DNA of 64,000 bases from Planctomycetota bacterium (GTDB taxonomy: Bacteria; Planctomycetota; Planctomycetia; Pirellulales; Pirellulaceae). Shown here in pieces: positions 1 through 64,000 of the stretch; positions within the stretch are counted from its first letter, which is position 1; every line of letters begins with the position of its first letter. The stretch spans positions 1 to 64,000 of the forward strand of contig JAPLNI010000025.1 of NCBI GenBank assembly GCA_026692865.1, in the 5' to 3' direction. The position numbers were made by a program, and so were the translations under genes. The notes beneath the pieces were generated by a model. That model worked only from the letters and a program-made list of their open reading frames with translations, did no database searches and was not told where the DNA came from.

Positions 1-223
1 AAAATCTCAGCAAACATCTTCCTTGACATTTGATTGCTCCATGCCCGAAACTAACACACTTAACACCAAAGACGTTAGAATGGCGAAAACAGAAAATTCA
101 GGCAAGGTCGATTCACCTTCAAAGGGCTGGGACCATTGTCCTGAGCGATTAACCAAACTGGCAACCGGACGGGCGATGGTCCCATCCTACGGTCTCGTTG
201 ATAACGCTCGACTTCCAGAATGA
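1..223 (+). CDS. Possible 3' end of a gene cut by the left edge
   Basis: A reading frame open from the left edge ends with TGA at 221-223, six bases before the stop of the convergent antiporter gene. The 66 residues after the TTG at 23 are polar, with no membrane segment or recognisable motif. The tight convergent packing is what one expects of a real gene end. Nothing in the translation identifies a family, and a chance frame of this size is quite possible. If the gene does not extend leftward, the only internal ATGs (41 and 80) give very short products. Confidence 0.3.
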   Translation, partial: KSQQTSSLTFDCSMPETNTLNTKDVRMAKTENSGKVDSPSKGWDHCPERLTKLATGRAMVPSYGLVDNARLPE

Positions 224-228
224 TCTAA

Positions 229-1398
229 TCAATAGTCGAACAGCAACATGCAAAATGCTGCGAAAAGCAGCAGATGGACGCAGCCTAATAACATATTCGT
301 TCTTGGCAGTGTGAAAGTCAGCGTCGCGGTGAAAAGGGTCAGCACCAGCATGACCATGTCGGCATTTTCTAAGCCCAGTATTAGTGAGCGTCCAGTGACG
401 AGCGAGATGGCGATGACCAACGGGATAGTTAAGCCGATTGAAGCGAGCGCTGACCCAAGCAAAATGTTGACCGATCTTTGAAGCCGGTTATCGCGAGCAG
501 CGCGAATAGCCGCAATCGATTCGGGCATCAATACTAGTACGGCCATGATGAAGCCCCCCAAGGCAACAGGTGCACCTAGTTTTTCAACGAGTCCATCAAG
601 TGGTTTCGACATTTGCTTGGCAAGCAACACCAGTGGCAACCCGTAACCTACGAGCATCGCCGCGTGATAGAAAGTGCTTCGTGGAGATTGATGCTCTGAA
701 GCATCCTCGATTGCTGCGTCTACTTCTTCGCTTTCGATCGATTCGTCTTCGGAAACGAAGAAACCTCGATGCCTTCCATTTTGCACAAACAAGAAAACGC
801 CATAGATTCCTACCGACATAATCGACAAGAAAATCATCTGGAACGTCGATAGAATTGGGCCTTCGGTCGACCGCGTGAAGTTCGGTAGGACTAAACCTAA
901 AATCGTTAGAGGTACGATCATGATGAGGAAGGCGTTCGCACTCTGGAGATTGTAAGTTTGCTCACGGTATCGCAAGCCACCCAGAAGCAATGCAAGCCCC
1001 ATAAACCCATTGATGACCAACATCACGGCTGCGTACATGGTATCCCTCGCAAGGGTTGGCTTTTCATATCCAGTCGACATTACGAAGCCGATCATCGCAA
1101 CTTCTAAGCCCGTGACGGCCATTGTCAGCAGCAGTGTCCCTCCGGGTTCACCCAATCGAAGTGCAAGCACCTCGGCATGATGCACCATTGCAATCGCCGC
1201 GATTAAAATCACCACGCACAATATCGCCAACCAAAGTATCAGAATCGCCGGCAGTTCTGTCGCACGCACGATCCATCGGCTTCCAAAGAAAGCGACCAAA
1301 AAAGTGCCAAACGTCAAGTAAAGCTGCCACTCGTGCGCAGAAGTCGGATGCGATGTTTTAACTTTTTCGGTAGTGATCAATTTCTTCAACCCTTGCAA
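229..1398 (-). CDS. chaA: ChaA-type calcium/sodium:proton antiporter
   Basis: The protein has 389 residues and about eleven hydrophobic segments. It looks like a cation/proton antiporter of the CaCA superfamily, ChaA branch, which exports Ca2+ or Na+ in exchange for protons across the inner membrane. The two pseudo-symmetric halves carry the family signatures: GEPGGTLLLT...LEVAMI near residues 82-102 in the first half, and PESIAAIRAARDNRLQRSVN near 293-312 in the second, with the acidic residues expected to bind the cation. The stretch TLARDTMYAAVMLVINGFMG and the following LGGLRYREQ also match ChaA. A short acidic loop (about residues 216-236) joins the halves, as in the family. It stands alone, with no evident operon partner. 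The ion specificity cannot be read from sequence. Confidence 0.9.
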   Translation of the reverse strand: MQGLKKLITTEKVKTSHPTSAHEWQLYLTFGTFLVAFFGSRWIVRATELPAILILWLAILCVVILIAAIAMVHHAEVLALRLGEPGGTLLLTMAVTGLEVAMIGFVMSTGYEKPTLARDTMYAAVMLVINGFMGLALLLGGLRYREQTYNLQSANAFLIMIVPLTILGLVLPNFTRSTEGPILSTFQMIFLSIMSVGIYGVFLFVQNGRHRGFFVSEDESIESEEVDAAIEDASEHQSPRSTFYHAAMLVGYGLPLVLLAKQMSKPLDGLVEKLGAPVALGGFIMAVLVLMPESIAAIRAARDNRLQRSVNILLGSALASIGLTIPLVIAISLVTGRSLILGLENADMVMLVLTLFTATLTFTLPRTNMLLGCVHLLLFAAFCMLLFDY

Positions 1399-1546
1399 CT
1401 CAAAAATGCGTCTCTCGTACTAAGCCCTGCTGGAAGTTGTAATGGGATAGTGTCCTTTGGACGATCGCAGGGAAGCTGTATCCGCAAAACAATCACAAAA
1501 AAAGCAGCCGAGTTGGCTAGACTTGACAGCTTTCAAAATCTTGTGA

Positions 1547-1575
1547 CGACATCATATCCGGCGACATCATATCCG
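1547..1575. repeat. Two tandem copies of a 15-bp unit
   Basis: The unit GCGACATCATATCCG is repeated head to tail, the first copy with one change at its first base. It lies in the 287-bp gap between the 5' end of the antiporter gene and the 3' end of the SGNH hydrolase gene. Nothing else was recognised in that gap. It could be an operator pair, but no regulator is suggested. Confidence 0.6.
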
Positions 1576-1685
1576 ACGAAGCTGGCCTAACACACTAGCG
1601 GCGGCAAGCATTTCCGAGAGCGAGGAATTGAATCCACGACACGACATTGTGATGTTTTCTTATGAGATATCTGATGTGAAAGGTA

Positions 1686-2462
1686 CTATTTCGTTTTTGT
1701 GGGTTTTGTCGAAACGCCCGATTCCAAACGGTTGCGTATCTCCGAGGCCACTTGTTTGGCCAAGTACTTGGAACCTTCCGGCGAGTAATGAACATCTGCT
1801 GGAAGCTGAACACCTTCACTCGACTTAGAATAAGCATTCAAGTTGTTGGTTTCGACCCCCAAGTCGCTCATGACTCGGGCGGCTGCTTCGTTGTACTTCT
1901 GCTCGTCTCCTTCGATTCTCCCATTGGCCCCTTTCGGGACTGGAGTCGTTGCGCACCATATCAGCTTTGCACCGGTTTTTTTCAATCGAACAACGAGTTC
2001 GCGAAGGTTCTTTTCGTAGTCGTCCAGCGTTACTTGAGGATGGCTTCCTTTAGCTGTTGGGTCGGTTAGAGTGGCACCGTCAGTCGCGACATACTTGAGG
2101 TCATGCAAGCCCCAATTGAAGTGGATAACATCCCATTTTGAATCGCCAATCCATGCATCAAGACTTTTCAATCCATTCGTCGTCGGTCCACCGTTGGTGG
2201 GAATACGATGCACGTTCGCCTCCTCCTTGAGCAGTTCTCGAACTGGCAACGTATACCCAATGGAAATGGAGTCGCCGATTAGTAATACGCGGGGCAGTCC
2301 AGGATTGTCTTGAATCCTGGCCAGTGCTGGGTTGGGTGAAGCTTTCTTCTTCGCCGCATTTGCAATCGGCTTAGCTTTTGCGGGTCCCGAAGACTCTTGC
2401 GTAATTCCCGATCCTTGAGCGAATAGTAGCAAGATGAGGGCGAGCGTAAATTTGCTTTTCAT
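1686..2462 (-). CDS. Secreted SGNH/GDSL-family hydrolase
   Basis: This 258-residue protein begins with a signal peptide (MKSKFTLALILLLFAQGSG, residues 1-19), so it should act in the periplasm or outside the cell. The SGNH fold is shown by block I, LLIGDSISIGY, with nucleophile Ser65; a Gly in PTNGGPTTNG (block II); Asn116 in HFNWGLHDL (block III); and Asp223 and His225 in PADVHYSPEGSKYL (block V). These complete the Ser-Gly-Asn-His set. Members cleave acyl or carbohydrate esters, and planctomycete members are often linked to polysaccharide deacetylation. No neighbour narrows the substrate. A low-complexity Lys/Ala linker follows the signal peptide. Confidence 0.85.
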   Translation of the reverse strand: MKSKFTLALILLLFAQGSGITQESSGPAKAKPIANAAKKKASPNPALARIQDNPGLPRVLLIGDSISIGYTLPVRELLKEEANVHRIPTNGGPTTNGLKSLDAWIGDSKWDVIHFNWGLHDLKYVATDGATLTDPTAKGSHPQVTLDDYEKNLRELVVRLKKTGAKLIWCATTPVPKGANGRIEGDEQKYNEAAARVMSDLGVETNNLNAYSKSSEGVQLPADVHYSPEGSKYLAKQVASEIRNRLESGVSTKPTKTK

Positions 2463-2991
2463 GATTTTTGTAACTCGAGTTTCTTTGATTCAACTTCGTT
2501 GCGTTCGTTTGTGAATTTCGTGCGTCGACATCTTGAAAGAAGATATTCTCGGTCGATTCGCCTTCGGCGTAACCCAACTCGCGTAGATCGATACCAACAA
2601 CCAATGCAACGAAAGTCAAAGGAGGATTCCACCAACACTCTCATTTTGAGTGTAACTGATGGAGAGACAGTGGTGGTTCAAGCTACAATTTTAGTCAAAA
2701 ATTTTCGACTGCGATTACATTAGTAGATAAATCGCATTTGGAAAAAACTTTCGGGAAAAAACACTTGGGAGATTACGTCTCAATATTGGACTTGCGAATC
2801 GGGTGCGACTGAGCCCGTCAAGAAAGTGGTGCGAACCAACGTGAAATGCACCCCTTACGTAGGCTTCATGACCGACTGGAAATCGAAGAGCCCGGAGAAT
2901 TCAAGTTTGGCTTGCGAAAGCGTATGGCTAGTGCCGGAGTCAGGGTCGCAAATGCCGTCTCAGACGCAGTCGAGCCCGATAAATACTTATT
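2463..2991. other. Intergenic stretch, no gene recognised
   Basis: This 529-bp gap lies upstream of the SGNH hydrolase gene and downstream of the CPBP protease gene. The short frames in it show no motif and no good start signal. The left part should hold the promoter of the SGNH gene. Short A-runs occur near 2743-2763. No clear hairpin terminator was seen for the protease gene. Confidence 0.5.
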
Positions 2992-4230
2992 TTATGGGAT
3001 CTTTGATGGGTCGCCGTAGAGCGTGATGATGGTGAGATTCAGCATGGTCATTCCGTTGAGGCAACAGTGTACGACTAGGCTGGGCCAAATTCGATTGGTG
3101 ATGCGGTACAGATAACCCAGTACCATCCCAAGTGCCGCAAGCGGTAACCAGCTCGCTCCGTAATCAAAATGGGCTAAGCCGAATAAGACGCCGGATACGA
3201 TGACTGGCCACCAAGGAAGCTGGCGGCTATCGGTGATGAATTGTTGATCGGCGTTGAGTTGTAAGTTGTCGCCGGGTTGATCTGCTGGCTGACCTGCTGG
3301 CTCAATCGCGTAATCACTTTCGGAGTCATGCGCAGAGTTCGCTACTGCTTCGTAGGGATTGGCAGGAGAGCTCGGGAAAGATTTGGCTTTGGAGTCCGCT
3401 TGAGGATCGACGGAAGTCAGCATTGTCTTTGAATTCGAGTCCAAATCTTGTGAAGCTGCTACAACAAGACCTTGATCTTCTGTTTGGCGGCGGCCTCCGA
3501 AAATCAGTCTCCATGAACGTGGGCCACGAGAGAGAGATTCCAAAAAGCCTTGAAGCAAAACTCGGAAACCAAACTCTTCCAATAATGGTGCGATGACGAC
3601 AGCCAACCAGATTGCCATTGGAAGACTCGAGGGATCATTCTTGATTGCATCGACAACAGGATGGTTGTAAGGCTTTTTGAATAGTACGGTCGATGCAATC
3701 ATCAAGATATAAATCGGCGGAAGTGCCATGATGAAAGCGAGTAGTCCCAAGCGAATATCTTGGACGATATGCTTGGTCGACCAACCTATGTTGCTTAGAG
3801 AAACTCGATATCGAGCCGCTATAAGAAACGTCATGAGAACGACTGCCGACAACTGAAAAGTCGCAATCGCAACTTTCGGTATCGAGGAAGCAGAGCCTTC
3901 GATCAAGTCGTTACGGTCGACGCCGACTCTGGTCGCGAAGCTTGCTGCTAAAGCCGACACCAGATAAAGCGAGGCCAATGCCATGAAGATATCTGTAAGG
4001 GCCCAACGTTGGATCTGGCGTGGTTGCAGATTTGGAAAGAAGGGAACGCCCTTCACATAGGCGATTACGAATCGCGACCACATAATCATGGACGCGGTCA
4101 GAATCGCAAGTATCAGAAACCCGATGAAAGCGATGGGTGTCGAATTGTTTTGGATAGCGATGTCGCTACTCGTAACGATAGCGGAATCGATAGTTCCACT
4201 TCGATTGGTCAAAGTCAGCAATAAATCCAC
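2992..4230 (-). CDS. CPBP-family intramembrane metalloprotease
   Basis: This multi-spanning membrane protein has the CPBP/Abi (CAAX protease and bacteriocin-processing) signature. The pair of glutamates and the arginine of EExxxR are present in APLLEEFGFRVLLQG (E218, E219, R223 from the chosen start). A later helix carries the metal-binding His in SGVLFGLAHFDYG, and a third conserved helix reads WPSLVVHCCLNG. Family members are glutamic/metallo-type intramembrane proteases. An unusual hydrophilic insertion of about 100 residues separates the first two motifs. The frame stays open to an ATG at 4338, but that would overlap the preceding small gene by 92 bases. I prefer the GTG at 4230, 17 bases after that gene's stop. 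The substrate is unknown. Confidence 0.82.
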   Translation of the reverse strand: MDLLLTLTNRSGTIDSAIVTSSDIAIQNNSTPIAFIGFLILAILTASMIMWSRFVIAYVKGVPFFPNLQPRQIQRWALTDIFMALASLYLVSALAASFATRVGVDRNDLIEGSASSIPKVAIATFQLSAVVLMTFLIAARYRVSLSNIGWSTKHIVQDIRLGLLAFIMALPPIYILMIASTVLFKKPYNHPVVDAIKNDPSSLPMAIWLAVVIAPLLEEFGFRVLLQGFLESLSRGPRSWRLIFGGRRQTEDQGLVVAASQDLDSNSKTMLTSVDPQADSKAKSFPSSPANPYEAVANSAHDSESDYAIEPAGQPADQPGDNLQLNADQQFITDSRQLPWWPVIVSGVLFGLAHFDYGASWLPLAALGMVLGYLYRITNRIWPSLVVHCCLNGMTMLNLTIITLYGDPSKIP

Positions 4231-4246
4231 AGCGAGGGTCCATAAT

Positions 4247-4594
4247 CTACTTGAGTGTCCACTGAGTGAACCTTGAATGGTACCCGAAATGACGCTGCCA
4301 TTGGGGGGTGTCTTGGGGACCGAACCAACCGTAGGCATAAGGTTTGGTTGGCTGTGCCATCAACGAGGGTGATGGGGAGGCCTGCACCGTGGACGAGTAG
4401 GGTAACGTTTTTCCTAAGTGATTCGTGATTGGCCGCGGGATGATCTTGTAGGGCGAAGACTCTACGGCGACCGATGGCGAGGAAACAAAAGTAGAATTTT
4501 TTGCACTTCCCCACAAAAAATCGTGGGCGTTTAAGTCGCCACAAAAGCCAAGCAACGACGTGATGATGACTATGATAAAAAATTGCTTTTGCAT
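4247..4594 (-). CDS. Small secreted YGWFG/HFGY/TQW-type protein
   Basis: The product has 115 residues and starts at the ATG just before a clear signal peptide (MQKQFFIIVIITSLLGFCGDLNA). The middle is low complexity and rich in Ser and Pro. The C-terminus carries KPYAYGWFGPQDTPQWQRH, then FGYHSRFTQWTLK. From memory, this aromatic C-terminal pattern recurs in small exported proteins of Rhodopirellula-like planctomycetes. Its function is unknown. It lies directly upstream of the CPBP protease gene in the same direction, so the two may be cotranscribed. An extended frame to 4705 exists, but the signal peptide fixes the likely start. Confidence 0.72.
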   Translation of the reverse strand: MQKQFFIIVIITSLLGFCGDLNAHDFLWGSAKNSTFVSSPSVAVESSPYKIIPRPITNHLGKTLPYSSTVQASPSPSLMAQPTKPYAYGWFGPQDTPQWQRHFGYHSRFTQWTLK

Positions 4595-5221
4595 GATTAT
4601 TTCGACTCGATAATGTCTTTTGGCTTCGCACATCGGTTTGACGACTGTTCGACATTGCACTTCGTTGCGTTCAGCTATTTGCCGTAACGCTTTTGTTTCG
4701 ACCAATCACGCACCCTTGATAAATGGATTGTGTTTTAGGCCGAGTGGTTTACGCAGCTAAACAAAGTAGCGTGTACCGAAAATTATTTATTCAAAAGTGA
4801 CGATTTAGAGGAATCGCACTTGAGGGCTTGAACCGAAATAAGCTAGTTGGAAGGATTGGTGTGTGTGATTACAGTGTGTCAGGGCCGGCAGGCAATTCGC
4901 TGGGCATCATGATGCATGCCTGATGACTTAGCCATGACGACCGCTAGTGTTTGTTTTTTGATAGCTTGGCAATGATGCCAGCGTGAAACCCTCGTGACCT
5001 CTATAAATGACGAAGTGTAATGATGTAATGCGGTTCCCTCTCCCGCTGGCTGGACGCCGATCGTCCGTTCGTGTCCTAATCCAATTGAAAATGGGTAGGC
5101 TCGGATAGAACGCTAACACCTCTCAGCCCCATCATCCCGCTCGTGGTCTTCACGAGGCTCCGCTGTCCACAGCGTCGAGTTCTACTAGGGATTTCGCTTC
5201 GTTTGCTGGAGGGCTTGAAGC
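4595..5221. other. Divergent intergenic region, no gene recognised
   Basis: This 627-bp gap separates two divergently transcribed small genes and should hold both promoters. It contains a short hairpin (CTCGTGGTCTTCACGAG, about 5130-5146) and a more GC-rich patch around 5030-5085. A 63-codon minus-strand frame (4928-5119) spans the patch but has no start signal or motif. A good Shine-Dalgarno sequence, GGAGGG, stands about 7 bases before the ATG at 5222. Confidence 0.45.
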
Positions 5222-5743
5222 ATGGGATTGATGAGCTTTGCTACATTTTTGATGACAGTTGTTGCTACCGGTTCGGCGTCTCGTGAAGTCACCGAACACG
5301 TGGATTTAATTGAACTGAACCACTTTCACGATTGTCTTGGACGACATGTTTACGACCAAGTGATTTTTTACGAGTGGGCACCCGACGTATCGAGATACCA
5401 TGTTCGCGCGTGGTGCTTGATCGAAGATCGAGACCTCGTGAATCGCCGTCCGATGAAACGTTACTCGGACAACCTCTATGAAGTTCAGTGGCAAGACCGA
5501 GACCAAAACCTGCTGCGTATCATCACGGGTACACATTACCGTGAAAGCTGGACGCAGATTGACCCGGAACGCGCCAATAAAAAGCTACTCGACGAACGCC
5601 AGAGAACAGTCCTGATACGACGTTCTGTGACTAAGCAAGAGAAAGTCGTCGATAACGAAGATATGGAGTCGATCGATTCAGAGTTAAGCCAAAACGAACT
5701 CGCCGCCGCGCCCGCACCGGAAGCAGCGGTCGTCGCTCGGTAG
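5222..5743 (+). CDS. Conserved hypothetical protein, 173 aa
   Basis: I do not recognise a named family. The N-terminus (MGLMSFATFLMTVVATGSA) is hydrophobic and could be a short signal or anchor. The body, around residues 30-110, alternates charged and aromatic residues as in a small beta-rich domain (DQVIFYEWAP, VRAWCLIEDRD, YEVQWQDRDQNLLRIITGTHYRESW). The C-terminal 40 residues are polar, then Ala/Pro-rich. The sequence resembles conserved hypotheticals of Rhodopirellula-like genomes. A strong GGAGGG ribosome-binding site precedes the ATG. Function unknown. Confidence 0.7.
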   Translation: MGLMSFATFLMTVVATGSASREVTEHVDLIELNHFHDCLGRHVYDQVIFYEWAPDVSRYHVRAWCLIEDRDLVNRRPMKRYSDNLYEVQWQDRDQNLLRIITGTHYRESWTQIDPERANKKLLDERQRTVLIRRSVTKQEKVVDNEDMESIDSELSQNELAAAPAPEAAVVAR

Positions 5744-5802
5744 AATCTTACCGAGCTCCATTATGTAACCCTTTCATAACACCGCCGCAGCCTGTGAAAA
5801 TG

Positions 5803-5883
5803 GTTTGGACAAGGACTCCACGGATGACGCGAAAGTAATGCAGGGGCGCCGCTCCTTGTCGCCCGCGAAATCCGTGTCCAAAC
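5803..5883. repeat. Long imperfect hairpin
   Basis: GTTTGGAC at 5803-5810 pairs with GTCCAAAC at 5876-5883. Inside, ACGGAT pairs with ATCCGT and CGCG with CGCG. The left arm carries a 9-base insertion and the loop is GC-rich. It lies between the end of the 173-aa gene and the end of the sulfatase gene, which converge. It could act as a terminator-like structure for either, but there is no T-run, so a palindromic repeat is equally likely. Confidence 0.6.
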
Positions 5884-5930
5884 AACATGGAGATGAATGA
5901 ATTTGAGAATCGCTCGTGATCAAGCTGAAA

Positions 5931-7280
5931 TCAAGGAGTCCACCAGCGATTGAGCTTTGCAGTTAACTCGGTCACTCGATCCGGTAGCTGAGTCGCGATG
6001 TCGTTGAGCTCTTGCGGATCTTCTGCCAAGTCATACATCTCGACCTTCGCTTGAGGTTCATTGGTTGGATCTGGGACGATCAGCTTTTGACTACCGTCAA
6101 TCATCCACCGCCAACGCAGATTTTTTGATGGGACATTTAAGTCCACAGCATTGTGAGTAAAGCATTCACCGAAGATCTCTTTCCGTTTGCTGACTTTCGA
6201 TTCATCGAGCAAGTCGATCCCTGGAAGCGAATCTGTGTCAGCTTTAATCTTGAGTGCACTCATGAGCGTTGGAAAGAAATCGATCGACTGAGCCAACGAA
6301 TCTGAATACTTGGGTTCAATCTTGCCCGGCCATCGAATCATGATCGGTGTTCGTAATCCGCCTTCATACTGCGACTGTTTTGATTTCTCCGCATACTTGG
6401 GACCATCTGGATTTTGTATCCATCCGTTGTCCGCTACATATAAGACGATGGTATTTTCGGCTAACCCGCGTTCGTCTAATTGTTGCATGAGCTCGCCAAC
6501 GGTTTCGTCAAACCATTCCACCATCGCCCAGTACTTGGCTATAAAGGGTGATGGCGTGATTCCTTTATACTTGTCCAACAATCGCGCCGGTGGTGTGTGG
6601 GGATCGTGTGGCATAAGGGGAGCGTACCAAACAAAAAACGGTTTCTTTTCGCTGGCTGCTTCATCCATGAAATCCCAAATCGGTTGCATCGAATTACGAC
6701 CGATGGAAAGCCCTTCATCTCCATGTCGACTTCCTTTAGTCATTCCATGCGTGAAACCGCCACGACTAAAATGACCTTGCCACCACTTGCCGGTTTGAAG
6801 GCATAGGTAGCCTTGCTTGGACAAGATATTCGGCAATGTTGGAATGCTTTCAAGATGACGGTTCATTACCTCGCGGCCTTCGAGAAAGTTAGCTGACCTC
6901 TGAAACGCCCCGTTTGCCATCGTTGGTGGTTTGGGCGGATCGTTGCTGGTGACTTTATGCTGATGGGGGTACTTTCCGGTGATGATGGTCGCAAGACTCG
7001 GGCAGCAAAGACTCGAGGGGACATACCCACGCCGAAAGGTTAAGCTTTCGCGCGAAAGCCGATCGAGATGAGGAGTATGGATGGATGGATGGCCCATGAA
7101 CCCATAGTCGGTCCAGGCATGATCGTCCGAAACAATCAATACTATATTGGGAGGTGCTTTCTGAGCCAATGAAGTGGATGGGCTGAAAGCAAGCAAGCCC
7201 AGAGAGAATACACCCCAAAAAAATACGCTGAGCTGACAAAAAACAAAGGCCGAGATCTTTTGTAAATTGACGCGATTCAT
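5931..7280 (-). CDS. Secreted sulfatase with variant active-site motif
   Basis: The protein has 449 residues and an N-terminal signal segment to about residue 39 (LAQ). It is an arylsulfatase-type alkaline phosphatase superfamily member. Metal ligands appear in NIVLIVSDDHAWTDYG, and later in PFFVWYAPLMPHDPHTPP and YVADNGW. The formylglycine region reads SLCCPSLATIITGKYPHQH, so the usual Cys-x-Pro-Ser-Arg has Leu96 in place of Arg. The C-terminal segment (WRWMIDG...YDLAEDPQELNDIA) is typical of the family. Planctomycetes carry many sulfatases that act on sulfated polysaccharides. Whether this variant is modified to formylglycine, and so active as a sulfatase, is uncertain. It is a lone gene with no adjacent sulfatase-maturing enzyme. 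Confidence 0.88.
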   Translation of the reverse strand: MNRVNLQKISAFVFCQLSVFFWGVFSLGLLAFSPSTSLAQKAPPNIVLIVSDDHAWTDYGFMGHPSIHTPHLDRLSRESLTFRRGYVPSSLCCPSLATIITGKYPHQHKVTSNDPPKPPTMANGAFQRSANFLEGREVMNRHLESIPTLPNILSKQGYLCLQTGKWWQGHFSRGGFTHGMTKGSRHGDEGLSIGRNSMQPIWDFMDEAASEKKPFFVWYAPLMPHDPHTPPARLLDKYKGITPSPFIAKYWAMVEWFDETVGELMQQLDERGLAENTIVLYVADNGWIQNPDGPKYAEKSKQSQYEGGLRTPIMIRWPGKIEPKYSDSLAQSIDFFPTLMSALKIKADTDSLPGIDLLDESKVSKRKEIFGECFTHNAVDLNVPSKNLRWRWMIDGSQKLIVPDPTNEPQAKVEMYDLAEDPQELNDIATQLPDRVTELTAKLNRWWTP

Positions 7281-7525
7281 AAAGCTAACCTTGAGGAGGG
7301 GCGAGAGAAAAGGCGAGAGAGCTGGACAAACCGCAATCGATTATAGCAAAGATCGCTTGGTGGTTTGCTCTTGGAGGTTGCGATTAGTCGACTGCGACTG
7401 GCAGGTTGCAAATTTGGGGTAGAGCGATCGGATAGCCCCCCTGTCCGGTTCATACAACTCATATCAAAATAGAGTTCGATTTACAGCTGTTTCGTTGATA
7501 AAACTCTTAAAAACCTGAGCAATTC

Positions 7526-8950
7526 ATGTCTGATTTTCGTATTGAGCAAGATTCGATGGGGGAAGTCCGAGTTCCCGCGAAGGCCTACTTCAGTTCACAA
7601 ACCCAAAGAGCAGTCGAGAATTTCCCGATCTCCGGTTGGCGTCTTCCGACTCCGCTAGTTCGCGCGATGGGGCGAGTTAAATTTGCGTGCGGTGTGGCAA
7701 ATCGCGATCTTGGCAAGCTAACTAAGTCAGGAAAAAATAAACTCAACGATGCCCAAGTGCGAGCCATGCTAGCTGCATGCCAAGAAGTTATCGATGGCAA
7801 AATGGATGATGAGTTTCCGATCGATGTTTTTCAGACTGGCTCTGGCACATCCAGCAACATGAATGCGAACGAAGTCATCTCCAATCGCGCCATCGAGTTA
7901 ATGGGTGGCGATCGATTTTCAAAAGACAAATCGATTCACCCCAACGATCACGTCAACATGGGTCAGAGCACGAACGATACTTTTCCGACCGCTATTCACG
8001 TAGCTGTTGCCATCGAGATTCGTGATCGATTGATTCCTGCTTTGGAAGCCTTTTATCAACAACTACTCAGTAAAGCTAAGCAATGGGACAAGGTCATCAA
8101 GATTGGCCGCACTCATTTGATGGATGCAACTCCACTGCGACTCGGCCAAGAATTCGGTGGCTTTGCACGTCAGCTTGAGCTGTCGATAGATCGAGCCAAA
8201 CTTGCGATCAATCCAGTTCTGGAATTACCCGTCGGTGGAACGGCAGTGGGCAGCGGTATCAACACCCATCCTGATTTTGGAAATCGCGTGTCGCAAGAAC
8301 TTGCAAAGATGACCGGTATTCCTTTCGTCGAAGCAGTCAATCACTTCGAAGCCAATGCGCAGCGTGATGGGCTTGTCGAAACACATGGCCAATTGAAAAC
8401 CATCGCGATGACTCTTTTTAATGTCGCCAACAACATTCGTTGGCTTGGTTCAGGCCCTCGCTGTGGCTTCTTCGAAGTCATCCTTCCTGATCGTCAACCG
8501 GGCAGCTCCATCATGCCTGGTAAAGTCAATCCTGTCATGTGTGAAAGTATGATGCAACTTACAACACGCGTAATCGGTAACGACTCGACGATGACGCTGT
8601 GTGGCGCAACCGGCGGCAACTTTCAATTAAACATTATGATGCCAGTCATGGGGCACACCGCTCTCGAGAGCATCCACTTGCTCACCCATGGCATCACCGC
8701 CTTTATTGAATTCTGCATGGAAGGCTTGGAAGCAAACCCCGAAGCATGTGAAGCGTCTGTCGAACAGAGTCTCTCGATGGTGACAAGCTTGAATCCTCAC
8801 ATCGGATACGAGAAAGCGTCGAAACTAGCCAAAGAAGCCTTCGCATCCGGTAAGACCATTCGTCAGCTTTGTCTGGACGAGAAAATCTTACCCGAAGACG
8901 AATTACGCGAGGCTCTTGATCCATTCTCGATGACTGAGCCGCAAGCGTAA
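7526..8950 (+). CDS. fumC: Class II fumarate hydratase
   Basis: At 474 residues this is the usual length of FumC, the iron-independent fumarase that interconverts fumarate and L-malate in the cytosolic citric acid cycle. The N-terminus RIEQDSMGEVRVPAKAYF is typical. Substrate-site segments are visible: TGSGTSSNMNANEV, HPNDHVNMGQSTNDTFPT and GRTHLMDATP. The fumarase/aspartase signature GSSIMPGKVNP supplies the catalytic loop serine (Ser327 or Ser328). Argininosuccinate lyase and aspartase share the fold, but these segments match fumarase best. The gene is monocistronic, followed by a repeat-rich gap. Confidence 0.96.
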   Translation: MSDFRIEQDSMGEVRVPAKAYFSSQTQRAVENFPISGWRLPTPLVRAMGRVKFACGVANRDLGKLTKSGKNKLNDAQVRAMLAACQEVIDGKMDDEFPIDVFQTGSGTSSNMNANEVISNRAIELMGGDRFSKDKSIHPNDHVNMGQSTNDTFPTAIHVAVAIEIRDRLIPALEAFYQQLLSKAKQWDKVIKIGRTHLMDATPLRLGQEFGGFARQLELSIDRAKLAINPVLELPVGGTAVGSGINTHPDFGNRVSQELAKMTGIPFVEAVNHFEANAQRDGLVETHGQLKTIAMTLFNVANNIRWLGSGPRCGFFEVILPDRQPGSSIMPGKVNPVMCESMMQLTTRVIGNDSTMTLCGATGGNFQLNIMMPVMGHTALESIHLLTHGITAFIEFCMEGLEANPEACEASVEQSLSMVTSLNPHIGYEKASKLAKEAFASGKTIRQLCLDEKILPEDELREALDPFSMTEPQA

Positions 8951-8994
8951 GGAAGAGCGCCAAAGCCTCTTCAACTTAACGCATCCGTGGTTTG

Positions 8995-9173
8995 AGTAGC
9001 TGCGTCTCTCCGAGATGCAAAGGGATCGCGTCGGGTGATGAAAATGGCCTTTTTCTTGTGCCTTAGCCTCGAGTGATATCTTGCAAATTGTGGCAAAATC
9101 GTAACCCTCGGCTCGTGCCATCGGCTCAGGTTTTATCAGCCCAGGGTCGCGTCTGCGGAGAGACGCTGCTACT
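8995..9173. repeat. Nested palindromic repeat element after fumC
   Basis: The outer ends are inverted copies: AGTAGCTGCGTCTCTCCG from 8995, and the complement of AGTAGCAGCGTCTCTCCG ending at 9173. Each copy begins with GTAG and contains its own small hairpin (GCGTCTC...GAGATGC on the left; GCGTCT...AGACGC on the right). Between them, 9035-9142 is a degenerate member of the ~110-bp family also seen at 41271-41390 and 51197-51306, beginning GGTGATGAAAATGG and ending GGCTCAGGTTTTATCAGCCC. GTAG-footed hairpins in inverted pairs resemble REP doublets of other bacteria. Confidence 0.72.
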
Positions 9174-9177
9174 TAAG

Positions 9178-9876
9178 TTAGCTTAGTTGTCCACGCTGGG
9201 CGTCCAGTGCTTTGATCCATGGGCCGATATATTGGCCGTGATCGTGGTAGGTTCGACCGCTGAACATATGGCGATCGATGACGCATGGTTCGTTGACGTA
9301 AATGCCGCCACATGATTCTAAGTCAAACTTGCATTTTGCAACCGTGGCCATGCGAAGGCCTTTGACGATGCCGGCTCGAGCGGGAATCTCGACTCCGTGG
9401 CAGACGCTCGCGCAGGGCTTTTTGTTCTCCCAGAACCATCGCGTGATTCGTAGCAAGTCTTCGTCCTCTCGGATGTATTCGGGAGCGCGGCCACCGCTGA
9501 AGAAGATACCAGCATATTCTTCTGGCTTGATGTCTTTGAATGCGATATCGGCTTGGATCGTATATCCTTCCCATTCTTTGGTGATGGTCCAGCCCGGTTT
9601 TACTTCGTGAAGCACCATCTGGTATAGACGCTTCTCAGGAGCTGCAACCACAGGTTGATAACCTCCCTCGATGAGTCGGTAGTACGGATAGAGCGTATCG
9701 ACGGTTTCGGTAGCATCGCCGACGATGATTAAAACTTTGGGTTGCGACATCTTGTTTTCCTTTGAAGACGGATTGTTGGAGGATGAGGATTGGGATTGTG
9801 CGTTGGCTGCCAACGCGGCAACAGAACTACTTGCAGTTCCGGCTATGAAACTTCGTCTGTCGAGAGGCATGATCAC
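9178..9876 (-). CDS. DJ-1/PfpI-family protein with Tat-like leader
   Basis: The leader (DRRSFIAGTASSSVAALAANA) has the twin-arginine pattern, suggesting folded export; a start at Met3 is equally possible. The mature part, from residue 46, is a class I glutamine amidotransferase-like DJ-1/PfpI domain. It contains KVLIIVGDATETVDTLYPYY, AGIFFSGGRAPEY and the nucleophile elbow CASVCHGVEIPARAG with Cys159 followed by His160. Members include cysteine peptidases, glyoxalases and chaperone-like proteins, and the sequence does not decide between them. It lies 30 bases downstream of the broken sugar-isomerase-like gene in the same direction, so the two may form a unit. Confidence 0.85.
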   Translation of the reverse strand: MIMPLDRRSFIAGTASSSVAALAANAQSQSSSSNNPSSKENKMSQPKVLIIVGDATETVDTLYPYYRLIEGGYQPVVAAPEKRLYQMVLHEVKPGWTITKEWEGYTIQADIAFKDIKPEEYAGIFFSGGRAPEYIREDEDLLRITRWFWENKKPCASVCHGVEIPARAGIVKGLRMATVAKCKFDLESCGGIYVNEPCVIDRHMFSGRTYHDHGQYIGPWIKALDAQRGQLS

Positions 9877-9906
9877 ATTCGTTTCGTAATGGCGAGGTTG
9901 GAATTG

Positions 9907-10832
9907 TTAAGCTTTTTTAAGGATCATATCGAGATACGCTCGTGAGCGATTTGTTTCGGATGTAACTTGATCTGTTGTTTCTAGAATTGGAACACCACGC
10001 GGAAATGGATGCATAAAAATCTCAGTCCATCCACTGTAGTTGTGATCCTTCAGTACCGATACCATCGGAGCAAAATCAAGTTTGCCTCGCCCAGGCATTT
10101 GTAACTGCTCCTCTTCTTTAGGAAGCTTTGTCATGCATCCGTTACCGTGCTCCCATGCGTAAAAGACATGAAGAGAATCGATGACGCCTCGAAGAAGCGC
10201 AGCGAGTATATTCGCGTCTTGAGGCAAATGGTATGGAGCGAACGCGATCCCTAGGTGTTTTGATGGACAAAGCTTTGCTAGGTACCGAAGCGAGTCAGGT
10301 GAGTCAATCAAGTTTTTGGCATGATTCTCAATCGCAATAGTAACCCCGGTTTCTTCTGCGATTTCTAAATGTGGCTTCATCTGCTCAATAAACTTTGACA
10401 CGGCTTTCTTCAATTCAGCACCCACCAAATTGATTGGTCCCTTGCCACCCGTGACAATTGTCTTGCATCCAAACTGTTTGGCTAACTGCATTTCGTCTTT
10501 TAGCCCAAATGGTCCTAACTTGTACTGAGTAATACAACCCAAGCTGGTCTGATTTTGCTTTAGTAAACCAGCGAATTTCGGTTCCCCATTTTATCCAATT
10601 GCTCGCGTTGGTTGCCGTGGACCATTGGCCAAAGGTCGATTGCTGATGCTCCCGTTTTAGAGACATCTGGAATGATCTCATAAATATCCGTGTAGCCGTA
10701 CATGCAAGACGCTAGCAGATGTTTTAATCGGAAATCGCTTGCGTTAGCTGCTTGGAGGAATGATCGACTGCTGGCGATTGACAACGCTGCGAGCGATGTC
10801 GACTGAATAAACTCACGTCGATGAAAAATCAT
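9907..10832 (-). pseudogene. Sugar phosphate isomerase/epimerase-like gene with frameshift
   Basis: Two minus-strand frames together encode one TIM-barrel protein of the xylose-isomerase-like (AP endonuclease family 2) group. The 5' part, from 10832, has a Tat-like leader (HRREFIQSTSLAALSIASS) and runs to QREQLDKMG. The 3' part continues in another frame with EPKFAGLLKQNQTSLGCITQYKLGPFG, then AIENHAKNLIDSP, AFAPYHLPQD and GWTEIFMHPFP. The frames join if one G is restored to the G run that lies as CCCC at 10584-10587 on the plus strand. The reading may be a real pseudogene, a sequencing error in a short homopolymer, or slippage. The rest of the gene shows no decay. Confidence 0.8.
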
Positions 10833-11002
10833 TCTAGTTGGCTCTGCGTAGATGGGTGTGTCACGACCATTTACCTATTGCTGTTATTTTGTTTTTAAAT
10901 TTTATTCGCGATTTACCCAAGCTGTCATTACAATATTTCTTAATAGTGTTGCAATATTTTGTCAACTGAAAAAATTCATTAAAACTCTTTTGTCTCAAAA
11001 TC
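10833..11002. promoter_or_regulatory. AT-rich divergent promoter region
   Basis: This 170-bp gap separates the sugar-isomerase-like gene from the divergent XylR-like regulator gene and must hold both promoters. It is visibly more AT-rich than its surroundings. CAATATTT occurs twice as a direct repeat (about 10930-10937 and 10951-10958), a spacing of 21 bases, suitable for two half-sites of an AraC-type regulator on one face of the helix. That the neighbouring regulator binds here is inference from position only. Confidence 0.4.
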
Positions 11003-12157
11003 ATGAAACGTGTTGCTCTTCTTATCGAAACGTCTCGGACCTATGGTCGCGAGTTGCTGCACGGTGTTCGGCGGTATGTAACAGAGCATGGGCCGTGGTC
11101 GATCTTTGCAGAGATACGCGATCTGGAGTCGAAACCGCCGGCGTGGTTGCGTGCCTGGGATGGTGACGGAATTCTTACACGAACCGTTTCGCAAGCGATG
11201 ATCGATGCAGTCAAAAGTGTCGGTGTTCCTACTATCGAACTACGTTCTACAAAGCTACTTCATAAGTTTCCTTTTGTAGGAATCAACAACACCGATCTGG
11301 GTAAGATATGTGCAGAGTACTTGCTTGAGCGTGGGTATCAACATTTCGGTGTTTATGAATTGACAACCGAACATTTTTTCGTTGAGCGTAGTCGCAGTTT
11401 TGCAAGCAGTATCAAGAATGCCGGTTTCGTTTGTCATGCTTTTAGGCAGTCTTCAAATCGTGAAAAACCGATGGTATGGGAGAAGCAACAGCGTTTATTG
11501 GTGGATTGGTTGAAGCAACTCCCCAAACCAATTGGCATTCTGGCGTGTACTGACCAGTTAGGCTTTTGGTTACTCGACGCCTGTGCCCGCGCTGAGATTG
11601 CGGTCCCTGAACAAGTCGCAGTCCTTGGAGTTGAAAATGATGAGACGCTTTGCAGCATGAGCAATCCACCTCTGTCAAGTGCTCGGCTTGGCGGCGAACG
11701 GGTTGGCTATGAAGCAGCCGCGTTGCTCGATCGCTGGATGGATGGAGGGCTTGCTCCGAAAAAGAAAACGCTGCTATCCCCGATCGGTATCGAAACGCGT
11801 CGCTCAACGGATATTGTCGCAGCAGCAGACCCGTTATTAGGGCAAGCTTTAAGAATAATTCGGGATCGTGCTTGTGAGGGGCTTCGTGTGGATGATTTGC
11901 TTCGCGAGGTTCCTCTTTCGCGAAGTTCACTAGAACGAGGCTTTCGCGATTTGTTAGGGCGATCACCCAATATGGAAATTCACCGCGTCAAGTTGCAGCG
12001 TGTCCGAGAACTGCTTGCGATATCCGATTTGACACTTGATGAAATCGCGGCCCGGACCGCCTTCAGCCATAAGCACTACTTGGCAAGTTGCTTTCGGAAG
12101 GCATTTGATATTACTCCAGGCACGTTTCGTAAGCAATCACGCGGAAGCACTCAATAG
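11003..12157 (+). CDS. XylR-like AraC-family transcriptional regulator
   Basis: The protein has 384 residues in two parts. Residues 1-270 resemble a LacI/periplasmic-binding-type sugar sensor (RVALLIETSRTYGRELLHGV near the start, FPFVGINNTDLG, and a later LACTDQLGFWLLDAC...VAVLGVENDETLC). The C-terminal hundred residues hold two helix-turn-helix motifs of the AraC type (LRVDDLLREVPLSRSSLERGF and LTLDEIAARTAFSHKHYLASCFRKAF). This arrangement is that of XylR, the xylose-responsive activator, and planctomycetes carry many paralogues. The ligand here is unknown. It is divergent from the broken sugar-isomerase-like gene, a plausible target. Confidence 0.9.
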   Translation: MKRVALLIETSRTYGRELLHGVRRYVTEHGPWSIFAEIRDLESKPPAWLRAWDGDGILTRTVSQAMIDAVKSVGVPTIELRSTKLLHKFPFVGINNTDLGKICAEYLLERGYQHFGVYELTTEHFFVERSRSFASSIKNAGFVCHAFRQSSNREKPMVWEKQQRLLVDWLKQLPKPIGILACTDQLGFWLLDACARAEIAVPEQVAVLGVENDETLCSMSNPPLSSARLGGERVGYEAAALLDRWMDGGLAPKKKTLLSPIGIETRRSTDIVAAADPLLGQALRIIRDRACEGLRVDDLLREVPLSRSSLERGFRDLLGRSPNMEIHRVKLQRVRELLAISDLTLDEIAARTAFSHKHYLASCFRKAFDITPGTFRKQSRGSTQ

Positions 12158-12162
12158 CCGTG

Positions 12163-13269
12163 TTACTTAGAAGTCGCCGGCCGTAGAACACGAACTCGAT
12201 GCGACTCACTATCGCCGATAAAAACCGATCCATCTGCATCGACAAAGATACCGTGCGGGCGCGCTAGCTTACACTGCTTTGGGTCACCGTCGGGTCCATC
12301 CCCTTTTTGCCCCGTACCGACCATCAGCTCGATTGTTCCCTGCTCGCGATTAAATCTCCAGATCGTGCTGCTCTCTGAATCAACTAGCCACGCGTTCCCG
12401 GCTGCATCCATGGCGATACCCTTGGGTCCGTTAAGCAAGGCTTGCTTTGCTGGTCCTGCTTGGCCGGTGAAACCCTTCTTTCCCGAGCCAGCTTTATGAA
12501 AGATTTTTTCAGCGCTCAGGTCGAACTGAAAAACTTGATTACCTTCGCGGGTCGCAAGCCAAAGGTTTCCATTAGCATCGAAGTCGATGGAACGTGGTCC
12601 GTTGAGAGGAGTCCCCTTAATAGGCGAGCCATCGGGAGTTGGACCCGCTTTGCCTGTTCCAGCAAAAGTCGAAATCTTCCCCGTTTTCATATCGATCTTT
12701 CGAATGACATGGTTGCCAATATCGCATACGTAGAGATCCCCCTTGCTGTCAAACTGAATGCTATGAGGTTGCTTGAACTGCGCGCTGATGGCTGGTCCGC
12801 CATCGCCTTGATAACCAGCGGTACCTGTACCCGCGATTGTCGAGATTACGTTCGTCTTCATGTCGATCTTGCGAACGACGTGATTCATCATATCGACTGC
12901 GAATAGGTTGCCGGATGCGTCGAATCGAATCTCATGCGGCAGATTGAAAGTCGCTTCGAGAGCGGGTCCGCCATCTCCGGTGAAGCCCTTCTTTCCGTTG
13001 CCTGCGACGGTAGTGATGGTTCCGTCTGCTGCAATGCGTCGGATTCGTTGCCCCGTGTACTCGCAAAACCAGATCGCTCCATCGGGGCCTCGAATGACAC
13101 CAAATGGATTGTCCAGCTTTGCAAGTGTAGCTGGTCCGCCGTCGCCCGAAAATCCTTGCGTGCCCGTTCCTGCGTACGAGGAAATCGTCCAGGCCTCGGC
13201 AGAGACCGCTATCACAGGACAACCGAAAATGCAAAAAAAGGCAAGCACAAGGGAACTTAGGTTCATCAT
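12163..13269 (-). CDS. Secreted NHL-repeat beta-propeller protein
   Basis: A signal peptide (about residues 1-25, ending VSAEA) precedes five or six NHL repeats that should fold as a six-bladed propeller. Each repeat contains GTGTQGFSGDGGPA- or GNGKKGFTGDGGPA-like turns, followed by LPHEIRFDASGNLFAVD, NHVVRKID and similar strands. Such proteins bind ligands or act as lyase-like scaffolds, and no catalytic residue can be assigned. Its 3' end lies five bases from the end of the convergent regulator gene. Its length, 368 residues, is just enough for the propeller and nothing more. Confidence 0.88.
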   Translation of the reverse strand: MMNLSSLVLAFFCIFGCPVIAVSAEAWTISSYAGTGTQGFSGDGGPATLAKLDNPFGVIRGPDGAIWFCEYTGQRIRRIAADGTITTVAGNGKKGFTGDGGPALEATFNLPHEIRFDASGNLFAVDMMNHVVRKIDMKTNVISTIAGTGTAGYQGDGGPAISAQFKQPHSIQFDSKGDLYVCDIGNHVIRKIDMKTGKISTFAGTGKAGPTPDGSPIKGTPLNGPRSIDFDANGNLWLATREGNQVFQFDLSAEKIFHKAGSGKKGFTGQAGPAKQALLNGPKGIAMDAAGNAWLVDSESSTIWRFNREQGTIELMVGTGQKGDGPDGDPKQCKLARPHGIFVDADGSVFIGDSESHRVRVLRPATSK

Positions 13270-13428
13270 TTTGTTTTGTTAAACTTTGGAGCTCTGGGAT
13301 TTGTTCCAGCTTTGGGGGAGAAGATTATGAAACCAAAAAGACAAATGATTAATCGAAAAACGAGCCATAAAGCGACGATTAATCTCCGAGCTCGCATTAG
13401 CCTCACTAGAAAAAACAACTTGCTTGCA

Positions 13429-14667
13429 TCACTTCGCTGCGACCTTTGGCAGCCATCGATGCTGCGCACCGCTAATGACCAAGCACGACTCGCTAGACGC
13501 GATGACGTGTTCGAGTTCTTCTGTTTCAAGCATTGCGCCAATGCCAAGTTCTTCGACAACTTCGCGTGGGAGCTTTGAAAGCAAATAGACAACGTGCTTG
13601 GATCGAGATCTGAGGATTTCGATAGCGGCGAGTGATTGCGGATGATGACTTTTTAGCAGGTGCTGTTCGATGGAATCATTCTCTTCGATTCCTGCTAGCC
13701 AGCGAAATGGCGGGCCCGGCTTTGTTTCTAGGTTTGTTGCGACGGCAATCTTACCATCCTCGTTGACGTAGTTTTCTGCCATGAACAAAACGCGAGCGAC
13801 ATTTTCCCAGCTCTGTTGATCTTGGTCACCATCGATACTGACAACGACTAGGTCATAACGATCTTGGATCGGCGGGAGAGAACGCGGAGAGACTGCGTCG
13901 ACAATCGATTGCTCGACAGAATCAACCTTGCCAAAAAACAGACTATCGATGTTTCCCTGTGGGCCAGGAAGAACAGCAAGCACGGGTTGGATACCGAGAA
14001 GCCATGCCACTTCAGTAGCAGCACGAAGACGCTTTTCTTTCTTCGCGTGGCAATCCGTAGAACAGTCGTGCTTCCATCGACTTTGCGTCTTGGAGTCTGT
14101 GAACCAAGGAACTATTCCGTAGAGCCCGGCATGCGCCCATGCATCGGTGTCACGAGCGACGGTGATCGGTAAAACAACATCCGCTTCCAAAAGTGCTCGA
14201 TCCACATAAATTGCATCCGCCCCACTGGCTGCTGCAGCAAGGTAACCCATCGTTTCTGCATCGTCGCCTCGATGATATCGCACCGAAACGGCACCCTTGG
14301 CAGATTCGCTAAGCCGAGTTGCCAACGAATCGACGATTTTTTCGTGGTCGTGGGAAACGAGGACAGTAATACGAGTCGGGGGAACACCATGCCCGACTAA
14401 ATACTCGACAACAAACTGCAGCAATAGTTCGGCTTGAGGGACGCCAGGCTCAAGTGGAATAGCCACCGAGTCTCCATCGACAATCGCAAGCGCCAGTTCG
14501 GGGAATTCGACAGGTTGATCGAAAGCGTTGAAAACAGCCTGACGCAGGTCGATCGAGTTCTCCAACTGCCAGTCGGTAACCTCGGTCGTGTGGTGGGGAA
14601 TTTGCAGCAAGATTAGCTCTTCACCAACGGCAAACTTCATCGAACGTACTGCCTGTGTTGTGGCCAT
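13429..14667 (-). CDS. LarA-like DUF2088 protein
   Basis: This protein of about 412 residues resembles the N-terminal domain of LarA, the nickel-pincer lactate racemase family (DUF2088). Visible features are LALAIVDGDSVAIPLEPGVPQ and an alternating alpha/beta core with RITVLVSHDHEKIV, SVRYHRGDDAETMGYL and ADVVLPITVARDTDAWAHAG. The classical nickel-cofactor lysine and histidines of LarA cannot be confirmed, so racemase activity is not claimed. The frame is open to an ATG at 14748, but the ATG at 14667 (MATTQAVRSMKFAV) or the one 27 bases further on is nearer the conserved start. No larB, larC or larE homologue is present nearby. Confidence 0.7.
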   Translation of the reverse strand: MATTQAVRSMKFAVGEELILLQIPHHTTEVTDWQLENSIDLRQAVFNAFDQPVEFPELALAIVDGDSVAIPLEPGVPQAELLLQFVVEYLVGHGVPPTRITVLVSHDHEKIVDSLATRLSESAKGAVSVRYHRGDDAETMGYLAAAASGADAIYVDRALLEADVVLPITVARDTDAWAHAGLYGIVPWFTDSKTQSRWKHDCSTDCHAKKEKRLRAATEVAWLLGIQPVLAVLPGPQGNIDSLFFGKVDSVEQSIVDAVSPRSLPPIQDRYDLVVVSIDGDQDQQSWENVARVLFMAENYVNEDGKIAVATNLETKPGPPFRWLAGIEENDSIEQHLLKSHHPQSLAAIEILRSRSKHVVYLLSKLPREVVEELGIGAMLETEELEHVIASSESCLVISGAQHRWLPKVAAK

Positions 14668-14855
14668 TTCCGATTGCTCCGTACAAAGACTTTCAAGGCC
14701 TAGAAACTGACGAGTGATCGAACCAGCACTTTGTTGATTGATAATCACTCAAACTTCCATCCTCATCTTAACGCATTCCGCATGATCGTGGTACAATGTA
14801 GTTCCGAACTTGGCGAATCCTCGTATCTCCCTCTTCAAAAACAGAACCGATTGGA

Positions 14856-15377
14856 ATGAAGTCCGAAGCTATCATCGCGACCGATTCGTTGGTGAAAAAA
14901 CTGAGCGTAGGCGTCATTATGGGTTCTCAGTCCGACTGGGAAACCATGAAGCATGCGTGCGACGTTTTAGACCAATTTGGTGTCACTTATGAAAAGCGAG
15001 TCGTATCGGCACATCGCACGCCGCAGTGGATGGTCGAGTATGCGTCGACCGCTCGAAACCGTGGCTTGAAAGTGATTATCGCCGGCGCCGGGGGTGCAGC
15101 TCATTTGCCTGGCATGGTCTCATCGATGACTACGCTTCCAGTGGTTGGCGTCCCCGTACAGAGCCGCGCACTGCAAGGATTGGATTCGCTGTTAAGCATC
15201 GTTCAAATGCCCGGTGGAGTGCCGGTCGCAACCATGGCAATCGGTAGTGCCGGTGCAACGAATGCAGGGCTCATGGCAGTGCGGATACTCGCGATTAGTT
15301 CCGATCACTTAGCCGAACGATTGGAACAATATGCATCCGATCGCGCGGGCCAAGTCATGGACGTATCGCTCTCGTAA
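14856..15377 (+). CDS. purE: N5-carboxyaminoimidazole ribonucleotide mutase
   Basis: PurE class I moves the carboxyl group of N5-CAIR to carbon 4 to give CAIR in purine synthesis. The 173-residue protein contains [17 protein letters not shown], the catalytic histidine in VVSAHRTP, and the glycine-rich [13 protein letters not shown]. These are family hallmarks, as is [20 protein letters not shown]. An extra N-terminus of about 18 residues precedes the core. It is first in a same-strand run with purK (58 bases downstream), so substrate passes directly to or from the next gene product. Confidence 0.96.
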
Positions 15378-15435
15378 ACTGGACTTCAACGGTAAGCACC
15401 TTCTCTCCAATAGCCACTTCATCACAAGCAGCAAC

Positions 15436-16620
15436 ATGGCAATGACTCAGCAAGCGACAGACCAAGCGATGATTTTGCCTGGATCGCGACTGGGAATCTT
15501 CGGCGGCGGACAGCTTGGCCGCATGTTTGCCCACGCAGCACAACGACTCGGATACTCCGTCGTTGTCTTTACTCCCGATCAAGGGAGTCCTGCAAGTCAG
15601 GTCGCCAACGAAACGATCCTCTCGGACTACGAAGATCCGAAAGCGGTACGAAAATTCGCCGAGTCGGTCGATGTTATATCGCTCGAATTTGAAAACATTC
15701 CGCTTGATGCTGTCGCGAGAGCCGCTGAAGTAACTCCCGTTCGTCCGGGGCTCCATGTCTTGGAAGTCGCTCAACATCGCATTCGAGAAAAAACAACGCT
15801 TCAAAACTTTGGATTCGCGGTGACACCTTTCGTCGCAGTGGAGTCGATGGATCAGTTGCAAAACGCAAGCGACCAACTCGGATTTCCAATGGTTTTGAAG
15901 ACCGCTCTTTGGGGATATGACGGCAAGGGCCAACGAAAAGTCAACTCAATGAAAGAAGCAATCGCGGCCTTCGAGCTGCTCGGACCGAGCGCTGTTATTG
16001 CCGAAAAGCTGATTGATTTTCAAGCAGAAGTTTCGATTTTGGTTGCACGTTCTCCACGAGGCGAAATCGCCGTCTATCCGATGTTTTACAACGAGCACTC
16101 TAACCACATTCTCGATGTTTCGATGTGCCCTGTTCCAGAGCAGTTCGCAGCGATCGCGATAGAAGCCGAGTCCATCGCACGTGGAGTAATCGAGTCAATT
16201 GATTGCGTGGGATTGCTTTGCATTGAATTCTTTATTTCGAAGTCCAACCAGTTGATGATCAACGAACTGGCTCCGCGACCACATAACTCCGGACACCTCA
16301 CGATGGAAGCCTGCCGCACGGGACAATTCGAACAACAAGTCCGCGCGGTTTGCAATCTTCCTCTTGGAGACACTCGGCTGATTCAGCCTGCGGCGATGGC
16401 CAACTTGCTCGGTGATGTCTGGGCCGTCGGGCATCCTCGATACGAATCAGCCTTTGCTGCTCCGAACACGTTCCTGCACCTATATGGTAAGGATGATGCT
16501 AGGATGGGAAGAAAAATGGGGCACTTAACATGCTTGGCAGATAGCAGTATCGAAGCGGCCGTCCAATCGCGATCAATTCGCGAGTCGATGCGAGCATTTG
16601 GAAATCGCCTTTTTGACTGA
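15436..16620 (+). CDS. purK: N5-carboxyaminoimidazole ribonucleotide synthase
   Basis: PurK uses ATP and bicarbonate to carboxylate AIR to N5-CAIR, the substrate of PurE. The protein is an ATP-grasp enzyme. It shows the N-terminal LGIFGGGQLGRMFAHAA, the substrate loop ISLEFENIP, the ATP-grasp lysine region FPMVLKTALWGYDGKGQ, and the metal and substrate site INELAPRPHNSGH. The frame is open to an upstream ATG at 15331 inside purE; the ATG at 15436 starts closer to the family's usual position and avoids the overlap. It is followed by the histidine kinase gene after 48 bases. Confidence 0.94.
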   Translation: MAMTQQATDQAMILPGSRLGIFGGGQLGRMFAHAAQRLGYSVVVFTPDQGSPASQVANETILSDYEDPKAVRKFAESVDVISLEFENIPLDAVARAAEVTPVRPGLHVLEVAQHRIREKTTLQNFGFAVTPFVAVESMDQLQNASDQLGFPMVLKTALWGYDGKGQRKVNSMKEAIAAFELLGPSAVIAEKLIDFQAEVSILVARSPRGEIAVYPMFYNEHSNHILDVSMCPVPEQFAAIAIEAESIARGVIESIDCVGLLCIEFFISKSNQLMINELAPRPHNSGHLTMEACRTGQFEQQVRAVCNLPLGDTRLIQPAAMANLLGDVWAVGHPRYESAFAAPNTFLHLYGKDDARMGRKMGHLTCLADSSIEAAVQSRSIRESMRAFGNRLFD

Positions 16621-16668
16621 AGTTCTCATTGAGACATTTTTGAATAAAAAGCTAGGTAATGGGCATAC

Positions 16669-18114
16669 ATGAATCGATGGAGTGATCTGCAACCTTCGTT
16701 TTTGAAACTTCTGGGAGTTTGGGTATTCGCTGGCGGACTTCTGTCCATCGCTTTGTTTTTTTTGGCGGGGTCGGTCTGGGCGATCAGCTTTCTTTGGTTG
16801 CTTGGGGGCTACATGCTTTGGTGGGCGCGATCCTCGTTTATCCTTCGGTTGGATGATTTTGCAGAGACGCTGGATACTTGGAATGCGACTTTCGAATCAC
16901 AAGGCGAGGACCGAAGGCTTCCTGTTTTGCAATCGAGCGGGTATCTCGACTATCTTGAAGAAGTTGTTCAACGACTCAGTAGTTCACTCGCAAAAGTTGA
17001 TCGTCGGCTAAGTCGATTGCAAGGCGAAGAGGCCCGAGTCGCGACCGTTTTGAGATCCACGATGGTAGGGATCTTGGCGTTGGATGAATCGCAACAACTC
17101 CTGCTAGTCAATCACGCCGCGAAAGAAATGCTAGACATCACCGGTCGTCCTACCCCGGGTCGACCACTGGTGGAATTCATTCGGAATCCAAAGATTATTG
17201 CGTTAGTCCAAGAGGTTCGCGATAGCGGGCGTTTGAGCGAACTGGAGGTCGACGGGAATGCAGTCCGCTCGCCGATGTCGCGGCAGTCGGCCAACCAAAT
17301 CCTACGATTGAGAGCGTCGCCACTCACCGCTGACGGTGCTGCTCCAGGAGTTCTAATTTTAATAAGCGACGAAACCCGTCTTCGACGTTTGGAGGCGATG
17401 CGCCGAGATTTTACGGCCAACGTCTCGCATGAATTAAAGACTCCTTTAGCCGCCATTCGCGCTTATGCCGAAACGCTTTTAATGGGAGCATTGGAAGATC
17501 CGGACGCAAATCGACGCTTCGTCCAAAACATATCCGATCAAGCCGAAAGACTCGACGAATTGATTCACGATCTTCTCCGTCTCGCAAGATTGCAATCGGA
17601 GCCAGACGGGATTTCGACAACGCCAACCGCGATCATTCCTATCATTGAGCAAAGCATCTTACAACATCGGGCGATTGGTCTCGCAAAAGAGATCTCGATT
17701 GACTTCCCCAAACCCAATTTCGCTCAATCAAACGACAATTGGTTCGTAATGGGTGATGAAGAAGCGTTGTTAACAATTTTTAACAACTTGATCGGTAATG
17801 CAATTCGTTACACGCAACGCGGCGGGCAAGTTCACATACGAGTCGATCCTCGTCCGGACCATCTGGTAATAGCTGTCGAAGATAACGGTATCGGGATTCC
17901 TGCCGAAGACCACGAGCGAATCTTTGAACGATTCTACCGCGTTGAAAAGGCTCGCAGTTCCGACACTGGTGGAACGGGGCTTGGATTAGCGATCGTGAAA
18001 AACTTGGTCGTTGCGATTGGCGGAACGGTTACAATCGAGAGCCAAGTCGGGGAGGGGAGTTGCTTTACAGTAAGCTTAGTACGCTACGCGCCGGATCTTC
18101 AAACCCCAGTATAG
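16669..18114 (+). CDS. PhoR-like sensor histidine kinase (orphan)
   Basis: This 481-residue membrane kinase has two adjacent N-terminal hydrophobic segments (about residues 12-50) and little periplasmic sequence. A PAS-like domain follows (VLRSTMVGILALDESQQLLLVNHAAKEML, about 125-235). The HisKA motif ANVSHELKTPLAAI has phospho-acceptor His254. The ATPase domain shows NNLIGNAIRYT, VEDNGIGIP and GTGLGLAIVKN. The layout matches PhoR/PhoB-type phosphate sensors, but there is no response regulator or pst/pho gene in the window, so the signal is unknown. It sits between purK and lnt in the same direction with short gaps and may be cotranscribed. Confidence 0.9.
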   Translation: MNRWSDLQPSFLKLLGVWVFAGGLLSIALFFLAGSVWAISFLWLLGGYMLWWARSSFILRLDDFAETLDTWNATFESQGEDRRLPVLQSSGYLDYLEEVVQRLSSSLAKVDRRLSRLQGEEARVATVLRSTMVGILALDESQQLLLVNHAAKEMLDITGRPTPGRPLVEFIRNPKIIALVQEVRDSGRLSELEVDGNAVRSPMSRQSANQILRLRASPLTADGAAPGVLILISDETRLRRLEAMRRDFTANVSHELKTPLAAIRAYAETLLMGALEDPDANRRFVQNISDQAERLDELIHDLLRLARLQSEPDGISTTPTAIIPIIEQSILQHRAIGLAKEISIDFPKPNFAQSNDNWFVMGDEEALLTIFNNLIGNAIRYTQRGGQVHIRVDPRPDHLVIAVEDNGIGIPAEDHERIFERFYRVEKARSSDTGGTGLGLAIVKNLVVAIGGTVTIESQVGEGSCFTVSLVRYAPDLQTPV

Positions 18115-18134
18115 CTTTCGCAATTGTTTCACGG

Positions 18135-19883
18135 ATGAATACACCATTGATTTATACATTACCCTTCCGAGCCCAAATCGCGCTCGCTTGTTTACTTCTC
18201 TGGTGCGCGTTTCCACCACTCTCGATTTGGCCTCTCGCCTTTATGTCCATCGCTTTGTTCTTACCAACAATCTTGCGCAAAGAAAAGTTATCCGCCAAAG
18301 AGTACCGATGGCTTTGGTGCTGCAGTTCACTGCTTTGGCTGGCGCTTCTCCAAGGCATTCGACTTGCGTACTGGCCGCTCTACGGAGGTTGGCTCGCACT
18401 GAGTCTTTACTGTGGAGTCTACCTACCACTTTGGGTTGGGACTTGCCGGAAGCTAGTTCATACCTGGAAAATTCCCTGGCAAATTGCAGCTCCTTGTACT
18501 TGGGTTGCGTGGGAATTGTTTCGCGGATATTTCATAACCGGTTTCTCGGCATGCCTACTGGGGCATACTGTCGTTGACCAACCCATTCTCATACAAATTG
18601 CTGCACACTTGGGAGGCTACGGCGTGAGCGCAATGATTGTGATTGCAGGAGGTCTTCTGTACCAAGTGATACACGCTGTTTATGCGTTCCGCGGGAAAGC
18701 TGCACGGCTGAATGGTTACGAGTTTGTTTTCCCGATCGCCTGCGTTGCAGCTTGGATCTTCTACGGAATCGTAAGTGTCCAAACGCCTCATGAAAAAGAC
18801 TCATCTGCAAAGCCACTGCTAACGGCAGCATTGATTCAGGAAAATTCACCGACCCTCTTCGAGGCTAACCCAGAGCGAAACGCGCGGTCGTGGCAAAGCT
18901 ATCTGGAACTGACCACGAAGACCCTTCTCGCCAATCCAAAGGTCGATCTTGTGATCTGGCCAGAGTCGGTGTTTACCGCTGATAATCCGCTTTTGGATTT
19001 GGAACCTGGATTTGAAGTACCGTCCGTTTGGGCTAGGGAAGGAGCATCTAACGGGATGACCAAAGAACAACTCGCCGAACTCTCTCAAGAGTTGCGGGAA
19101 CAATTCAATATGAAAGCAGACATTGCGCAACGCGGAGCTGCACCGAAGCGACCAGCTACAAGCGAAAGTGGTTCTGAGCCAGATCAAAAGCCCTTGAAGC
19201 TACCGCATCTCATTGTCGGAAACGATCTTCTGCGAGTTCGAGGCGATCAGATGGCTCGTTTGAATGCCGCCGTTTGGATTGACCGCGACGGAAAGCGTGC
19301 AGGTTACTATGCCAAACGCCACTTGGTGATGTTTGGCGAGTACATCCCGCTTGGGGATTTGTTTCCGATCTTCTATTCAATTATCGGAATGGCTCCGGCG
19401 TCTTCGGGAGAGTTGTGCCAAACGTTTGACCTCGGCGACGGGGTTCAATTAGCCCCAACTATTTGTTTTGAAAATGTTTTACCCCATTTGAATCGTCGTT
19501 CAATCGTGGAATCTATAGCCCAAGGGAACAATCCGAGCATCATGATCAATCTAACGAACGACGGATGGTTTCGCGGCTCGTCGATCCTGGACCATCATCT
19601 CGCGTGTGCGACCTTCGCTTGCGTTGAAAATCGCCGACCGTTGTTGATAGCAGCGAACACTGGGTTGTCTGCTTGGATTGACGGATCCGGACGTCAGATA
19701 GCTGTCTCCAAACGTCTAACGGCCGAATCCATTATAGCGACCCCCTATCGTGACTCCCGAAGCGGCCTTTGGCAGCAATGCGGCGATTGGACATGGTGGG
19801 TTGTCGCGATCATTTGTTGGAGTTTATGGTTGTGGCGTAAACAGTTGGAACCTTTGGACTGCGGCGACTCGTCGCCGCTTTAA
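18135..19883 (+). CDS. lnt: Apolipoprotein N-acyltransferase
   Basis: Lnt adds the third acyl chain to the N-terminal cysteine of lipoproteins in the inner membrane. The start at 18135 gives 582 residues with several N-terminal membrane helices, then a nitrilase-fold periplasmic domain. The catalytic triad is visible as Glu277 in VIWPESVF, Lys394 in YYAKRHLVMFGEYIPLGDL and Cys444 in PTICFENVLPH. An extra charged linker (about 307-360, with AAPKRPATSESGSEPDQK) separates Glu and Lys. The last ten residues (PLDCGDSSPL) are encoded by the first copy of the tandem repeat that follows, so the natural C-terminus has probably been overwritten. A longer frame from 18060 overlaps the kinase gene. Confidence 0.94.
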   Translation: MNTPLIYTLPFRAQIALACLLLWCAFPPLSIWPLAFMSIALFLPTILRKEKLSAKEYRWLWCCSSLLWLALLQGIRLAYWPLYGGWLALSLYCGVYLPLWVGTCRKLVHTWKIPWQIAAPCTWVAWELFRGYFITGFSACLLGHTVVDQPILIQIAAHLGGYGVSAMIVIAGGLLYQVIHAVYAFRGKAARLNGYEFVFPIACVAAWIFYGIVSVQTPHEKDSSAKPLLTAALIQENSPTLFEANPERNARSWQSYLELTTKTLLANPKVDLVIWPESVFTADNPLLDLEPGFEVPSVWAREGASNGMTKEQLAELSQELREQFNMKADIAQRGAAPKRPATSESGSEPDQKPLKLPHLIVGNDLLRVRGDQMARLNAAVWIDRDGKRAGYYAKRHLVMFGEYIPLGDLFPIFYSIIGMAPASSGELCQTFDLGDGVQLAPTICFENVLPHLNRRSIVESIAQGNNPSIMINLTNDGWFRGSSILDHHLACATFACVENRRPLLIAANTGLSAWIDGSGRQIAVSKRLTAESIIATPYRDSRSGLWQQCGDWTWWVVAIICWSLWLWRKQLEPLDCGDSSPL

Positions 19884-20123
19884 GACTTATCAAACGGTCT
19901 ACTATCTCTGAAACCCGTGTGAAGAGAATGTCTTTCTACTCCGCGACGTCCTTACCAGAAAGCTGTGACAAGTCACAGCACTCCATACTTTGGACTGCGG
20001 CGACTCGTCGCCGCTTTAAGATTTATCAAACGGTCTCCTATCTCTAAAACCTGTGTGAAGAGAACGTTTTTCTACTTCGCCATGTCTTCAACCAGAAAGC
20101 TGTGACGAGTTACAGCACTCCAA
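19853..20123. repeat. 136-bp tandem duplication with palindromic hairpins
   Basis: Two head-to-tail copies (19853-19988 and 19989-20123) differ at only scattered positions. Each begins TTTGGACTGCGGCGACTCG, whose GCGGCGAC-TC-GTCGCCGC is a perfect hairpin, and ends with GCTGTGACAAGTCACAGC (19962-19979) or its GAGT variant (20099-20116), a second hairpin, then CACTCC. The first copy overlaps the last 31 bases of lnt. The unit is related to the element at 45855-46031. Confidence 0.85.
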
Positions 20124-20131
20124 AGTTGCAT

Positions 20132-21598
20132 TTAGACGTTGCCAAGATCCGGTTCGATGACACGTTTGTTTTGCCAGCCACCGTGGAGGTAGCGGGACGC
20201 AAACATCACGGCCATGACAAGTACCCAAGCGGTCATAACTCCCCACCACCAATAGAGGCCACCGCCATCGTAAAAGTAGTCACCTAATAGTTTTCCTGTC
20301 CCGATCGTTACCACGCCGCTAACGATATGACCGATTAAAACAAATGATGTATCGCCGGCACCTTTTAGTGCACCGACGAAGACAATCTGTATTCCATCGA
20401 AGATACAATACACAGCGATAAACCAGAGTATTGGTATGACGATGTCCTTCATCTCGTCGAAGCGATAGGACTCGGCTCCAATGCTGTATACGGAGAGGAC
20501 TTCTCGCGGAAAAACTCCGTAAAGAATCGCAAAGAAAGTCGAGTAAGCCATCGCGATCAGCAATCCTGAACGAACGCTTCGTTTTGCCAATTCAAGACGT
20601 CCGCTGGTGAGATATTGTCCGACGAGGACTCCGATTGACAGGCCGAGTCCCATCATTGGAATGAACGCCAGCATGTTTACGCCAAGAGCAAGAGTCGTAG
20701 CAGCCATAGCTCGTTCACCGAGTTGCCCGACAACCATCATGATCACGGAAAAAGTAATCGCTTCTGCGAGAGTAGAAATCCCCGCAGGCCAACCGAAATG
20801 GAGTAGCCTTCGTGAGATAGTCCAGTCGAACTGCCACTTTTCATAAAAGAGGCTTACTCTCTTCGGTACGACAGTTGAATTCGGATCGGAGTTTTTTTGT
20901 CCGGGCCATGAAAGATAGTTTGCGGCGATGAGCAAAAGTATCAACTTCGTCACCAGCGCTATTGACGTTGCGAGCGCGGCACCCACGATGCCGAGCCTTG
21001 GGAATCCAAGAAATCCAAAGATCAAAAGAAGGTCCAAGATGAAATTCAGGATAGTCACGACAAAATCGCAAAGTAAAAGCAATCGGGTTTTATTGGTCCC
21101 GGCAAAAAGGCCAACCAGTGGAGCGGTCACGATTGTTGCCCACGCCCCGACGGATACCCATTGAAAATAGCTCGATTCAGGGCCGACCAGTTCAGGCTCA
21201 TGAAACATGCCAAAGAATTGAGGTGACTGCCATGCGAGCAGGAAGAGGATGGGCCCAGTCAGAGCCGCCATCATAATGCCTTGAATGACCGAGCGCATAG
21301 CGCGATCCATGCGACCGGCCCCCACGTATTGTGCAACAAACGTGCTTGTGAAGCCAAAGATTCCAACCGGTAGGCAGGTCACCGCCCAAAACATGGTTCC
21401 GGCTCCCATAGCACCGGCTGCGGCTTGATCCGAATACGCGTAGAGCATCATTCGGTCAACGAAGATAGTGATCGAGAAGAGACCGGTCGAAAGCATCAGT
21501 GGCCACGCGACCGAGAGAACATCAATTGGGCCGGCTGGTCTGAAAAACCAATTTTGGCTGGTTCGACAGCTCTCATCAACCTGTCGCTGCAAAGTCAT
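20132..21598 (-). CDS. MATE-family efflux transporter
   Basis: This 488-residue protein has about twelve hydrophobic segments and matches the MATE (MatE) group of Na+- or H+-driven multidrug exporters. Typical stretches are SVAWPLMLSTGLFSITIFVDR at the N-terminus, FWAVTCLPVGIFGFTSTFVAQYVGAG, and in the second half FGWPAGISTLAEAITFSVIMM, with LGVNMLAFIPMMGLGLSIGVLVGQ. The substrate cannot be deduced. The first 24 residues are polar. The gene stands alone, converging on lnt across the tandem repeats and diverging from the dehydrogenase gene. Confidence 0.92.
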   Translation of the reverse strand: MTLQRQVDESCRTSQNWFFRPAGPIDVLSVAWPLMLSTGLFSITIFVDRMMLYAYSDQAAAGAMGAGTMFWAVTCLPVGIFGFTSTFVAQYVGAGRMDRAMRSVIQGIMMAALTGPILFLLAWQSPQFFGMFHEPELVGPESSYFQWVSVGAWATIVTAPLVGLFAGTNKTRLLLLCDFVVTILNFILDLLLIFGFLGFPRLGIVGAALATSIALVTKLILLLIAANYLSWPGQKNSDPNSTVVPKRVSLFYEKWQFDWTISRRLLHFGWPAGISTLAEAITFSVIMMVVGQLGERAMAATTLALGVNMLAFIPMMGLGLSIGVLVGQYLTSGRLELAKRSVRSGLLIAMAYSTFFAILYGVFPREVLSVYSIGAESYRFDEMKDIVIPILWFIAVYCIFDGIQIVFVGALKGAGDTSFVLIGHIVSGVVTIGTGKLLGDYFYDGGGLYWWWGVMTAWVLVMAVMFASRYLHGGWQNKRVIEPDLGNV

Positions 21599-21730
21599 TC
21601 AAAATATCTTTGGGGTTTTACGGATTGAGCGTTGACGGAAAATGAGTTTCCCACAACATAACGCTACAAGAAAAAACTTGATCGACTACCGAACTAAATC
21701 CATCTAACAATCTAGAAGTCGGACCGGCGG

Positions 21731-22762
21731 ATGAGCTCCAAGCCCACCACGAATAAATCTCAGCAAAATATTGTTGTCTGTTATCCCGTCTTGCCAAGGC
21801 ATCTTGACTGGTTGCTAAAGGCCGCACCGGGGTGGAATTTCATTAATGCGGGGCAAGATGGGATTGGAAAAGCGATTTTTGATGCAGATATCTTTGTTGG
21901 GCACGCAAAAGTTCCCGTCGATTGGGACGCGGTAGTGCGTCAAGGGCGACTAAAATTCATCCAATCTTCAGCAGCAGGACTGGATCATTGCTTAGTGCCA
22001 GCGGTAATCGATTCAGATATAACCGTATGCAGTGCCTCGGGGCTCTTTGCGGATCAAGTCGCCGAGCAGACGCTTGCCTTGCTTTTGGGGTTGCTCCGAG
22101 GCTTACCGACTTTCTTTCGGCAATCGGAGAAAAAAGAATTTGTTCGTCAACCGACGGGCGATCTTCATGGCAAGCGAATTGGAATCGTCGGACTTGGTGG
22201 TAATGGTCGACGGTTGGTTCAGGTTCTCAAGCCATTTCGCACGCAAATTTCAGCAATTGATTTTTATCCGGTCTCCAAGCCAACGGAGGTCGATACGCTG
22301 GGTCCGCCGGAAGATTTACTAGCGTTGGCTGCGAAGTCCGAGATCTTGATTCTTGCCTTACCATTGAACAAGTCGACTCATCAGTGGATAGACCGACGGG
22401 TGTTTGAGGCGATGCCGAAGGGAAGCATCTTGATCAACGTTGCGCGAGGTTCTTGCGTTAACGAAAAGGACCTTGTCAACGCATTAGAAAATGGCCATCT
22501 TACGGGAGCAGGATTAGACGTCACCGATGTTGAACCGCTTCCTGCAACGAGTCCGCTTTGGACAATGCCTAACGTGATTATCACGCCACACGTCGGTGCT
22601 CAAGCGGCTTGTCGAGTAGACGATTCCACAAGGTTGGCGTGTGAGAATTTAAAGCGTTACCTCGCGAAACAACCGCTATTAAACATTGTCGATAAGACCC
22701 TAGGCTTTCCGCATCCTGATGTGCAAGCGATGTCGCAGCCGCAATGGCGAACTGGAGTGTGA
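21731..22762 (+). CDS. D-2-hydroxyacid dehydrogenase
   Basis: The protein has 343 residues. The NAD-binding domain carries RIGIVGLGGNGRRLVQVLKPF, the GxGxxG fingerprint. The catalytic Arg region is INVARGSCVNEKDLVNAL; the Glu region is GAGLDVTDVEPLP; the catalytic His is in VIITPHVGAQ. The family reduces 2-keto acids to D-2-hydroxy acids or the reverse. The exact substrate (glycerate, phosphoglycerate, lactate) is not indicated, and no ACT domain is present, which argues against SerA. The 3' end overlaps the start of the HAD gene by 19 bases, implying translational coupling. Confidence 0.9.
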   Translation: MSSKPTTNKSQQNIVVCYPVLPRHLDWLLKAAPGWNFINAGQDGIGKAIFDADIFVGHAKVPVDWDAVVRQGRLKFIQSSAAGLDHCLVPAVIDSDITVCSASGLFADQVAEQTLALLLGLLRGLPTFFRQSEKKEFVRQPTGDLHGKRIGIVGLGGNGRRLVQVLKPFRTQISAIDFYPVSKPTEVDTLGPPEDLLALAAKSEILILALPLNKSTHQWIDRRVFEAMPKGSILINVARGSCVNEKDLVNALENGHLTGAGLDVTDVEPLPATSPLWTMPNVIITPHVGAQAACRVDDSTRLACENLKRYLAKQPLLNIVDKTLGFPHPDVQAMSQPQWRTGV

Positions 22763-23448
22763 TTGGTTTGAAGACAGAACGTTGGATACAAGCAGTTGCT
22801 TTGGACATGGATGGTCTTCTGTTGAACACAGAGGATTTATACGAAATCGCCGGTGAAGAACTCATGAGGCGACGTGGCAAAACGTATCGCCACGAAGTTC
22901 GCCAAGCAATGATGGGTCTTCCGGCACCAAAGGCTTATGGAGTACTCATCGAAGCTGAAGGGCTTACCGAGAATTGGCGAATGCTCCAAATCGAATCGGA
23001 CGCAATTTTTGAAGAGCTTCTCCCGGCAAAACTGGAAGCCATGCCAGGTGTTCCCGAGTTGATTGATATGTTGGACCGGCTTCAACTACCTCGATGTGTT
23101 GCGACAAGTTCAAGACGATCGTTTGCGGAACAAGCTTTGTCGATGGTAGGTCTGCTACATCGTGTGGACTTTGTCATTACTGCCGAAGATGTTGCCAACG
23201 CCAAGCCGCATCCTGATATCTATCATGCTTCGGCTGAGAAAATGCGGGCGTCAACCGAGCGGATGTTGGTGCTCGAAGATAGTGCCATTGGTACAGCTGC
23301 TGGCGTTGCTGCGAAGGCACATATCATCTCTGTGCCGAACCGTCATACCGCGAAAGCCGATTTTCGCGGTGCAAAAGCGATTGCTCAACGTGGACTTCAC
23401 TCCCAAGAGATTCATGAAGTGCTTCATCGTTTGCATGAAGCGACATGA
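22744..23448 (+). CDS. HAD-family phosphatase (beta-phosphoglucomutase-like)
   Basis: This 234-residue protein is a haloacid dehalogenase superfamily hydrolase with an alpha-helical cap. Motif I is VALDMDGLLLNTE (nucleophile Asp21, acid Asp23); motif II is CVATSSRRSF; motif III Lys is in NAKPHPDIYH; motif IV is VLEDSAIGTAAG. Relatives dephosphorylate sugar phosphates or isomerise beta-glucose 1-phosphate. The coupling to an upstream 2-hydroxyacid dehydrogenase suggests a metabolite-repair or phosphoglycolate-like role, which is inference only. The ATG at 22744 lies inside the preceding gene. Confidence 0.88.
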   Translation: MANWSVIGLKTERWIQAVALDMDGLLLNTEDLYEIAGEELMRRRGKTYRHEVRQAMMGLPAPKAYGVLIEAEGLTENWRMLQIESDAIFEELLPAKLEAMPGVPELIDMLDRLQLPRCVATSSRRSFAEQALSMVGLLHRVDFVITAEDVANAKPHPDIYHASAEKMRASTERMLVLEDSAIGTAAGVAAKAHIISVPNRHTAKADFRGAKAIAQRGLHSQEIHEVLHRLHEAT

Positions 23449-23508
23449 ATGTTTTGAAACGAACTACTTCAAGCGAGCTACTTGAAGCGAATAAATTGCA
23501 GAGTCGAT

Positions 23509-24498
23509 TTAAGCAGGTGCGAGCAGTGCGTCTCGCATATCTTGAAGGACTCGTTCGCGTATCTCTTGGAAGTCACCTTCGATAAACGCGCCTGCCGCAG
23601 CGCGGTGGCCTCCTCCTCCGTAGCTTCTTGCAAGTTTATTGCAGTCAACGTGACATCTCGAACGGAAGCTTATCTTATAGCCCCCCTTTAGCTGTTCGAT
23701 AAATATGACTCCAACTTTGGTACCAGCAATCGCGAGCGTTAAGTTGATCGCGTCCTCAGTATCGCTTGGGAGTGCTCCCGTTTCTGGGAAATCTTCCTTA
23801 AAGACATGCGTGGAAACAAGGCGGCCTTCCATCTCGATGTCCGTACGAGCCAGAATGCGACCGCGAAGCCGAACACGCCCAAGGGTGTCTCTTTCATACA
23901 AATCGCCGTAAACGCCCGACGGATCTGCGCCGGCATCCATGAGTTCGGCAATGATTCTGTAGGTTGCAGATGTTGTTGAGGCGAACCGAAACCAACCGGT
24001 GTCGGTCGCGATCGCTGCATACAAAGCTGTTGCCATATGACGAGTAATGGGCACTCCCATTTTCTTCGCGCAAAGGGTGACGAGGTGACCGGTTGCTTCG
24101 GCGCTGGTGTCCTTGAAAAATTCGGTTCCCAATTCGTCCTCACCGACGTGGTGATCAATACAGAGCTTGGGGCCAGGAAATCGCCGCAGCACATCTGCCA
24201 TTGGACCAAGCTGAGCCCAGGCGCTTGTGTCGAGCACGATCAGGCAGTCACCCGCGACCTCATCAGGAGAAATATGTTCACCAATGGTCTTGATTTTTTG
24301 GCTTGGATCCAAAAAAGCTAAACCAGGTGGTGTTGGATGGCCATTGACGATTTCGACGTGTTTGCCCATGCCTTCCAAGACGCCGGCCATGCCAAGTTCG
24401 CTCCCCAGCGCGTCGCAATCGGGGCGAATGTGGCTGGTCAATATAAATCGCTTCTGAGACTTCAAGATAGAAGCCAATCGATCCCAATCCAAACTCAT
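23509..24498 (-). CDS. DHH-family phosphoesterase (NrnA-like)
   Basis: This protein of about 329 residues matches bifunctional oligoribonuclease/pAp phosphatases. The DHH domain shows RFILTSHIRPDCDALGSELG, CLIVLDTSAWAQLGP and the DHH triad in CIDHHVGEDELG. The DHHA1 domain has the substrate loop SYGGGGHRAAAGAFI. NrnA-type enzymes degrade very short RNAs and 3'-phosphoadenosine 5'-phosphate; related GdpP-type enzymes have extra sensor domains, absent here. The frame continues to an ATG at 24651, but the ATG at 24498 (MSLDWDRLAS) places the domain in the usual position and leaves a 200-bp promoter gap from the divergent kinase gene. Confidence 0.88.
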   Translation of the reverse strand: MSLDWDRLASILKSQKRFILTSHIRPDCDALGSELGMAGVLEGMGKHVEIVNGHPTPPGLAFLDPSQKIKTIGEHISPDEVAGDCLIVLDTSAWAQLGPMADVLRRFPGPKLCIDHHVGEDELGTEFFKDTSAEATGHLVTLCAKKMGVPITRHMATALYAAIATDTGWFRFASTTSATYRIIAELMDAGADPSGVYGDLYERDTLGRVRLRGRILARTDIEMEGRLVSTHVFKEDFPETGALPSDTEDAINLTLAIAGTKVGVIFIEQLKGGYKISFRSRCHVDCNKLARSYGGGGHRAAAGAFIEGDFQEIRERVLQDMRDALLAPA

Positions 24499-24698
24499 AT
24501 GACTCACTACAGTTCTAAAATGAATAGCAAATTCTATTTCGACAAAAACGATGGATTTATTCCGTGACGCTCCAATATAGTCGAGATCGAGTTGGCCTGG
24601 TGAAGGCATAAGCTGTCTGATTCGCCGTATTCCGATTGCACTGTTCGTCATGCTAGCGCTATACTAAAGACCTATCTCACACAGAAGAGGGTTGACTA

Positions 24699-27600
24699 AT
24701 GGAGGGTAATAATTTTCCTGCTAACAAAAATCGACTTGGCGACGGGACCCTAAGACCTCCCCAAAATGTAGATGACACTACCAATAGCGTTGAATCGTCC
24801 ATTTCTGAAGCGGAAACGCCTGAGAACATCACACCTAGCCGTCCGGGGAAGGAACAAAGTCCTGTTTCTCTGGCTTCTAGCGATCCGTTAGCGACTGCCC
24901 TATTCGACTCCGACGAAGCAGCGAGCGGGCGGTCGTCCGTTCCACAAGCCGGCAATCTTTCAGGCACAGAGGCGGTCTCGCCGGGGAAACCGCAACCGAG
25001 TCAAGATTTATTCAGCACGATCAGCGAAGCAAAAATCCGGATACCGGGATTTTCGATTCGTGGTGAGTTAGGACGAGGCGCTTTTGGCGTTGTCTACCGG
25101 GCCTACGATGAAATGCTTGATCGCGACGTGGCGATCAAGGTGCCAATCCTGAATGACAAGCATCTACAAAGGCAGTACATCGATGAAGCTCGCAAGGCCG
25201 TCAAGCTTGAACATCCGGGAATTGTCCAGACTTATCATGTCGGAGTCACAGAAAATGGACAGCCCTTTGTCGTTCAAAAATTGATCGAAGGACAAACCCT
25301 TCGAGCCTTTTTGAAGGAACGTGGTGGCGCTTTGTCGCTCGGCGAGGTGATCGGGATTTTGCGACCGGTTTGCGAGGCCTTGGAATCGGCTCACGGTATC
25401 GGGTTGATCCATCGTGATTTAAAGCCTGAGAATTTGTTGATCGACCTGTCCGGGCGACCATTTGTTGCCGACTTTGGCTTGGCAGTCTCGGATGAGGAAG
25501 ATTTAAGCGGCCGCACAGAGGTTGCTGGAACACCTCTTTACATGTCCCCGGAGCAGTTTTTGGGTCGCACGCAATGGCTCGATGGCCGATCAGATATCTG
25601 GGCGATTGGCGTTATTTTTTATGAGGCGTTAGTTGGAAAGTCTCCGTTCTACGCTGAATCGATGCGTGATCTCAAAGAGCAGATTCTCGAGAAGGACCCG
25701 CGGCCGATCCATCAGCGTCAACCGAATATTCCCGCCGCTTTTGACGCAATTTTCCGTAAATGCTGCGCGAAAAAAACCAGTGACCGGTTTGGTAGCGTTC
25801 GCGAATTGATTGAAGCGATTGACGACGCAATCGACGCATTACCTCAGCAAAGCGTTCTCAAGCTTATGCCCGATCTTCATCGCAGCTCCCAAAGCAGACG
25901 TTTTGGGTCACAAGCTTATTCTTCCGATCATTTATCCCAAAATCGAAGGTTCACGAGCGGAAACCAGTCTCAAAGGGATTTTGGGAGATCGACGCCGAGT
26001 CGAATCTTCCGGATCTGGAATTTAGTCGGCCCGTTAGTTGCCGTAGCATGTACCGTGAGTGCATTAGGATTAATGTACTTCGTAGTTACAAAAGAGCAGT
26101 CGAGGCCAATTCCAGAGGTGCCCTCGTTGACGTCGGTACCTAAAACAAACACTAATTCTGAACCATCCAAAATACCGGTTCCAATCGAAAATGAAAGTTT
26201 AACGCCCATCAATTCCATTAGCCCAGAGAGCCCGAGTGCCTTGGCTGCGAATTCTTTGGATCCTAGGGCGAGTCTTCCGCAGAAAACGGTCCCTAAGGAA
26301 CCACCCCCCGAATCACCGCCGATGCCCCCGGTGATCCAGAAGCCGTTTCGAGTTTCGGTGCGCATGAGCGACGGAACCCACGAAAGCCTTTCTGCTGCGA
26401 TCGCGGATTCGGAAGCTGGCGACACGATTATTGTTCTCGAAGGAACCTATCGAGAGTCTCTCGTTGTCGATAAGGATATAAAGTTAATTGGACAAGGTGA
26501 TCGGAATAACGTGATTTTGCAAACCGAAGGCCAGTCTTGCTTAGTTGTTCGAAACAACGCTACTGTTGATTTAGAAAACTTAAAGCTGAAGACCAATAGT
26601 TCTGGCGACAAACAAGCAAATACAATCGATGTTGATTCGGGACAACTTCGGTTAGCGAAGTGCTTCGTAGTTTCAAACTCATTCGATTGTGTAAAGCTCC
26701 GAAGTAATTCTCGATTAACTGCGACGACAAGCGATTTTCAATCTTCGGAACATGCGACGATTCGCAGCGAAATCGGATCGTCGATGAATGTCGATGGTTG
26801 TAACTTTATACTTCATCCTGATAGTCCTGATTCGATGAAGAAGGTTTGCATTCAAGCCGAAGGTGCATCTGGAGCCATTAGCAACTGTCGGTTTAAAGGC
26901 CCTTGCTTGGCTGGAATCGAATGGCGGGACCAAAAGACTAGCCAGTTAACGATCGACCAATGTAGTTTTAGCGAGATTAAACTAGCTGTATCGCTCACCG
27001 GATGCAAAGATGTTTTGTTGAGAGGGGTCAAAGAACGCCCGCTCGCAATGAAGAATTGCGATGATTCAATTTGGATTCGCGATTCGACTGTGAAGATAGA
27101 CGGAGCTCAGATCACGGGGAATCGTACCAACCTGAGAAAGGGAATCGCTGTCGAAAAGAACTCCAACGTTAAACTCTCGGGCAGCTTGATCAGTGGCTTT
27201 GAGTCGGGCATTGCCGTAGATCACTCCACCATCTTCGTTCAAGACACTGCAATCCGAGATAGTAAGGAACATAATTTTCAATCGCAATCAAGCGACGTAA
27301 CATTAGAGGATATCGAACTGGTCGGCGGTGATCTTAACGGGCTCCATTTCACTGGTCAGGAATCCACTCTCACGATCTCGGGCGCCCTGATTTCCAACAC
27401 GACCAGTGGTTTGTGGATCGAGAGCGGGGCGGCTGTTCTCAATCAAGTCTTGCTTCGGGACTGCACTGTCGGCGTTATTGCAGGAATCAATGCCGAGATG
27501 GCGAGTGTCTTTTCTGATGCGCAATCCGACGATCGAGATGCAACAAAAACAACTAACGTAGCTCGCCTGCTTAAGATTTCAGGATCGGGCATGACCTTTT

Positions 27601-27785
27601 CCGGGTGCGGAAAGGGCTTTGTATTTGTGAGCCCTGGTGATCTCGTCATGGCAGATTTAAGCGACGATTTCTTAACCGATGCGAAGCGGCGACTTTCGAC
27701 CCTTTCCTTAGACCTTTCTGGGGTCGGAGACTACTCAAATTTCAAAGCAAACTGGAAGTCTATTCGTGAACGTGCGCCCAATTAA
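24699..27785 (+). CDS. Membrane Ser/Thr protein kinase with beta-helix domain
   Basis: The 1028-residue protein has four parts. Residues 1-108 are Ser/Pro/Glu-rich and probably disordered. Residues 109-375 are a Hanks-type kinase: glycine loop GELGRGAFGVVYRAYD, Lys147 in VAIKVP, catalytic loop HRDLKPENLL with Asp240, FVADFGLAV, and GTPLYMSPEQF. A single membrane segment lies near 442-464, after a Ser/Arg-rich stretch. Then comes a Pro-rich linker and a long region (about 555-960) of short repeated turns such as AGDTIIVLEGTYRESLVV that resembles a right-handed parallel beta-helix of the pectate-lyase/NosD type. The helix should lie outside the cytoplasm and may sense a glycan. No cognate phosphatase gene is adjacent. 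Confidence 0.88.
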   Translation: MEGNNFPANKNRLGDGTLRPPQNVDDTTNSVESSISEAETPENITPSRPGKEQSPVSLASSDPLATALFDSDEAASGRSSVPQAGNLSGTEAVSPGKPQPSQDLFSTISEAKIRIPGFSIRGELGRGAFGVVYRAYDEMLDRDVAIKVPILNDKHLQRQYIDEARKAVKLEHPGIVQTYHVGVTENGQPFVVQKLIEGQTLRAFLKERGGALSLGEVIGILRPVCEALESAHGIGLIHRDLKPENLLIDLSGRPFVADFGLAVSDEEDLSGRTEVAGTPLYMSPEQFLGRTQWLDGRSDIWAIGVIFYEALVGKSPFYAESMRDLKEQILEKDPRPIHQRQPNIPAAFDAIFRKCCAKKTSDRFGSVRELIEAIDDAIDALPQQSVLKLMPDLHRSSQSRRFGSQAYSSDHLSQNRRFTSGNQSQRDFGRSTPSRIFRIWNLVGPLVAVACTVSALGLMYFVVTKEQSRPIPEVPSLTSVPKTNTNSEPSKIPVPIENESLTPINSISPESPSALAANSLDPRASLPQKTVPKEPPPESPPMPPVIQKPFRVSVRMSDGTHESLSAAIADSEAGDTIIVLEGTYRESLVVDKDIKLIGQGDRNNVILQTEGQSCLVVRNNATVDLENLKLKTNSSGDKQANTIDVDSGQLRLAKCFVVSNSFDCVKLRSNSRLTATTSDFQSSEHATIRSEIGSSMNVDGCNFILHPDSPDSMKKVCIQAEGASGAISNCRFKGPCLAGIEWRDQKTSQLTIDQCSFSEIKLAVSLTGCKDVLLRGVKERPLAMKNCDDSIWIRDSTVKIDGAQITGNRTNLRKGIAVEKNSNVKLSGSLISGFESGIAVDHSTIFVQDTAIRDSKEHNFQSQSSDVTLEDIELVGGDLNGLHFTGQESTLTISGALISNTTSGLWIESGAAVLNQVLLRDCTVGVIAGINAEMASVFSDAQSDDRDATKTTNVARLLKISGSGMTFSGCGKGFVFVSPGDLVMADLSDDFLTDAKRRLSTLSLDLSGVGDYSNFKANWKSIRERAPN

Positions 27786-28002
27786 CGGACTGGTTATCCA
27801 AGGTTTTTTCGATATTCCACAATGTTTTTTAGTCATTGAGACTAATCAGGCGGGACTTTTTTCAAAATAAGTCACCAAAGTCATCAATCGCAGAGATTTT
27901 TCCTTTTTACGGCGAAAGATGCAAATTAACCTTATAGTCAGGGTTATTCTTCCCCCCACACGTTGACTGTAAGGCCTTTTTGCGCGATCTTCATAGACAA
28001 CA

Positions 28003-29271
28003 ATGTCGAATCAAGGACGCTTGAACAACATGAGAAATTTTATTATGAGAAACATCTCTGAGTCTGTGGTTCGATCAGCGAGTATTGCTTTTTGCTTGAG
28101 CTTCGTTTGCTCGATGGTCGTATTTTTGGACCGTAGCCTACTAGCAGACGAAAATGACCAAAGGCATTTAGTGAACTTCTCTTTGAATGCAGTGTTTCAG
28201 GGAGAAGACGTTGATCTGCCTGAGGACTTTATTGCTCGCGTGGAAGATGGAAAACTAAAAGTAATATTGGAGTCACTCGGTGCTCAGGGACAGCGATCTG
28301 TTCGATCCAACCTTTTGGTTTCGCTACTCGATGAGGACGGCGTTAAACAGGTCGCAACAACAAATTCGTCTGGAATCGCGCAGTTTACGAACGTTAGGGT
28401 AGACGCTCTGCACGCCTTACTAATAAACGACGAGAATTTCCACGCTGCGATTCCCATCCTATCAGTATCGCCTGAGAAAGCTTTAGAAAAGAACCTTGTT
28501 GCTAGCGACGTTCGCTTGGCTCCGATGCCAGCTGATCGTGATGCGATTCTTACTTCCCTTGCGAGCAGCAGTTCACCAACTTCGAGCGTGGGCGCAGTGA
28601 TGGGAGTTGGCGACTTCATGCCCTCAAGCGTGTCGGCTTACCGTGTCCATCTAAGAAAAGACGGAACACTCGATGGCCGCGTCGTCGTTGCCGATCGCGA
28701 TTTGGATCGGTCCCAACGATACGCGAGTATAACGATTTTTCGAGATCGACAAACAGTCGCAAGAGCAACGGCCAGCGCGGAGGATGGAAGTTTCGGATTA
28801 CCAAACTTGGCCGTCGGTGCTTATGGTGTGATTGCTTCAGGGCCTGCCGGATACTCGGCGTTTGAATTCGAAGTGCTCCCTGCGTCGGCCGCTCTCGCTA
28901 TGCCTAAAGATCGTCAGGATCTGCCGGTTTCATTACAACCCCCTGCGGCTTCGTCAAAGCTGTACGTGTTCTTGATTCCACCAAAGCTCATGGTAAGAGT
29001 TCGCGATGAAATCACGAATGCTTACGGCGTTGAACCAATACCTACCAACATGGCGGCTGGTCCAACGGTTGGATTCCCTGGTGGAGGCGGATTTGGCGGC
29101 GGTGGCGGCGGATTTGGTGGTGGCGGCGGAAGTGGAATCGGTGGTGGAGGTTTCGGCGGCGGTGGTGCACTTGCTGTTGCCGGAATTGTTGCCGCACTGG
29201 CAACTTCAGGTAACAATTCGACGACCAGCACTAATCAACCTCCAGTGATCGTTAGTCCGATCACCCCTTAG
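28003..29271 (+). CDS. Secreted Gly-rich protein of unknown function
   Basis: This 422-residue protein has a signal segment (SIAFCLSFVCSMVVFLDRSLLA, about residues 27-48) preceded by a basic N-terminus. Other in-frame ATGs at 28030 and 28045 would also keep the signal. The middle looks like one or two beta-sandwich carboxypeptidase-regulatory-like modules (LVSLLDEDGVKQVATTNSSGIAQF; DGTLDGRVVVADRD...ITIFRDRQTVARATASAEDGSFGLPNLAVGAYGV). Residues 355-395 are almost pure Gly with Phe and Ser, then an Ala-rich hydrophobic segment and a short polar tail. From memory this architecture is common in planctomycetes. It lies 217 bases after the kinase gene; function unknown. Confidence 0.72.
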   Translation: MSNQGRLNNMRNFIMRNISESVVRSASIAFCLSFVCSMVVFLDRSLLADENDQRHLVNFSLNAVFQGEDVDLPEDFIARVEDGKLKVILESLGAQGQRSVRSNLLVSLLDEDGVKQVATTNSSGIAQFTNVRVDALHALLINDENFHAAIPILSVSPEKALEKNLVASDVRLAPMPADRDAILTSLASSSSPTSSVGAVMGVGDFMPSSVSAYRVHLRKDGTLDGRVVVADRDLDRSQRYASITIFRDRQTVARATASAEDGSFGLPNLAVGAYGVIASGPAGYSAFEFEVLPASAALAMPKDRQDLPVSLQPPAASSKLYVFLIPPKLMVRVRDEITNAYGVEPIPTNMAAGPTVGFPGGGGFGGGGGGFGGGGGSGIGGGGFGGGGALAVAGIVAALATSGNNSTTSTNQPPVIVSPITP

Positions 29272-29575
29272 ATTCAGCTTTCGATTTCTTGTTTAGTTTC
29301 CAATTCTCTGCCAATCTAAATTTTCGTTAGCCGGGTTCGTAAGAATTCGGACTTCGACAGAAACGACAATGAAATCTGGAGTCTTCAGAATTCTTTCGAC
29401 TTCTATTACGAGTACAAACCCCAGTTTTAACTTTTGGACGAAGCAAGAGGCCGCCGCCTTCCTGAAACTTTAGGTATTCTTGCAGAGTCTCTACTGTTTT
29501 GTCACGATATGGCCATGGCTCGGCTAACGGTTTGTCGAGAGGTCGGTTGGCAAGCTGGGAAGCGTAGCGTTATCA
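29272..29575. other. Intergenic region with a small hairpin
   Basis: This 304-bp gap precedes the WecA-like gene and should hold its promoter. At 29331-29350 CCGGGTTC-GTAA-GAATTCGG forms an imperfect hairpin with a GTAA loop, like those at 59686-59715 and 62247-62266. A 64-codon plus-strand frame (29434-29628) overlaps the next gene and has no support. Confidence 0.5.
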
Positions 29576-30685
29576 ATGATCTGGATTCTCGTTTTATTGG
29601 TAACGGTCTTGCCCTCATTTCTGATTAGCTTTTTTTCAGTAGCCGTTGTGCGCCAAGCTGCGAAACCACTTGGACTGATGGACAAACCAGGACATCGAAA
29701 GATCCACGTTACTCCAATTCCGCTCGGGGGTGGCTTAGGGATTTGGGCAGGACTTGTTGGCACCTTTGCTTTAGGCACAGCAGCGATCTTCATCGATGAA
29801 TCCGTTTGGAAACCCATCGGTCCCTTGAATCCGCTTTCGATACACTTACCGGGGCTGCGTGAGAAGGTTGCCGAGATATGGGTGTTGCTGTTGGGGGCTA
29901 CTATCTTGATGCTACTTGGATTGGCTGACGACCGATCTGGATTACGTTGGCAAGTTCGTCTGGTTGTTGAAGTTGTCGTCGCGGCAGGGATCGTTTATTG
30001 GCAGGGGTTGCAGTTGACTGCCTTTATCGACTTGCCTTGGTTAACAGGGCTGATGAGTGTCCTATGGATTGTGGCGCTGATCAATTCGTTTAACATGCTC
30101 GATAACATGGATGGACTCAGTGGTGGAGTCGCTGCGATTGCTGCTTCGATACTTGCATTGATGTTGATTCTTCAGCCCGATCCAGGGACTCGCCAGCCGC
30201 AGCTTTTTGTTGCAGCGATGCTTCTCGTTTTAGTTGGATCGCTTCTTGGATTTCTGAAACACAATTGGCCTCCTGCTTCGATCTTTATGGGTGACGCGGG
30301 AAGCTACCTCGTTGGATACTGGATAGCGATTGCGACTTTGTTGACAACCTATACGGGCTATCAAGGCCAGACACCCCACGCAATTTTGGCTCCGCTTTGT
30401 GTGTTAGCGATTCCGCTTTATGACATGTGTAGCGTAATATGGATTCGCTTGCGTGAAGGTAGAAGTCCATTCGAGGGTGATAAACGACATTTTTCACATC
30501 GATTGGTTGATCTCGGGCTGTCAAAGAAGAGTGCCGTGTTGACGATCTATTTGGCAACGTTGACATGCGGCTTGGGAGCATTACTCTTGAATCGTACGGA
30601 CATTGTCGGTGCTGGGGTTGTCGTGCTGATGGTTGCTGCAGTCATTAGCCTTATTGCAATTCTTGAGAGCAGGACAACCGGGTGA
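29576..30685 (+). CDS. WecA/TagO/MraY-like glycosyl-1-phosphate transferase
   Basis: This 369-residue polytopic membrane enzyme should move a sugar phosphate from a UDP-sugar to undecaprenyl phosphate, the first step in building a lipid-linked glycan. The family's metal and nucleotide sites are visible: LLGLADDRSGLRWQ, NSFNMLDNMDGLSGG, and SIFMGDAGSYLVGY. The cytosolic basic loop near the end is EGRSPFEGDKRHFSHRLVDLGL, the HIHH-like region of WecA (here RHFSHR). MraY is less likely because the loop pattern is that of WecA/TagO. Its stop overlaps the GTG start of the O-antigen-ligase gene, so the pair is cotranslated. Confidence 0.9.
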   Translation: MIWILVLLVTVLPSFLISFFSVAVVRQAAKPLGLMDKPGHRKIHVTPIPLGGGLGIWAGLVGTFALGTAAIFIDESVWKPIGPLNPLSIHLPGLREKVAEIWVLLLGATILMLLGLADDRSGLRWQVRLVVEVVVAAGIVYWQGLQLTAFIDLPWLTGLMSVLWIVALINSFNMLDNMDGLSGGVAAIAASILALMLILQPDPGTRQPQLFVAAMLLVLVGSLLGFLKHNWPPASIFMGDAGSYLVGYWIAIATLLTTYTGYQGQTPHAILAPLCVLAIPLYDMCSVIWIRLREGRSPFEGDKRHFSHRLVDLGLSKKSAVLTIYLATLTCGLGALLLNRTDIVGAGVVVLMVAAVISLIAILESRTTG

Positions 30686-33258
30686 ACAATCTTCCACAAA
30701 GACTTTTGCTGATTGTATTTGGTGCAACAGCCGGGCTGCTGAGTGTCGGTCAAATGGTGCCCAGCGATACAAACCAAATTGCCGCTGGCGAGACACTGCC
30801 TCAAACTTTACTTTGGTTAGTGGTGTGGGTCATATTTGTCTTGGCTTTGGTGTTGAGCGGCTCCTTGCAAACGATGAATCTATCCGGAAGGCGCCTTGGA
30901 AGTTCGAGGCAGTTTTCTCTCGTAGGTAGCACTTCGCAACGCGAAAACGCAGCCGCGAGTAATACGTTGGGCAATTGGTTCATCGTCGCAGTTGTCTTCA
31001 CAATCATCTGGATTTTCCTAGCGGCATGGAACGTATACGGAGTCGGCAATTTTCGATTTGCGATTAATGGATGGTGGCAATGGGTTGCTTGGTTCGCTGC
31101 GTTTTTTCTTACCTTTCGCTTGGTGCAAATTGGTGGGACTGCCGAGCCCTTTATCAAGTGGATGATCGCGCTTTGTTTCCTAGTAAGCCTGCACGGGTGC
31201 TATCAAGTCTTCGTCTCGTTACCTGCTGATCGTGAGCGTTTTCGAAGCGATCCTCAAGCGGTCCTTGCTGAAGCTGGGATTGAGGCAGCGACGGGATCAT
31301 CGACCTACATGTTATTTGAAGGCCGCTTGCGCGATACTTCGCCGACAGGACCTTTCGCGCTTACGAACTCGCTAGCTGGTTTCTTGCTGCCGTGGTTGGT
31401 TGTTTTGTTTGCTCAAGGCTTTCATCGAATCGTTGATCGTCCGCCTCAGTCGAGCGATCTCGATTTCAACTTGTTGCCCAATCGTATGAGTGTTGCAGCC
31501 ATGATTGTTGGAGCATTGATGCTGTGGGTGCTTGTGATGACACAAAGCCGCACTGCATGGATCGCGCTGTTGGTTGGATGTTTTGTCTATGTGGTGAATC
31601 ACCCGCGCGTTTCCAAAAAGTTGAAGCGGCTTGTGAACCCTTACTCGGCAATTTTTGTGTTCATGATCGTTGGGCTTGTTATGGCGATTTACCTATGGGA
31701 TCGCAAGCTGGTTCTTGAGGCACCGCAGTCGCTCGCATATCGATTGGGGTATTGGCAAACGACGTTAAGGATGGCAAGGGAACACTTGTGGTTGGGAGTC
31801 GGCCCTGGGAACTTTCAAGCTTATTTCGCAACGTTCAAATCATTGGAAGCTTCGGAAACAGTTGCCGATCCACATCATTTTCTTTTTGAAACGCTTGGAA
31901 CGGCCGGCTTGCCAGCGCTTGCTGGATTATCTTCAGCGATCCTCGTTGGTTTAGCTCTCAGTTGGAAGCGACGAACCGCAGATACGATTTCTACTGAAGG
32001 CTGCGAGCTACGAAAAAGTTCATTCCAGGCGGCTTCGATTTCAGTTTACAGTGGTGGCGTTATTGGATTGATCTTTGTTTGGGTTTCCGTTGGGGCGTTA
32101 GGACCTTCGCCAGTTGCTACACCCTACTGGCTAGGAATCCCGGTTGTCATCGCTTACTTCATGTGGAGTTTCTATCGAGAAAACACGAAGTTGATTGAGA
32201 CATCGCGTTTGCCCAAAAAGAATCGAATCAAAAACAATTTAGACTCGGCGCAGTCGCCCCAATTGGTGGCTCGCCAAAATGAGGTTCAAGGGATCGGAGC
32301 GGCGATCGTCGCGTTGCTTGTTCATCTGTTGGCTTCGGGTGGTTGGATGACTCCTGGTGTCGGCAACTCGCTGGCTGTTCTGGTAGCTATATGGTTTGCT
32401 GGAATGATGATCGTCACGGAGCAATTTCCTGTCGCAGACGCCATCGCAGCCAAATCCTCAGACCGCGCAATTCCTAAGGCGACCTTTCAAAGCTGGGTCG
32501 CAGCGATGGGAGCAGTAACACCCATGTTGCTGTTGCTTGTCTTTTATTACTCCACATGGCTCCCAACCCAAAAGCTAAAGTCGCTTCAAATCGGGTTACA
32601 AGATTCAAAAACTCCGATCACGATGGCTCGACTGGACGATCTCGTTGCCTCTGATCCGTGGGATCCATTCCCGTCTCGATTTGTAGCGGACTCGGCTTAT
32701 CGTGAAGCGTTGGCAGTCATCGCGCGTCGTCCGATCACAAATGATTTAGTCGGCAAAGAATCCTCCCAGTATCAAACACTACGAACCGCACGTGATTTGG
32801 CACAAAACTACCGAGCGAAAGACCTCGCAAATTGGCAAGTCTGGCTTCAATCGGGTCAGTGGGAACTGGCGATTGCAGCTTACGAATCGGAAGCATTAGC
32901 AACTTCGCTCAAGTACTTCAAGGAAGCGAGTCGACTTGCCCCCTCTGAGTTGGGCATTCTGACACAAGTTGCCCTGGTCGCATGGATCGCCGATGACAAA
33001 AAACTTGCCAACGAAGCTTGGAATCAAGCTGCCGATCTACAGCAAAGGATCACTCACGTGGATCGCAAGCTTTTTGGTGCCAGTCTCTTTTGGCCTCCAA
33101 ATGTCGGACCTAAATCGACACGCTTGGCCCCCGCAGTGTGGCAAAAAGCTCGTGAGGCAGCCAGTATCGAGTCCAGCAGCAGGCCAGGATGGGTCCGAGC
33201 AGAACCTGTTTTCGAGTTTCTTCGTACTCAACTCGGTATGCCAAGTTCGCTGAAATAG
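30682..33258 (+). CDS. O-antigen ligase/polymerase with TPR tail
   Basis: This 858-residue protein starts with GTG inside a GTGA overlap with the upstream transferase gene. Residues 1-600 have about twelve or more membrane segments. The Wzy_C/O-antigen ligase signature is REHLWLGVGPGNFQAYFA followed by VADPHHFLFETLGTAGLPALAG. The C-terminal 200 residues, after the last membrane segment, are helical and resemble TPR repeats (LAIAAYESEALATSLKYFKEASRLAPSELG...WNQAADL). Wzy_C-TPR fusions join or polymerise lipid-linked oligosaccharides on the periplasmic face. With the upstream gene this makes a minimal exopolysaccharide or O-antigen unit; the remaining glycosyltransferases are elsewhere. Confidence 0.88.
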   Translation: MNNLPQRLLLIVFGATAGLLSVGQMVPSDTNQIAAGETLPQTLLWLVVWVIFVLALVLSGSLQTMNLSGRRLGSSRQFSLVGSTSQRENAAASNTLGNWFIVAVVFTIIWIFLAAWNVYGVGNFRFAINGWWQWVAWFAAFFLTFRLVQIGGTAEPFIKWMIALCFLVSLHGCYQVFVSLPADRERFRSDPQAVLAEAGIEAATGSSTYMLFEGRLRDTSPTGPFALTNSLAGFLLPWLVVLFAQGFHRIVDRPPQSSDLDFNLLPNRMSVAAMIVGALMLWVLVMTQSRTAWIALLVGCFVYVVNHPRVSKKLKRLVNPYSAIFVFMIVGLVMAIYLWDRKLVLEAPQSLAYRLGYWQTTLRMAREHLWLGVGPGNFQAYFATFKSLEASETVADPHHFLFETLGTAGLPALAGLSSAILVGLALSWKRRTADTISTEGCELRKSSFQAASISVYSGGVIGLIFVWVSVGALGPSPVATPYWLGIPVVIAYFMWSFYRENTKLIETSRLPKKNRIKNNLDSAQSPQLVARQNEVQGIGAAIVALLVHLLASGGWMTPGVGNSLAVLVAIWFAGMMIVTEQFPVADAIAAKSSDRAIPKATFQSWVAAMGAVTPMLLLLVFYYSTWLPTQKLKSLQIGLQDSKTPITMARLDDLVASDPWDPFPSRFVADSAYREALAVIARRPITNDLVGKESSQYQTLRTARDLAQNYRAKDLANWQVWLQSGQWELAIAAYESEALATSLKYFKEASRLAPSELGILTQVALVAWIADDKKLANEAWNQAADLQQRITHVDRKLFGASLFWPPNVGPKSTRLAPAVWQKAREAASIESSSRPGWVRAEPVFEFLRTQLGMPSSLK

Positions 33259-33458
33259 TTCCAGAAGTTAAACCTCCTGTTACAATGTATCCTGGATGCG
33301 ACTTGGGCTAGGCATATTGCTTCCTGACCAGTCGTAAAATCGAAAAGGAAGTCACCACGCCCGACGTAATGTTTAAAAATAAGCAGAACGACTTGCCATA
33401 ACCGTGGCAAAACATTTTTTGGATCAGTTGAATTTTTCAATCACCAATCATTGCACCT

Positions 33459-34721
33459 ATGAAAACGATCGTATTTGTCTTTTTGGCCGCCATTTTGGGA
33501 AGCGGGTTTGGCTACTGGCGAGCTTCTTCACTGGCTGCTAATAATCCACATATCATTGGCGAAGATATCAACCTCGACTCCATTGCGATCGCGTCTGACG
33601 TTATCGAACAGCAGAAAAAGAAAAACCTAGCCCCGAAAAACACGGCCACTTCAGGGATTATCTCCCAATTGTCGATCGCCAAGGTTGAAACCCCGGACGG
33701 GACAACACTTGATTTTGGAACAATGAAGCGAGGCTCCTCAAGATCACATAGTTTCCGATTCAAGAATGTGGGGCTCGCTCCACTCCAATTGACGGTGAAA
33801 GGAAGCACTTGCAAATGCACGATCGGTTCGCTCGAAAAATCGGTCTTGGAACCAGGCGAGGAAACCGAAGTCGGGTTGAAGTGGACCGCCGAGGGGAACT
33901 TGTCCGAGTTTTCTCAGACCGCGACGATCGGAACGAACGACCCGCGACAACTGGAAGTCCAGCTAAGCATTCACGGGAAAATAGGACAAAGTTATGTTCT
34001 AGAGCCGGAAGAATTGAGTTTTGGCGAATTCTCCGCCCGAGATAGTCTGACTAAAACGTTTAGGTTGTATAGCTACGAAGAAACACCACTTTGGGTGAGT
34101 GGATTTTGGGCAGATTTGGATGAGAGACGAATCAAGGTCACCAACGAGGTTCGTAGATTGGAGCCTGGGGAAGTGCCCGAGCACGCAGACGCTCGTCATG
34201 TGGCAGATTTCAAAGTAGAAGTTGCTCCCGGACTACCCGCTGGACCCGTGAATGGGCAAGTTCGTCTCGATGTAGGTGAGACCGAAAAGTATCCACTATC
34301 GGTTCGTTGCACCGGTAAATGTGTTTCGGATCTACGAATCGTTGCAGGTACCGACTACAACGAGCGTGCCAATGTGTTTAACGCTGGGATTTTTGTCAGT
34401 GAAAAAGGGGGCGAAAAGCTCTTTTGGGTAGCGGCTCGGAATAATGACAGCAAACAGATTGGGCTGAAGGTAAAGAAAATTACACCCGAGAATCTCCAAG
34501 GTACATTTGATATCGTTATTGGCGAGCCAACTCGGAATCCTACCCAAACGCTCTTTCCCGTTCGGATTCAAGTACCTCAAGGATGCCGCGAAATTGCTAG
34601 AGGCGGAACAAGTTCGGATAACTACATCAAATTGTTTTTCGAAACCGATCAGGAAGAGGCAAGCGAAATTAGCCTGTATATGAAGCTCATTGTTGAAAAA
34701 GAAGAGTCGATCAACTTCTAA
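33459..34721 (+). CDS. DUF1573-containing exported protein
   Basis: This 420-residue protein has an N-terminal signal or anchor (IVFVFLAAILGSGFGYWRASSLAA). Residues 80-160 match DUF1573, an Ig-like fold recognisable by LDFGTMKRGSSRSHSFRFKN, then GSTCKCTIGSL and VLEPGEETEVGLKW. The rest looks like further beta-sandwich repeats (EELSFGEFSARDSLTKTFRLY; VARNNDSKQIGLKVKKI). Planctomycetes encode many such proteins; some accompany cytochromes or cell-surface complexes. It lies just upstream of the tetraheme cytochrome gene in the same direction, so a partnership is possible but unproven. Confidence 0.85.
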   Translation: MKTIVFVFLAAILGSGFGYWRASSLAANNPHIIGEDINLDSIAIASDVIEQQKKKNLAPKNTATSGIISQLSIAKVETPDGTTLDFGTMKRGSSRSHSFRFKNVGLAPLQLTVKGSTCKCTIGSLEKSVLEPGEETEVGLKWTAEGNLSEFSQTATIGTNDPRQLEVQLSIHGKIGQSYVLEPEELSFGEFSARDSLTKTFRLYSYEETPLWVSGFWADLDERRIKVTNEVRRLEPGEVPEHADARHVADFKVEVAPGLPAGPVNGQVRLDVGETEKYPLSVRCTGKCVSDLRIVAGTDYNERANVFNAGIFVSEKGGEKLFWVAARNNDSKQIGLKVKKITPENLQGTFDIVIGEPTRNPTQTLFPVRIQVPQGCREIARGGTSSDNYIKLFFETDQEEASEISLYMKLIVEKEESINF

Positions 34722-34896
34722 ATCCCAAACGTTTCGAAGGGGTAGGGCCTTAGGGCAGAACGATTTCATGGCCAATTTCGAATTCAATCGGACAGGTGGA
34801 AAAATTTCTGCGATCAGAGGATAGCCGCGACCGAAACGATTCTTTACAGTTGCACTGGCAGTGAGAGTTCGTTCACAAATCAGTCGAAGTAGATCC

Positions 34897-36702
34897 ATGG
34901 CTCAATACAAAAGCTTTTCCCGATACCTAGCCCGTCATTTAGTGTGGGTCTCTGGCATTGTCATTGTCGTTGGTATCGCCGTGCCAAATCTTACTACCCA
35001 AGCACAGGAAAGGTTTCGCCAAAACAATGGACGATCCGGTACTCCTGCAAAGCCGGGCAGCCGTATTTTCATTCGTCCCGCGCAGAGTTCTCCCTCACCC
35101 AATCGAGTACAAACCAAACCATCAACTGCCAAACCACCGCAAACAACGGCAGCTTCACCCGATAACATTTCGAAACAAAAAACTCCGTCAGCCGCTGCAG
35201 CAATCGTGGCTGCCAAGCCGCTTATCCATAGCGATTCCGACCTGAATTTGATCGGGAAGAATATTCCCAAGACAGAAGATCCGATCACCGTCGCAACCGA
35301 AGCCGAAAAAAATCAAGTCATCGCGCCCGATTGGGAAAAGCCCTGGGCTTGTCTGATGCTCACCGGTCGGCAGCATGGATATATAGAACCTTGCGGTTGT
35401 ACCGGACTCGAGAATCAAAAAGGTGGGCTGAACCGACGTGACACCCTTTTAACGAGTCTTCGCGAGCGAGGATGGGATGTTTTCCCGATAGATACTGGCG
35501 ATCAAGTTCGAAGGTTTGGTCGTCAAAGCGAGATAAAATTCGCTCGAACCGCAGAGGCTCTCAAGATGATGGATTACTCGGCAATTATGTTCGGGCCGGA
35601 AGAGCTAAAGCTATCCGCAACCGATCTTTACGTCGCTTTGACAGATCAAAACGGGAAGCAATCGAGTCCTTTCGTCGCCGCCAACGTTGAGATTCTGACT
35701 CCTGGTGCTCCCGATCCGATCAAGATCATCCAAGTCGGCACCAGGAAGATTGGTATCACTGGTGTCCTCGGTGACGAGATGGCCAAAGAGCTTCGCAGCG
35801 GCGATGTCACCGTTACGCCGACGGCTACTGCTCTGAAAGCCGCTGCGCAAAAGCTCCAGGATGCAAAATGCGATTTTCTCGTCTTGATCGCACACGCTTC
35901 ACTCGAAGAATCTGCCGAGCTTGCCAAGTCCGTTCCCATTTTTGATCTCGTGGTGACTGCCGGAGGATACGGCGAACCCTACTATAAACCCGAGCCAATT
36001 GAAGGTACCAAATCGGTCATGCTGCAAGTCGGCGTGAAGGGAATGTATGCCGGTGTCGTAGGGCTGTATGATCGAAAGACAGACCCAATCAGCTACCAAC
36101 GAGTTGCATTGAGTTCGCAGTTCGAGGATTCGCCTCGGATCATGGAACTCTTTGGACGCTATCAAACAGAGCTCAAGCAAACAGGACTAGAAGGGCTGGG
36201 ACTTCGGCCACTTAGCCACCCTTCGACTCGCGAATTCGTCGGCTCCGAAAGCTGTGGAGAGTGCCACACAACAGCCTTCGAGATCTGGAAAAACACTCCG
36301 CACGCTCACGCAACGGATTCGATCATCAATCCACCTGGTCGCGGACAAGTTGCACGTCACTTCGACCCAGAATGTTTGTCTTGCCACGTCACGGGTTGGA
36401 ATCCGCAAGGATTTGATCCTTATGTAGGTGGATTTGTGTCGCTTGAGAAGACTCCGCACCTTGTTGCCAACGGTTGCGAAAACTGCCACGGTCCGGGAGC
36501 CGCTCACGTCGCAGCCGAGTCAGGTGATTCGTTTGTTGCGCCTGAGATTTTAGCTCGCCTTCGCGAGGAAATGCGACTGCCGTTAGACGCAGCACAAGAC
36601 AAATGTATGGAATGCCATGACATGGATAACAGCCCGAACTTTCATAAAGAAAACGCGTTCCAAGAGTACTGGGAACAAGTCAAGCACGTGGGTAAAGACT
36701 AG
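34897..36702 (+). CDS. Tetraheme cytochrome c554-like protein with 5'-nucleotidase-like domain
   Basis: From the ATG at 34897 the protein has 601 residues with a signal anchor (about 15-35). After a Pro/Thr-rich linker, residues 150-430 resemble the UshA/5'-nucleotidase metallophosphoesterase fold. Segments are LTGRQHGYIEPCGCTGLENQ, FPIDTGDQVR and VLIAHASLEE, but the GNHE metal motif is replaced by MFGPEEL. Residues 445-601 hold four CxxCH heme sites at about 453, 493, 527 and 570 (CGECH, CLSCH, CENCH, CMECH), with GCENCHGPGAAHV typical of cytochrome c554. It should carry electrons in the periplasm; the phosphatase-like part may be a structural or binding domain. It overlaps the threonine aldolase start by one base. 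Confidence 0.88.
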   Translation: MAQYKSFSRYLARHLVWVSGIVIVVGIAVPNLTTQAQERFRQNNGRSGTPAKPGSRIFIRPAQSSPSPNRVQTKPSTAKPPQTTAASPDNISKQKTPSAAAAIVAAKPLIHSDSDLNLIGKNIPKTEDPITVATEAEKNQVIAPDWEKPWACLMLTGRQHGYIEPCGCTGLENQKGGLNRRDTLLTSLRERGWDVFPIDTGDQVRRFGRQSEIKFARTAEALKMMDYSAIMFGPEELKLSATDLYVALTDQNGKQSSPFVAANVEILTPGAPDPIKIIQVGTRKIGITGVLGDEMAKELRSGDVTVTPTATALKAAAQKLQDAKCDFLVLIAHASLEESAELAKSVPIFDLVVTAGGYGEPYYKPEPIEGTKSVMLQVGVKGMYAGVVGLYDRKTDPISYQRVALSSQFEDSPRIMELFGRYQTELKQTGLEGLGLRPLSHPSTREFVGSESCGECHTTAFEIWKNTPHAHATDSIINPPGRGQVARHFDPECLSCHVTGWNPQGFDPYVGGFVSLEKTPHLVANGCENCHGPGAAHVAAESGDSFVAPEILARLREEMRLPLDAAQDKCMECHDMDNSPNFHKENAFQEYWEQVKHVGKD

Positions 36703-37727
36703 TGATAGACCTTCGAAGCGATACGGTTACCCGCCCAACACCTGGCATGCTGGCGGCAATGAGTCAAGCAAAAGTGGGTGACGCGATAATCGATATCGAT
36801 CCTTCGACGCGTCTGCTGGAAGAAACGGTCGCAGAGATGCTGGGCAAGGAAGACGCGCTCTTCATGCCCAGCGGGACAATGACGAATCAAATTGGGATTC
36901 GTTTGCACTGCATTCCGGGCGATGAGTTTCTCTGTGAATATGAATGCCACATCTACACCTATGAGCAAGGGGGCTTTGCCCAGCTAAGCCAACTCGTCGC
37001 ACACACGGTCGTTGGTAACGAATGCCTGCTAAATGTCGAGCTGATTCGAAATCGAATTCGACCTGACAACGATCATTTTGCACGAACAAAATTAGTGTGC
37101 CTGGAGAACACTCACAATCGCGGCGGTGGTCGCATTCATCCGCTCGCTCAAGTCAACGAAATCTGCGACTGGGCACATAGCCATCAATTGAAGACACATC
37201 TGGACGGAGCTCGATTGTTTAACGCTGCCGTTGCAACAGGTATTGCTGAGCGTGATTGGTGCCGCGGATTTGACTCGGTGAGTGTCTGCTTCAGCAAAGG
37301 ACTCGGGGCTCCCGTGGGTTCATGTCTGGTTGGCACTAAGGAATACATCCTTCGTGCCAAACGAGCGAGGAAACTCTTTGGTGGCGGCATGAGGCAATCC
37401 GGTTTTCTAGCTGCTGCTGCTCTTTATGGCCTTCAACATCAACGCGATCGATTGGCAGAGGATCACGCGAATGCTCAGATTATTTCTGAAGCGGTTCGTC
37501 GTTCCGAGAAACTTTCCCTTGCCTTCGAAACGGTCGATACGAACATCTTGATTGTCAGACTTGACGAATCGCTTGGGACAGCCGCCGATTTTGTGCAAAG
37601 GCTTGCGACGATGGGCGTTGCGGCTCTGCCGTTTGGCCTTCGGAGCCTTCGGCTGGTAACACATCTCGACGTAAGCCGCGAACAGATTTTGCGAGCTTGC
37701 GAGATACTCGAAGAACTCGCTTCGTAA
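36702..37727 (+). CDS. ltaE: Low-specificity L-threonine aldolase
   Basis: This 341-residue PLP enzyme of fold type I should split L-threonine or L-allo-threonine into glycine and acetaldehyde. The N-terminus IDLRSDTVTRPTPGMLAAM is characteristic. Other family segments are LFMPSGTMTNQI, CLENTHNRGGG, THLDGARLFNAAVA and the PLP lysine Lys199 in VCFSKGLGAPVGS. It starts with GTG directly at the stop of the cytochrome gene (TAGTG), so translation is probably coupled, although the two functions have no obvious link. Confidence 0.94.
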   Translation: MIDLRSDTVTRPTPGMLAAMSQAKVGDAIIDIDPSTRLLEETVAEMLGKEDALFMPSGTMTNQIGIRLHCIPGDEFLCEYECHIYTYEQGGFAQLSQLVAHTVVGNECLLNVELIRNRIRPDNDHFARTKLVCLENTHNRGGGRIHPLAQVNEICDWAHSHQLKTHLDGARLFNAAVATGIAERDWCRGFDSVSVCFSKGLGAPVGSCLVGTKEYILRAKRARKLFGGGMRQSGFLAAAALYGLQHQRDRLAEDHANAQIISEAVRRSEKLSLAFETVDTNILIVRLDESLGTAADFVQRLATMGVAALPFGLRSLRLVTHLDVSREQILRACEILEELAS

Positions 37728-37934
37728 ATAATTTCTAATCTTCCTCTTGACGCTGATCCGCAGGAATGGTACTCCCTAGACCCAAACTCATGGATTGAGT
37801 TTCGGAAGTTCTTAGGCGAGTTTTGTTTTTATTGCATTATCCATTTTGGGCTTAAGCCCGGATTGAGATCAGTAAGACGTACACGCCGATTGAGCTCGAT
37901 GATATTTTGCATGTCGCGAAGAAGGAGCGTCGCG

Positions 37935-40900
37935 TTGAACGAAACTATACGATTGCGAAAACTGCGATTCTTGTCCGCCATGGCTGCGGCAGCAGGCGGA
38001 CTCTTCGGAGCATCCGTGTTTACACCCGGAGCACCCCTCGGGGCGACAGCCACTTATGCGCAGTTGATGGCTCCCCCCAGTGGAACCAGCCCAAGTCCTA
38101 ACACGACTTCGGTACCAACACAGAGCGGTTTAGTTGCCCCGCCAATGAATGCGAGCACCCCAGCAACTCCAACACTCACAGCCACAGCAGCAGTAACGCC
38201 ACCGGCGAACCCACTGCGTGATCAAGCTGTTGCTCTTTCAGCACAAGCCAAACTGTTTTTGAGTCGTGGCGATCTTGCTAACGCTCAGCAGTTTGTTGAA
38301 CGAGCCAACGCGCTTCGCGTTCCAGACTCGGCCTACACAACAGGTCAGTTGCGACCTTGGCAAGTCGCAATGGAGATCGAACGAGCTCAACGAAGCCGAT
38401 CCTCCGGACTTGTATCGACCGGTGCACCGGCCGCAGGTGTGACGACGGCCGCTGCCACACAAACAATGGCCCAAGGCAACATCAATTCAGGTGTATTCCA
38501 GCCTGCCAACGATGCAACTCAAATTACACAAGCTGGCGCAACAAGTCCTAGTGATACTCCTCAAGCCGGAAGCACAGGCGAGCAACTCTATCGGAAAGGG
38601 ATGGACGAGCTTGTCAAAGGCAATCGCCAAACCGCGATCGATACCTTCACTGATGCGTGGAAGTATGAAGCCGAAATGGATAGCATGACTCGCGCTCAAT
38701 TGAAAGACAAGCTGATGTTGCTACAAGGCAATGTCGCTCAAACAGGAAAGCCTGCCGCGGGTGCTAGCAACGCTGGTCAGATGCAAGAAGTCAATCAAGA
38801 ACAAGCGATGGCTCGTCAAAAGATGTGGCGGGAAGTTACCACCGAAATTGCTGAAGCTGAAAAAATGGTGAGCAATGACCCAAGCGGTGCGCTCGACCGT
38901 CTACAAGCCCTGCGACAACGAACGAGCCAATCAAATGCTGACGGAAGCATTCGAAAGAGCCACTTGGCGATGATCGATCGCGTGATCACGAACATTCAAG
39001 CTTACGTTGACCAGAATCGTCCAGCGATCGATCAACAAGAACGCAATCGTCGTATCGAAGACACCATGGCTCTCGAAGCCGCGACGCGTGCACGAATCGA
39101 CGGCGAAATCCAGTCCATGGTTGATCAATACAACGACTTGATGGAAACCGCGAATTACACCGAAGCTGAAATCATCGCGAAAAAGGTCGGACAGCTCGAT
39201 CCAAAATCGCAAATTGCAACTGTCATGCACAGTAACGCGAGACTCGCAAGAAGAATTCACGAACAAAACACCATCGCTGACATGAAGTCAACGAAAGGTG
39301 CAGATGCTTTCACAAGCGTCGATCAGTCCAGCATCCCTATCGACGATCGTATTCCGATGTCTTTTGGCGATGCCCATGATTGGGATACCCTTACTCGAAG
39401 CCGCCGAAAGCTGGGCGATGTTTCGATGCGAATGACACCAGCCGAAAAGATGATTCGGGAAAAAATGATTGAACCCATCGATGTCACATTCGATAATCGA
39501 CCGCTCTCGCAAGCGATGGAAACGATCAATCAAATGACCGGTATTCCAATCTTCATCGATCCGATTGGTATTTCCGCTGAAGGGATCACCAGCGGCCAAC
39601 CGGTAACTCTGCAGCTTGGTGGAACTCCCATCTCGCTCAAGAGCGCCTTGAATTTGATGCTCGATCCGTACGGATTGACCTACACGATCAAGAACGAAGT
39701 TCTAAACATTACCAGCAAGCAAACGATGAATCGTGAACAGATTCAACGAGTTTACAGCGTGAAGGATTTAGTTATTCCAATCCCTAACTTCGTAAGCAAC
39801 TACAACAGTGGTTTAGCTGGAGCTCTGCAGTCTGCTTATCAAGCACACAGCAGCACTCTCCTGGTTCGTACGAACGATGTCTCGGGTTCACAACTTCGCG
39901 ACCAACAACTTGCAACGAACTCCAACGTTTCCTTAAATCCCGATCTATCAACACTCGGGCAGTTCAATGGTGGAGTTCCAGGAATGGGCAACAACCCAAT
40001 GGGTGGTGGAGGTTTCGGTAACATGATGGGCGGTGGACGAGGACCAGTATCCGGTTCCGGTACTCCATTCATTAACGGAAATCCAAATGGAATGGGCGGA
40101 GCTCAATCTCTAGCCGACCCAACGGAACTCATCAACTTGATTCGATCGACGGTTCCGGGCAACTGGGACTCCGAAGAGGACAAGATTGAGTACTTCACTT
40201 CGAACATCAGTTTGATCATCAGTGCACCTTTGGAAACGCAGGAACAAGTTGCAGACCTTCTTAAGCAACTTCGACTGCTCCAAAATCTCCAGGTTACGAT
40301 CGAAGTTCGATTTATCACGCTAGCCGATAACTTCTTTGAGAAGATGGGGATCGACTTCGACTTCAATATTCGCGACAAGAAGCTCAATGGTGCTGGACTT
40401 CCACGAGCGGACGAGGGAAGTGCATCGATTGGTTTGAGTGCGGCGACGGGTACGGTTCCTGTACCGACGACCAATCTGGATGTTCAATTCCGACAAGCAA
40501 GCTTTGGTGTGACGCCACAGTTTGGTGGTGGTACTGTTACCGACGGTGCCCAGCTAGGATTCGCTATTCTCAGCGACTTGGAGTTGTTCTTCTTCCTACA
40601 AGCTGCTCAGGGGGATACACGAACGAACGTTATGCAAGCTCCTAAGGTTACGATGTTCGATGGTCAGCTCGCAAGTATCACGGATCAAGCACAACGACCG
40701 TTTGTTATCGGATTAACTCCGGTCGTTGGCGACTTCGCCGTAGCTCAGCAGCCGATCGTTGTTATCTTGAACGATGGAACCTCGCTGAACGTTCAGTCGG
40801 TTGTATCCCAAGACAAACGCTTTGTTCGAATGACACTATCTCCTTCGTTCACACGAATCGAAGACGCAGATCGAACGTTCACCTTTACCGGAACGACTTC

Positions 40901-41258
40901 CAGTAGAACGGGAACTTCGGTAATAGGACCGGATGGCAAGCCGACAACGAATCGAAACAACGAAGAAACCGTAGTCTCCGGATCGACCGTTCAGTTGCCA
41001 ACGCTTGGTGTTACCAACGTCAGTACAACGGTTAACGTTCCAGACGGGGGTACGATTCTCCTTGGCGGTATCAAACGATTACGTGAAGGTCGAACCGAAC
41101 GTGGTGTACCGATGCTCTCTAAGATTCCTTACATCAACAGACTCTTCAAGAACGTCGCAATTGGACGTGATACCAACACGCTGATGATGACTGTCACACC
41201 GAGAATCATTATTCCGGAAGAGGAAGAAGAAAAGTATCTCGGTTCGTCGCTACCGTAA
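37935..41258 (+). CDS. Secretin (GspD/PilQ-like) outer-membrane channel
   Basis: The product is about 1107 residues. A TTG at 37935 follows AAGGAG by seven bases and begins a basic N-region and signal segment (LRFLSAMAAAAGGLFGAS), so I prefer it; the frame stays open to a TTG at 37863. After an Ala/Thr/Pro-rich region come helical TPR-like segments (about 100-430). An STN/N0-like domain follows (IDVTFDNRPLSQAMETINQM...). Further on are a Gly/Met-rich stretch and an N1-type domain (LIISAPLETQEQVADLLKQL). The secretin core ends with VNVPDGGTILLGGIKR and GVPMLSKIPYINRLFKN. Such proteins form the outer-membrane ring of type II secretion or type IV pili. No other secretion genes are near. Confidence 0.9.
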   Translation: MNETIRLRKLRFLSAMAAAAGGLFGASVFTPGAPLGATATYAQLMAPPSGTSPSPNTTSVPTQSGLVAPPMNASTPATPTLTATAAVTPPANPLRDQAVALSAQAKLFLSRGDLANAQQFVERANALRVPDSAYTTGQLRPWQVAMEIERAQRSRSSGLVSTGAPAAGVTTAAATQTMAQGNINSGVFQPANDATQITQAGATSPSDTPQAGSTGEQLYRKGMDELVKGNRQTAIDTFTDAWKYEAEMDSMTRAQLKDKLMLLQGNVAQTGKPAAGASNAGQMQEVNQEQAMARQKMWREVTTEIAEAEKMVSNDPSGALDRLQALRQRTSQSNADGSIRKSHLAMIDRVITNIQAYVDQNRPAIDQQERNRRIEDTMALEAATRARIDGEIQSMVDQYNDLMETANYTEAEIIAKKVGQLDPKSQIATVMHSNARLARRIHEQNTIADMKSTKGADAFTSVDQSSIPIDDRIPMSFGDAHDWDTLTRSRRKLGDVSMRMTPAEKMIREKMIEPIDVTFDNRPLSQAMETINQMTGIPIFIDPIGISAEGITSGQPVTLQLGGTPISLKSALNLMLDPYGLTYTIKNEVLNITSKQTMNREQIQRVYSVKDLVIPIPNFVSNYNSGLAGALQSAYQAHSSTLLVRTNDVSGSQLRDQQLATNSNVSLNPDLSTLGQFNGGVPGMGNNPMGGGGFGNMMGGGRGPVSGSGTPFINGNPNGMGGAQSLADPTELINLIRSTVPGNWDSEEDKIEYFTSNISLIISAPLETQEQVADLLKQLRLLQNLQVTIEVRFITLADNFFEKMGIDFDFNIRDKKLNGAGLPRADEGSASIGLSAATGTVPVPTTNLDVQFRQASFGVTPQFGGGTVTDGAQLGFAILSDLELFFFLQAAQGDTRTNVMQAPKVTMFDGQLASITDQAQRPFVIGLTPVVGDFAVAQQPIVVILNDGTSLNVQSVVSQDKRFVRMTLSPSFTRIEDADRTFTFTGTTSSRTGTSVIGPDGKPTTNRNNEETVVSGSTVQLPTLGVTNVSTTVNVPDGGTILLGGIKRLREGRTERGVPMLSKIPYINRLFKNVAIGRDTNTLMMTVTPRIIIPEEEEEKYLGSSLP

Positions 41259-41270
41259 GCGGTTAGTGTA

Positions 41271-41390
41271 GCCGGATGAAAATGCCATTTTCCCTGAGCC
41301 TTAGGCGCTAGCCTCGGGTGCTACAGGGCAATTGGTTGGAAAATCGAAACCCGTGGCTAGCGCCATCGGCTCAGGTTTTCGTCAGGCCAG
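41271..41390 (+). repeat. ~110-bp palindromic interspersed element, copy A
   Basis: The element starts GGATGAAAATGCCATTTTCC and contains CTGAGCCTTAGGCGCTAGCC near the left. It ends with GTGGCTAGCGCCATCGGCTC then AGGTTTTCGTCAGGCC, so its two sides are inverted copies around a variable core. It lies between the secretin gene and the terminator before mfd. Closely matching copies are at 51197-51306 (opposite orientation) and 9035-9142 (degenerate), and a split one lies inside mfd. Confidence 0.85.
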
Positions 41391-41428
41391 TCTATGTGTG
41401 TCAAAAGAAACAAATGACTTACTAAAAG

Positions 41429-41451
41429 CGAGACTTCATGTCTCGTTTTTT
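41429..41451. terminator. Probable rho-independent terminator
   Basis: CGAGAC-TTCAT-GTCTCG followed by six T residues forms a terminator for plus-strand transcription leaving the secretin gene. On the minus strand the same stem is followed by CTTTT, so it may also stop transcripts from the convergent mfd gene, whose stop codon is at 41455. It is the clearest intrinsic terminator in the window. Confidence 0.72.
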
Positions 41452-41454
41452 GCA

Positions 41455-44400
41455 TTATGTCTTTGGATTGCGAAGAACCATCTGAGCGATCTCAAGAAGC
41501 TGGTTGGTTTGACCTTCGATGGGCCAATAAGCTTTTTGTTGGTCCAGCACACGAAGATGACCTTGATGGAGTCTTGTAAGCTGCTCGATGCGATTGCGAT
41601 CTGTGTATGTAAAGACCATGAAGTCATCTTCGGTCGAAATACATTTAATCGACCAAAGAGCCGCATCGATTCTTAGTTCGGCGACTTCCAAAAGCTTCTC
41701 AACTTCGCGCGGTGGATTCCCAAAGCGATCTTCTAACTCTTGACGAAGTTCCTGCAATTTGCGAATGTCATCCATCCGAGTCAATCGACGATAAAGATCA
41801 ATCTTATGGCGAATCTCGGGCACATACTCAGCAGGAAGAAACCCTTCGATGGCCAGGTTGATTTCAACATCGATCGATAACTTCGGCTTTTGATGTTTGA
41901 TTTTTCGAACTGCCGACTCAAGCAGTTGGCAATAAAGTTCATAACCAATCGCAGCGATGTGTCCGCTTTGCTGCGTTCCAAGTAAATTACCCGCCCCACG
42001 AATCTCTAAGTCTCGCATCGCGATTCCAAATCCGGCACCAATTTGCGAGTACTCCTCAATCGCATGCATGCGACGCGCTGCATCCGGATTGAGATGTTTG
42101 TTGCGATCGACCAGCAAGTAGCAGTACGCTTGATGCTTGTATCTCCCAACACGTCCTCGCAATTGATGCAACTCGGAGAGTCCGTATCGGTCTGCCGCAT
42201 CAATGAAAATCGTATTTGCATTGGGAATATCTAAGCCGCTTTCGATAATCGTCGTGGCAAGAAGGATATCGTAACGATGGTCAATAAAATCGATCATCAC
42301 TTGTTCAAGCTGATGCTCGGGCATCTGGCCGTGGCCGATAATGATCCTGGCATCTGGTACAAGCCGCTGGAGTCTTGCAGCCAAAGCACCCATATCTTGA
42401 ATTCGATTATGGACAAAGTAGATTTGACCACCGCGATTAAGCTCACGCATGATCGCATTTCGAATAATGGCATCATCAAATCGCACGACCCGCGTTTCGA
42501 TCGACAATCTTTCTTCCGGAGCCGTTTCCAAGTTCGAGATATCACGAACACCGACCAGTGACATGTGCAAAGTTCGCGGGATAGGCGTTGCAGAAAGAGT
42601 GAGCAAGTCCACATTGGGCCGTTGCTGCTTAAGTCGCTCTTTTACAGCGACTCCGAAGCGTTGTTCTTCATCGATGATAACCAAACCCAAATTGAAAAAG
42701 TCGACATCCTCGGAAGCCAAGCGATGGGTTCCGATAACAAGATCGACTTGTCCTTTGGCTAACTTTGCAAGTGTTTCTTTCTGCTCCTTGCCGGTGCAAA
42801 ATCGACTCAGTTTCGCGACGTCGAATGGAAACTCGGCCATCCGTTCGCAAAAGGTTTTGTAATGCTGTTCGGCGAGTACCGTCGTCGGGACAAGTACGGC
42901 GACTTGGTAGCCGCTATCGATGGCTTTGAAGGCCGCTCGCATCGCGACTTCTGTTTTTCCGAAGCCTACGTCGCCGCAGATCAAACGATCCATAGGGCGA
43001 CTGGAGACCATGTCTTTTTTCAGAGCATTGATCGCCGTCATTTGATCGGGCGTCTCGATATACGGAAACGATGCATCAAACTGATTCTGCCAAACCGTAT
43101 CGGGACTAAACGCGATCCCCGATCGTGAACGACGCTGGGCTTGCATATCTAGAAGCTCAGCAGCCATATCGGTAACCGCTTCTTCGGCCGCTTTTTTCTG
43201 TCGCACCCAGGCCTGCCCACCGATTTTGGCTAGCTTCGGCGTTGCTTTGGTGCCACCGATATATCGCTGAATGAGATCGATCTTGCTGGTCGGCACAAAC
43301 AGCTTCGTCCCCTCGGCAAATTCAATTTCTAAGTGCTCGTGCTTTTGCCCGAGCTTCTCAATCATTTGTAACCCGCGATAGATTCCAATTCCATGCGAAA
43401 GATGAACGACAAGATCTCCTTCGCGAAGATCAAGAAAACTATCCAGCGCGCGCGAGGCAATCTTACGTGCACCGCGTCGCAGCGTGTGCCGCTTGAGCAT
43501 CTGATTCACAGAAAGAATCATCGGTCCAACGGTCCCGATTTCGAACCCTGCGGCAAGGCTTCCAATCTCTAGCTTTGTTCGTTGATCTGCTAAGGACTTG
43601 CTGCTTGCGAGCAACTCTCGCATCCGCGACAACTCCCCATCGTTCCAGCAAAGCACGGTTGCATGTCGCTCTTGATCGACTGCTTGATCGATGATTGTTG
43701 AAAGCTGCTCAAGCTCGCCGGTGATTCTCGAAACATCATTGAACAAGCAGCGATGGATAGCACCAAGGTATCCTTGATCGGCAAGTTGCGTGAGGCTTGC
43801 ATGGCGGTGATCGACGATCGCTGCCATGACTCGATCAACTGGCTGAAAACGATCTGGAAAAGGGATCCGATCAAGAAAAGCTTTCGCGACATGTTGAATG
43901 GAAATCGGTTCGTACAGATAGACAACGGCATCGTCAGGTAAATAATCCAGCAGCGATGACTCGGTGGTTTCGTTTCCCTTTGCTTTTGGCAAAGCGATCG
44001 TTTCCATACGATCGATCGACTTTTGGGTTACCGCATCGAACATACGGATCGATTCGACTTCGTTATCAAACCACTCAATCCGAATCGGCTCAGGCAAATC
44101 AGGTGGGAAGACATCCAAGATGCCACCACGCACCGTAAATTCGCCTGGAAGCTGAACACTCGTGGTAGTCAAGTAACCGGCAGCCGCTAGCCATGCTCTC
44201 AAGTCGGCGAGATTTTCAACCGTGCCTTGCTTGATCACACGACGACTACTGCGAATCGAATCGGGGCTTGGGACAGCGTGCATCAAAGCAGGCAGCGTAG
44301 TGACTACGAGTGCGGGCGGTGATGGTTTTGCAACCGACTTTTGCTTGGCCGATTGATTGAGCTGGCTTTCGAGCTTGCTGAGCACTTGCAAACGCTGAAC

Positions 44401-45009
44401 GACTTCTTGCTGAAGTAGCGATTCGATCTCAGCGTCGTCCGATGCCTGCGGGAAGATCTCGCAAGTACGTTCCAACAAGTAATCCAAATCGCGAACGATC
44501 GTATCGATATCGACCGGTTGTGGCACAATCACAACCGCCGTGCGAGGCTTGGCAATCTGCGAAGCCGCAATCAAAGGAGCAGCCGCGTTGGGCCATACAC
44601 CTTCCCAAGTGATTGCGTTATTCCTGTCCCAGGATTCAAGAGCCGCAACGAACTCCGGTAGCGCGACCATCACTCTCAGCGCAACATCGACACCGCGAGG
44701 CTGGGGTGATGAAAAGGGCATTTTCCCTGAGCCGTCGGCGCTAGCCGCGGGTTTCTCGTTCCTAGTTACATTCACTTGCTTTGTATTAGGATTATCCGGT
44801 TCCGCTTTGACTTTTTTGCCAGCAGTAGTGGAGGGCGAAACCGTAGATGCTTTTCGGCTAACTTTGGTAGAGCCGACATTCGGAGCTACTGCCGTCGGCT
44901 CAGGTTTGATGACGCTTGGCTTGGGCTGTATCGCTGGCTTGGAGAGACCTAACTTGGAGGCCTCCTTTGCCGAAAAATCCGTTAGCTTTAGCGGTTTTCC
45001 TCGCGTCAT
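41455..45009 (-). CDS. mfd: Transcription-repair coupling factor
   Basis: Mfd removes RNA polymerase stalled at lesions and recruits UvrA. At 1184 residues it is slightly longer than usual. The first ~105 residues are a low-complexity basic, Pro/Ser/Thr extension whose DNA contains parts of the ~110-bp repeat family. A UvrB-like region follows (QLPGEFTVRGGILDVFPPD). Then come the polymerase-binding domain (DLVVHLSHGIGIYRGL), translocase motifs ICGDVGFGKTEVAMRAAFKA (Walker A) and LVIIDEEQRFGV (DEEQ), SATPIPRTL, and the C-terminal TRCF domain. The start codon overlaps the rsmG stop as ATGA, so the two genes are translationally coupled. Confidence 0.96.
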   Translation of the reverse strand: MTRGKPLKLTDFSAKEASKLGLSKPAIQPKPSVIKPEPTAVAPNVGSTKVSRKASTVSPSTTAGKKVKAEPDNPNTKQVNVTRNEKPAASADGSGKMPFSSPQPRGVDVALRVMVALPEFVAALESWDRNNAITWEGVWPNAAAPLIAASQIAKPRTAVVIVPQPVDIDTIVRDLDYLLERTCEIFPQASDDAEIESLLQQEVVQRLQVLSKLESQLNQSAKQKSVAKPSPPALVVTTLPALMHAVPSPDSIRSSRRVIKQGTVENLADLRAWLAAAGYLTTTSVQLPGEFTVRGGILDVFPPDLPEPIRIEWFDNEVESIRMFDAVTQKSIDRMETIALPKAKGNETTESSLLDYLPDDAVVYLYEPISIQHVAKAFLDRIPFPDRFQPVDRVMAAIVDHRHASLTQLADQGYLGAIHRCLFNDVSRITGELEQLSTIIDQAVDQERHATVLCWNDGELSRMRELLASSKSLADQRTKLEIGSLAAGFEIGTVGPMILSVNQMLKRHTLRRGARKIASRALDSFLDLREGDLVVHLSHGIGIYRGLQMIEKLGQKHEHLEIEFAEGTKLFVPTSKIDLIQRYIGGTKATPKLAKIGGQAWVRQKKAAEEAVTDMAAELLDMQAQRRSRSGIAFSPDTVWQNQFDASFPYIETPDQMTAINALKKDMVSSRPMDRLICGDVGFGKTEVAMRAAFKAIDSGYQVAVLVPTTVLAEQHYKTFCERMAEFPFDVAKLSRFCTGKEQKETLAKLAKGQVDLVIGTHRLASEDVDFFNLGLVIIDEEQRFGVAVKERLKQQRPNVDLLTLSATPIPRTLHMSLVGVRDISNLETAPEERLSIETRVVRFDDAIIRNAIMRELNRGGQIYFVHNRIQDMGALAARLQRLVPDARIIIGHGQMPEHQLEQVMIDFIDHRYDILLATTIIESGLDIPNANTIFIDAADRYGLSELHQLRGRVGRYKHQAYCYLLVDRNKHLNPDAARRMHAIEEYSQIGAGFGIAMRDLEIRGAGNLLGTQQSGHIAAIGYELYCQLLESAVRKIKHQKPKLSIDVEINLAIEGFLPAEYVPEIRHKIDLYRRLTRMDDIRKLQELRQELEDRFGNPPREVEKLLEVAELRIDAALWSIKCISTEDDFMVFTYTDRNRIEQLTRLHQGHLRVLDQQKAYWPIEGQTNQLLEIAQMVLRNPKT
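44701..44915. repeat. Repeat-family sequence inside the mfd coding region
   Basis: At 44704-44751 the plus strand reads GGTGATGAAAAGGGCATTTT, then CCCTGAGCCGTCGGCGCTAG and CCGCGGGT, matching the left end of the ~110-bp intergenic element. At 44889-44910 GCTACTGCCGTCGGCTCAGG matches its right end. The two ends are 130 bases apart, further than in the intergenic copies, so the element is split or expanded. The frame stays open and the sequence encodes about residues 33-103 of Mfd. Confidence 0.7.
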
Positions 45010-45079
45010 TCTGACTCTTTGGGAACATCACTTTTCGCGACTTCACCTGGGCGAAGTCTACGAAGACTCAGAATGACGC
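45005..45079. repeat. Inverted repeat at the rsmG-mfd junction
   Basis: CGTCATTCTGACTC at 45005-45018 and GACTCAGAATGACG at 45066-45079 are inverted copies with one mismatch in fourteen. They enclose the last 21 or so codons of rsmG, and the left arm contains the rsmG stop and the mfd start. CGTCATTCTGA is a common terminal sequence of small palindromic repeats in several bacterial groups, by my recollection. Confidence 0.65.
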
Positions 45080-45710
45080 TGTCGGATGTAGTGTCAGGCA
45101 TGAGATAAGAATCGGCTTTACGCAATTCGATGTTCTTAAGAAGGCCCAGATGCCTGGCTTCGGCTCGTTCCTCGACCCACTTAGGACCTTTGATTGCAAG
45201 CAACCTGCCAAACGTATGCCAGTAAGCGTCTAACCAACGGCATATCTTTGGCAAAGGCCCAACTGCTCTCATAACCAACGAATCATAACGAAAATCGTCG
45301 AGCACCTTTCGAACGTCGGTCGCATAGACAGGCGTTTTTAGCTTGAGTGATTTCGAAATCGATTCGACGACGCGTGCTTTTTTCGCGACGCTATCGCAAA
45401 GTGTGACCTGAACATCTGGCCGAAGAATGGCGACCACTAATCCCGGTACTCCACCACCTGTTCCAACATCCAGGATCTCCTCATTCGGGGCGAGCAAGTG
45501 AGCAAGTCGCACCGAGTCCAAAAGATCGCGCTTGGCAAAAAGATCGAAGTTCGTGTGCCGCGTAAGATTGATTTTCTCATTCCAATCCCAAAGCTGACGG
45601 CAGTATTCCTCAAGAGGTTTCCAACGGTCCTGATCGATTCCCTTAATACCAATCGCCGCAGCAGCCTGAGCGAGAGTCGTGGATGGTGGTTGACTTTGCG
45701 TGATTTCCAA
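45006..45710 (-). CDS. rsmG: 16S rRNA (guanine-527-N7)-methyltransferase
   Basis: RsmG (GidB) methylates N7 of G527 in 16S rRNA using S-adenosylmethionine. The 234-residue protein has the family features: NEKINLTRHTNFDLFAKRDLLDSVRLAHLL, the SAM-binding EEILDVGTGGGVPGLVVAIL, then VTLCDSVAKKARVVESIS and VMRAVGPLPKICRWL. The C-terminal tail (LRPGEVAKSDVPKESE) is encoded inside an inverted repeat and may have been replaced by it. The gene overlaps mfd by four bases and is upstream of it in the same operon. Confidence 0.94.
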   Translation of the reverse strand: MEITQSQPPSTTLAQAAAAIGIKGIDQDRWKPLEEYCRQLWDWNEKINLTRHTNFDLFAKRDLLDSVRLAHLLAPNEEILDVGTGGGVPGLVVAILRPDVQVTLCDSVAKKARVVESISKSLKLKTPVYATDVRKVLDDFRYDSLVMRAVGPLPKICRWLDAYWHTFGRLLAIKGPKWVEERAEARHLGLLKNIELRKADSYLMPDTTSDSVILSLRRLRPGEVAKSDVPKESE

Positions 45711-46054
45711 GGCTTTTTCAATTCAAAAAGGGACTAGCGAGAGACCTAAAGTATATCTAGTTCCTCGTTTTCGTGCAGGGACGAATTTAGCCCGCAGAGC
45801 CAGATAGACGAATTGCTTGTGCGGGATTTTTCTGCGAGTCACAACGCTCGCCCCAAAGCTGTGACAAGTCACAGCTTTGGAGTGCTCCGGCTCGGCGGAG
45901 CTTTAAGACTTATCTATCGGGTCTCAATCTAAAAAGTCTTTGCTAACCAATCGATTGAGTTGTCGCGCGAGGCTCTTTCTTTTCCTAACATCGCTCGCCC
46001 CAAAGCTGTGACAAGTCACAGCACTCCAAAGGTACTGTACTCTTAACGCTCAAA
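45711..46054. other. Repeat-bearing intergenic region
   Basis: This 344-bp gap lies upstream of rsmG and downstream of the TPR lipoprotein gene, and should contain the rsmG-mfd promoter in its left part. The rest is largely the palindromic element at 45855-46031, described separately. No frame with coding features was seen. Confidence 0.5.
45855..46031. repeat. Palindromic element related to the lnt-downstream repeats
   Basis: It carries GCTGTGACAAGTCACAGC twice (45858-45875 and 46005-46022). The first copy runs directly into TTTGGAGTGCTCCGGCTCGG and CGGAGCTTTAAGACTTATC. The inner unit is bounded by CTTTGGAGTGC and, at its right end, GCACTCCAAAG, which are exact inverted repeats of 11 bases. 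CTTTAAGACTTATC and the downstream GGTCTC stretch match the units at 19853-20123, but the first hairpin has a different stem. Confidence 0.8.
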
Positions 46055-47803
46055 CTACTTGTCTTTGTTGATTTTCTCGAGCAGCCGCATGCGAATGCGA
46101 TTTCCGGCTTCTTGTGGCGAACCATCCATTTTGTACCAAGAAAACGATTCGTCGAACTCCTTTTTTTGCTCGTAGACACGCCCAAGAATGTATCTCGCTT
46201 GCGGTCTCCAACGTTCGGTGCCGTCGATTTGTAAGAGCCGTTGATCCATCCAGTTCGTAGATGCCTCAAGATTCTGAAGGTCGAATTGCAACATGCCCAG
46301 AAACGCATTGGAATCCAGTTTTGCAGTTCGATAAAAGCCTTGTGCTTGCCCGACGCGATACTGATATTCTTCTTGCGTTTCATTAGGCTTACGAATCATC
46401 TGCAGCTCTTGTTGGATGTCTCGATCATAAGCCAGCTTGGCCAAAGTCTCTTCGTCTATTCGTAGGTTCATGTACTTTTTGGCAGCTCCGTCGGAATCGA
46501 TATTCGTTTCAAAATTCCCTTTAAAATGAGCCGTACGTGCATCGCTTACAAGACTCTCGTTCATGTAAGCACCGTAAGTAATTTGATAGTTAATCGAAAA
46601 GGGGCTTCGGTCATTGATCCGATTTCGAACGCTTTGATTATAAAGCTGCGAAAGCCATGGAAGCTCCCAGAGCCTCACATCGAGCGATGGATCTATGACC
46701 GCGAGCTTTGACGCGATTGACGCGACATCGGTTGCGACTTGCATACGATTTTCGCCAGTGAGCGATTGCTGAAGGGCTTGAACCGATCTTCCTACTGAAA
46801 AAGGCTCCACGTCGATCAACGCAACAAGTGGCTTTAAATCAGCCGATCCGATTGGATAGTCAAAGCGACCTGGCAGTTTGGCACGTCGAAGCACGTTCGG
46901 ATCTGACTTTGCCTGCCGAAGGGTCGCTACGGCTGGCTCGTCTGCGTTGGGAAACGGAAGTCCCCAGCGCGGTTCGAAGAGGTAGACTTCGCTTCCGATC
47001 AAGACCCCGATCGCCCAAAGATGCAAGTCCGACGAAGGAAAGCTTTTCAAAGGTTCCGTAACAGTATTCATGGGCAAGGCCAACATGACCGCGGGAATGC
47101 CCTGCTGGAAAAGCAGTTGCGTAAACACACGACCGCGTTGATAAGCATCACCGCGACCAAAGTGGAGTGTCTGCCATGGGAGTGCTCGATAACCCATTCC
47201 CAAATCGGTAAGCGGCATCGATGGATTTAGCGGCAAGGCTTCAACGTCTTTAGCAGTACCCTCCAACGCGACATTACGAACAGTCCAGTCAAAAAGCTTG
47301 AGCGTTTTCTCAAGCGCAGCCCCCTCATCGGCAGATAGCTTTCCCTTTTGTTTTTCAAGCCATGGCTGAAACAGCGGATCAAGGTATGGTCGTTCGCTTA
47401 CCCAAAAACCGAGGTCGCTCATCATCTGGCTTTGAAGCAAGTACTCGCACTCGGCCTCGCCGAATTCCATCGACCCTAATCTTGCAAACAGTGGATCGTT
47501 GCGAATGTCTGCTGCAACCGTATCAATCAGGGCGGGTCTATTCCACGGAGACGAATCTTCACGAGGCGTCGACCAAGCATTCAGTTGGTTCAGCACTTCT
47601 TTCGCTGCCGTCGTGCGATCAAATCGCATGATAAACGGGAGGTACTTCATCGCCTTGCCGATCGAGTCGGAACGTTCCAGTTCCTCGAAAGATTCGACTT
47701 GCCTCAACCGAATCTCTCGAGAATCATCCTCGAAGCAGCCCGGGAAAATAGCTGCCGAACTCGCAAAAAGAGAGCAAAAAATCAGTGATTTTCGTGTCAA
47801 CAT
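46055..47803 (-). CDS. Probable lipoprotein with helical repeats, unknown function
   Basis: From the ATG at 47803 the protein has 582 residues. It begins MLTRKSLIFCSLFASSAAIF followed by PGC, a lipoprotein signal with the acylated cysteine at 23. The middle contains AYQRGRVFTQLLFQQGIPAVMLALP and DLHLWAIGVLIGSEVYLFEPRWGLP, reminiscent of transglutaminase-like domains, although the catalytic triad is not evident. The C-terminal 150 residues look like TPR helices (LDSNAFLGMLQFDLQNLEASTNWM; WRPQARYILGRVYEQKKEFDESFSWY). It is upstream of the repeat region and downstream of the acetyltransferase gene in the same direction. Confidence 0.75.
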   Translation of the reverse strand: MLTRKSLIFCSLFASSAAIFPGCFEDDSREIRLRQVESFEELERSDSIGKAMKYLPFIMRFDRTTAAKEVLNQLNAWSTPREDSSPWNRPALIDTVAADIRNDPLFARLGSMEFGEAECEYLLQSQMMSDLGFWVSERPYLDPLFQPWLEKQKGKLSADEGAALEKTLKLFDWTVRNVALEGTAKDVEALPLNPSMPLTDLGMGYRALPWQTLHFGRGDAYQRGRVFTQLLFQQGIPAVMLALPMNTVTEPLKSFPSSDLHLWAIGVLIGSEVYLFEPRWGLPFPNADEPAVATLRQAKSDPNVLRRAKLPGRFDYPIGSADLKPLVALIDVEPFSVGRSVQALQQSLTGENRMQVATDVASIASKLAVIDPSLDVRLWELPWLSQLYNQSVRNRINDRSPFSINYQITYGAYMNESLVSDARTAHFKGNFETNIDSDGAAKKYMNLRIDEETLAKLAYDRDIQQELQMIRKPNETQEEYQYRVGQAQGFYRTAKLDSNAFLGMLQFDLQNLEASTNWMDQRLLQIDGTERWRPQARYILGRVYEQKKEFDESFSWYKMDGSPQEAGNRIRMRLLEKINKDK

Positions 47804-47869
47804 GGCGTTTTGGGGATGCGGGAAGATTCGGTCAACCAAATGATCATACGCTCGAGCCATCCAGGTGGC

Positions 47870-48343
47870 TCATTCTTCGTCAATCTCGGAGTTCATTTGG
47901 TCGCGAGTTTTGAGCTGATAAAATAGGGCTCGCTTTTGGTCCGGAAGAGCATATTGAAAACCGAGGTTCCGCAAAAAGTTGTCAGAAGCACTGATTGCCA
48001 TGACCTCAAGGACACCTTTTTCACGGGCTTTTTCAACGCAGCATCGAACCAGCTCGCTACCGATTCCACGTCCGTGAAAATCTTCGTGGACCGCAAGACA
48101 TTGAACTTCGGAAAGCTTTCGCGAGTAGATCTCAACGGCAGAGAAACCAACGATCAATTTCGTCTCCTCTTCTGGAATGGTTACTTCCGCCACAAAGCCA
48201 TTTCCGATCAGCGTTAGTAATTCTGCTTTGGTCCGCTTGAGAAGTTTTTTCGCGGTCACATAGGGCTGCAGCAAGGATTGAATGGCTGGCAAGTCCGATT
48301 CAGTGGCTGGTCGAACTATGTATTCAAGATGACGGTGAGGCAA
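47870..48343 (-). CDS. GNAT-family N-acetyltransferase
   Basis: This 157-residue protein has the GNAT fold. It shows YIVRPATESDLPAIQSLLQPYV at the start and the acetyl-CoA loop VQCLAVHEDFHGRGIGSELV, with the R/Q-x-x-G-x-G/A pattern. KGVLEVMAISASDNFLRNLGF follows. The last segment and overall length resemble the C-terminal acetyltransferase domain of ArgA-type N-acetylglutamate synthases, so a role in arginine synthesis is possible but not shown. It lies nine bases downstream of hisS in the same direction and is probably cotranscribed with it. Confidence 0.86.
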   Translation of the reverse strand: MPHRHLEYIVRPATESDLPAIQSLLQPYVTAKKLLKRTKAELLTLIGNGFVAEVTIPEEETKLIVGFSAVEIYSRKLSEVQCLAVHEDFHGRGIGSELVRCCVEKAREKGVLEVMAISASDNFLRNLGFQYALPDQKRALFYQLKTRDQMNSEIDEE

Positions 48344-48352
48344 TCTTTGGTC

Positions 48353-49708
48353 CTACTTTGAGGTCGTGCTTGAGGAAATAATTTTGGCGATTGCGTCGAG
48401 CAGCGGTTGTGGATTTTCGCTCCAATGGACAACTTCGGAAGATTTATTACGCAGATCTTTGACTTGGCAATTTCCCGCATTGAGTTCATCCGATCCGGCC
48501 ACAAGAGCCACTGCGAATCCGCGATCGTCGGCGAATTTTAGCTGAGCTCCAAGCTTCTTGGAATCTGGGTAAAATTCCACGTTATATCCACCACGACGAA
48601 CCACAGAGCAGAGCTTCATGTAGTCGTTCAATCGATCGGCATCAAAAAACGGAACGAACACGTCGGCAGTGGTTTTAGGCTTTTCTAATTGGTTCAATTG
48701 CTCCATGGCAGCGATGAGTCGATCAAGTCCTAACGAGGCACCGATCCCGGGAAGATGCTGCTTGGTATACAAACCAGCCAAATTATCGTAGCGACCACCG
48801 CTGCACACGCTTCCGATCGAAGGCAAATCTTGCAGCAGCGTTTCAAAAACGACTCCGGTGTAATAGTCCAATCCGCGAGCGATCGTCACATCAACGCGAT
48901 AGCGATCTTCGGAAACTCCGGCTGCTTGCAATCCGTCGATGATAGCGCGAAGTCTCGAGACCCCAGCCATGCCCGAGTCGTTTCCAACAAGCGCATGCTC
49001 CAGCTGACTCAATAACTCGTTGCTGTCCCCGTTCATATTGCACAGACCTAGGACAGTGGTAGCTTGTTCGGCCGTTAATCCTCCAACCCGTTGCAATTCT
49101 TCGTCGACGACATCGGGGCCGAGCTTCTCGAGCTTATCGATCGCTCTCAAGACAGCCTGGCTTCGGTCGAGTAACCCCAACTGCTCCAAGAGGCCATTGA
49201 GTATCTGCCGATTGTTGATGCGAACTTGAAATCGTTCGATACCGATAGCTTTTAGCAAGTCATGTATCACAAGAGCTGTTTCCACATCCGAAGCAACACT
49301 CTCGGTTCCAATCGTATCGAAATCACATTGAACAAATTCTCGATAGCGACCAGCTTGGGTGTTTTCGCCTCGCCATACCGGAGCAATGTGGTATCGCTTG
49401 AAAGGCGTACCCAGTTTGCCTATGTGCTGAGCAGCGAATCGAGCGAGAGGAATAGTCAAATCGAATCGCATTCCGACTTGCCTTCCGCCGTGTTCGAATC
49501 GGTACATCTGCCGATCGGTCTCGTCGGAGCCCTTTCCTGCGAGGATCTCAAGGTACTCAAGAGCTGGCGTATCAATGGGTGAAAAACCGTAACTGCGATA
49601 GACGCGTCGCGCGGTCTCCATCAATCGCTCGCGAGGAATCATGATCTCGGGAAGATAATCACGAAATCCTTTCAGCGTGCGTGGTTCGATCAATTGCTGG
49701 GTACTCAT
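48353..49708 (-). CDS. hisS: Histidyl-tRNA synthetase
   Basis: This class II aminoacyl-tRNA synthetase of 451 residues charges tRNA-His. Motif 1 is GFRDYLPEIMIPRERLMETARRVY. Motif 2 is KRYHIAPVWRGENTQAGRYREFVQCDFD. The histidine-binding HisA loop is RGLDYYTGVVFE. Motif 3 is PGIGASLGLDRLIAAM. The C-terminal anticodon-binding domain follows (DVFVPFFDADRLNDYMKL...ALVAGSDEL). The shorter HisZ paralogue lacks that domain, so HisS is the better call. Downstream come the acetyltransferase and lipoprotein genes. Confidence 0.96.
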   Translation of the reverse strand: MSTQQLIEPRTLKGFRDYLPEIMIPRERLMETARRVYRSYGFSPIDTPALEYLEILAGKGSDETDRQMYRFEHGGRQVGMRFDLTIPLARFAAQHIGKLGTPFKRYHIAPVWRGENTQAGRYREFVQCDFDTIGTESVASDVETALVIHDLLKAIGIERFQVRINNRQILNGLLEQLGLLDRSQAVLRAIDKLEKLGPDVVDEELQRVGGLTAEQATTVLGLCNMNGDSNELLSQLEHALVGNDSGMAGVSRLRAIIDGLQAAGVSEDRYRVDVTIARGLDYYTGVVFETLLQDLPSIGSVCSGGRYDNLAGLYTKQHLPGIGASLGLDRLIAAMEQLNQLEKPKTTADVFVPFFDADRLNDYMKLCSVVRRGGYNVEFYPDSKKLGAQLKFADDRGFAVALVAGSDELNAGNCQVKDLRNKSSEVVHWSENPQPLLDAIAKIISSSTTSK

Positions 49709-49718
49709 CTAGTGCTTC

Positions 49719-50192
49719 CTACAACGACAATATTGGAAGCATGGGTGGTTCAGGGGTTCGAAGATTTTTTATCGAGGATGGAGCAAATAGAGCTTCGGTG
49801 TATTCGGCAATTTGTTCGGCTGTCTCGAAGTATTTGTCATAAACCGAGTCGTCATCGTACTCGCACTTGGCGGTCGTGTAGTCGCGGCAAATTTGGGGAC
49901 GAGTCTCATAGATACCGCAGCGATGATCATTCTGCAGGTGCTTACATGTTGTGTGAACTAGCAAGTACCAAGTCTCGTCTTCGACAAACATAGTTGCACG
50001 GTCATGAAGCAAATACCAACGGATAAAGTCGTAATCCTGCGATGTAGTCGGAGCTTCGATTGGCAAAGCAAAATATCGACAGCAACGGGCGGTACAATAG
50101 TCGCATAGGCTGTCTTCCTTGGGAACGTCCTCGCGAAGCGGCTTCTTCCCGTTGATGGTCTTGGCTGGTGGGCTAATTGTATTTACATACAT
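49719..50192 (-). CDS. YkgJ-type cysteine-cluster protein
   Basis: This 157-residue protein (from the ATG at 50192, MYVNTISPPAKTI) has the cysteine pattern of the YkgJ/CxxCxxCC family, probably binding zinc or an iron-sulfur cluster. The cysteines are in CDYCTARCCRYF, then in TTCKHLQNDHRCGIYETRPQ and the following ICRDY. The frame is open to 50315, but the added residues look non-coding. Family members have unknown function; some are annotated as Fe-S oxidoreductases. It ends ten bases before hisS starts, suggesting an operon headed by this gene. Confidence 0.84.
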   Translation of the reverse strand: MYVNTISPPAKTINGKKPLREDVPKEDSLCDYCTARCCRYFALPIEAPTTSQDYDFIRWYLLHDRATMFVEDETWYLLVHTTCKHLQNDHRCGIYETRPQICRDYTTAKCEYDDDSVYDKYFETAEQIAEYTEALFAPSSIKNLRTPEPPMLPILSL

Positions 50193-50340
50193 AGATTGAA
50201 TCCAAATCCTTGAAGCTGAAACTGTCAGGGTGTCGCACCCAAAATCGCGTTCAATGCTAATCACGTTGCAGATTAACAAAGGATAGCTACGATGACTACC
50301 CAGTACTACTCGCAATCAGCATCTAACAAAACAAAAAAAC

Positions 50341-51204
50341 ATGGAAATAGTGATCACAGCCGTCGGCCCGGACAACGTTGGACTTGCAGACCCAATTATT
50401 CACGATATCACTGGTCGCGGTGCAAACATCACTGAAATTCAGATGTACAATCACGACGAAGCGGCCGTTTTCGCGATGATGTGCCGAATCGATGTCCCCC
50501 CCTCGCAATTAGGTCCGATCGAAGATTCGATGGTCGACATCGGAACTTCCAAGGGGCTGGAAATCCGCGTTTGGAGCCCCGAGAAGAGAGCGATAAAGCC
50601 GCGGCTTGCGATATGCACTACGCTAATAGAATCGACGCCGCGAGCCGTGCTGGAAGCGATTCGCGACGGAATCATCCAAGCCGAAGCGACTGTCTTGATT
50701 GGAAACAGGCAACGCTGCGCGGAGCTTGCTCAAGAGTTCAATGTACCTTTTGAGTTTATGGGACGCGAAGATGGTTCGGCTGACGATGCGTTGATGGTAA
50801 AGATATTGGATCGCTATGAAATTGACTATGTGATTCTCGCTCGCTACATGCGAGTCCTTCCTCCGGATACGTGCTGGAAGTTTGCTGGCGGTCGCATCAT
50901 CAACCTGCATCATGGTCTTCTTCCTAGCTTCCCCGGACTTCGGCCCTATCACGATGCTTTCAACGCCCGAATGTTGACCTTCGGAGCCACCTGCCACTTT
51001 ATTGTTCCCGAGCTTGACGCCGGAAATCAGACGATCAACCAATCCACATTCTCGGTCTCGCCCGGAACAAAGCTGGATGACATCATTGCACTTGGCCAAC
51101 GAGACAACGAACCGCGATGCCTGGTCGAAGGTGTCAGGCGTGTCGTCGCTCGCGAAGTTCAATTACACTTTCATCGCGTGATCGCAACCTCGAGGTTAGG
51201 ATGA
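50341..51204 (+). CDS. purU: PurU-like formyltransferase with ACT domain
   Basis: This 287-residue protein matches formyltetrahydrofolate deformylase, which releases formate from 10-formyl-THF. An N-terminal ACT domain (TAVGPDNVGLADPIIHDITG, residues 6-80) is followed by the formyltransferase fold. The Asn-His-Asp triad is visible as Asn188 and His190 in RIINLHHGLLPSFPG and Asp226 in VPELDAGNQTI. ILARYMRVL is also typical. The region after Asp226 (GNQTINQSTFSVSPG) differs from the EGPIIEQ of classic PurU, so an altered substrate is possible. It is divergent from the YkgJ/hisS operon, and its 3' end runs into a repeat element. Confidence 0.85.
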   Translation: MEIVITAVGPDNVGLADPIIHDITGRGANITEIQMYNHDEAAVFAMMCRIDVPPSQLGPIEDSMVDIGTSKGLEIRVWSPEKRAIKPRLAICTTLIESTPRAVLEAIRDGIIQAEATVLIGNRQRCAELAQEFNVPFEFMGREDGSADDALMVKILDRYEIDYVILARYMRVLPPDTCWKFAGGRIINLHHGLLPSFPGLRPYHDAFNARMLTFGATCHFIVPELDAGNQTINQSTFSVSPGTKLDDIIALGQRDNEPRCLVEGVRRVVAREVQLHFHRVIATSRLG

Positions 51205-51306
51205 AAAAACCTGAGCCGAGCCACGGGTTTCAATTTTGCAACAGTTTGCCAGATAGCACCCGAGGCTAGCGCCTACGGCTCAAGAAATCGCCCTTTTCAT
51301 CACCCC
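51197..51306 (-). repeat. ~110-bp palindromic interspersed element, copy B
   Basis: Read on the minus strand it begins GGGGTGATGAAAAGGGCGAT, contains TTGAGCCGTAGGCGCTAGCC and TCGGGTGCTAT, and ends GAAACCCGTGGCTCGGCTCA, then GGTTTTTTCATCC. It matches copy A at 41271-41390 along most of its length, lacking only a few bases near the right arm. It begins at the end of the purU-like gene and lies 38 bases before the next gene. Confidence 0.85.
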
Positions 51307-51343
51307 ACCTCGGGGCCTTAAGATTGGTCAGGAAGATACACGA

Positions 51344-52390
51344 ATGAAATCCAAACCACGTAGTCATTCAAAATTCAATACAGTCAATTCCATCGAATGT
51401 AATCGACTACAGTTTTTGCTTTGTGCGTTGCTCGTTACTTGCATATCCGGATGCGGACCATCTGCGACACGAATCGAAGCAGCCGACAAGTTTGATGGTA
51501 CGTTAGCAAAACTATCTCCTACTCGCGCTATGGAAAGCATAAAGTCCCTGTGCGCAATCGGACCGCGATTTAGCGGTTCAACGGGTATGACTAAGCAGCA
51601 AGAACTTCTCGAAAAGAAGTTCACTGAACTTGGAGCGAAAATCATTTGGCAGCCATTCACGGTCCGCTCGCCACTTGATGGCCAGCCAGTGGAGATGAAG
51701 AACTTGATCGTTCAATACTTTCCAGAGCGAACGAAACGCGTTTTGATTGCTGCTCACTATGACACACGTCCTTTTCCTGATCGTGACCCGACTAATCCAC
51801 GAGGGATTTTTGTCGGCGCAAACGATGGGGCCAGTGGTGTCGCTCTGTTAATTGAGTTGGCTCATCTCCTGAACTATGCAACCAAGAACGCTCCAGACTC
51901 GATCGCTGTCGGCGTCGATCTAGTACTCTTCGATGGAGAAGAGTTGGTCTACCAGGAAGGACGCGATGAGTACTTCCTAGGATCTATCTTTTTTGCTCGT
52001 GAGTATCTCGCCAGTCCTCCTGGCTACACCTACAACGCCGGTGTACTGGTCGATATGATCGGCGATGCAGATCTCTCGCTGTACTACGAAGAAAACTCAC
52101 TCAAGTATGCCATTAATGTGACGAAAGAGTTATGGAAGATCGCGGCTGAACTGAAGCTGAAAGAGTTTAAAACTAAACTGCTTCACGCCGTACGCGACGA
52201 CCATTTGCCGTTGAACGAAATAGCAAAAATTCCGACCTGCGACATAATCGATCTTGACTACAACGATCGAATCAAAAAGCGACTTAATTACTGGCATACA
52301 ACCCAGGATACGCCTGATAAATGCAGCGGCGAATCAATCGTAAAAGTTGCCTCCGTAGTTTGGGTTTGGATTCAACGTCAGAAACCCTAA
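51344..52390 (+). CDS. M28-family peptidase/glutaminyl cyclase-like lipoprotein
   Basis: This 348-residue protein has a lipoprotein signal ending at Cys37 (LLCALLVTCISGC). The catalytic part is the zinc peptidase fold of family M28, close to glutaminyl-peptide cyclotransferases. Visible are RVLIAAHYDTRPFPDRDPTN, the metal-binding Asp161 in GANDGASGVALLIELA, Glu199-Glu200 in LVLFDGEEL, and a later His in VRDDHLPLNEI. It may cyclise N-terminal glutamine or act as an aminopeptidase. It faces the periplasm or outer surface. Its stop codon overlaps that of the convergent ABC permease gene. Confidence 0.86.
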   Translation: MKSKPRSHSKFNTVNSIECNRLQFLLCALLVTCISGCGPSATRIEAADKFDGTLAKLSPTRAMESIKSLCAIGPRFSGSTGMTKQQELLEKKFTELGAKIIWQPFTVRSPLDGQPVEMKNLIVQYFPERTKRVLIAAHYDTRPFPDRDPTNPRGIFVGANDGASGVALLIELAHLLNYATKNAPDSIAVGVDLVLFDGEELVYQEGRDEYFLGSIFFAREYLASPPGYTYNAGVLVDMIGDADLSLYYEENSLKYAINVTKELWKIAAELKLKEFKTKLLHAVRDDHLPLNEIAKIPTCDIIDLDYNDRIKKRLNYWHTTQDTPDKCSGESIVKVASVVWVWIQRQKP

Positions 52391-54756
52391 AGATCTTGTC
52401 GATAAAGAAGGCTACAGCCTATCACAAGCATCACGCCGATGAACAAAGCGTTGCTCCAAAAGGGTTGCCAGAAATCGGTCGGTTGGATGATGCTTTCTTG
52501 CAGCTCGCTAGTCTCTCGTCCAAGCGAAAACGGGTCTTCGTCCGTGATGCAGGACCGAATTGTTGTACCAACAGCAGCCGGTTTCGGATTCATCCAAAAG
52601 AGTGGGCTTACGATCCGATGGAAGATCGTATCGACGAGACTGGGTGTTGGTGTAATGCTTTGAACGACTTGCTTATCAACTGGATTCCATACGCTGATTT
52701 GATTTACTCCCCACGCGATCCACCACTTCCCAGTTGCATCGATATGAATTGCAGAAACTCGATCACTCAAGGGAAGACGCGGGATCGTCCATTTCTCACC
52801 CGTCGCATCGATGCTCCAGATTTTTCCGTCACGGTCCAGCACAACAAACGATTGATCGATAGAGGACATAATCACCTTGCGAGGCACGACGGATCCGAGT
52901 CCTTCGATTGCTAACGGGACACCAAGTTTGAGCGACTTAGCATCTTCGATAGGAACTCTCATCATTCCCTGCTTGTTAGTAGCGACTAAAACCGTCTGAT
53001 TGTTTGCAGCAATCAACGCGAGTGTTCCCTCAGGCAGCTCCAGATCGAGACTATTGGCTGGCTCGAACTGATTCGATCCACTCGTCCGAAGCGCAACTAA
53101 GTTTCCGCGAGTGTAAACAAAAAAATTCTCCTGATCGAAGCTTGGAGTCAAGTCCATCGGTGATTGCGGTTGCCAATCCGAAGGCGTCATCGAAGGGTAA
53201 GTATCAGAGGGTTTGCTATATGGCAAAGCAAACCCGAATAAGCTGACCTGCGGTCGGCCATCGTCCATGTTTGCTGCCTCACGATCAAGTCGAAAGAGTC
53301 CACGTTCGGTCAATGCAACGAGCGTGTCATTCCATTTGATTACTCTGCGCGTCCGCGGAGGAAACTCAGGACCGCTATCGATACGTTGGTCACTCCAAAG
53401 AGGCGGCGCGTTGGTTTGGACCGATGCTTCCGCTTGTGAAGTTGATTGGCTTCCGGGTTCTTGAAGCTCTGGTAGCTTAGCAATTTGCAATCGGATACTG
53501 TCGCTTTGAATGCCACCGAATGGAATCCGATAAGGCCTTCCAAAATACAAAGCACTATCGGGCTTGATCCAGAACGGCCCAATAATGGTCTCTTCACCCG
53601 TAGTTTCACCGTAAGCCGTTTGCCAAAGATTGCTATCCGAATCCCACAATTGCAATCGACCACGGGCCGTCACAGAAAAGACTTTGTCGCTAATCGTTTC
53701 GATCGCGACAATCTTCGGCCACTGAGTAATAATCCCCGACATGACGTCATGAGTAATTCCGATCACCGTGCAGAATCCCCAAAAGAGAGCGGTGATTGCG
53801 ATCGAGATGATCGCATTTTTCCATATCAATCCCGATAGCATCGATACGGAATAGAAAATCATAAAGATAAAAACGAAAACCGGTATGCAAAGCAAAATAC
53901 CAGGGTTCCAGAGCTCGAGCCGCCAACCGACAAGAAGATAAAAGCCCACCAGAATAAAAGAGACGTTCCAGGCGATGAATGCCGTCGCACCAACAAATTT
54001 CGCAATGAGTAACCCAGCTCGCGAAACAGGTTTGCTCAGCAGAAGATGAAGCGAGCCGGCTTGAAACATCTCTGGAATCATGGCGCTGGTGACTACGATT
54101 CCAATGAAGACTCCAACAAGCCCCAGGCCAATTCGCATGATCGTGACAAGCAAAAATCCTTCAATAAACGGCTGAAGTTGTTTCTTTGAAATGGGTAACG
54201 GATCGCTTACTTTGATACCCGCATATCCAACCCAAATCGCATTCGACTCGCCTGATCGAATCATGCCGGGAAAGGCAATCTCGACCAATCGTCGATTTAA
54301 TCGTTGGAGCTTTTCCGTCGGAAGCTTTTCAGTATCCCCCTCGAGAAACCCCTCCAAATCACTTCGTTTTGAAGCCGTTGGCCAAGCGTCAGAAGAATAA
54401 AGTTTGGGTTTATCCAAAACGCTTGATAGGCCTTTGGATAACTCGCCCATCGGCAATCGACCACCACGATTATTCTTATTGCGGTCGATGATTTGCTGCT
54501 TGAGGTCTGGCTCCATGAGCTCCCAAACGGCTTGTTGGGATTTGGATGCTTTCCCGGAAGATGCATTAGTCAATGCATCAATCAACTGAGTCCTAGCAAG
54601 AATCTGATCGGCCTGAAACTCTGTTGTAACTCCTTGGATAATCGAAAACGGAGCGATCGCAACCAGCAAGATCGTCCAGGCAGCCATCAAAACCCACAAC
54701 ACTCGCGATCGAGCTGCTTCACTGAAGCAATCCAGAATAACGGCAAGGTAGGGCAT
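52387..54756 (-). CDS. ABC-2-type permease with inserted beta-propeller-like region
   Basis: The protein has 789 residues. The first membrane segment (residues 17-40) is followed by an extracytoplasmic helical region, then five or so hydrophobic segments between about 185 and 345 (LVTIMRIGLGLVGVFIGIVVTSAMI; the ABC-2 motif AGSLHLLLSKPVSRAGLLIAKFVGA). From about 360 to 745 there is a soluble region of repeated strands ending in tryptophan-aspartate-like turns (VFSVTARGRLQLWD; LVALTERGLFRLD; FVVLDRDGKIWSID; NQISVWNPVDKQ). This looks like a propeller. One last membrane segment closes the protein. The downstream gene on the same strand is its likely ATPase partner, except that it lies upstream in transcription. 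Confidence 0.82.
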   Translation of the reverse strand: MPYLAVILDCFSEAARSRVLWVLMAAWTILLVAIAPFSIIQGVTTEFQADQILARTQLIDALTNASSGKASKSQQAVWELMEPDLKQQIIDRNKNNRGGRLPMGELSKGLSSVLDKPKLYSSDAWPTASKRSDLEGFLEGDTEKLPTEKLQRLNRRLVEIAFPGMIRSGESNAIWVGYAGIKVSDPLPISKKQLQPFIEGFLLVTIMRIGLGLVGVFIGIVVTSAMIPEMFQAGSLHLLLSKPVSRAGLLIAKFVGATAFIAWNVSFILVGFYLLVGWRLELWNPGILLCIPVFVFIFMIFYSVSMLSGLIWKNAIISIAITALFWGFCTVIGITHDVMSGIITQWPKIVAIETISDKVFSVTARGRLQLWDSDSNLWQTAYGETTGEETIIGPFWIKPDSALYFGRPYRIPFGGIQSDSIRLQIAKLPELQEPGSQSTSQAEASVQTNAPPLWSDQRIDSGPEFPPRTRRVIKWNDTLVALTERGLFRLDREAANMDDGRPQVSLFGFALPYSKPSDTYPSMTPSDWQPQSPMDLTPSFDQENFFVYTRGNLVALRTSGSNQFEPANSLDLELPEGTLALIAANNQTVLVATNKQGMMRVPIEDAKSLKLGVPLAIEGLGSVVPRKVIMSSIDQSFVVLDRDGKIWSIDATGEKWTIPRLPLSDRVSAIHIDATGKWWIAWGVNQISVWNPVDKQVVQSITPTPSLVDTIFHRIVSPLFWMNPKPAAVGTTIRSCITDEDPFSLGRETSELQESIIQPTDFWQPFWSNALFIGVMLVIGCSLLYRQDL

Positions 54757-54829
54757 GGGAAGTTGTCAGTTGTCAGTAGGCAGTTGCAGGGGTGATGATG
54801 TTGCGGTTTCTTGGTTGGCTACTCGTCGG

Positions 54830-55834
54830 CTACTGGTCTACTAGTGTCATGAAGACGTCTTCAAGTCGGATGCGGTGGCGTTCCAAGCTTAACAAGCTAA
54901 CGTTGGCCATCCGAAGTCGGTCGATCAAGTGATCAATATGTATTTGCTCCGACGTCTCAAGTTGAATCGCAAAGTCGATAGGCATCGTGGTAGACTCGCC
55001 GGAAGAATGCGGACAGGGTGATTGCTCAACAGTAAGCAAGGAATCATCAAAGGTCCACATCGAGATGGTTGCCAGGGCTTGCGGATCTACTGCACGACAC
55101 TTGAGATGAACTCGAAGGCGTTTACCGTGCGAATGAGATTCGATGAGTTCGGGAATTGTCCCAATCGTACGAAGTTTGCCTTTAGCCATAATGGCGACGC
55201 GATCACAAATCAATTCGACTTCTTGAAGAATGTGACTATTCAAAAAAATCGTTTTGCCTTGGCTTTTCAATGTGTCGATCAAATCGCGAATCTGCGAGCG
55301 ACCCAGCGGATCCAAACCATCGGTGGGCTCATCTAAGACCAAAATCTCGGGCTTGTGTAGCAAAGCTTGAGCAAGCCCAAGACGTTGACGCATCCCCTTG
55401 GAGTACTTACGAACACTTTCGGTTTCTCGATCGCTAAGACCTACCAGATCAAGAAGCCCCGGAATGGTTGCTTTCATCTTGGATTCGGTTAGTCGGCTTA
55501 GTCTTCCGTAAAAGTAGAGAGCACCAATGCCGGTCAGATGCTTTGGAAAAACTAAGTTCTCTGGAAGGTATCCAATCTTCATCCTGGCGGCGAGTGAACC
55601 GGCAGGCTGTTGAAGAACCGTTGCGTTTCCTGATGTTGGTCGCAGGATTCCTAGTAGTAGTTTAATCAGCGTGGTCTTGCCAGCGCCATTGGGTCCCAGC
55701 AGCGCGAAGACTTCCCCGCGAGCTACTGAAATCGCAACATTATCCAAAGCCTTTAGCGAACGACGTCGAAACCAGCCACGACTGTAGGACTTACATAGGT
55801 TGTTGGTCTGAATAACGAGATTCGGATCGTTCAT
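54830..55834 (-). CDS. ABC transporter ATP-binding protein
   Basis: This 334-residue ATPase should power the adjacent ABC-2 permease encoded next in the same direction. The Walker A motif is ALLGPNGAGKTTLIKLLLG (residues 45-63). The signature motif reads KYSKGMRQRLGLAQALLHKP, with YSKGM in place of the common LSGGQ, as is usual in this exporter group. Walker B is EILVLDEPTDGLDPLG, and the switch His is in FLNSHILQEVE. The C-terminal 90 residues are a separate DUF4162-like tail. Substrate unknown. It follows the acidic orphan gene by three bases. Confidence 0.93.
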   Translation of the reverse strand: MNDPNLVIQTNNLCKSYSRGWFRRRSLKALDNVAISVARGEVFALLGPNGAGKTTLIKLLLGILRPTSGNATVLQQPAGSLAARMKIGYLPENLVFPKHLTGIGALYFYGRLSRLTESKMKATIPGLLDLVGLSDRETESVRKYSKGMRQRLGLAQALLHKPEILVLDEPTDGLDPLGRSQIRDLIDTLKSQGKTIFLNSHILQEVELICDRVAIMAKGKLRTIGTIPELIESHSHGKRLRVHLKCRAVDPQALATISMWTFDDSLLTVEQSPCPHSSGESTTMPIDFAIQLETSEQIHIDHLIDRLRMANVSLLSLERHRIRLEDVFMTLVDQ

Positions 55835-55837
55835 GTT

Positions 55838-58561
55838 CTATGTGTTACCACACCATCGGACTCGAACCGTCGTTTGGTGATAGAAGAAGTCGAGATCAAA
55901 TGTCACTCCATTTTTGCTCAAATCGGTTTGGCTCATTCGTGGCAATGCCTTGGCAGCAATCGCTACTTGTTCAAGCTCTCGTTTGTTGGGCCTTCGATAT
56001 CTTTGTTCTGCAACAAATCGCTGAATAAGTGGGTACGAGTCTTCTCCCGCAACATCGAAATCAAACTGCTCAATGAACCAAAGATCAATCGGCGGAATCT
56101 CATGGGACTCGCCAAAGTTTAAGAAAGTAACATCCGATTGCATGGAGTCAGCGTCCTCGTCGGCATCCTCATCACCACCGTGATTGGCTTGCTGAGCACT
56201 CAGTTGGCTATCATCCTTTCCTTCAGTTCTTCCTACGATATTTTTATCGTCGTCGTCTTTATCATCGTCGTTGGCATCCTCCGAATCGTCTTCTTCATCA
56301 GATTCAAATGCACTCATCGCTCGAAGATTTTCGAGATCGTCGCTGCAAACAATTCCAAAGTGAAAGCCAGACTGCCCGATGACACAAACATAAAACGGAT
56401 CGTGTTCTTCATTTGGAAAAGTAATCTCGATGATTTTGTCCGACGGAATCCATTTCCAAACGGATGCGTTATAGAAATCACGAATAGCCCCGTAAAAGAC
56501 TCGCAACTCGCTCTCGGTCACTTCACAGCAATCGAAGAGACTTTCACGCATCGAAGCATCGCTGCAATGCAATATCAAGTGCTCGACGGCGTTGTCCAGC
56601 AGCGAGTCTTCATCGACCTCGCATTGCTCAATTTCAATGCCGAGTCGCTCTTGAAAAATTGCGACTGTCTCGGGAATGGTGTGTGGATGAACTTTGATTT
56701 TCACCGGCAGCGTCGGTTCCATATCTTCCGAAAGGGGATAAAACATCCCTTTCATAATTGTTCTCGCTAGATAGTCTGCACTTGGGCGAGACTCGGTCAA
56801 ATCGTGTATCCGAATCATTTCCGATTCCTCATCGATAACCAGCGCGACACAAGATTTGCGAGGTGTTGCCGCATCGGAAATCCAAATCGGTGGTTGAAAA
56901 ACTCCGACGTGCCAAATTTCTTCTGATACGGGTAATGCCTTTGCTTTCGCCCAATTTTCGTCGGTGAGCTGAACATCTTGGTCGACCTTATTAATCACAT
57001 CCAAGAGTCCTTCCATCATATCCGCTGGGAGGCCCGCTTCAGCATCGTACTCGCAGTCGATTTCTAAATCGCCACAACGTTTTTGCCAACTGCTCGCGAG
57101 GCTGCGTTTGGTGAGAAGGAGTTGCGATGGGCGGTGAGGTTCTTGGTTTTGCCCATCAAGCATCGTTTGAACAAGCACATCCCAAAGTCTTGCGTTGGTA
57201 GGTTTTTCGTCGTCCGCTTCAACACAGAGCAGTTCCTCTTGGTTGACATCGTAGACGAATGTGCAATACGTGGTTTCTGCAAGTTGCTTTGATTCCAAAA
57301 TCCATGTCGATGGTTCACGAGGAAGTGATGCGAGCATCTGAATCTGTCGCTTGAAATCAACTTCCGGTGTAACACTTGGTTCTTGAACATAATTTAGTGT
57401 ATTTCGCATGTGTCGCACAAAGCCTGCCGTTGATCGGATCGCAAATCCACCCACGCTTGCGATCCACGAAGCTTCTTCCTGGCTGCCAGGTTCGAAGTCG
57501 GTCGAGTAAGTCTCTTCCCAGTAACCATCTCCTAAGAAAACTTCAATCAAGTGGCTATTTCCCTTGGCAACTTTCTGAAGATTCTCAACAGCGAGTTCAG
57601 ATTTTGGATCGGATTGAAACTCGATCAGCGATTTCAATAAGTTCAGTGCAGTTTCCGAACAACAACCATCAGAGCCAAGTGACTTTACGATGCTTCTTGC
57701 AAAACCAAAATGCTCCTGCTCATACTGACGAAAGCAGTGGATCGTCAGTTGTCCTTGCAAATCCCCATCGATTCTCTTGTCGATGATTTGATGGATTTCT
57801 AGCACTTCGTCTCGTTGGCCCAAACGCCATAGGTGGAAGCAGGCATCGATTGTCGCACCAACATACTCATCCTCGAAAGGGGACTGATACTCAGGGTGCT
57901 TTCGAGACGCTTCGAAAAACCATTCTGCTTCCTTGATCGCGGTTCGAAGATATTCGAGTCGCTTAGAATCATCCTGAGTATGGCTGCTTGCAAGTATCCA
58001 GGCTCCGACCAGTTGAGGGCAAATGGTAGTTGTGTCTAAGCACAAAGAGAGTTTTCTCTCTTCGTCCAAATTTGGCGTGTAGCAACTTAGAAGTTCGCTG
58101 GCTTCCGAATATCCTGCTGGAAGAAGTTGATCAGGGATAACATTGCCGAGTTCCAGGAATTCATCGTCGTCAAAAGATTCTTGCGAATCTGGATCGCGAT
58201 CCAGAAACCAACTCGGCAGCGGCAAGTTTTCGATGTCCTCGGACAATTCGCGGTCGTCCGAATCGTCGTCCGAATCGTCGTCCGAATCGTCGTTGGAGGC
58301 TTTGCTCAGACTTGCCATGGCCTCGAGCATCGTTCGAAAGTCTTCTGGGCTAGGTTCGACCGAATCGTCGTTAGTTTCAGCCCAAAGGAGCCGCAGTTGC
58401 TCAATCACCTCGGGTTCGCGAAGCAACTCTTCGTGAATGTCGTCGTGAAAGCTATCTGGTGTTTCTTCGCGGTTTACCTTGGCTGCATCCAGCGATGTAT
58501 CATTCGACGCCTCCGGTGATTGCTCTGAAGACTTGCGACTTTTTCCCTTTTTTTTCGCCAT
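55838..58561 (-). CDS. Large acidic protein of unknown function
   Basis: From the ATG at 58561 (MAKKKGKSRKSSEQ) the product has 907 residues. I do not recognise a family. The N-terminus is basic, then a highly acidic stretch appears near 90-115 made of DDDS repeats, matching a 12-bp tandem repeat in DNA. Residues 180-340 look like helical repeats. The middle contains LLLTKRSLASSWQKRCGDLE, then WHVGVFQPPIWISDAATPRKS, as in a mixed alpha/beta domain. A second acidic run (EEDDSEDANDDDKDDDDKN) lies near 785. There is no signal peptide or membrane segment, so it should be cytosolic. It precedes the ABC ATPase gene by three bases. Confidence 0.78.
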   Translation of the reverse strand: MAKKKGKSRKSSEQSPEASNDTSLDAAKVNREETPDSFHDDIHEELLREPEVIEQLRLLWAETNDDSVEPSPEDFRTMLEAMASLSKASNDDSDDDSDDDSDDRELSEDIENLPLPSWFLDRDPDSQESFDDDEFLELGNVIPDQLLPAGYSEASELLSCYTPNLDEERKLSLCLDTTTICPQLVGAWILASSHTQDDSKRLEYLRTAIKEAEWFFEASRKHPEYQSPFEDEYVGATIDACFHLWRLGQRDEVLEIHQIIDKRIDGDLQGQLTIHCFRQYEQEHFGFARSIVKSLGSDGCCSETALNLLKSLIEFQSDPKSELAVENLQKVAKGNSHLIEVFLGDGYWEETYSTDFEPGSQEEASWIASVGGFAIRSTAGFVRHMRNTLNYVQEPSVTPEVDFKRQIQMLASLPREPSTWILESKQLAETTYCTFVYDVNQEELLCVEADDEKPTNARLWDVLVQTMLDGQNQEPHRPSQLLLTKRSLASSWQKRCGDLEIDCEYDAEAGLPADMMEGLLDVINKVDQDVQLTDENWAKAKALPVSEEIWHVGVFQPPIWISDAATPRKSCVALVIDEESEMIRIHDLTESRPSADYLARTIMKGMFYPLSEDMEPTLPVKIKVHPHTIPETVAIFQERLGIEIEQCEVDEDSLLDNAVEHLILHCSDASMRESLFDCCEVTESELRVFYGAIRDFYNASVWKWIPSDKIIEITFPNEEHDPFYVCVIGQSGFHFGIVCSDDLENLRAMSAFESDEEDDSEDANDDDKDDDDKNIVGRTEGKDDSQLSAQQANHGGDEDADEDADSMQSDVTFLNFGESHEIPPIDLWFIEQFDFDVAGEDSYPLIQRFVAEQRYRRPNKRELEQVAIAAKALPRMSQTDLSKNGVTFDLDFFYHQTTVRVRWCGNT
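58254..58293. repeat. 12-bp in-frame tandem repeat
   Basis: The unit AATCGTCGTCCG is repeated about three times on the plus strand. It encodes the DDDS repeats of the large acidic protein on the minus strand. Being a multiple of three, copy number can change without frameshift. Confidence 0.8.
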
Positions 58562-58821
58562 CCGATTATTTCCCAAATCCTCTATTACAGGATCACGAAT
58601 ACAAAACACGTGCACTGGACCGACTTTGATAGTTTAGATCTCAATCAAGATTGTAAACCGTTCGCCTACAACCACATAGACAGGTAAAAAATGGGTTGGA
58701 CAGTCCGCTCAAAATTTGCTACTCCCTGGACAGAGATGTGTCGTGGTAGACCGAGACCGGAACCGACTGATTTCGACGGTCTCAGAAATTGGCCCACAGA
58801 AAAATATAAAGTAATCTGTTT

Positions 58822-59661
58822 ATGAGTAACCAACGAACTAGCAAACGGTCTCACCTTTGGCCCCGCCACGTCACGGTCGGTTTGATTTCCGGATTTTTAG
58901 CCTTGCATGTCGGCGCCCAGGCAGCCTTGTCGCAAGATTCCAGTAAACGAAGCCAACTCAAGACGGCCAACGCGTTCCGAGTTGACGCGGATATCTACAG
59001 TGATGTGAAAAAGCAGCCCATCAAGCATACTTTAACGCTATTCTCCGAGTCGGTTTACTACGATTTTGAAGATGGCGATTCAGGACGAGTTACCGTTATC
59101 GATGTTGGACGAAACCGGATCGTGCTGCTCGACCGCGAGCGGAAGGTAAAATCATTTGTATCGACCGAAGAGATTCAGCTAACGATCGCAAATGCTCGTG
59201 TACAGGCAGATGCCAAGTTATCAGCGGCTACCTTGAAAGACTTTCAGAATCTTCCCAGTGGAGAGACTGTGGCAGTGGTAAGCAACGATTCTATTGAGTA
59301 TCGATCGACTTTAGCGTCGCCGACTACGCCTGACATGTCCGCTCAATATGCCGAGTTTGCGAACTGGTCAGCTCGACTCAACAGTATCTACGCACCGATG
59401 CCTCCCTATTTGCGATTAGACTTGAACGAACTGATTGCTAGTCGGAAGATGATGCCAAAAGAGATAACTCGCATTACGCGAAAAGGGCTTCGGCAAAACC
59501 AGTTGATCAGCCGACTCCGCGTGATCGACCGGCTAAGCGAAGATGATCGATCAAAAATCGCTCGCGTTGGAGCCATGATGGCCGAGTTTCGCGAGGTATC
59601 CGTCGGCGAGTACTGGCACCAACCTGCCGTAGTTTCCGCTTCCGCAACGGAAGCAAAATAG
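58822..59661 (+). CDS. Secreted conserved hypothetical protein, 279 aa
   Basis: A signal peptide is visible (VGLISGFLALHVGAQAALSQ, about residues 18-38) after a basic, Arg-rich N-region. The mature part begins with beta-type sequence (FRVDADIYSDVKKQPIKHTLTLFSESVYYDF, then RVTVIDVGRNRIVLLDRERKVKSFV). Its later half is helical (YAEFANWSARLNSIYAPMPPYLRLDLNELI...). I do not recognise a named domain; it resembles conserved planctomycete hypotheticals. It is divergent from the large acidic gene. A hairpin repeat follows its stop after about 25 bases. Confidence 0.74.
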   Translation: MSNQRTSKRSHLWPRHVTVGLISGFLALHVGAQAALSQDSSKRSQLKTANAFRVDADIYSDVKKQPIKHTLTLFSESVYYDFEDGDSGRVTVIDVGRNRIVLLDRERKVKSFVSTEEIQLTIANARVQADAKLSAATLKDFQNLPSGETVAVVSNDSIEYRSTLASPTTPDMSAQYAEFANWSARLNSIYAPMPPYLRLDLNELIASRKMMPKEITRITRKGLRQNQLISRLRVIDRLSEDDRSKIARVGAMMAEFREVSVGEYWHQPAVVSASATEAK

Positions 59662-59685
59662 TGCTTTACCAAACTTAAAAATTGG

Positions 59686-59763
59686 GGCATCTGAATTCGT
59701 AAGAATTCAGATGCCGATAAAAGATTGGCAAAAGCTGGGTACTCAGATGTCTTACGACGTCCG
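59686..59763. repeat. Two small hairpins with GTAA/TTAC loops
   Basis: GGCATCTGAATTC-GTAA-GAATTCAGATGCC (59686-59715) has a perfect 13-bp stem. Thirty bases on, CAGATGTC-TTAC-GACGTCCG (59744-59763) is an imperfect stem with the complementary loop. There is no T-run. The pair lies between the ends of the secreted hypothetical gene and slyX, which converge, so it may mark transcript ends or be a mobile repeat. Similar stems occur at 62247-62318. Confidence 0.75.
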
Positions 59764-59786
59764 ATAGGAGTTATCAGAGGACGCTC

Positions 59787-59999
59787 TCAGTAGTGAGGCG
59801 GACGTTCTTCTTCAGGCGATCTGCGCTCGTATAGAGAATCTTGCATCGACTGCGAATTTATCGCGAGACGTTTGACGTCTCGCTGGAGCGAATCTATCAC
59901 GCGCTGTTGAAGTACAACAACGCTATCTAGGTCGAAAACCTGTTTTTGAAGGTGGGTGATGACCGATTCCAATCGTTCGATTCGGTCATCAGAATCCAT
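59787..59999 (-). CDS. slyX: SlyX family protein
   Basis: This 70-residue protein is almost entirely a coiled coil (RIERLESVITHLQKQVFDLDSVVVLQQRVIDSLQRDVKRLA). It ends with RPPHY, as SlyX proteins typically do. The length matches the family. SlyX has no established biochemical role. It is a single gene with no evident partner; the divergent gap to its right contains no clear promoter. Confidence 0.85.
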   Translation of the reverse strand: MDSDDRIERLESVITHLQKQVFDLDSVVVLQQRVIDSLQRDVKRLAINSQSMQDSLYERRSPEEERPPHY

Positions 60000-60119
60000 T
60001 TTTCAATTCATTTCCGCTGCTGAGATCGCTTGGAATCAAACTTACTTTGTTGCGAACCGGACTTGAGTCTCGCGGCAAACTAAAACTTGAGGGGGCAAGA
60101 TTTGAATGGAAACTAACGA

Positions 60120-60521
<402 letters not shown>

Positions 60522-60610
60522 AGCGGACTCCTTTAATCTCTGAGCCTACGTACGGGCCTTGGGTTTAAAAAATCGTGGTTTAAAAGTTTAGAACAGGTTT
60601 GGATGCAAAT

Positions 60611-61309
60611 TTATTGTTGTGTAGAGCTACTTGAGTCGTGTTCTTCGGTTGGCGAATTTATAATCGTTGACTCGACCCTTCGGAGCCATTCAACTCGGGG
60701 CAGCTTATCTAATGAGTGCAATCCGAATAGTTGTAAGAAACGTTTGGTGGTTCCGTAAAGATACGGTCTACCGAGTTCCTCACTCCGACCACAAATCTTA
60801 ACCAAATCCTTTTCCATCAACTGGCGAAGTACTTCATCGCAACTTAGTCCACGAATGGCTTCAATGTCCACTCGCAAAACAGGTTGTCGATAAGCAACAG
60901 TTGCTAGGGTTTCCAAGGCTGACTGCGACAGGTGTTCCGTCGGGTTTGCTAACTGGTTTTTTTTGATCCAGGGAGCAAACTGCTTTCGGGTCAACAATAT
61001 ATACCCACCGGCAACCTCTTCAATAGAGTAGGCATGTCCGGAGAGTTTATACTGATGGTTCAATTCGCGCGTCAGTGTACGGACTTGAGTAGCGTCCGCC
61101 AAGTCGGCTAGGGAAACAAGTTTTCGCGGCGGAATGGGTTCTTGCGATACGAGAAGGACTGCCTCCAGTCGCTGAATTGGCAAAGCTGGTTCATTGCTAA
61201 GGTTTTGGACAGGTAGAATTTCTGTAGGTTGCAGCAGATCTCGATTCCAAATCTTCTGAATCGCCCGTCCAGATTGCTCAGTATTCCTTAGTGTTCGCTG
61301 GACTCGCAT
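60611..61309 (-). CDS. scpB: Segregation and condensation protein B
   Basis: ScpB is the winged-helix dimer that with ScpA and Smc forms bacterial condensin. The 232-residue protein has two winged-helix domains. The first includes LPIQRLEAVLLVSQEPIPPRKL and YSIEEVAGGYILLTRKQFAPWI. The second has the family signature SQSALETLATVAYRQPVLRVDIEAIRG, then LVKICGRSEELGRPYLYGTT. The first 45 residues are an additional polar extension. No scpA is nearby. The start overlaps a possible longer start of the divergent gene by 19 bases. Confidence 0.92.
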   Translation of the reverse strand: MRVQRTLRNTEQSGRAIQKIWNRDLLQPTEILPVQNLSNEPALPIQRLEAVLLVSQEPIPPRKLVSLADLADATQVRTLTRELNHQYKLSGHAYSIEEVAGGYILLTRKQFAPWIKKNQLANPTEHLSQSALETLATVAYRQPVLRVDIEAIRGLSCDEVLRQLMEKDLVKICGRSEELGRPYLYGTTKRFLQLFGLHSLDKLPRVEWLRRVESTIINSPTEEHDSSSSTQQ

Positions 61310-61371
61310 ACGAAGTAAAAACCTGCTTTAGTTTTGTTGCCGGCTACTTTATAGTTCATCTGTGGGCAAAG

Positions 61372-62178
61372 ATGCCGCTCTCAGATCTTCATTTCGTAAG
61401 GGTACCTAGCCGGAAGGCTTTCGTGAACGTCCTTAAAAAAAACAGCCGAAAATCTATTTTCTTTTGGATTGCGGTCGCTTTGGCGGGTGTGTTGCCTTTG
61501 TGGGCATTGACCGTCTACTCGACATCGACGCAATACACCGGCACCGAGTTTTCGCCCTATTCCTTCCAAACGCGTGAGTTTCAGTACCAGTTGAACCTCT
61601 TTCCGTCGTTAGGAAGAGGAGTCACCACGGTCGACACTGGAATTCCATGCAGCTCGCCTGAGATTACCAAGCACCTCACCAACGCAACTCAAACTCCAAT
61701 CGCTTTGGCTCGCTGGGATTTAGTGCGAACCGACACGGGTGCGGGCTCCCGGCCCTTTCAAGGTGAAGCGGCAATTTTGGTTAACACGCTGAAAATCCAA
61801 GATTCCTCGACCAGAATATTGGCTTGGGAGCTTTGGTCGACCGACAATCCAAGCTTGGCGGCAATCCTGTGGCCAGCAATTCAGCAAATCGCGATTCACC
61901 ATGCTTATTTTGTCATTCCAGAACTACTCTCCGAGATCGAGCGGACGAAGCCTGACGAGTCAGAAATTTCGGAAATCATTGGAAAATTCAGCATTTCCGG
62001 TGCACTACTTCAATCGGAACGACTGGTTGCGTTAGAGGAATGGGAGCAAGCGCTCGAATGCATTCGCTGGGGGCTTTCGTTCGCCGAAAGCCAACGAGAG
62101 GAGTCACCGAACGGAAAGCGGCTGCGAGAGCTTGTGAGCCTGACAACTTCGCATGTGGATACCGAGAAAAAACAATGA
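61372..62178 (+). CDS. Membrane-anchored hypothetical protein
   Basis: The product has 268 residues from the ATG at 61372; the frame is open to 61291, overlapping scpB. A single membrane segment (SIFFWIAVALAGVLPLWALTVY) lies near residues 24-45, with a basic N-terminal side, so most of the protein should face the periplasm. The rest has no domain I recognise. It is mixed, with ILAWELWSTDNPSLAAILWP, and a helical C-terminus (ALEEWEQALECIRWGLSFAESQRE) resembling one TPR unit. It is divergent from scpB and is followed by hairpin repeats before the cysteine desulfurase. Confidence 0.68.
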   Translation: MPLSDLHFVRVPSRKAFVNVLKKNSRKSIFFWIAVALAGVLPLWALTVYSTSTQYTGTEFSPYSFQTREFQYQLNLFPSLGRGVTTVDTGIPCSSPEITKHLTNATQTPIALARWDLVRTDTGAGSRPFQGEAAILVNTLKIQDSSTRILAWELWSTDNPSLAAILWPAIQQIAIHHAYFVIPELLSEIERTKPDESEISEIIGKFSISGALLQSERLVALEEWEQALECIRWGLSFAESQREESPNGKRLRELVSLTTSHVDTEKKQ

Positions 62179-62246
62179 CGGAAGCCAATTTAAATCGAAC
62201 GCTCTGTTGCATCTTCCAGATTAAAATCTGGGGATTGGACTCGTAC

Positions 62247-62318
62247 CAGATGTCGTAAGACATCTGAAGACACCAGCATTTACAGTTGCTTCCGCTGAAT
62301 TCCTACGAATTCAGCTAC
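62247..62318. repeat. Two perfect hairpins, one with GTAG foot
   Basis: CAGATGTC-GTAA-GACATCTG (62247-62266) and GCTGAATTC-CTAC-GAATTCAGC (62294-62315) are perfect stems with four-base loops. On the minus strand the second reads GTAG, CTGAATTC, GTAG, GAATTCAGC, so the foot tetranucleotide equals the loop. They lie 60 to 130 bases upstream of the cysteine desulfurase gene. Stem sequences match those at 59686-59763 in swapped combination. Confidence 0.8.
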
Positions 62319-62381
62319 ACAAAATCTAATTTAGACAAAGCTAGCCCTTCGACCACACTGACGACGTCGAGCACCGATTGA

Positions 62382-63698
62382 ATGACTGTTATTTACTTCG
62401 ACAACAATGCAACAACACGACTTGATCCGGGCGTCGCTGCATCGATGCACCAGATTGCTTTGCAAGGTTTGGCGAACCCAGCCAGCCAGCACCGAGCGGG
62501 TCGCGAGGCACGGAAAATTTTAGAAGTTTCTCGTGATGGGCTCGCGGGACACTTAGGCTGTCGCACCGACGGAATGCAGGCCGATCAGATTTTTTTCACC
62601 AGCGGCGGCACCGAATCGAACAACCTTGCGATCCTTGGGTTGTCTCAACCGGTCGCAATCTCTCAATCTGCGAGCGACTCTCAATCGCACCAGGTTCTTT
62701 CTCCTTCGAAGTTACCAGCGACGATCGTTTCGACAATCGAACACCCCAGCGTGCTGGGCGCAGTGGAAAGGCTTGCCAGAAATGGCACTCCGGTCCGCTA
62801 TTGCCCAGTCCTTCAAAATGGCGAGATAAATCTGGACGCATTTGCGCAACTGATCTCGCGGCATGACAAGGCGATCGAAACCGCAGACAAGGCCAACCAA
62901 ATTGCATTGGTGTCGGTTATGCTCGCCAACAATGAAACCGGAGTCATTCAACCGATCGCCGATATTGTCGCTCTTTGTAAACCTCGAGGCATCTTGGTCC
63001 ACACGGATGCGGTTCAAGTGCTCGGAAAACTCCCGCTTAGTTTTAAGGATCTCGACGTCGATGCGATGACCGTGACAGCCCACAAAGTTCACGGACCACC
63101 TGGAATCGGTGCCCTGGTGACCCGAGCCGGGCTGCGAGTGGAGCCTCAGCTCTTTGGCGGTTTTCAGCAACTGGCGATTCGTCCTGGAACCGAATGCGTC
63201 GCGCTCGCAGCAGGATTTGAACATGCAGTTGCGATCGCTGTGAAGGCAGTTGCCGAGCGATCCTCGGGGATGACCGCAAAGCGTCAACTCCTGGAAGCAA
63301 TGCTGCTCAAATCGCCTACGAATCCAACAATCCTAGGTCGCGAGGTTGATCGACTGCCTCATACGACGTCAATTGCCTACCAAGGATTGGATCGCCAGGC
63401 ACTGCAGATGGCCTTGGATTATGCTGGAGTGGCTTGCAGCACCGGATCAGCCTGCGCGAGCGGTTCGGGTCAGCCATCGCATGTTCTGAGGGCGATGGGA
63501 ATTGACGAGCGGCTTGTTCGAGGAGCCATTCGATTTAGTTTGTCTCACGAAACGACGCGAGAAGAAGTCGAATGGGCTGCCGCGAAAATCAATTCGGTTG
63601 TAGAAACTCTGGCAGCAAAAAGCTCTCGCTCAAATCTCTCCGCAGAAAATCTCTCCGCAGAAAATTTCTCCGCAGACCAACTCGAAAAAACCGTTTAA
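62382..63698 (+). CDS. Cysteine desulfurase (NifS/IscS type)
   Basis: This 438-residue PLP enzyme removes sulfur from cysteine for Fe-S cluster assembly and other thio-cofactors. It shows YFDNNATTRLDPGVAASM at the start, TSGGTESNNLAI, VMLANNETGVIQPI, VHTDAVQ and the PLP lysine Lys235 in TVTAHKVHGPPGIGAL. The persulfide cysteine is Cys358 in ACSTGSACASGSGQPSHV. An insertion of Ser/Gln residues near 92-110 and a C-terminal tail with three five-residue repeats (NLSAE, NLSAE, NFSAD) are additional. It is followed after three bases by aroA, so the two are probably cotranscribed. No iscU or suf gene is in the window. Confidence 0.93.
   Translation: MTVIYFDNNATTRLDPGVAASMHQIALQGLANPASQHRAGREARKILEVSRDGLAGHLGCRTDGMQADQIFFTSGGTESNNLAILGLSQPVAISQSASDSQSHQVLSPSKLPATIVSTIEHPSVLGAVERLARNGTPVRYCPVLQNGEINLDAFAQLISRHDKAIETADKANQIALVSVMLANNETGVIQPIADIVALCKPRGILVHTDAVQVLGKLPLSFKDLDVDAMTVTAHKVHGPPGIGALVTRAGLRVEPQLFGGFQQLAIRPGTECVALAAGFEHAVAIAVKAVAERSSGMTAKRQLLEAMLLKSPTNPTILGREVDRLPHTTSIAYQGLDRQALQMALDYAGVACSTGSACASGSGQPSHVLRAMGIDERLVRGAIRFSLSHETTREEVEWAAAKINSVVETLAAKSSRSNLSAENLSAENFSADQLEKTV
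63632..63676. repeat. 15-bp in-frame tandem repeat, three copies
   Basis: AAATCTCTCCGCAGA occurs twice exactly (63632-63646, 63647-63661) and once with a single change (63662-63676). It encodes the repeated NLSAE tail of the cysteine desulfurase and keeps its frame. Confidence 0.85.
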
Positions 63699-63701
63699 CC
63701 G

Positions 63702-64000
63702 ATGTCCAACTCGTCACCGATACCTACCGCTCAACCCAAGCCAAAACGAGTCATGGTTCAACCGTGCCAAAGTGTTGTTGGCGAAATCCGTCCACCAGGT
63801 TCGAAAAGTATCACCAATCGGGCTTTGATATGTGCTGCGATGGCTCGCGGAGTTTCGAATTTGACAGGAGTCCTCGATAGCGAGGACACGACGGTGATGG
63901 TCCACGCGTGGCAGCAGATCGGCCTCAAAGTCGATTGGAGACGCGACTTGTCGGAGCTTTCGATCGTTGGATGTGGAGGAGTCTTTCCCAATGATCACGG
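63702..64000 (+). CDS. aroA: 3-phosphoshikimate 1-carboxyvinyltransferase, 5' part
   Basis: Only the first 99 codons lie in the window. The translation from ATG 63702 begins MSNSSPIPTAQPKPKRVMVQ. The EPSP-synthase N-terminal signature PPGSKSITNRALICAAMARG follows, then LTGVLDSEDTTVMVHAW, matching the phosphoenolpyruvate- and shikimate-3-phosphate-binding side. AroA makes EPSP in the shikimate pathway to aromatic amino acids. It starts three bases after the cysteine desulfurase stop. The first 17 or so residues are a nonconserved extension. Cut by the right edge. Confidence 0.93.
   Translation, partial: MSNSSPIPTAQPKPKRVMVQPCQSVVGEIRPPGSKSITNRALICAAMARGVSNLTGVLDSEDTTVMVHAWQQIGLKVDWRRDLSELSIVGCGGVFPNDH

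Follow-up and report, generated by a model that had tools for sequence, protein, structure and literature searches.

A predicted planctomycete ABC-2 exporter with a WD40-like propeller in its permease and a helical domain that recurs in unrelated proteins

The ABC-2 fold is an exporter fold, and in the ABC-2 exporter NosDFY the periplasmic beta-helix partner is a separate protein. Permeases of Pfam family PF12679 (ABC2_membrane_2), which we take to be NosY/GldF-like, have in common with the permease described here their core membrane segments, a coupling-loop motif and an adjoining ATPase; ours differs in adding a helical domain of about 135 residues between the first and second membrane segments (TM1-TM2) and a propeller of about 360 residues between the fifth and sixth (TM5-TM6), and relatives lacking both insertions exist. 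The likeness to NosDFY that we propose would lie in a platform of beta structure on the outer side of the ABC-2 dimer, though here the platform would be a propeller within the permease chain rather than a separate beta-helix partner. With WD40 beta-propellers the inserted domain shares a sequence profile and repeat units, but it is embedded in a transporter loop and its repeats are degenerate.

Rickettsia palindromic elements, as passages of PMC10969869 describe them, are insertions of about 150 bp that lie in frame in unrelated genes. Set against those passages, the helical domain likewise lies in frame in unrelated genes, with several copies per genome, but it is about 350-400 bp long, its inverted repeats do not exceed those of codon shuffles, and it is found across Planctomycetota rather than in Rickettsia. 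HABAS and BEAN are small insertion domains present in several unrelated proteins, and the few hosts named in passages of PMC11515920 come from transcription and translation, whereas the helical domain occurs in 67 host clusters (which overcount families; see below) and many of its named hosts are transporters or envelope proteins. Passages of the TatC survey PMC3827258 make no mention of such an insertion; searches of open PMC papers turned up none whose title announces the fused permease or such a helical domain, and a domain-sized mobile element is not described in the sources searched.

The permease gene occupies positions 52387-54756 on the minus strand of the window (the whole 64,000-nucleotide stretch of DNA analysed), exactly the span given in the initial annotation, and encodes 789 amino acids without an internal stop. 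Residues 11-333 match PF12679 (E 2.2e-13; 50.6 bits, above the gathering cut-off of 27.2), and all 22 family members have the same match at E <= 0.01. The gene preceding it (54830..55834, minus strand) encodes a 334-residue ABC ATPase (PF00005, 7.2e-29) whose translation contains GPNGAGKTT, SKGMRQRLG and ILVLDEP, presumably the Walker A, signature and Walker B motifs, respectively. The two genes encode what is by its sequence an ABC-2 exporter, with the permease as membrane subunit, presumably working as a homodimer. At 22 of 23 loci, the window's own counted, an ATPase gene adjoins that of the permease; the sole exception (L037) is truncated by a contig end. Apart from the ATPase and antisense shadows of both genes, any one neighbour recurs in at most 7 of 22 permease loci, so that the neighbourhood indicates neither a substrate nor a partner for the exporter. 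One pair of neighbouring genes recurs at 7 of the 22 loci.

Family-averaged hydropathy gives six peaks in the permease, five before the propeller and one after it, all on the minus strand: TM1 (residues ~19-40; 54637..54702), TM2 (~203-225; 54082..54150), TM3 (~253-276; 53929..54000), TM4 (~288-306; 53839..53895), TM5 (~311-334; 53755..53826) and TM6 (~767-786; 52399..52458). The TM2-TM3 loop (54007..54081) holds a conserved LLLSKP-SR segment, with L238, L239, S241, K242, P243 and R246 invariant in 22 permease sequences; we read it as the cytosolic coupling loop, a role assumed from ABC-2 structures. A second conserved segment precedes TM6 (52462..52647), with P718 and P724 invariant in 22 sequences and a family consensus of PLYTxFPKPGEL (NPKPAAV in the window protein); lying just after the propeller, it belongs to the part that we take to be at the outer exit in ABC-2 exporters. 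Because five membrane segments precede the propeller and TM2 and TM3 flank the coupling loop, the TM5-TM6 loop should be outside, and the propeller is very likely extracytoplasmic. We infer that both inserted domains occupy extracytoplasmic loops, the helical one in TM1-TM2 and the propeller in TM5-TM6.

The helical domain (residues ~42-178; 54223..54633, minus strand) is the larger point of the analysis. It went unremarked in the initial annotation. Helices appear there in the whole-protein AlphaFold model, of pLDDT 34.5, and relatives of the domain were found in frame in unrelated Planctomycetota proteins, the phylum covered by the whole-genome searches. The 117 ORFs that host them group by BLAST into 67 clusters, a number that overcounts families (the MFS transporters alone are spread over at least three clusters, the L096 group, L158 and L261). 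These counts are lower bounds, with up to 10 candidates scored per genome by the domain profile in the phylum search. The hosts, with 25 Pfam-named types among them, include TatC, ResB, MFS, GntP, LspA, SecA and topoisomerase I; a CNT transporter (L278, 6e-5) and a patatin (L165, 9e-6) are among the named hosts with the weakest matches to the domain. A genome has up to 11 copies; that of the window has a single one. At E <= 0.1 no Pfam or NCBIfam family matches two or more of the 26 members, and the best values (0.0065 in Pfam, 0.0011 in NCBIfam, 0.43 in the PDB) belong to no match that is consistent across copies. One copy searched in plasmids and phages gave no match. The alignment of 26 copies has just one invariant column, R114. 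Inteins begin with Cys or Ser and end with His-Asn at their splice junctions; the ends of the 26-copy alignment have no such residues, and an intein was rejected.

From these sequences we read the helical domain as a putative mobile insertion domain, and it is quite possible, if somewhat doubtful, that it is a domain-sized mobile element that has spread in frame to dozens of Planctomycetota host genes and has multiplied in a burst in one lineage or more. Copies from the same genome are more alike than in label shuffles. On a tree of the copies with no starred branch, and with 65 of 87 inner branches open, lineage labels are clustered, needing 33 changes versus 48 when shuffled, mainly through one lineage. 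Lineage f44, with 23 different hosts in three genomes, clusters (0/500 shuffles as low), as does f1 (5/500), and f75 is marginal (20/500); no clustering on this tree was found for f50 (156/500), f93, f111, f6, f72 and f28 (500/500), nor for the ten copies of genome G183. The clustering may be inflated by composition, since the GC content of the copies varies among lineages from 0.35 to 0.71. Between copies in different hosts, blastn matches are about 20-205 bp long and lie mostly near the 3' end, coding RLNRLLLEAAFP. The most alike copies in different hosts reach 52% identity at the protein level, and hence none forms a recent pair. Inverted repeats of at least 14 were absent from all six copies examined, and the longest exact inverted repeat per copy, taken over 39 of the 154 copies, averaged 9.67 versus 9.51 in codon-shuffled sequence, with a maximum of 18 in both.

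Another possible reading, also tentative, is that the domain is not mobile and is instead an adaptor shuffled by selection into proteins that share one binding partner. In its favour, the domain is conserved as protein and its frame is nearly always open (just 2 of the matches listed contain a stop), third codon positions have diverged more than first and second ones, host sequence flanks the domain on both sides in 107 of 117 hosts (ORFs read from stop to stop), and six of nine lineages are unclustered on the tree. Against it, the hosts range from SecA and topoisomerase I, both cytosolic, to membrane transporters, which makes one common partner unlikely; same-genome copies resemble each other beyond label shuffles and f44 clusters across its 23 hosts; and the window's genome, with its single copy, has SecA and TopA proteins from which the domain is absent. 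If one small domain can enter dozens of unrelated genes in frame, what bacteria possess is either a mobile element of domain size or an adaptor of great promiscuity; either way, new protein architectures could arise by this route in a phylum whose cell biology is known to be odd. A mobile domain would parallel the Rickettsia elements on the scale of a phylum, but with the size of a whole domain and retained as protein.

The other insertion, a WD40-like beta-propeller (residues ~347-703; 52648..53718, minus strand), is predicted from profile matches and internal repeats, with Foldseek adding weakly, and lies within the roughly 375 residues that separate TM5 from TM6. In the PDB, the profile of 22 relatives matches solved WD40 propellers, with E 8.8e-16 over its full length and 3.8e-15 for the propeller alone; with the latter profile 193 distinct sequences of the PDB score E <= 0.01, and the 60 best are all propellers by name. 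One Pfam beta-propeller model was found in 9 of 22 family members (E <= 0.01), and none matched the window protein alone up to E 1. These results, with PF12679 and the five membrane segments before and one after, uphold the initial proposal of an ABC-2 permease with a large propeller-like domain before its last helix. Its account of about six repeated strand groups holds as to the repeats, the second-best self-alignment of the profile scoring 61.9 where 40 column shuffles reached at most 14.1, and less well as to their number: self-alignment places units near profile columns 6, 103, 169, 214, 256 and 297, a seventh between columns 6 and 103 was placed by eye, and we favour a propeller of probably seven blades, a count made uncertain by the weakness of the short self-alignments that fix single units (probability 0.5-8%, beside E 9.4e-8 to 1.7e-5 for the long ones). 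Prediction of the full structure, named beforehand as a test that could refute the propeller, gave the pLDDT of 34.5 for the whole protein and 43.6 for the propeller alone, from two-sequence alignments (the window protein and L021, a 93%-identical relative). The second model shows partial blades, and Foldseek with it returned titles of WD40-type and other propellers at TM-scores of 0.18-0.26 of the query among the best 50 rows, to which we give little weight; both models being poor, the fold assignment rests on sequence.

An exporter with a propeller docking platform and an inserted helical domain is, as a whole, the best explanation of these data and a reasonably likely one. Two permease chains and the ATPase would form the ABC-2 exporter; the propeller, sitting directly before the exit-side segment, would be a docking platform over the exit, holding a substrate or an envelope partner as ATP hydrolysis powers export or extraction, and so a built-in counterpart of the separate periplasmic partners of other systems. 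The helical domain would have reached the TM1-TM2 loop as one among many in-frame insertions in the phylum and then been retained. The docking mechanism is itself a tentative suggestion; an exporter with its own exit-side propeller would make the engagement of envelope partners by an ABC-2 pump testable. It is rather unlikely that the complex carries no cargo and acts as a mechanotransmitter, the ATP-driven motion of its two outer domains working on an envelope partner. Two large conserved domains on the presumed outer face, and the want of any cargo-suggesting neighbour conserved in most loci, would fit such a device, but no partner gene is linked at most loci either, and the ABC-2 fold belongs to exporters.

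Of the two orientations offered in the initial annotation, outward, where the domain might couple export to ligand sensing, or towards cytosolic partners, ABC-2 topology favours the first. A propeller in the cytosol is most improbable: the closest solved propellers are, by name, mostly intracellular eukaryotic proteins, and lysine plus arginine counts are not decisive (per residue, 0.106 in the propeller and 0.152 in the TM3-TM4 loop, both outer by topology, and 0.091 in the TM2-TM3 and 0.126 in the TM4-TM5 loop, both inner), but the five upstream segments and the coupling loop put the TM5-TM6 loop outside, and the conserved exit-side segment comes after the propeller.

The architecture of an exporter with both inserted domains we consider highly likely. 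Of the 66 genomes sampled from the family, at least 53 have the permease with its propeller, three of them in pieces, and across the order at least 62 of 296 have it whole as a single match and 6 more in pieces; the sample includes the profile-building genomes, the order counts were made by hand, and both are lower bounds, with 2-3 candidates scored per genome by the permease profile in the order and phylum searches. Misassembly or fusion of two genes, raised initially as a refutation, found no support and is refuted by this recurrence, which includes one-contig genomes (G007, G012). Homologues beyond planctomycetes were not found in plasmids or, with the 22-row permease alignment, in viral contigs; one single-protein query of genome contigs found only a 93% relative.

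Relatives in six genomes of one genus (G026, G448, G465, G480, G485 and G489) have no propeller: their sequence jumps from profile position ~350-360 to ~674-689, and positions ~47-178 are absent too. The PKPxEL motif is present, as PKPLEL, in the propeller-less relatives read (L043, L091 and L095). These relatives support the view that both domains are insertions into loops. On the permease tree, from which 20 of 72 rows were excluded for low coverage, presence and absence of the propeller require at least three changes. The propeller-less genus, G474 and the remaining rows meet at an unresolved fork; G474, from that genus's own family, has the propeller, in pieces. Four distant propeller-less rows sit among propeller rows on long branches. 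A distant relative (L060/L100) also has a divergent propeller in its TM5-TM6 loop, while its TM1-TM2 loop gives a PDZ-like match (E 0.0013; 19.4 bits, below the cut-off of 27).

The ABC-2 permease (52387-54756, minus strand) is encoded by a single open frame of 789 amino acids, with residues 11-333 covered by PF12679 in a Pfam scan of the window protein; a full-length relative with 93% identity (L021) comes from a public Planctomycetaceae genome record. Upstream, separated by 73 bases, lies an ABC ATPase gene (54830-55834, minus strand; 334 amino acids, matching PF00005), and the two products should together make up an ABC-2 exporter. A minus-strand ORF of 925 amino acids (55838-58615) may be the operon's first gene, since it ends 3 bases short of the ATPase start; among the 22 compared loci, no more than two have it. 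The window genome encodes two further ABC-2 permeases (L079, L080) with a long second membrane part behind the ABC-2 core, which presumably resemble fusions to a CPBP-type protease.

The initial annotation had placed a propeller-like domain in this permease, and profile matches and repeats bear this out. WD40 propellers of the PDB are matched by the profile of 22 aligned relatives, the window's permease among them (E 8.8e-16), and by the profile of their propeller part (E 3.8e-15); the latter retrieves 193 distinct PDB sequences at E <= 0.01, the best 60 of the 193 being propellers by name. The window protein on its own matched no Pfam propeller family, while one Pfam propeller model was found in 9 of the 22 family members. 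Comparison of the profile with itself gave internal repeats with a second-best score of 61.9; 40 column shuffles averaged 10.2 and did not exceed 14.1. These comparisons argue that the propeller is real. Six repeat units, the approximate number first proposed, were placed near profile columns 6, 103, 169, 214, 256 and 297, and our reading adds another between columns 6 and 103; seven blades are only probable, since some of the short placing alignments are weak and one unit was placed by reading. The alignment was too shallow for a usable structure prediction of permease or propeller.

Family-averaged hydropathy peaks lie at residues 19-35, 205-225, 253-274, 289-304, 311-332 and 769-780. The loop between TM2 and TM3, which contacts the ATPase in ABC-2 permeases, holds the conserved segment LLLSKP-SR, so the TM5-TM6 and TM1-TM2 loops would lie outside, with the propeller on the outer face directly ahead of the exit segment; charge counts add nothing to the assignment. 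We propose, as the best reading of the propeller, that it serves there as a docking platform; the neighbour genes at 22 loci point to no partner or substrate. In five other planctomycete ABC-2 permeases (L064, L067, L071, L076, L078), ~100-230 residues separate the point where the alignment stops at TM5 from the point where it resumes ahead of TM6, and this loop therefore seems tolerant of insertions.

The architecture appears to be a new ABC-2 permease variant, kept across its order. A permease match was found in 28 of 40 related genomes, 23 with the propeller permease and 5 with the core or TM1-TM2 domain only. The whole architecture is a single match in 62 of 296 genomes of the order and is in pieces in six more (in one, G600, the ends alone are visible), and it occurs in 53 of 66 genomes of the window's family (50 whole, 3 in pieces), as tallied from the match table of a sample containing the genomes that underlie the profile. 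The phylum sample (392 genomes) has full-length matches in 8, one of these (G399) outside the order. Relatives in six genomes of a single genus (G026, G448, G465, G480, G485, G489) are without the propeller: TM5 leads straight to a PKPxEL segment, and the TM1-TM2 domain is missing too. Another genome of that genus's family, G474, matches both propeller and TM1-TM2 domain, in pieces, and the permease tree is compatible with either gain or loss of the propeller. In G104, from another part of the phylum, the permease relative L060/L100 has a divergent propeller in TM5-TM6 and a PDZ-like TM1-TM2 match.

More surprising than the architecture is that the helical domain inserted between TM1 and TM2 is common to the permease and dozens of unrelated proteins. 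In order and phylum searches, columns ~30-200 of a profile made solely from permeases matched proteins other than ABC-2 permeases, named here by Pfam and with E-values computed per single genome: a 1819-aa PQQ/TPR protein (G029, 1.2e-22), ResB (G149, 9.3e-20), TatC (G473, 3.3e-17), a GntP permease (G528, 2.7e-16) and an MFS transporter (G426, 1.0e-15). An alignment of 26 copies, of which permeases supply 21, gives a length of ~110-140 residues, some copies being longer, and a conserved end, RLNRLLLEAAFP. With a limit of E <= 0.1, no Pfam or NCBIfam model matched more than one of the 26 copies, and in the PDB nothing scored better than E 0.43; by these comparisons the domain would belong to no family.

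When every candidate in the 40 relatives was scored, 56 matches were found in 29 genomes (counted by hand), of which this permease accounts for 23 and the remaining 33 lie outside it; the window genome has the domain solely in the permease. It occurs in 75 of the 392 phylum-sample genomes at 1e-6, permease copies counted in, with the highest copy numbers at E <= 0.001 in G090 (11), G183 (10), G161 (9) and G120 (8). Non-permease hosts number 117 non-redundant ORFs with 120 copies, and host sequence flanks the domain on both sides in 107; with the domain masked they form 67 BLAST clusters (E 1e-5), some of which share one superfamily. Pfam families were assigned to 29 of 35 scanned hosts, among them a penicillin-binding protein (L284) whose match to the helical domain is weak (2e-3) and which is counted neither in the 117 ORFs nor in the 25 named types. 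These 25 are MFS, GntP, TatC, ResB, PQQ, SecA, Topoisom_bac, Peptidase_A8 (LspA), COX3, MotA_ExbB, ACR_tran, Nucleos_tra2, VTT, FtsX, LptC, FGE-sulfatase, Patatin, Pkinase, SSF, BPD_transp_1, Transp_cyt_pur, CHASE2 cyclase, AAA_21, SBP_bac_1 and a different ABC-2 permease (L192), in which we read the domain as lying between TM5 and TM6.

Two cytosolic enzymes were compared with the window genome's own genes, and in both the domain looks like a clean insertion. In the topoisomerase I of G356 (L194, 373-3249, minus strand), residues 12-215 and 370-705 align with the window-genome gene, and the gap sets 154 residues opposite 84 bases (28 codons); the 126 extra residues equal the length of the domain copy (residues 240-365). 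In the SecA of G161 (L250, 379-3354, minus strand), 160 residues (459-618) stand opposite 48 bases, and the domain match, flanked by stretches of SecA family models, covers 117 of them (502-618), so that the surplus is partly non-domain.

From this distribution we infer that the domain may have moved. Comparison of the copies turned up neither DNA ends nor palindromes, and no two copies were nearly identical; movement is thus read rather than seen. Within a genome, non-permease copies from different hosts show a likeness of 0.265, above that in 300 genome-label shuffles (0.229, sd 0.008, maximum 0.252). A poorly resolved tree was built from 90 copies, a single one being taken per host and lineage; on it, lineage labels (tested on 75 rows) require 33 changes vs. 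48.0 when shuffled, with none of 200 shuffles that low, a clustering to which composition may contribute. Lineage f44, with 23 copies in 23 different hosts, requires 8 changes vs. 19.8 (none of 500 as low), but six of nine lineages are unclustered, f93 with its ten G183 copies among them, which speaks against mobility. The closest analogue we can name is the Rickettsia palindromic element (PMC10969869); the helical domain is of another size and lacks palindromes.

Three hosts carry two copies: L268 (G120, ORF 1024-3087, minus strand) and, in tandem, L231 (G183, ORF 546-3134) and L282 (G161, ORF 1288-2592). A stop codon lies within two of the matches (G128 and G110), and one match in G008 (C91:23755-23931, 2.5e-6) falls within an open frame of 10927 codons.
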